NCBI RefSeq assembly: GCF_000003605.2
Contig: NW_003118931.1
Coordinates: forward strand, 351,878-377,100
Reading direction: 5' to 3'
Origin: Saccoglossus kowalevskii
Taxonomy: Eukaryota; Hemichordata; Enteropneusta; Harrimaniidae
DNA length: 25,223 nucleotides
Shown: positions 1 to 25,223 of the stretch, in pieces
How positions within the stretch are numbered: position 1 is the first letter of the stretch
Layout: each line of letters begins with the position of its first letter
Made by a program: the position numbers and the translations under genes
The notes under the pieces: model-generated
Database searches by the model: none
Told to the model about the DNA's origin: nothing
Seen by the model: only the letters and a program-made list of their open reading frames with translations

Positions 1-63
1 TATTTTCAACTAAGATCCCACTCCGGGATACGGTTTCAATAAAGATTATTATTATTATTATAA
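1..63 (+). repeat. LINE-like 3' tail with (ATT)n
   Basis: The window opens with a short segment in which a TCAATAAAGATT polyadenylation-like motif runs straight into an (ATT)n microsatellite. Non-LTR retrotransposons of the CR1/L2 type in invertebrates often end in such a tail. Only the last few dozen bases are inside the window, so the family cannot be named. Confidence 0.5.
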
Positions 64-1382
64 TAAACTCTGGACAGCGCACTTCAATCGCAATATTCAC
101 GTACATTTCAACTGAACTCTAATAACCACGCGTTTGAGTTCACGCACTGATATTTAAATTCGAGCCACCCAGCTTGACGCAAATCAATATAGTTACTTGT
201 CATGTGTTCAAAAAATCTTTCAACTCTCACAAATACCATGAACGCGAAGAGCTAACTGGGGGTTAACTGAAAGAGAACGTCTTTTTTGGAGAAAAAACAC
301 GTCAGTACAAGATTATGTGTACAAGGTTAGCTTTATAGAATGTACATGATCGCTTAACTCTGTGTTTTTTAATAATCATGTCGCATGTGAAACGCAGGAG
401 ACATTTTAGTTCGTCCATTTCTTGTTTACCGACATTTTGTCTGGAATGCGACACAGACAAAGATTAAACATTACTGATAACACGGTTACTTCTTTTTTAG
501 TAACCGTGCTGATAACAACCAAGAGGCTCGAACCAGGAAGGCTGGGATATTTTAAACTTCGTAAATAACATTCTTTTCAAGCTTAGACTTTATTCAAGTG
601 TAATAATACGCAACAACAATTCGTTTACAGCATTGGTTTTATTGAAGTTTTTAATGCTTTTCGGCTTCACAGTGAATTATTTTAGCGTCATATTTGAAAT
701 AGCGCGCTCGATAAAAGATGTCGGACGGGAAAATTGGGGTCTGTAAAAATGTTTGTTGGTTCAGTCAGGCAATGTGTGGACCAAAAAATCGCCCACTATT
801 TGAAACATCGCCCATGGGCGGGGTTTAGGATGGGCGGGGTATCAGCCAAATCCGGTAGTTTTTATACAGTCTATGTATGCTTCTTTTTTTTTATTTTTTA
901 TTTTACAATTGACAATTAAATGATTTAAATAGAAACCATGACATATACTCACCATTAATGGGTCTCTGACTGTCACAGTATTCTCCTTTGTCTTGAACGT
1001 GGGGCCGGTAAATAGATTCAACCTCTTACCTCCAAGCTCATCATATATGGTCTGCGTAAATGAACGCAGGTCAGGGGGACATCTTATCTGTATTTTTAAT
1101 TAAATTTGATTTAGAGGAGTTATTTCTACTTTAGTTACCTTCATTTTCAGGTAGGTCACATGTTAATAATTAGTAAATGTTAATATTACGCATTGTGTTA
1201 TTGAAAATTATATGTTGTTACATAGTAGGGTCCATCAAGTACACGAGCACTGTAAAAACATACCTGGGTTATGTGTGAGGCATTAAAGAATTGTAATGTA
1301 TACTCCAGTATACCGTAGACTCTAATCCATACGTTCCAAAACCATTTGCCATTAAATAAACCAAGTTAGGCTTCTGTTTGTC
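64..1382. other. Non-coding stretch with no recognisable gene
   Basis: No credible exon was seen on either strand. The one open frame of note (734-919) lies in a GGGCGG-rich repeat-like patch ending in poly-T and does not look coding. The only clear structure is the perfect hairpin at 481-508, listed separately. The 3' UTR of the minus-strand gene presumably occupies part of the right end. I saw no canonical AATAAA for it within the first 300 bases downstream. Confidence 0.5.
474..517. repeat. Perfect 10-bp hairpin flanked by direct repeats
   Basis: CACGGTTACT (481-490) and AGTAACCGTG (499-508) are perfect inverted arms around an 8-base T-rich loop. The flanks repeat: CTGATAACA occurs at 474-482 and again at 509-517, the last two bases of the first copy overlapping the arm. 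This looks like a residual or minimal transposon hairpin with a target-site duplication. TTTTTTAGTAACCGTG recurs exactly at 3386-3401. Confidence 0.55.
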
Positions 1383-2487
1383 CTACAAATGTGCCATGGC
1401 TTCCAGAGATTTCTGAACAAAATCTGCAGGGCATTCCAAATCCAATTGTTTTACAATCATCTTGAACAGTACATCAACTGCTGTCAGTAACTCTGATGAA
1501 TTCAAGTCTTCAAATGACTTCATCACATCATGGAGTCTTGAATCTATATTATCAGTTTGATCCTCAAATGGGTCAATGTTGTAATGCTGTTCAGCTAAAT
1601 GAAGTTTAATGAACTTTGATTTCAAATGAGCTGTCTTTCGTTGAACTGACTTCCCTGGTAAAATAAAGAAAACATCCAAATTCATTGTTTACCAAATTCA
1701 CATAACAATATGAATGAACTTCACAGTAACCCTGATAGTAACACTGCATAGTATTTGCCCAGTTAATAGCTGGGTAAAAAAAAAAATATAATTTTAAACT
1801 TTTCTGTAATTAAACACATTTTGCAAATACTGCTGCTAGTTATTGTTGTTAAACACTTACAGAATCGTGGCTCTGGCATGTTTCCAACATGTTCATGTTT
1901 ATGTTTCCAGAACTGTTCGGACAAATCTTTCCCCCACTCTACCCCCATATCTGGTCGAAAGTATGAAATATACTCAATGAGTCTCTTTTCCTCTTCTTTG
2001 CTCCAACCGTATGAAATTAAAAAGAAGAAGATATTATAGAATAATACAATGTATTTAAATTTTCCTAAGACTTGCAGCTCGCTTACAGTGGTTGGGACAA
2101 AATAATATTTAGCAATTTAATGTAGAATGCACATCAATCAACAAGCAGTTATTATTGTATATTAAATATCCACAACACATTGTAATATTCTGAACTCAAT
2201 TTTTTTAATTCCTGAGTGTCGCATTTGTTTTCCAAATATTTATTGAATAACTTCAGAAAGAAACCAATTTTTATTTTTGCAATTTTGTTTTGGGAACACA
2301 GCTTATCTAAGCAATCTCATTTCTTCATTTATACAACTAAAAACGCCAGTATATTGTTTAAATTGCAGTTGCATACTAAAAAAATGAAAATAAGCCGGGG
2401 GAAAACGAATAAAAAAAATAACAACATGCGAGTGTGTACATGTACTCACCTTGCCGCGATTAGCTGTTCCACATCCTGTTGATGCAT
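1383..2487 (-). CDS. Unrecognised 149-residue protein, three exons
   Basis: The model joins exons 2487-2450, 2000-1861 and 1654-1383 (minus strand). Donors AAG|GTGAGT and TCT|GTAAGT and acceptors GGAG|C and TTTTACCAG|GG join in phases 2 and 1 with one open frame throughout, which strongly supports a real gene. The protein starts MHQQDVEQLIAA, continues with a charged helical stretch (KEEEKRLIEYI, about 14-24), then a Trp/His-rich middle (EWGKDLSEQFWKHKHEH) and RKTAHLKSKF (about 65-74), and ends in an acidic, Leu-rich helical half. The middle resembles a Myb/SANT-type helical domain in its Trp and basic spacing, but I do not recognise the family. The start has A at -3. An upstream ORF in the same frame ends 24 bases before it. 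The first acceptor is the weakest joint of the model. Confidence 0.65.
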
Positions 2488-2511
2488 GTTGCTGTACAAT
2501 GTTGTTAATGT

Positions 2512-2646
2512 CTAAGTTAACAGTACTCTTGATTTTCCCCGCTTCTCTGGAGTCTTCCCACTCGACGAACTACGATGATTTTTAGACTTTTGACCCCCTT
2601 TTTTTACCGGTGTCATCGGTGGTGATAACATGATGTTTGTCGACAT
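2512..2646 (-). other. In-frame upstream ORF, basic Ser/Lys-rich, 44 codons
   Basis: This ATG (A at -3) opens a 44-codon frame ending in TAG. It is in the same frame as the 149-residue protein whose ATG is at 2487. The product is rich in Lys, Arg, Ser, Thr and Pro (for example SPPMTPVKKGG, SSSSGKTPEKRGKSR), like a disordered nuclear-localisation tail. As read, it is an upstream ORF in the 5' leader. Loss or readthrough of the single TAG would instead give the downstream protein a basic N-terminal extension. Which is true cannot be told from DNA alone. Confidence 0.4.
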
Positions 2647-2719
2647 CGTCAGGGGATATCGACAGTCGGCCGGGCCAAATCGCTTCACTACTTGAAATTG
2701 TCTAAACACGCATCACTAT

Positions 2720-3468
2720 ATTGGCTAAAAACTACTATAAACCGACTACAAAACTATTGCTAAACTACATAACTAATTCTGAAAGTATCAGCAATGTCTA
2801 CATTATGATGGTCAGGATCAAAACAGTAGCACAAGTGAATGTTTACATCGCCATATTTAAAGAGGTCTGACACGACCTACACCGGAAGACCATAATATGA
2901 CCTCGGGTAAACAACTAACCACGTACTTTCTCGCGTGCATTCAGCACCGAATAAATAAAAATGCATACTAATTACGCAACTTTGTCATGGCAAAAACGTA
3001 TGAAAACTGTTTGAGCAATATTGCCAATAGTACAGTACAGTGCCCATTTACAATATATGAGAAACTTGTTCATTGCAACACCGCCGTAAACGAGAAAAGT
3101 GCAGAGTCTCGCCACGATGCCCGCCATAGTCGGCAATTATTCATACCGGAAAAAGCGAGTTATCAAACACAGACCTGTATATTTTTTACATTTGCAACAT
3201 TTATGAAGCATTTAAAATAAAACAGCACGTTTTTGCTAGTATTAACAACTTTAAATGCTGAAATTCATGTTTTTTTTCTACCTGATGAATTATTCATGTA
3301 TGTTAAAAACGTCGGAAAAAGACCAATCACATCATGTGACACCCCCCCCCCCCGGAAAAGAACATGGTTTGTTTCCTAACAGTATTTTTTTAGTAACCGT
3401 GGTTGAATGAACTGTTTAAAGAAACAATCCTATCAGAAACATCTACCTAGTTTATTCAGGTAAGCACG
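2720..3468. other. Intergenic region between divergent genes, no gene supported
   Basis: This lies between the 5' end of the minus-strand gene and repeat copy A. It should hold the promoter of the minus gene and perhaps that of the plus-strand gene. An ATG with G at -3 and +4 at 2987 opens a 77-codon frame, but there is no strong donor and no family resemblance, so it is not called. A run of 12 C is at 3342-3353. A strong donor-like CAG|GTAAGC is at 3459, but its upstream frames do not fit the phase of the exon at 4836. Confidence 0.4.
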
Positions 3469-4091
3469 CAGGGTCCTGAACATGGAAAATTGACAAAAAA
3501 TGGGGGCTGGACTATGTCTTGGACAAGCCCTGCAAAAAAAAAGCGAAAACTAACAACATGCAGATTGAACTGCGACACGGAAATGAATGGCAAATGAAAA
3601 AATGCAACGGAAATAAATGAACAATATGCAACATTAGAAGTATAACAAAAATTATTTATTGCCTATTATATTGTGACAAATAAACCAAAAATAATATAAA
3701 TTTATAATGAGGAATCATTTGAATTAGGATTTCCCCGCCGACAAGCGTGCCCAATACTCATGAACACAAAATGAACTAAAATGTCAGAGGTTAAACTGCG
3801 TAAAATTATTTCTGTCATGATCAACTGTCGTACAAAATTTACACAGTAAAAATTACGAAAATTCATACTTCTCCGATCTCTATTTGTATGTTCATTGCCA
3901 TCTTCGTCAATGACTCTGCTACAATGGCACGCAATGCTTTTGTTTACAGTCTGTCATCTTTGACCTTTAAGCATCTGCTTTACTGATTGGCTAAGAATGA
4001 CGTCACTACTATTGTTTCATCATAAAGGTCAAGTCAACGGATATCTTGGTGGGATTGAAATAGGATGATTTTTGTTTTTTCTCAACGACAG

Positions 4092-4235
4092 AAGAATGAT
4101 TTTCATGACAGAAATGCAATAGCTGTGATGAAAGATGGTAAAAAAGTTGGCAGTCTTCAGCGTGACATTGCAATATTGCTGCCCCCAGTTATGGATTCGC
4201 AAGCTGCTACCAAATATTTTATAAAGCCAAAATAA
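4092..4235 (+). pseudogene. HIRAN half-domain ORF in repeat copy A
   Basis: A 47-codon open frame runs from an acceptor-like site (TTTTTTCTCAACGACAG|) to TAA. The product contains FHDRNAIAVMKDGKKVG and, further on, RDIA, LL and PVMDS. This matches the C-terminal half of HIRAN domains, which typically read N-x-x-D-x-NAIAV, then DG and V-G-H/Y-L, then a helix ending in a P-x-x-D-like motif, as in HLTF. HIRAN domains bind DNA 3' ends or unusual DNA structures and occur in SNF2-family and nuclease proteins. The N-terminal strands of the domain are missing here and were not found just upstream, so this is a single exon or a remnant. Whether it is expressed is unknown. Confidence 0.6.
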
Positions 4236-4522
4236 TGTGATTTCAACCTCTCTCCCAGTTACAGGCTGCTACAATATTTGCAATATTGGTTCTACCGGTA
4301 CTGTTCATGGCGCTTAAGCCAAACAAGTCCGACACTTGCTTCACTGCTTTTCATATACTGGAAGATTTTCTTGAATCATTTCTGAGGAAGCACAAACTAA
4401 ATGGCCTATTTCAAAGAAAGAACTATAGTTTCTGCTTTAATACACATTTTTGTTGACTTGCTGACTGTTATGATTCTGATAAAAAAAAATCTTGAAAAAT
4501 ACATGTTAATTACGTAAACAGT

Positions 4523-4593
4523 GGTGAACGTGCTGTCCTGAAGGCAAAACACGAAATAATGTATTTTGTCGTCACAGCTATTTTGTGTTCACC
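4523..4593 (+). repeat. Branched hairpin at 3' end of repeat copy A
   Basis: Outer arms GGTGAAC and GTTCACC enclose an inner stem CACGAAATA / TATTTTGTG (one G-T pair) and a degenerate small stem. The equivalent in copy B (7834-7903) folds the same way. Confidence 0.55.
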
Positions 4594-4835
4594 CTACCTT
4601 AGTTTTACGCAATTGACATATATTTTTCAAGAATTTTTATCAGAATCACAACACACTGCAACTGTTAATACAACAAACAAATAACACTGTACCTGCTGAA
4701 AAGCTTCTATGGAGAGATGAAATGAATGGGGGAAAAAAAAAACAATACCAGCAGGCGGGGTGTTTGTGTTTTTGTATACATGTAGTATGATCAAGATATG
4801 TTAAAAATAAAGTAATTTGATGCATTTATTCTCAG

Positions 4836-7800
4836 GGAGAAGATGGAGTGAGCAATGTTAGTAAACGACAATGTCACGGACTCTCTTATTCAAGCACTGC
4901 CTTCAAAGAGGTCAATCACCCAGTGCAATCCTATCAAGAAAAACAACCAATAGATGTTGTCACACATGCACCAGAACAAATGGAATGTATGCAAAGTGAA
5001 GAAAATTCTTCGTATAACAACAATATTTTACAAAGTTCATCTCGGGAACTTAATAAAGATGAAATACAATTTTTACAGGTATTCAACAACATGGTATCAA
5101 TATCATGTGTATTTATTCTGCTGCAACAAGTTATAGACCCTGTATATATGTAAATGTTACATATCATTAGAATTATGACTTCTATTATGCATTTCTTGAC
5201 ACCCCATCAGAACAGTATAAAATGCCCAGTGCTAACATGACATGATTTTTGCTTTGTTCATGTAGGATATGAATATGGAAAGCAACGATTACTGGTGTGC
5301 ACCAATGTCTAATCTATCTAATGCATTGCGTATGCACGAGGATGTAGAGGAGGCACGTATGAGAATGGAATCTGACTACACACCTAATACAGCACAGTAT
5401 ATAACCACTCCAGCTGATAACATTCCACCCTTTGTAGGGTAAGATACTCTTATACCATACTTCCTGATCTAAGCCCAAGGGCTTCAACATGTAAAATGAA
5501 GAAAAGTAAGGGACGGGCTTATAATCTAGGACCACCTCAGAAAATATGATTTGTGGAGCCGATCATTGTAACGTCTTACTTCTTTCATTCGCCATGCCGG
5601 GCTTGGAGGGGATATTGTTTTTTTGTCAAAAAAAAAGTGATGCAGGTGGTCATTGATTTCCACAACACTTTTACAATGAGGAAATAAACATGTTTATAAA
5701 AATACACATATTTTATTACATTATGATTTACATACAGTCTGAATTTGCGGTGTAAAAATGGCTAGGGGTCTGTAGAAAAAAAGTCAAAAGCAAGATCTTT
5801 ATCATTATCTTTGCTGTGGGATGTTATCGATTGTACGAAAACTATCCATGCAAGGCAAATTTTCGCCATTATGTTTTTCAGCAAGATTTGACCTGAAACA
5901 ACGTCCTTTGACCTAAAAGGTCAAGTCTTTCATTAACCAATCAAAATGCTGTGTCATGCTGACCAAGTCTTCCAATTATTAAAAATGTTATGCAATGCGG
6001 AAGTGAATTCCTGCAATGTTAAAATGCAATCTGATTTCTACAAAAGAACATTGATTTGTTTACCCTAAAAACTCGTGATTCACAATTTTCGAAAGATAAC
6101 TGAGTGTAGAGGAAGTATTTAAACACCTTTCACGGTCGCCAACAGGTCACGTTGAAGAATCTGTCACGATCTGGAAAAGTAAAACAATGACCAGGTTTCA
6201 CAAACCAAACTACCGTGCTATGAAAGGACCTTTAACACGTATATTTTTATAAATGTCGTCAACACTTATACTTATACTCGAGAGGGACTTAAAAACATGG
6301 AAAAAAAACGCAGAACACTATTATGAACAGAGCTAAGATGTAAAACTAAGTGGAAACAAATGCATTCAACTTTATTTTAAAAGGAACATGTAAAAGTGAT
6401 CTGTCCATGGACATAAAAAAATTTGTTTTTGGCATCAGTACCAATCTGTTTTATAAATCTCAAATTACAACAAACGCACAGGAGTCAAGAAAAAATACTA
6501 GGAGTGAAAAATTATAAGTTAAAATAAAGCAAGGTCAACATAAAAAAGCCCAGGGTCCTGAACATGGAAAATTGACAAAAAATAGGGGTGGGCGTTTGCC
6601 AGGATATCCCCGGCAAAATGAACGAAAATTTACAACACGCAGATCGAACTGTGGCAGGGAATAGAACGGCAAATGAAAACATGCAACAAAAATAAATGAA
6701 CAATATGCAACATTAGAAGTAAAACAAAACTAATGTATTGCTTATAATGTATCAAATAAACCAGAAATAATAAAAATCGACAGTGAGGAATCATTTGAAT
6801 TAGGATTTTCCCGCCGACAAACACGCCCAATAAGCGTGAACTCAAAATGAATTATAATGTCGGGGCTTAAACTGCGTAAAATGATTTCCGGTCTCGACAA
6901 ATTACTAATCAACTGTCATACAAGATCAATAATAATTTACAAATTTACACAGTAAAAATTCATAGCTGTTTGAAAAAACTTCTCAGATCTTTATTTGTAC
7001 ATTCATTTCCATCTTCATCAAACTTAAACCCACAAAGTCCAAGTTGGACTTAGCACTTTCAATCCACGGATTTCGCAGTCTGTCAGCTTGGCACTTTTCA
7101 TTCATGTCTAATCACAATACAGAGACGAGAAAAATGGGGCCACTCTGCTGCGATGGCACACGATGCTTTTGTTTACAGTCTGGCAATCATCTTTGACCTT
7201 TATGCATCTGCTTTACTGATTGGCTAAGAATGACATCACTACTAGTATTTTATCATAAAGGTCAAATCGTGACATTGCTTTCTTATCAGACTCGACGCTT
7301 ATCAGTCATGGTGAGAGTTATCATTTAGCAAGTTCCGGTGGTTGGAATGTCTCACTATATTGGTATCACGATGGGCTTGAAATAGGAAGTGTTTTTTTTT
7401 ATCAAATGACAGAAGAATAGTTTTCATGACAGAAATGCAATAGCAGTGATGAAAGATGGTAAAAAAGTTGGCAGTCTTCGGTGTGATATTGCAAAATTGC
7501 TGGCCCCAGTTATGGATTCGCAAGCTGCTACCAAATATTTTATAAAGCCAAAATAACGTGATTTCAACCACTTTCCCAGGTACGAGTTGCTACAATATTG
7601 GTTTCATTGTCGACAACGCTAAAGCCAAACGAGTGCGATACTTAGTGGCTCTCTTTATACGATTTGCTTGAATCGTTTCTAAGGAAGCACAAACCAAACA
7701 GCCGGTCCTTTTTAGGGCCTCAACATATTTTAAAAAGAGAACTACCGTTTCTGCTTTAATATATATTTTTATAGACTTGCTGACTGTTATGATTCTGAAA

Positions 7801-8680
7801 AAAGAAAATCTTGAAAAATAAATGTAAATCAGCGGTGAACGTGCTGCCCTGAAGGCAGAAAGCGAAATACCTATTTTGCTGTCACAGCTATTTCGCGTTC
7901 ACCCCTTGTTTTACACAATTTAAAAAATGTTTATAAGCATCACGACTGACTTCAAGAAAGTCAACTGTTAATACAACCACAGTCAACGAATAGAAAATAG
8001 TTTTTTTGTGTGTAGAAAAAGACCCCCTGGGCGTGTGCCTGAATATGACCTCAACTTCTTTATTGTGTCAAAAGTGGGGGGTGGGCGTTTTCCCCCGGCA
8101 TGGGCTCTTACTCTGATAAGTACGGTAATTTTACAATTATGAGAGTCATATTTACTCTTATTAGTTGGACAAATCTAAATCATCTAAATGACATGTGTAT
8201 CACTGATCAAAATAAGTCTTATTTTTCTGTCGCTACCACAATTATTCAAACAATATTGTAATGTTGATAGTTATTACCAAACATGTATAACATTTGCTCT
8301 GACAGGTACATGTAATGATGTTGGTGAAATAGATCCAACAATCATCAAGAATTTTAGTAATGACAGTAATAAGACAAACAATGCAATTTATGGTTTATGT
8401 GAGCATATATTAGAAATCTTTGAGTAATCACAGATTGTATCATGATGCATTATACTGTCTACCATCATCTGTTTGTTTTCTAGGTATGATCAAAATATGC
8501 CGGGACGTATACGTTGTTACTGTAAACCCATCTTAGGATCCATAAATAGCTGGCTGTAGAGTTTCTCATCTACAACTATAATATCACTCTCTGTATGAAA
8601 CTTCTTATTGTTCTTTTCTTTTATATTTTAGTTACCGGTATGGAGAGAATAGTAAATGTTACTTTGTATCTGATGAATAA
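4836..8680 (+). CDS. Unrecognised plus-strand gene, 3' portion, at least three coding exons
   Basis: Exon a is 4836-5078 (acceptor TTATTCTCAG, donor TTTTTACAG|GTATTC, 81 open codons, phase 0). Exon b is 5266-5438 (acceptor TGTTCATGTAG, donor GTAGG|GTAAGA, ending phase 2). The most likely last exon is 8632-8680 (acceptor TTATATTTTAG), adding YRYGENSKCYFVSDE and TAA nine bases before an AATAAA. The 154 residues seen are polar and low in hydrophobic blocks (exon a: SSTAFKEVNHP, QSEENSSYNN; exon b: ESNDYWCAPM, DVEEARMRMESDY), suggesting a largely disordered intracellular protein. I do not recognise the family. The 5' exons were not found, although exon a also has internal Met codons that could be starts. 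An alternative terminal exon at 8484 is possible. The large last intron holds inserted repeats, including HIRAN copy B. Confidence 0.5.
5445..5614. repeat. Repeat-like patch with GGGCTTATAATC motif
   Basis: The intron just after exon b has the motifs CTAAGCCC (5471) and GGGCTTATAATC (5515-5526), which resemble the ATTATAAGCCC motifs near 24190-24210. Such motifs occur in degenerate DNA transposon remnants. The assignment is weak. Confidence 0.3.
5615..6265 (+). repeat. Interspersed repeat X, copy 1
   Basis: This segment aligns, in inverted orientation, with 24277-25100. Matching blocks in order are GTCATTGATTTC, ACATAC-GTCTGAATTT-CGGTG, GGGTCTGT, TTTGACCTGAA, CCTTTGACCTAA, TTCATTAACCAAT, GCGGAAGTG, GAAGTATTTAAA, TTTCACGG-CGCCAACA and ACCAGGTTTCAC. 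No open frame persists in either copy, so it is a non-coding element or a decayed one. It also holds an everted pair of AGGTCA-type half sites (TGACCTAAAAGGTCA). Confidence 0.75.
7413..7556 (+). pseudogene. HIRAN half-domain ORF in repeat copy B
   Basis: The 47-codon frame runs from an acceptor-like ATCAAATGACAG| to the same TAA as copy A. By eye it differs from copy A at 8 of 144 bases with no indel. Six differences change the amino acid and two are silent. The motif FHDRNAIAVMKDGKKVG is identical, and the following helix reads DIAKLLAPVMDS, a slightly better fit to HIRAN than copy A. One changed position turns a conserved-type Arg into Cys (CGT to TGT). The ORF is open, but nothing shows that it is translated. 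Confidence 0.6.
7834..7903 (+). repeat. Three-stem hairpin at 3' end of repeat copy B
   Basis: Outer arms GGTGAACG (7834-7841) and CGTTCACC (7896-7903) enclose two stems: CTGCC-CTGAA-GGCAG (7844-7858) and GCGAAATA (7862-7869) paired with TATTTCGC (7889-7896). Relative to copy A, one base pair has changed from A-T to G-C on both sides of the stem. Confidence 0.6.
8306..8427 (+). other. Unassigned ORF segment after an acceptor-like site
   Basis: After TTTGCTCTGACAG|GT, one frame reads TCNDVGEIDPTII and continues, Asn-rich, to EHILEIFE and a stop. It needs a preceding exon ending in phase 1. Exon b of the surrounding gene ends in phase 2, so it cannot be joined to it without hitting a stop. It may be chance in AT-rich DNA, or a fragment of another gene. 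Confidence 0.15.
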
Positions 8681-8688
8681 GTGAGTTC

Positions 8689-8694
8689 AATAAA
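8689..8694 (+). promoter_or_regulatory. Polyadenylation signal AATAAA
   Basis: A canonical AATAAA lies nine bases after the predicted stop at 8678-8680. This supports 8632 onward as the last exon. Two further signals at 9614 and 9621 could serve a longer 3' UTR. Confidence 0.5.
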
Positions 8695-8699
8695 AAAGT

Positions 8700-9770
8700 A
8701 TTAATACTACTTTATATACAGTTATATATACATTGGAACTGAAATATTCATACCCACCACTTTATTTTGACCTGCTTGTTTAATATTGCATACATAATGT
8801 GTATTTTAAAAGAGTATGGTTGTATATACAGAATTTTTTAAGTTAAAAAAGTTGCAATGAGTAATTTTTTTTTTAAATTATCTGAAATACATAGCAAGTT
8901 GTTTTGCTTACAACATTTTTGTAATGTTGCATTGTATTTTTATTAACAGTTTTTGTATTGTTCTATTATAACTAGAGGCACGCTAAGTTACCAAAAACGT
9001 TTCCAATTAGTTAAAAGGATTTTGTACTGCAATATCTGGGTTTTTTTAATGCATTGTATTTGCAGCCAGAGAAGCACTGCCTATATTTCTTGACTCGTTG
9101 TGTCTCTTCACTTTAAATTTATTTTTGTTCATAACTGTAAAAAAAAAGTGCATTTCTTGTCCCTTCAGTATAGATTTTCTTGTTACTTGTGTAACATGAC
9201 AAGACCTTATAAACTGGCAAATTGTGATAGATAGGTTTCATAGTGAGCTGCTTGATTTTAATAATTGTGACATTGCCTCTAACGACTGAGGCAAGTTTCA
9301 CTCAGAGCTCACTGAAGCAGCAAACAGCAACCAATCAGAACTTGTGTAACTAGCCACCTTATATTAAGGCATGTTCCAATTTGTTGACAAATCCTGTCAG
9401 AGGAAAGCTGTATTTTAATTAGTCATATTGACGACATGTCTCCTCCACATGCCTGTTTTATATCACAATTTTGATTAGATTTTGTAATGTACCACTTTAA
9501 AGAAAAACAGAATTAAATTTTTTCCTAGTGGTTTTCATTTGTTTTGTTATATATTATGTATTCAGGAAAAAGACACATTTTGTATTTGCATCAAACTGGT
9601 TCAATTGAACTTCAATAAAAAATAAAGATTCTTAACTTATGGCATTCGTTTTTTCTATCATGATCTGTTCAATGTTGTACCTATATGGTATGGTTGAATA
9701 TGTCAAAAGCTAGAGTTTCAAGACTTGTGTATTTACTTAAATGGCACTTGTATGAACAAACTAATTGAAA
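8700..9770. other. AT-rich stretch, no gene seen
   Basis: No exon-like reading frame on either strand. Part may be an extended 3' UTR of the plus-strand gene, given the paired AATAAA signals at 9614-9619 and 9621-9626. The remainder is low-complexity AT-rich DNA. Confidence 0.4.
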
Positions 9771-10165
9771 TCCGATGTATGTTTAGGCACAGATATCTGG
9801 AACTGCTTGTTGGATTTCAATAAAATTTAGTACATAGTCGGAACAATACCAGATTAGTTTTTGTTTGAATCCATCCCTATTACCAAAGATGCATAATTTC
9901 AGCATTTCCACCACCATCATCTCCTAGCCTAATGACTAACATTACAAGAAAAACTTGGTGCATAGATGCTCAGGGACGTTGTGAAGACCTGGCAAGTTTT
10001 ATGTTAAAATCTGCATGTTTATTACATAATTTGCATATTAATTGCTTTCTTAATATCTCAAAAACTAATCGCATTTCAAAGTAACTTAGTACAAGGTAAT
10101 TCACAGAACTGATTATTTTGGGATTGGAATTGCATATTAATTGTGTAATTTGCATAATACATGTA
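9770..10165 (-). repeat. Degenerate repeat with TTTGCATATTAATTG core, minus orientation
   Basis: The reverse complement contains GAAATCCAACAAGCAGTTCCAGATATCTG-like and GAGATATTAAGAAAGCAATTAATATGCAAATTA-like segments. These match, in inverted orientation, the modules at 10574-10850 (AAGATATTAAGAATTC ... GAATATGCAAATTAGC). It is a diverged interspersed repeat with no coding capacity. Confidence 0.45.
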
Positions 10166-10573
10166 GTTGATTTTCTGTTAATTAAAAAAACAGGAGTTTT
10201 CTAAGCTTTCTTTGATTTAATTTTCATTGTCTTATTCTTTGTGTTCTACTTTTTTTTTGCTGTTTTCCAGGATTTTTTTGACTGAAATAGTAAATTAAGC
10301 AAAAAAGATAGAAGTAGATAAACAGTATTAAGAATAAACAAGTCATCTTAAGATGTGTCAGATGTGATTATAGTTGGCTATGAATTGTGTAATGTATAAA
10401 AGTTGAAAATCTAAAGTTTGTTGCTCAAATTTGCACCAATTTTTAAAAAAATCACAATCAATTGAATATGGAAGTTCAATTGAGTCAATATTAAATAGCA
10501 AATACATGAACTATATATTAAACAAAAATTCAAAATTAATTAAATATTCAAGTTCTCATTAAGTTTGAAAGTC
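10166..10573. other. Very AT-rich stretch, nothing recognised
   Basis: Low-complexity AT-rich sequence between repeat blocks. Some TTAAATAGCAAATA and AATTAATTAAATATTCAAGTT phrases suggest further decayed units of the neighbouring repeat. Confidence 0.35.
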
Positions 10574-10850
10574 AATATAGCATAGCACAGATTACATATT
10601 GGCAGATCAAGTAAGTCTATACCAACATTGTTCTCATTAGGACTATTAGATATCAACCAAAATTCATTAAATATGCAAATGAGCTCATTAATTAAATTGA
10701 AACTGAATATTGCATAGCATATATCTTATATTGACAAATCAAGTCTCTACCAAGTTTGGTCTGATTTGGACTATTAGTTCACAAGATATTAAGAATTCAA
10801 ATTAATAATTGAATATGCAAATTAGCTCATTAATTGATTCCTTGAAAAAT
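10574..10850 (+). repeat. Two diverged tandem units, period about 132 bp
   Basis: AATATAGCATAGC at 10574 and AATATTGCATAGC at 10706 begin two units. They share, in order, CAAATCAAGT/CAGATCAAGT, TCTATACCAA/TCTCTACCAA, GGACTATTAG, and ATATGCAAAT(G/T)AGCTCATTAATT. Each unit contains the octamer ATGCAAAT. Confidence 0.6.
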
Positions 10851-10852
10851 TA

Positions 10853-11450
10853 AATCAATGTGCATCTGTACCAGTGGTCACTCTGTCTTTGTACCAAGTC
10901 TCAGCAAAATCGGGCCAGGTATCTCAGAGAAATGATGATAGACACACCCAAAAAAACTTGATTTTGACAAATGGCCGCCAGGCAGCCATATGTGATCAAA
11001 TCAGGAAATAAATCCATGTGAATATGTATACCTCCTCACTGTGTCTTTGTACCTAGTATCATTGAAATCAGTCAAGGTATCTTTGAAAAATATCAATGTG
11101 CAGACAAAAACCATGATTAACAAATCGGCCATATTTTATCACTTTAAAAAAATAAAACAACGTACATCTGTATGGGTGGTCGCTTTGTCTTTGTAACAAG
11201 TCTCAACAAAATCGGTCAAGCCATCTCTGAGAAGTGACGATGGGCACACGAGGAACTGAATTTCGGCATTAAAATGGCCCCCAGTCGGCCATATTTGATC
11301 GAATCGGAAAATAAATTGACGTGCACATGCGTGGTTGACCACTGTGTCTTTGTACCAAGTTTCAAAAAAATCGGTTTAGCCATCTCCGAGAAATCACTCC
11401 GGACGTTATGGCGAAGGCGAAACTACAAGCCCCCTCCCGTCGGGGGCAAA
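10853..11450 (+). repeat. Four diverged tandem modules, about 150 bp each
   Basis: Units start near 10853, 11009, 11153 and 11312. Each shares TGTCTTTGTA(C/A)CAAGT, CAAAATCGG-CAAG, ATCTC-GAGAAATGA and GGCCATAT-TGATC-AATC-GGAAAATAAA. The array ends with GCCCCCTCCCGTCGGGGGC (11429-11447), a perfect 6-bp hairpin. A related fragment (GGCCAGCAGTCGGCCATATTT) is near 21358-21378. This is a common type of marine-invertebrate interspersed repeat. Confidence 0.7.
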
Positions 11451-13040
11451 TAATATGAAGTATGCGCCTTCATGATACTTCAATCATATAAGTACGAAAT
11501 ACACAAAAGTCTTGAGTGGTACCTGTCAGTGTGCTATTTTGTAAATGTCTACTAGATTCAATCATCTAATTTTACTGACATTCTGTGTGGCTAAAAATGT
11601 GTGCCTAATTATTTTGAGAGTCATATATCAGATTTCAATGAAACATGAACGTGAAATAGTACTGTGGGTAAAAATATATTTGTACTTCCATGAATGAAAC
11701 TTGGCACATGCATGCTTCGGGATACGTAATCTAAAGATAATATTAGTTTGTTCAATATTTGACTAAAAACGAATCCTGAGCTTATTGTAGATGGATAGAC
11801 TATACAATATTTCAACAAGCTCAACTGCATTTTTGATTATTCGAAATATAATGAATATTATACTGGGTATTATACTGATTTAATTACACAATTAAAATCG
11901 AACAATAAAATCAATTAAATATCAATTAGCCGATAGCGCAATCTCGAAAAAATATTTGATCCAACCGGTTCTAATCGTGTAACGATCTCGGGACGTGTAT
12001 AGCAACCTAGTCAGCAATATAGCTGGCAATGTTGTTGTTTTGCTATTTTAAACATATAGCGATGAGAGTAAATAGTCACAGTTCTGTTTAACATTATGAG
12101 TATAATACTGAGATGTTACATGGCAAAGTTATGGCTCACCATCGCACTTTAGACTGGCTCAACTGAAAGTTCCAAATTCTGAATGATTATTACAAACTTC
12201 ACATCTCAGGGTTTGTCCAAATTTAGCTCTGGCACTTGCATGTTGCAACTGTATACAACTGGTGCTCGCAATGTTGAAAAACCCTGCCACATCACGTTCA
12301 CGTGGTACCTAGGTTATTTTTCTTAATGGAGACCCCATGCAGTTTTGAAAAAGCAAGCCTGGGAGACGAAGAATCCAACAACCATTTCCTACCTATTCTG
12401 ATCTTGAAATTATTGAGAATATTGTCCTTTACCTTGTCTGTAGACCATGATTCTAACGGGAACTGTTAGGAGAGAGATCTGTATAATTTTGTTGGAGCGA
12501 GGTGTTCTCGCCTGATATCACGTCTTGGCATTATTAGTCAGTTTCTGATATCTCAAAGAAGTTCTTATGTGTTGCTCTCATTGAGCATGTATTATAATGT
12601 TTGTTTTTTAATTTGTGTATTTGTTGTCTAAAGTGTTGTTCAGACTCTCTTTATGACTTAACATATGTCAGTTTGTGTTCCTTTGGATGGAGTACAAAAT
12701 CAAAGGATTGAGATATGTGTCCCCACCTGTATCTCGAACATGCCTGGACCGATCGATATCATTCGAAATTCACACATACATTATGCGTCCTGAGATACAT
12801 GTGTACAATAGTTCACAATCCGAAACAAGATCACCAATACAATAAATAAAACATTGTAATTGGTTCATTTGTGCTGATTGGCTGATGAATGCACACATAC
12901 ATGCAGAAACACGAGAACTCAATGGATAAATAAAGGTCGCTATACTACTCTCATAGATCTGGAAGTATCATAACTAGGTATGAGTTTGGTTTTAAGACAT
13001 GCCCAGGACCAGCAGTTGTCAATGAAATATTCATCAGATG
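11451..13040. other. Non-coding stretch, no gene supported
   Basis: Both strands were read for exons. Only short frames in AT-rich context occur, none with matching splice sites or family motifs. Confidence 0.4.
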
Positions 13041-13048
13041 CAAAACAT

Positions 13049-13188
13049 TATAAAACCTATTTTTAAATTTGTATGCCCTTGCAATGAAATACTTGGAAAT
13101 ATATGGCTAAACAACGAAAGTGTCTCACGGCGTACGCGTCACAGTACAGACTGCAGATAATGGCTGGCAAGCACAGTTATCGATACAG
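13049..13188 (+). CDS. Candidate first exon behind a TATA box
   Basis: TATAAAA lies at 13049-13055. An ATG at 13103, about 54 bases downstream, opens 28 codons plus two bases ending in a strong donor (CGATACAG|GTATGT). The peptide starts MAKQRKCLTAYASQ and is basic and Tyr-rich. Possible acceptors follow at about 13465, 13532 and 13547, but each leads to a stop within a few tens of codons, and no continuation could be chosen. It may be the first exon of a gene with distant further exons, or chance. G at +4 is favourable, T at -3 is not. Confidence 0.25.
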
Positions 13189-14465
13189 GTATGTATATAA
13201 CGCATCGGTTATTTCTTTCAAAACAATATTCGGGTAATGTATTCATTTGTAAAATTTATATCGTGCAATAAAATATACAAATTACATCCTTAAATATTCA
13301 CATATATGAATGCCATTGGTTCGCGTGAATCCAATAATTTTCTTGTCATGGTGTACATCTCAAATTTATTCGACTTCTTCAAAATGTAACAATTCACTGT
13401 TATTTTAACCTTAAAAACATGTAAATCATATTGTGAAATAATCTGAGATTTATGCGTCTCTTAGTTGAAAAGATAGCACTATATATGTCAGTTTGTTAAC
13501 TTGTAACTATATGTTAATCGAGTCTCCAGAGAAAACATCTGCACCTCAGGATTCTGTCAAAACACTCGACCCTGAACAACGAAGTATCACCCCGAGTTTA
13601 GTTTCGAGTTCGTCAAAAAAATACTCAAAATCATCTAATTCTAACGTACCCGAATTGTTGGTGCTGCGAGTGACTGCGAATCTTTCTAATACATGTACAA
13701 AGTTTCGCAAGTTTTGGGATTCGACAGAATTTCAAAGTTCGCATTGTAAAAACACGTAGTTTTGGGTCTTAAATGATTTTGAAACACTACGATCACACTG
13801 ATGAAAATGTGACTTCAAATATTACAGCGTAACATTCTCAGATAGTCTTTAGTTACATGAAGTGCTGTACAAACACTTGTTTTAGCGGATTGGTTGAGAA
13901 CGACTTCGAATAAATAGGTAATTGTGCAGTGCGCTGAGATACTTAGATGTATAGTAGTTTCCCATTCTGTAACATTGTTCTCCCCGGTGAAGTAATGGCA
14001 TAGAGCGCTGATATAAGCTTGTCATATTCCGCACACTTTGGTCACTTTGGTGATCCAGTAAGCATGTAATGGCATAGAGCGCTGGGATATTCTGTCACGA
14101 CCCTGTGAATTATGTTACGTTAATGTCAAAGTACGAATGGTTGGTTCTTCGCTTGGCAGGTGGGGGACGGCCTTGAGGTATGACGAGTGATTAAGCAAAT
14201 GAGCGATATTATTTTTACAAATGAGATTTCCTCACGCTTCCCTCATGTACGTGATTTTCAAATGTGTGTATTCTGTCTGGTTAGGAGAATTTGGTTGTGC
14301 ACTTACCCATGTAATGAACTTGCAGATTATTTACGCATATAACGATTGGAAACTTTTGAATGTATGACTAGTAGTAATAGTGGCAAATCCGCTACTCTTT
14401 GCGATAAGTAATAAGCGTTATTAGACGAAACGGGGTCGACAGTTGGCATTTTTCGACATCTGTCG
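13189..14465. other. Unassigned stretch with a small spaced repeat
   Basis: No gene is supported. GTAATGGCATAGAGCGCTG is repeated exactly at 13992-14010 and 14066-14084, and CACTTTGGTCACTTTGGT is a short tandem at about 14034-14050. A Ser-rich open frame (13493-13759) lacks convincing splice sites. Confidence 0.4.
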
Positions 14466-14710
14466 TCTCCGTCCTATACTTGCATACAGTCTCTTGTTTA
14501 TTTTTGTTTGTTTTTTTCAATAACATATGGGAGTGTATAAATGACGAATGCCGGGTTACCGCGAATCGGAAATAAACAAGATTTCGCGGTAACCAGACTT
14601 TCGCAGTAAATGGCGTTTACCATTTACACACTCCCATGACATTTTATTTTATTGAAAAAACACCAACAAAAAACAGTAGTCTAAGACTGTATGCAAGTCG
14701 ATCTCCGTCC
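14466..14710. mobile_element. Foldback MITE with 9-bp target-site duplication
   Basis: The 227-bp element at 14475-14701 is almost one long inverted repeat. Its left end reads TATACTTGCATACAGTCT and its right end AGACTGTATGCAAGTCGA. The arms continue with TTTTTTTCAATAA / TTATTGAAAAAA and GGGAGTGT / ACACTCCC, and the inner GGTTACCGCGAA / TTCGCGGTAACC leaves a short loop. It is bounded by identical TCTCCGTCC at 14466-14474 and 14702-14710. A 9-bp duplication is typical of Mutator-like elements, although hAT elements (8 bp) are a close alternative. It has no coding capacity, so it would depend on a transposase encoded elsewhere. Confidence 0.85.
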
Positions 14711-16680
14711 CGGTCATTCTCCGAAACCTAATACCACGCGTTTGGTGGTCTTGGTAAAATGAAATTTCACAGTTAGTTGGGGTCGTAATAACAAAGTCCC
14801 TGATGTCGCATCCGGGAGGTGAGGAGGTTTACTCTGGATGACTAACGGGAAGTTGCCATATTGATGGGGTATATTGTACGTTCTTAGGTACCACAACTCT
14901 CATGATTTTCAGGTACATGTAGTGCTGGTAATATAATCTGATTTGATCGCACCTTGTAGCAGAACGCGTCTCTATTTTCGGTAAAGTTTGACTATAATTT
15001 TCAGATGAGTTTGCCGTGTAAAAATTGGTTTGTATATATATAACATTCATAAAACACGGTCAAAAAATACAAGAAAATAACCTCATTGTCGGTTCACTGC
15101 CCGGGATTCACTGTTCAGCGTTGAACTTGAACGCGCGCTCCGGATATACCCAAGCCAAATTTCTCCCGGAGCTTATTCAACATGGAATCAATAAATAGCT
15201 CAACACTCTCAATTTATAGAGCAAAAGTTTAGAGTAGCCCTAAGGAGTCACAACTGATGGATACGGATGCACCACCCTATGACGTCACATCCAATTAATA
15301 CATATAGACCTAGTATCCAATATACGAACTCAATGACTTGATCAAGCTGATTTAAATCGGATGTAGGGTTCGGGCTAATATATATATTTTTTTATTATTT
15401 ATTTTGTTTGAAATGACATTTCGTCTATACACCATTGTGACATCCGATTGTGACTAAGAGTGTAAACACATTAATCATCGCCGGTCGGATTTATACAAAG
15501 ACGGTACAGTTGCAAATGAGATACAAACTATTTAATTAAGTATACACAGGGGGCGAAGTTTTATGCGGCAATGTTTTTATATCGGTGATCATTAATAAGT
15601 TTATAACGAACTTACGTCACCGAAATGTGTTCAGAAGTTAATGTCGTCTTGTTTTACTTTAACGATAGACCGGCAGCTGAAAGTGTTGACAATTGAACAA
15701 TATGGAGGGGGAGATGGTGGAATTTGAAACAAAAACATGTTTAACACCCATCTCGAAAACCTACGTAAAAAAAATTACCACAAGTTTCTAATGGTCCCCT
15801 AATTAGTATAAATAATCAGACAATTTAAAATCACTACACAAATTTGTATATCAAATAATAAAAATAATAACATGTTTCCATGGAAAAACTGACATTCTCC
15901 TCTTAACGTTAACCTCTATTCTCAGTCACATTATTGTGGTTTGAAAGTTAAATCAAAACAATATGCAAGTGAGGTATGTGATACAAAACCTCGTTTGGTT
16001 GCCCGGATGTTTACGTCTGACCTTTGAATACCTAGTCACGTAGATTAACGTCATGATAAATACATTTCATTAAATTCTTCTTTCAGTGAGTATCTTTAAG
16101 TTCCACTTCCAGAGTGTGAGAACAATCACGATTACGTCCGAAAACAAGAGTTTCGTGACCGGGATGTAACCATGAAATTAAACCCTACATAATTAACTAA
16201 CATTATTTAAAAATGTAAATGTACATAACATCATGCATCTTTGTAGATATACATTCTATACATGCCGGGCGCGAACATTTAAAATCAAATAGACCAATCA
16301 CTTTTGGAAAAAAATAGATTTGAAACTCTTTGAACAACTGAACTGAAGCAAAGACAACGCCCATTTTGTGTGTTTAAAGCGTTTTTTAAATATTTTCTAC
16401 TCGTTTGCTTCTAGATCCGTAGCTAAAAATGAATGTTTGCTAGAGCAAGTCGTGCTGGATATAAGTTTTAAAAATGGCAAAAAATGCAGTTCATGCTGTC
16501 CGTGCTTGTAACATTCACAATACTAGGTATACAATTCCTTCCGCAATACTCACATTTAATGTAATACACGTCACACTGACAAACTGTGTCTCAATGTGAT
16601 AAAATTACATTGACTTTCCCACGTGGCTTATAGATATTAGAAGTTCATATGATAATAATATTGCAAGGATATTGCAATAA
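14711..16680. other. Intergenic stretch, no gene supported
   Basis: No exon was recognised. A palindromic CRE-type TGACGTCA is near 15281. AATCGGATGT (about 15355) and ACATCCGATT (about 15441) form a 10-bp inverted pair. The last few hundred bases are presumably upstream regulatory DNA of the secreted-protein gene, and a CACGTG lies at 16620-16625. Confidence 0.4.
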
Positions 16681-16695
16681 ATAAATTATCATCAA

Positions 16696-16740
16696 CACGT
16701 GTTGACGTGAACACGTGATCGGCTGACGTGATGTATAAAA
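16696..16740 (+). promoter_or_regulatory. ACGTG array and TATA box
   Basis: Four ACGTG cores alternate as CACGTG (16696-16701), TGACGTGA (16703-16710), CACGTG (16712-16717) and TGACGTGA (16724-16731), followed three bases later by TATAAAA (16734-16740). CACGTG is the E-box of USF/Myc-type bHLH factors. RCGTG is also the core bound by HIF-type bHLH-PAS factors, and TGACGTG(G/A) is the core bound by XBP1/ATF6. The position directly at a TATA box, with the first downstream ATG at 16860 opening a signal peptide, makes this a credible core promoter. Confidence 0.7.
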
Positions 16741-16859
16741 ACAGGTGTCTGAAGAGTCAAGTATATATCTCTTCAGTTGTTATAACGGCTTCATACGACA
16801 TACCCAACATTGCAAAACCGCAATTACTAGTTGACTGTGTAACACATACAGATAACAAC

Positions 16860-19302
16860 ATGAAAACTGTCAACACGCTCCTTGGGATGATGTTTTCAAT
16901 GTGGATGAGCACGATTCTCGTTTGCTCGGTGCCAGTGACCGTACAATCAGACGAAGAAAGGGGAGTTACGACTCTGAGCACACCGAGCGGTACATCAGAA
17001 AGCCCATTCGCCGAATCAATGCAACCTGAAGATGAAATCTTTTTGGAATCATCGAATACGAATGAGATGACTGTAAGTATAACTCATATATTAGTATATC
17101 ACCCTGTCTTTATTATGTACATGCACACACACTTGTAAATAATAAGGTATAATACTTACAATTGTAAACGGGAGATATATTTAAAAGCCATATAAATCTA
17201 ATCTAACCTCAATCTAACCTCAGTCAAGTTCATGTTAAGCGATCTCCCACATCTCACATCTCAAAGTTTCTAAATCATATTATATGGTTTGTCGATTAGA
17301 TCTGTGTTTTATGTTATTGTCCGGTCAGGCTGAACCTCAAACAATGCGAGCACAAGTGTGACAAAATACTAGTAATATATTTGTATATATAATATTCAAA
17401 TATGACATATAAATAATAGTCAAGTTTTAGTTGTTTTCATTGAAATTAAAATAACAAACAATCAAAAATGACATATACTAGTAACTGATTTAACTCGACC
17501 TTCATTTTGTGTATTAGACAACTTTTAAACAATTGTTCTAGAAGAAACACTCAATACATGCTTAAAAGATTTGTTTACATAAATAAAATGTTATATTTTA
17601 TTTCCTTTCAAAAACTCAAATAAAAACGTTTCAATTTGTGTCAATCATCCCGGGAAATGTGTTGTTAAGCCAATTAGGTCTTGCCATATTGCACAATTGT
17701 TCGGTCACAGAGTCATATACTCTTATTGCTGTCACGAATTATTACAAAATTCTGATTAATGTTATTAGTTTCATAAAATAATAGGTCCGAAATAATCCAT
17801 TTCCATTTTTGTTTTCAGAATATGTGCCGACAATACAAATACTTGTCCGAATTACTATTCATGTATTATTTTTGAAACAAAAACATGTGATACTTTGCGA
17901 GAGAAACTTCTTCGACAGTGACGGATATTGCGAATATACCGCAACTGTTTCATTTGTACAAATTTCTATACATGTATATATCAATGATTCCAATTGAGTA
18001 CACGAGACAATACAGCTAAACTTTTACCAATACCTAGTAGCCACCTGCCATGGATCAAACACCATGTATGTACGAGAGCATGGGTCATGCCGCGTGGCGT
18101 TGCATCCCGGCGTAACACAGAGCATCACTTGTATAATTTGAGATTTATTTTATAAATGAGTTTTTTTTTATTTTTGTACAGATGGAAGAACTGTTAAAGT
18201 CGTGGCTAATAATGGCAAATGGTGCCTATTGTCATGGTAGTTCAATCCTTAGTAAGTATCATCAAGCAATTTTGAAATTCAAATTGGAAGTTTATTTTTG
18301 TTCAAACAGTTATTTGCAGTTGAATCACTCTTTTGAGTTTAATTTTACTGATACTTCCGTTTTACTACACAGCTGCGCCACGTGTGGCATCAGTACGGCG
18401 TACCTTGAGACAGGGCAAAGTGATATTAAGACTTCACGCCGAGACGGATGACGTCAATTATTTCGTGACGTATCCATCATCCAACGGCACGTACAGTTAC
18501 GTACTGAGAAGTCGTGACAAGTCGCATATACCGCTGCACGACGTACCGTTCCACGCAGTGGTCTTAGTTGAAGTGTTTGCTATCAGACGGTGTAACTATA
18601 AACTCTACTGGAGTAAGTCGACGTATTTCGAAATGAAGGTCAATGAAGGTGAGCACATACTGTAGCTATGCAGGGGGGTGAATGTTGTCAATCCGTAGTA
18701 AATTAGGCGGCCGCGAAAATTGTTGATACAGTGACATTGTTTTTTGACAGACAAGAGTGTCACTTTACTGAAATATTAAAGGGAATGTATTAATTGTTCT
18801 ACAGATGAAAGGGTTACCATAATAACGCCAGCAGCGCCCTCACCTTGTGAAAGTAAGTCACTTACGTATTACTTCAATCTCGATCGGAAAATAATAGACT
18901 GCACCCGAGTAAAAATCATTGAAACATAGAGTGTATTATTTACAGATGACTTTACCCCAGTATTTCTAAATGTGATGTTATTTGGTATATCTCGTTATAG
19001 TTCCCAGAGCGGAGATGGCACTGGAGGGTAAAATGAGCGAAAATTCTGTTAGCGTGACGGTGAAACCCGAACCGAGCATCGAACACTACTTGTTCACCGT
19101 GAAGAACAGAGGGCTGCGTCACCAGTCTCGCATAAGCAATGGTCCAGAAGGCTTCGGAATAAGTGGATTGACCATTAGTGATCTGCTACCAAGGATGTTA
19201 TATAGTATCAGTATACTCGGTGAATCGCAATGTATCGGCAAAACATTTCATGGAGCACCCGTGTTTTTCTTTGCGAGGACCATCGGCGCACGAATGATAT
19301 GA
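16860..19302 (+). CDS. Secreted protein with two FN3-like domains, 302 residues
   Basis: Five coding exons splice cleanly: 16860-17072, 18182-18251, 18373-18648, 18805-18852 and 19001-19302. All introns are GT-AG, with phases 0, 1, 1, 1. The start is the first ATG after the TATA box, with A at -3. Residues 1-30 form a signal peptide (MKTVNTLLGMMF, hydrophobic to VQS). An acidic Ser/Thr-rich stretch follows, then a short exon (MEELLKSWLIMANGAYCHG). Exon 3 codes one beta-rich domain (about 95-186), exon 4 a Pro-rich linker with Cys, and exon 5 a second (LLPRMLYSISILGES, then PVFFFARTIG). Phase 1 on both sides of exon 3 is typical of shuffled FN3 domains. There are four Cys after the signal and no transmembrane segment. 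The second domain faintly recalls the FN3 domains of the NDNF family; this is inference only. The function is unknown, perhaps an extracellular ligand or binding protein. Confidence 0.72.
17073..18181 (+). other. First intron of the secreted-protein gene, with a possible cryptic exon
   Basis: The intron is about 1.1 kb and AT-rich. A good acceptor (TTTTTGTTTTCAG|) at 17818 precedes a Cys-containing frame (17820-17921; C at intervals in CADNTNTCPNYYSC) that breaks at a TGA. Another frame continues with CERNFFDSDGYCEY. From exon 1, which ends in phase 0, including this exon would add 18 codons and then a stop. It could be a decayed Cys-rich exon or a premature-stop cassette exon. It is not part of the coding model. 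Confidence 0.25.
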
Positions 19303-19335
19303 ATAGGTAAGCCTAAACTGATTAGAGACGATTAC

Positions 19336-19647
19336 TCACACAGCTAGGATAATAAGAGCTTTATCGCTCAGAGAAAGTTTTTTTTGACAGTTTTTCCGTG
19401 TAATGTTAGAAATCTTACACATACTTGCATAATCACGGACACAAAGAAGAACGTAACTCAAAATACTGACAACCAACAAATACACTATTATACCGTAGTA
19501 TTTTGCCCTATTAGAAGTTAACTTTAACACTTTTGTTTGTGCTTCTGTGAGGTCACAATGACATATATTTAGGAATGCCGTTCCTTTATGAGCAAGAGGG
19601 TCAACAACTTTTGTATTCGTGATTGAAATTATAAGAACAATCCTCAC
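19336..19647 (-). CDS. Small membrane-protein ORF or exon, faint CD225/dispanin resemblance
   Basis: A 103-codon minus-strand frame is long for this AT-rich sequence. It has one clear transmembrane segment (YYGIIVYLLVVSILSYVLLCV) followed by a polar, basic tail. The run before it (CDLTEAQTKVLKLTSNRAK) resembles the GD-x-x-x-A-Q-x-x-S-x-x-AK segment before the second membrane segment of CD225/dispanin proteins. An acceptor-like TCACGAATACAAAAG lies at about codon 14, where an exon could start (VVDPLAHKGTAF). The first membrane segment expected of that family was not found upstream. It starts 34 bases beyond the stop of the plus-strand FN3 gene and is antisense to its 3' intron. It may be a gene fragment or chance. 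Confidence 0.25.
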   Translation of the reverse strand: MRIVLIISITNTKVVDPLAHKGTAFLNICHCDLTEAQTKVLKLTSNRAKYYGIIVYLLVVSILSYVLLCVRDYASMCKISNITRKNCQKKLSLSDKALIILAV

Positions 19648-19699
19648 AAATCGCTAAAAAACCTTCAAGCCATAAAATTCATTAATCGAGATAAGAAAA

Positions 19700-20160
19700 C
19701 GGCCGAACTATATCCATGGTCCATGTTTAAGTCCGGGGGGCAGTTAATACATAGCTGGGATCGGTAGGGAGTGATCAAAAGTGTGACAATTTTTTTATAT
19801 CTGGATAGTGGCAAAATCTATACCCATATTTATACCAAAGTACCATTTCTGTCATCACTGTTTATTCAAAATAGAACAGTTACCGTATTTACTCTATTAG
19901 AAGAGCATATCTAATAGAAGCACATCTCAGCAAACAGTTGCATTGTATATTGATTTATTAAAATACGCATTTTGGCCATAGAAACACCTGTCACACAAGA
20001 GCACATTATTAACACAAATAGGAAAATTATTACCGATATTTATACCTATCTTGACCAGAAATAAGACCGATACTTATACCTAAAATCCAAAAAACAAGAC
20101 CCATCTTGGGGGCACGTTTCCATTAGGAAAGTTCTATGTATTGCCACCCCGGGGGTTTAA
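19700..20160. repeat. Decayed interspersed repeats
   Basis: It contains ACCGTATTTACTCTATTAG, TCTAATAGAAGCACATCTC and repeated ATTTATACC(T/A) phrases (19825, 20037, 20072), flanked by CCGGGGGGC and CCCCGGGGG. ACCGTATT-CTCTATTAGA-type blocks occur in degenerate DNA-transposon repeats of marine invertebrates. No coding frame was seen. Confidence 0.4.
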
Positions 20161-20331
20161 GTGAGATACGCTTCATTGATATTATTGAAATGGTGTATAC
20201 AAGAATACCAGTCTTGGTTCAATAACACTTTTGTGGGTCTATCATAGACCATATGCGATAGGCTGTGATTGTGTATGATCTGGCCACACATAAACAGTAA
20301 CTTGTACATAAACCTATGTTTATGTTTACAG

Positions 20332-20824
20332 AAATATCACACTAGTTTGGGCTCCCGGATTAACCCATCTTCTCAGCGTGAATCAGTTTGTCCAGTGGCA
20401 CAACACAGGAACCCGCCGTCTACAGATACCTGCAGGGAAATACTTGTTTAATTCTACATAGTGAACTACTACACAGCCAGACAGCTGAACGACATAACCA
20501 TACCATACACCCTTAAATACCCACCACTAGAGGGCGCAATTTGTACAAGTGAAAACCAGGCACAAGAGCCATCTTAACAGCAATATTGTACAAGTATTAT
20601 TGTTGGTATTACTAATTGTAAGTGTTCAAAGTCACACATTTGCCAAACGGCTCCATGCATCATCTGCAAGTCGATTTCATACATCAGTAATACAATATGC
20701 ATGATAATGATACAAAGTTTGAACGAAAACAACTTGTTCATTTCTGAGAAATAGTTCTGAACATGTTTAAGGTACAGCCTACTCATAAATTTAAAAACCC
20801 AGAATTTATTCATTTTGCAATAAA
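20332..20824 (+). other. Possible 3' UTR exon of the secreted-protein gene
   Basis: The FN3 coding exon is followed, only four bases after its TGA, by a strong donor (AATAG|GTAAGC at 19306). The first good downstream acceptor is TATGTTTACAG| at 20331. If used, this exon would be 3' UTR and could end after the AATAAA at 20819-20824. A donor this close to the stop would not trigger decay. One frame of the exon is open to 20457 but does not match the phase. Confidence 0.35.
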
Positions 20825-21530
20825 CTGTACTCCAAGGCAATATAAGGATATTGACCTAAAAAAAGTTGGGGGTCACCAGCCTTTTTTTCGAGAAATTGAT
20901 GGTTGTATTTTAGTGGAAAGTCGCCATTTTGACACTATTATAACACTTACCATAGGATCCTATGGCAGAGATATTACGCAATATCTCAAACTCTAGCCCG
21001 GTGACATAGGCTGAATAAATCATATATTGTTAATGATGGAATACTTTTTGTTGTTCTGAATTATTCAAAAAATCTGGGTTTTAAAAAGTGTAAAAAAATG
21101 CATTTTTTCTTTAACATTGTGTTCTATGGAATTGTTCTAAAAATAGCAATTTTTAAAAAATATTAGGACAAGTTTCTCAAAAAGCACAACTTTAACACAC
21201 AAAATAATGGTATTTCATTGTACCGTAGGACATTAGCTTCATGATTGTACATAATAAACTAATGAATATTGCGATGAGATTTATGACCAATTTTGTCAAA
21301 AATTATGACTAGGCTTCTACCTCAAGTATCTGAAGTTTGCAAATTTAAGGACCAAAATGGCCAGCAGTCGGCCATATTTATAAAAAAAAATAGCTCCAGA
21401 CAGACCTTGAATAGTCTGATTCAGTACAAAGCAGGGACTTTCCAAACAAGTGAATCGTCAGTTTACTTTGGAGGTAAACTGAACACTTTCACAAGCACGT
21501 GTTCATACACGTCCCATATTTAATTATGAA
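20760..21530. repeat. Likely decayed repeats, no gene
   Basis: 20830-20990 is of the type CACCAGCCTTTTTTTCGAG ... TCCTATGGCAGAGATATTA, with CATAGGATCCTATG as a palindrome at about 20952-20965. 21340-21380 carries GGACCAAAATGGCCAGC and TCGGCCATATTT, related to the modules at 10853-11450. Open frames here (77 and 76 codons) look incidental. Confidence 0.35.
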
Positions 21531-21540
21531 TATTAAACGT

Positions 21541-23005
21541 TTCTGGTCACTCACCCATGTTTAGTAAACGTGTAATATTTTAGTGATTTGGTATAACCAC
21601 CCACAGAGGAAGCGTATACTAATTGATCACTATATACACCATAGATGTTAAACTGGTCCAAATCTTGTGGCACATTTCAGGGAGGTCATTCCTCAATTCA
21701 TACTTTGAATACAGAATACAGTTTTCTAGTACTATACCAATACAACCTGATGCACTTCTCACTTTAAAGATCTGGTTTTTATTTGACAATTTGTACTGGT
21801 CAATGCACTTTTCAACCATGATTAATCAAAATAAACTTTATTATGAAAATAATTAGTGTAAATTTTTCTTCTCGAAAACCTGTACTACAGCCTTAATCTT
21901 TTCCCCACCAGACTTTCTCGCCCCAATTCTTTCTTATATTCTTCAATATTTCATGAAATAAATTGTAATTGTGGAGACGAGACAAAATTTGAGTCAATTT
22001 TCTGTTTTTACTCAAAAAATTTGGCTATTTTTGTCCCAGTTTTCTGAAGGAAAGTGCAGACTATAAACAGGAGCATTTTGTGAAATTGTGATGAAAAGAG
22101 GAACTGGTGGTGAAAAGGTTAATAATAAATTCATGTTTATAAACATTTAGAGTGACTCCTTTCAAAAACAAGCAAATATTCTGAATCAATACATCTTTTA
22201 TTTCATTGAAGCATTATTTTGGTTGATACAACCCAGATTCTTAAAACCACACCTGAATATTTTACACAATGATAAGACTCTTAGAGCACAATAAATAGAG
22301 TATATCAAAAATAATAAAATACGCTTCTGTGGAAATAATTTAATAAAATCTGTTCAGAAAAAAAAAAGAAGGGAGAGTTTCATAATATGAATGCAGCAAG
22401 ACTTAAATATGGTGGTGGTGGTACTCTAGTCAAACACCGATTCTACTTTCAACAAAGATAGTGAATTGTACATGTTTTAATGTAACTAGGAAGCTCAATG
22501 TCTCAAGAATAAAATAATTTAAAATGTATCATTAAGTGTGGCTAATCTGAGACTATTGTAATATTTTTTCAATCGAGGAATACAAAGCGCAGAAATTGAT
22601 CTTAGAAATTGAAATAGAGAGAAGAGTTGTGTAAAATTGTGTTACAAACCTTTCACCTAAGCCAAGATGCAATGCAGTTATTAGGATTGAATAAAATGTA
22701 GTTTTATGTCTATTAAATTAAAGAAAGAATACTTGATAAATATATTAAAGAAGTAGGGGGATGCACATTATTGGATCCATATCATCAACCTGCTCAGGAG
22801 GAATTGACTGCTAATCAAGACTATTCTAAAACAATTATTGTGTATATGGTGTGAAATATTTGATGCAACAAGTGGGACAAGGTCAGGGAAAGGACAAAAT
22901 TCATGGTGAATTGAATACATATTATCATTGGATGGATGCCACATGAGTTATCAGTTTACACCTCGGTGGTGCAGTCTTCAAGCATTGGACAGAACAGAGT
23001 TGAGA
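21541..23005. other. Non-coding stretch; probably includes the ABCF2 3' UTR
   Basis: AT-rich DNA with no exon-like frame. The right part is downstream of the ABCF2 stop codon and should include its 3' UTR. A minus-strand AATAAA (plus TTTATT) lies near 22197-22202, about 800 bases after the stop. A short GGT run is near 22411. Confidence 0.4.
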
Positions 23006-23006
23006 T

Positions 23007-23916
23007 TTATTTTGCCTTGGCTTTTGCTTTCAAAACTTTGGCTCGCAAATTATCCTTGTAGCCTAGGATATCTCCTTTCCATTTTGTCACTTTCTGTTTT
23101 TGACACACCCAGATTTCTTTAGCAACCTGCAAATGAATAGAAGTATATAAGATTCCGAAAATGAATGACAACTTACAGAGTGAGTTTACACTGCAAGTAA
23201 ACAGTCTTTGGTGATGCATGTACCAGTAGTTTTACAAGTACAAATTCAAAGCACAGATTATTCCTTCATGAAAGTTTTTTGGATGTAAAGATACAGTAAC
23301 TATAATTTTATCTGTGAAACATGGTTACAAAATAATTCAATACTGTAAATAAATTATTCACTGGGTTTTAATGTCGCTTTTTTCACTGATAAGTGAAATC
23401 TGCCAAATTAAATTCATGTGAGCATGCAAAATGGTATTAGAACACATTGTTTTCCTGACAAATTAACTTCAAAACCAATGAATATTCCTAAAAACATCAA
23501 AATCAACTAGTTTTATAGTACCGGTAATAAGTTTTTACATTCAGTAAAATTTTGACCCCTACCCCAAAATAGTGCGATTAGAAATGTGTTCATTTCTATA
23601 AATAAATGTTGAAACAATATCGTATATTCTGCCTGATTGATAATAGACAATTCAGAGAAAAAGATGTTGGGGCGAAAATCCTTTCTGTGAAAGGAGTTAA
23701 AACTTTTCTTACCTGTCCTATGAGTCTAAAGTCGTGACTAACTAGAACCATTCCACCTTCAAAGTTATTTATAGCATCTGCCAATGCATCTATGGTCTCA
23801 ATGTCTAAATGATTGGTAGGTTCATCAAGTAGCAGTAGATGGGGAGTTTGCGATGATATCCATGCAAATATAACTCTACTACGCTGACCATCCGAGAGAT
23901 TGCGCATTGGACATAC
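23007..23916 (-). CDS. ABCF2: ATP-binding cassette sub-family F member 2, last two exons (3' partial)
   Basis: The penultimate exon 23916-23713 (68 codons, phase 0) has acceptor TATTCGAAATAG| and donor GGACAG|GTAAGA. It encodes the end of the second nucleotide-binding domain: signature LSDGQ, Walker B with D-loop [12 protein letters not shown], and the switch His in LVSHD. The final exon 23126-23007 (39 codons plus TAA) carries [13 protein letters not shown] and [10 protein letters not shown], ending in a KAKAKAK tail. Both match metazoan ABCF2 almost residue for residue, whereas ABCF1 and ABCF3 differ in the tail. ABCF proteins are soluble twin-ATPase proteins without membrane domains, related to yeast Arb1 and linked to ribosome biogenesis or recycling. 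The tail is shorter than in vertebrates. All upstream exons lie beyond the right edge; none was found in 23917-25223. Confidence 0.97.
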
Positions 23917-24276
23917 CTATTTCGAATAGAGAGAGAGATTGCAAAGTCTGTTATACAACCCTGTAGCAAAAATCAGACTCAAATATCTTAATCTTTTATA
24001 CCTGCATAGCAAGCTAGACCCCCCCTCCCGAATTTAACTTGAACAACAAACTATAAAAGCACATGTATACTTCAAAAAATAACTATTCAAACATTTGCAC
24101 TTCCCACATCCTAGTGAACAGTACTTAAATATGTGGGAGGGGATATTTCCCAAAATGATAATCATTACTGTACTTAGAGTACAAGCCCCTCCCCGATTAT
24201 AAGCCCTGCCCTCTGTTTTTGGACATTTAACGAGTCGAGGGCATCCCCGAGCATAGGCCCAGGGTGTTTTTACCGG
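23917..24276. repeat. Intronic DNA of ABCF2 with decayed repeat
   Basis: This is part of the next upstream intron of ABCF2. CTCCCCGATTATAAGCCC and CCCGAGCATAGGCCCAGGG (24190-24262) are decayed transposon-like motifs adjoining repeat X copy 2. No exon was seen. Confidence 0.4.
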
Positions 24277-25100
24277 GCGTTGACATTTATTAAAATATGC
24301 ATGTAAAAAGTGCATTTCAAAGTGCATTTCATTGCATAAAAATCATGATTGGTACGGTAGTTTGGTTCCAGCTTTTACGAGAAAACTTGCATTAATTTCA
24401 GAGTGCACGGCATGTTTTCTATTCTGTTATTCACTCGGGATCAACACAGATGTTGCAATACTGAAATAATCCATATATCTTTTTAGTAGTTTTCCAAGCG
24501 GCAAAAATGTGATCGTCAAGTCGTGAAACCTGGTCACTATCTTAGTTTTACTTTTCCGAACAACCTTTTCCATTGAGACTATCGAGAATGTGGTGTGAAC
24601 GAGCAAACTATTCTTCGACATGACTTGTTGGCGGCCGTGAAAAGTTTAAATACTTCCCACACCTCATTGCGAATCAACAGCTTTTAGGGAAAAAAAATCA
24701 CCGTTGTCGAAATCAGTGTTAACAGATCGCATTTTAACATTGCGGTAATACACTTCCGCAATGCGTTGATAAAAATACTTCGTCAATAATCGGAAAACAT
24801 TTTCATTTTCATTGGGTAACGAAAGACGGGACCCGTTAGGTCAAAGGAAGTTGTTCAGGTCAAATTATGATGAATCCATGGCGGAAATAGCTTTGTATCG
24901 AGAGTTTGCGCACGATCTTGCCTTTGACCGTTTTCCCACAGACCCTACCCATTTTTGCACCGTAAATTCAGACCGTATGTGAACCGCTTTGTAATAGAAT
25001 TTTTGTTTTTTGTTCATATTTGTTTGTTCATTCTAAAAAGTGTCATTGAAATCAATGACAGCTCGTTTCGCATCTTTGTTTTCTCAAAAAGACGTACCGT
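24277..25100 (-). repeat. Interspersed repeat X, copy 2 (inverted)
   Basis: The reverse complement aligns with 5615-6265 across most of its length, with an extra ~70 bases around 24530-24600 absent from copy 1. It lies in an ABCF2 intron, opposite in orientation to copy 1 and therefore in the same sense as ABCF2. No conserved ORF was found. The far right of the window (25100-25223) did not match copy 1 and may be a different element. Confidence 0.75.
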
Positions 25101-25111
25101 TAAAGTCCTAT

Positions 25112-25129
25112 TATAAACCGCGGTTTATA
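25112..25129. repeat. Perfect 18-bp palindrome
   Basis: TATAAACCGCGGTTTATA is a perfect palindrome just outside the end of repeat X copy 2. Its role is unknown; it may be a transposon-internal or terminal structure. Confidence 0.6.
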
Positions 25130-25223
25130 TTACAATGTATCAATTTAAAAATTGGGATCAAAAGCTCAAGTTCGGGGTGCGGTTTCTATTACGTACATAT
25201 TGCAATCACTAAATGGGCGTGGT

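Follow-up and report, generated by a model that had tools for sequence, protein, structure and literature searches.

HIRAN remnants in a repeated element

Two copies of a repeat, A and B2, carry remnants of a HIRAN domain in the window (the whole stretch of 25,223 nucleotides of Saccoglossus kowalevskii DNA that was analysed). Sequence comparison supports the view that these remnants are homologous to HIRAN domains of the HLTF/Rad5 type. We consider it probable that the repeat is a non-autonomous TIR DNA transposon, of which A and B2 are old copies, and that both carry a dead, captured HLTF-like HIRAN fragment. We infer that the copies arose by TIR transposition, that the fragment was captured rather than inherited by descent, and that it is without function. 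The element would hold about 80 HIRAN-derived codons of the HLTF/Rad5 type, with the last quarter of the domain cut off. In Pack-TIR fashion, it would have taken up some 250 bp of a gene; a transposase supplied from another locus would then have mobilised it in trans, and the HIRAN fragment may have been copied along as a passenger. Neither a parental HLTF gene nor a transposase domain was seen, which counts against capture.

Identity and extent of the HIRAN remnants

Stop-free frames of 46 codons, each followed by TAA, occur at positions 4095-4235 (copy A) and 7416-7556 (copy B2), and FHDRNAIAVMKDGKKVG is common to their products. The preliminary description had reported a 47-codon frame with a shared motif in each copy; the frames were found where it had placed them, and their length is 46 codons plus a stop. 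As there are 179 stop-free stretches of at least 46 codons in the six frames of the window, an open frame by itself is weak evidence. The 46-residue products reach 25.4 bits (A, E 1.2e-5) and 27.7 bits (B2, E 2.4e-6) with the HIRAN profile (Pfam PF08797, length 96), for which the gathering cut-off is 24.7 bits. The HIRAN identity proposed earlier, with an HMM search as its check, is thus borne out for both products. HIRAN is the sole Pfam family listed for each of them, over profile positions 35-71 of 96. The score of copy A varies with context, being 25.0 bits in a read-through of 444 residues and 22.8 bits, under the cut-off, in one of 1817 residues. Across the scans of A and B2 that exceed the cut-off, HIRAN E-values range from 1.7e-5 to 9.8e-8.

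When the product of copy A was compared with PDB by phmmer (E <=10), all five distinct sequences matched were HLTF chains, with E-values from 0.25 to 0.33. The HIRAN frame of B2 also matched HLTF chains in five of five sequences, over query residues 20-84 and with an E-value of 7.6e-4. The D-x-NAI-x-V and VG-L...MD motifs of the remnant are also present in the HLTF alignment.

The remnant is longer in B2 than in A. In a six-frame translation of 5450-8133 with X at stops, the match covers profile positions 5-70 of 96, at window positions 7329-7526 (32.2 bits, E 9.8e-8), and HIRAN is the sole Pfam match at E <=1. The remnant of B2 was annotated by Pfam and phmmer at 7308-7556 on the plus strand, from the ATG at 7308 to the TAA at 7554-7556. 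Two in-frame stops lie within its HIRAN match (TAG 7383 and TGA 7407), and another (TAG 7326) is found just 5′ of it. In copy A, most of the upstream part of the domain has been lost through a gap of roughly 90 nt and a 1-nt shift. Its remnant (4077-4235, plus strand; Pfam PF08797 and phmmer) covers profile positions 27-70 at 4077-4205 in a frame that is stop-free from 4059 and ends with the TAA at 4233-4235. Profile positions 72-96, the last quarter of the domain, were unmatched in A and in B2 in the Pfam scans, and neither copy has a complete HIRAN domain in one open frame.

The frame had been described as an intact one that codes for the C-terminal half of the domain. A partial HIRAN domain is indeed present, but the 46-residue match represents the middle of the domain (35-71), and the upstream half still exists in B2 in decayed form. 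The frame cannot be called intact, as its upstream half carries stops in B2 and the substitutions in the 46 codons look neutral. A splice acceptor in front of the half-domain, as would be expected for exon capture (a T-rich tract and CAG before AAGAAT), was considered. It was dropped for an uninterrupted frame, since the first half of HIRAN is matched by the upstream frame of B2. The B2 remnant was modelled with AlphaFold, but the model (mean pLDDT 48.7, pTM 0.33) was uninformative and too poor for a fold search.

Decay of the HIRAN frame

Both copies contain TTGAAATAGGA, the TAG of which is an in-frame stop of the HIRAN frame of B2. In copy A, this TAG is in the frame that corresponds to that of B2 before the 1-nt shift. 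This common stop is most simply explained by a frame that had been broken before the two copies diverged from their ancestor. Within the 46 codons, A and B2 show 8 base differences in 7 codons. Six of the eight are nonsynonymous, while 76% would be expected to be so if changes were random, and selection on the frame is thus unsupported by this comparison of two copies. With 8 random substitutions, the frame still stays open 81% of the time.

The HIRAN frame falls in the best-conserved stretch of the element, with 134 of 141 columns identical. Such a peak was found in only 2 of 5000 site shuffles and, with blocks of 20 preserved, in 171 of 5000 shuffles. Simple neutral drift does not predict this conservation peak over the HIRAN frame. 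Since synonymous positions do not show more change than others (2 synonymous and 6 nonsynonymous differences, which are small counts), the peak is explained by gene conversion or chance no less well than by protein constraint.

Repeat copies, segment X and element ends

Copies A (3444-4686) and B2 (6544-8127), both on the plus strand, were delimited by BLASTN and nhmmer self-comparison. A and B2 themselves served to build the nhmmer profile, by which A was placed in two pieces. In BLASTN, the copies match in three blocks of 76-89% identity within 3469-4674 and 6551-7977. Over 1198 gap-free columns they are 80.6% identical, which includes a poorly aligned tail; when the last 60 columns are omitted, identity is 82.7%. 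These two are the HIRAN-bearing copies in the window, and they are found in the same orientation, 3.3 kb apart. A conserved block of 82 nt is present upstream of the remnant, at 3954-4035 in A (ATTGG and TGACGTCA) and at 7187-7268 in B2 (ATTGG and TGACATCA), where it ends about 40 nt before the ATG at 7308. The two blocks are 93% identical. Judged by motif name, ATTGG and the CRE-like motif are presumably promoter-like. The right part of copy A contains an imperfect palindrome (4458-4661, 68%), which was detected by self-comparison.

Copy A has a TIR-like left end, beginning with TACC at 3444, but its right terminus is unrecognisable. Copy B2 has a TIR-like right end, ...AAGTACGGTA, at 8127, but its outermost left tip is eroded or absent. 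The lack of a recognisable right terminus in A and of a clear left tip in B2 counts against the TIR reading. Directly upstream of B2, nhmmer and the comparison of ends define segment X (5453-6544, plus strand), which has a TIR-like left end with TACC at 5453. Segment X matches positions 25093-24518 on the minus strand (nhmmer, E 5.6e-57). This match belongs to a third element, c3, at 24148-25113 on the minus strand, with approximate limits that may pass the window edge. Its left part is X-like and its right end is B2-like, the latter matching the B2 end at 8017-8130 (nhmmer, E 6.8e-7). In nhmmer, c3 was without the HIRAN part. Segment X may be a truncated element of its own or, together with B2, form a composite element of 2.7 kb that ends at 8127, with X as its left part. 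The location inside an interspersed repeat, as claimed in the preliminary description, is supported within the window by the two HIRAN-bearing copies and by the third, related element, which has the opposite orientation.

A 5′-TACC end is common to A (left, 3444), X (left, 5453) and B2 (right, reversed, 8127). We compared ends of 32 bases, using 2000 random positions of the window as control. The score of the left end of A against the reversed right end of B2 was reached by 12 of the 2000 random positions, that of the left end of X against the same B2 end by 17, and that of the right ends of B2 and c3 by only one. The remaining pairs are at background level (A left with X left, 248 of 2000; X left with c3 right, 233; A left with c3 right, 1663). 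Three of the six pairs are therefore above background, and neither HIRAN copy has both ends clean. Inspection by eye of the sequence beside 5453 and 8127 revealed no target-site duplication. Both subfamilies (X/c3 and A/B2) have TGACCT/AGGTCA half-sites close to ATTGG or CCAAT, at 5889-5950, 7187-7268 and 24804-24863. They perhaps represent a common promoter or protein-binding site, as far as the sequence suggests.

Coding content of the elements and their surroundings

Translations with X at stops were scanned against Pfam for the entire plus strand and for 1-3443, 3440-4773, 5450-8133 and 20001-25223 of the minus strand. The E-value threshold was 1 for the elements and 0.01 for the rest. None of the six frames of either element shows a transposase domain (E <=1), and neither do the other frames scanned. 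A non-autonomous element need not encode a transposase. Helicase or RING domains were also not detected in the frames scanned, in which HIRAN is the only family above its cut-off. Between the copies, two exon-like frames (4837-5079 and 5267-5438), flanked by AG and GT, were recognised by eye. A and B2 therefore seem to lie within introns of a host gene.

Alternative explanations

Instead of having been captured, the HIRAN remnant might be the beginning of a gene that belongs to the element, with A and B2 being internally deleted derivatives which have kept the promoter, the start and a stump. We regard this as possible but doubtful. It would fit the position of ATG 7308 in B2, about 40 nt past the conserved ATTGG/CRE-like block, and the 3′ truncation in both copies, an arrangement that an internal deletion would produce. 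However, the open-access literature that pairs HIRAN with transposable elements, to the extent of its available text, provides no link between HIRAN and transposons. In addition, the frames scanned are devoid of a transposase domain and the related element c3 does not have the HIRAN part. It is rather unlikely that an autonomous animal DNA-transposon lineage encodes a HIRAN protein used for transposition or for steering excision-site repair, with A and B2 as its deletion derivatives. Between capture and descent from a gene of the element itself, we lean towards capture.

A further alternative does without a transposon, assuming that a HIRAN/HLTF pseudogene fragment was duplicated locally, together with its flanks, in a single event. 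Two copies in the same orientation and only 3.3 kb apart, with no more than these two counted in the window, are what such an event would leave. Nevertheless, we consider it unlikely, as homology ends on both sides of the copies, exon-like frames (identified by eye) lie between them, and the third, inverted relative c3 has the terminal sequence of B2. That the element makes a functional, selected HIRAN peptide is highly improbable. The conservation peak over the HIRAN frame is in its favour, but the upstream half contains stops, the last quarter is missing, the substitution pattern is neutral, and a frame that stays open 81% of the time after 8 random changes does not call for selection. Least probable of all is a mere chance likeness to HIRAN, even though the match of copy A is marginal (25.4 versus 24.7 bits, 22.8 in the longer frame, PDB E 0.25) and the matched stretches have only 36-66 residues. 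Adding the upstream half in the same frame lifts the B2 match to E 9.8e-8, and for both queries no PDB molecule other than HLTF is listed at E <=10, with five of five sequences each.

Relation to known systems

In a survey of animal Pack-TIRs, 370 such elements were reported from 100 genomes, with a median captured length of 224 bp and 13.4% exonic (PMC8277862). The elements described here resemble them in having a gene-derived insert of about 250 bp, TIR-like ends, and no transposase that was found. They differ in that the survey required 90% identity to the parental copy, while A and B2 differ from each other by about 19%. A parental copy, a target-site duplication and paired TIRs in one copy were not seen for A and B2. 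HLTF and HIRAN are absent from the main text of the survey (PMC8277862).

With the HIRAN domain of HLTF/Rad5 (PF08797), the remnants share the sequence match over profile positions 5-70 of 96. Unlike in HLTF/Rad5, the frame in A and B2 is broken, its last quarter is unmatched, it is not accompanied by helicase or RING domains in the frames scanned, and it is located inside a repeat. Outside HLTF/Rad5, HIRAN is also described for a protein of European chub iridovirus, which is viral (PMC6563503, in the text available). Stand-alone HIRAN proteins likewise occur outside HLTF/Rad5, but are from bacteria or phages. Protein-pattern searches of viral and prokaryotic contigs returned 4, 25 (viral) and 53 (prokaryote) stretches, without a confirmed relative, and two DNA patterns had no matches in the viral contigs. 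As these contig collections are viral or prokaryotic, the lack of relatives says little about animals. The open-access literature on HIRAN with transposase, DNA transposons or transposable elements, within its available text, describes no transposon that carries HIRAN, and no paper in the open-access literature searched names HIRAN together with Repbase.

It has been proposed that HIRAN, among other domains, might stem from restriction-modification systems or comparable bacterial mobile DNA (PMC2292703), and the module is reported to bind DNA 3′ ends (PMC10813616), according to the available text of both papers. If the fragment was captured, this would be another animal transposon that bears a gene fragment, with a DNA-repair gene as its likely source, which is of modest interest. 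Descent from the element's own gene would be more interesting: should a complete HIRAN gene exist in an autonomous relative, DNA transposition would be tied to a module for binding DNA 3′ ends, a link that the available text of the papers does not report.

Other features of the window

Rfam and tRNA scans of the window found nothing, and a tandem-repeat scan revealed one array of 25 nt (24307-24331). Pfam matches below cut-off were D123 (E 0.021) and, at about 23.6-23.9 kb on the minus strand, ABC_tran and AAA_21. The latter region contains a frame with NLSDGQRSR... (23596-23907, minus strand), for which ABC_tran reaches 22.5 bits (cut-off 25); judging by eye, we take it to be an exon of an ABCF/GCN20-type ATPase. 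Exon-like frames at 18333-19302 (plus strand) have no Pfam match at E 0.01, and we assume a resemblance to NDNF. A frame of 100 aa at 1383-1685 (minus strand), which is exon-like by eye, also has no Pfam match at E 0.01. Degenerate repeats, 63-73% identical and spaced every 140-300 nt or so, occur at 10380-11397 and have ATGGCC...GGCCATAT motifs. Finally, an imperfect palindrome of 221 nt (14478-14698, 67.5%) is possibly a further foldback or MITE-like element.
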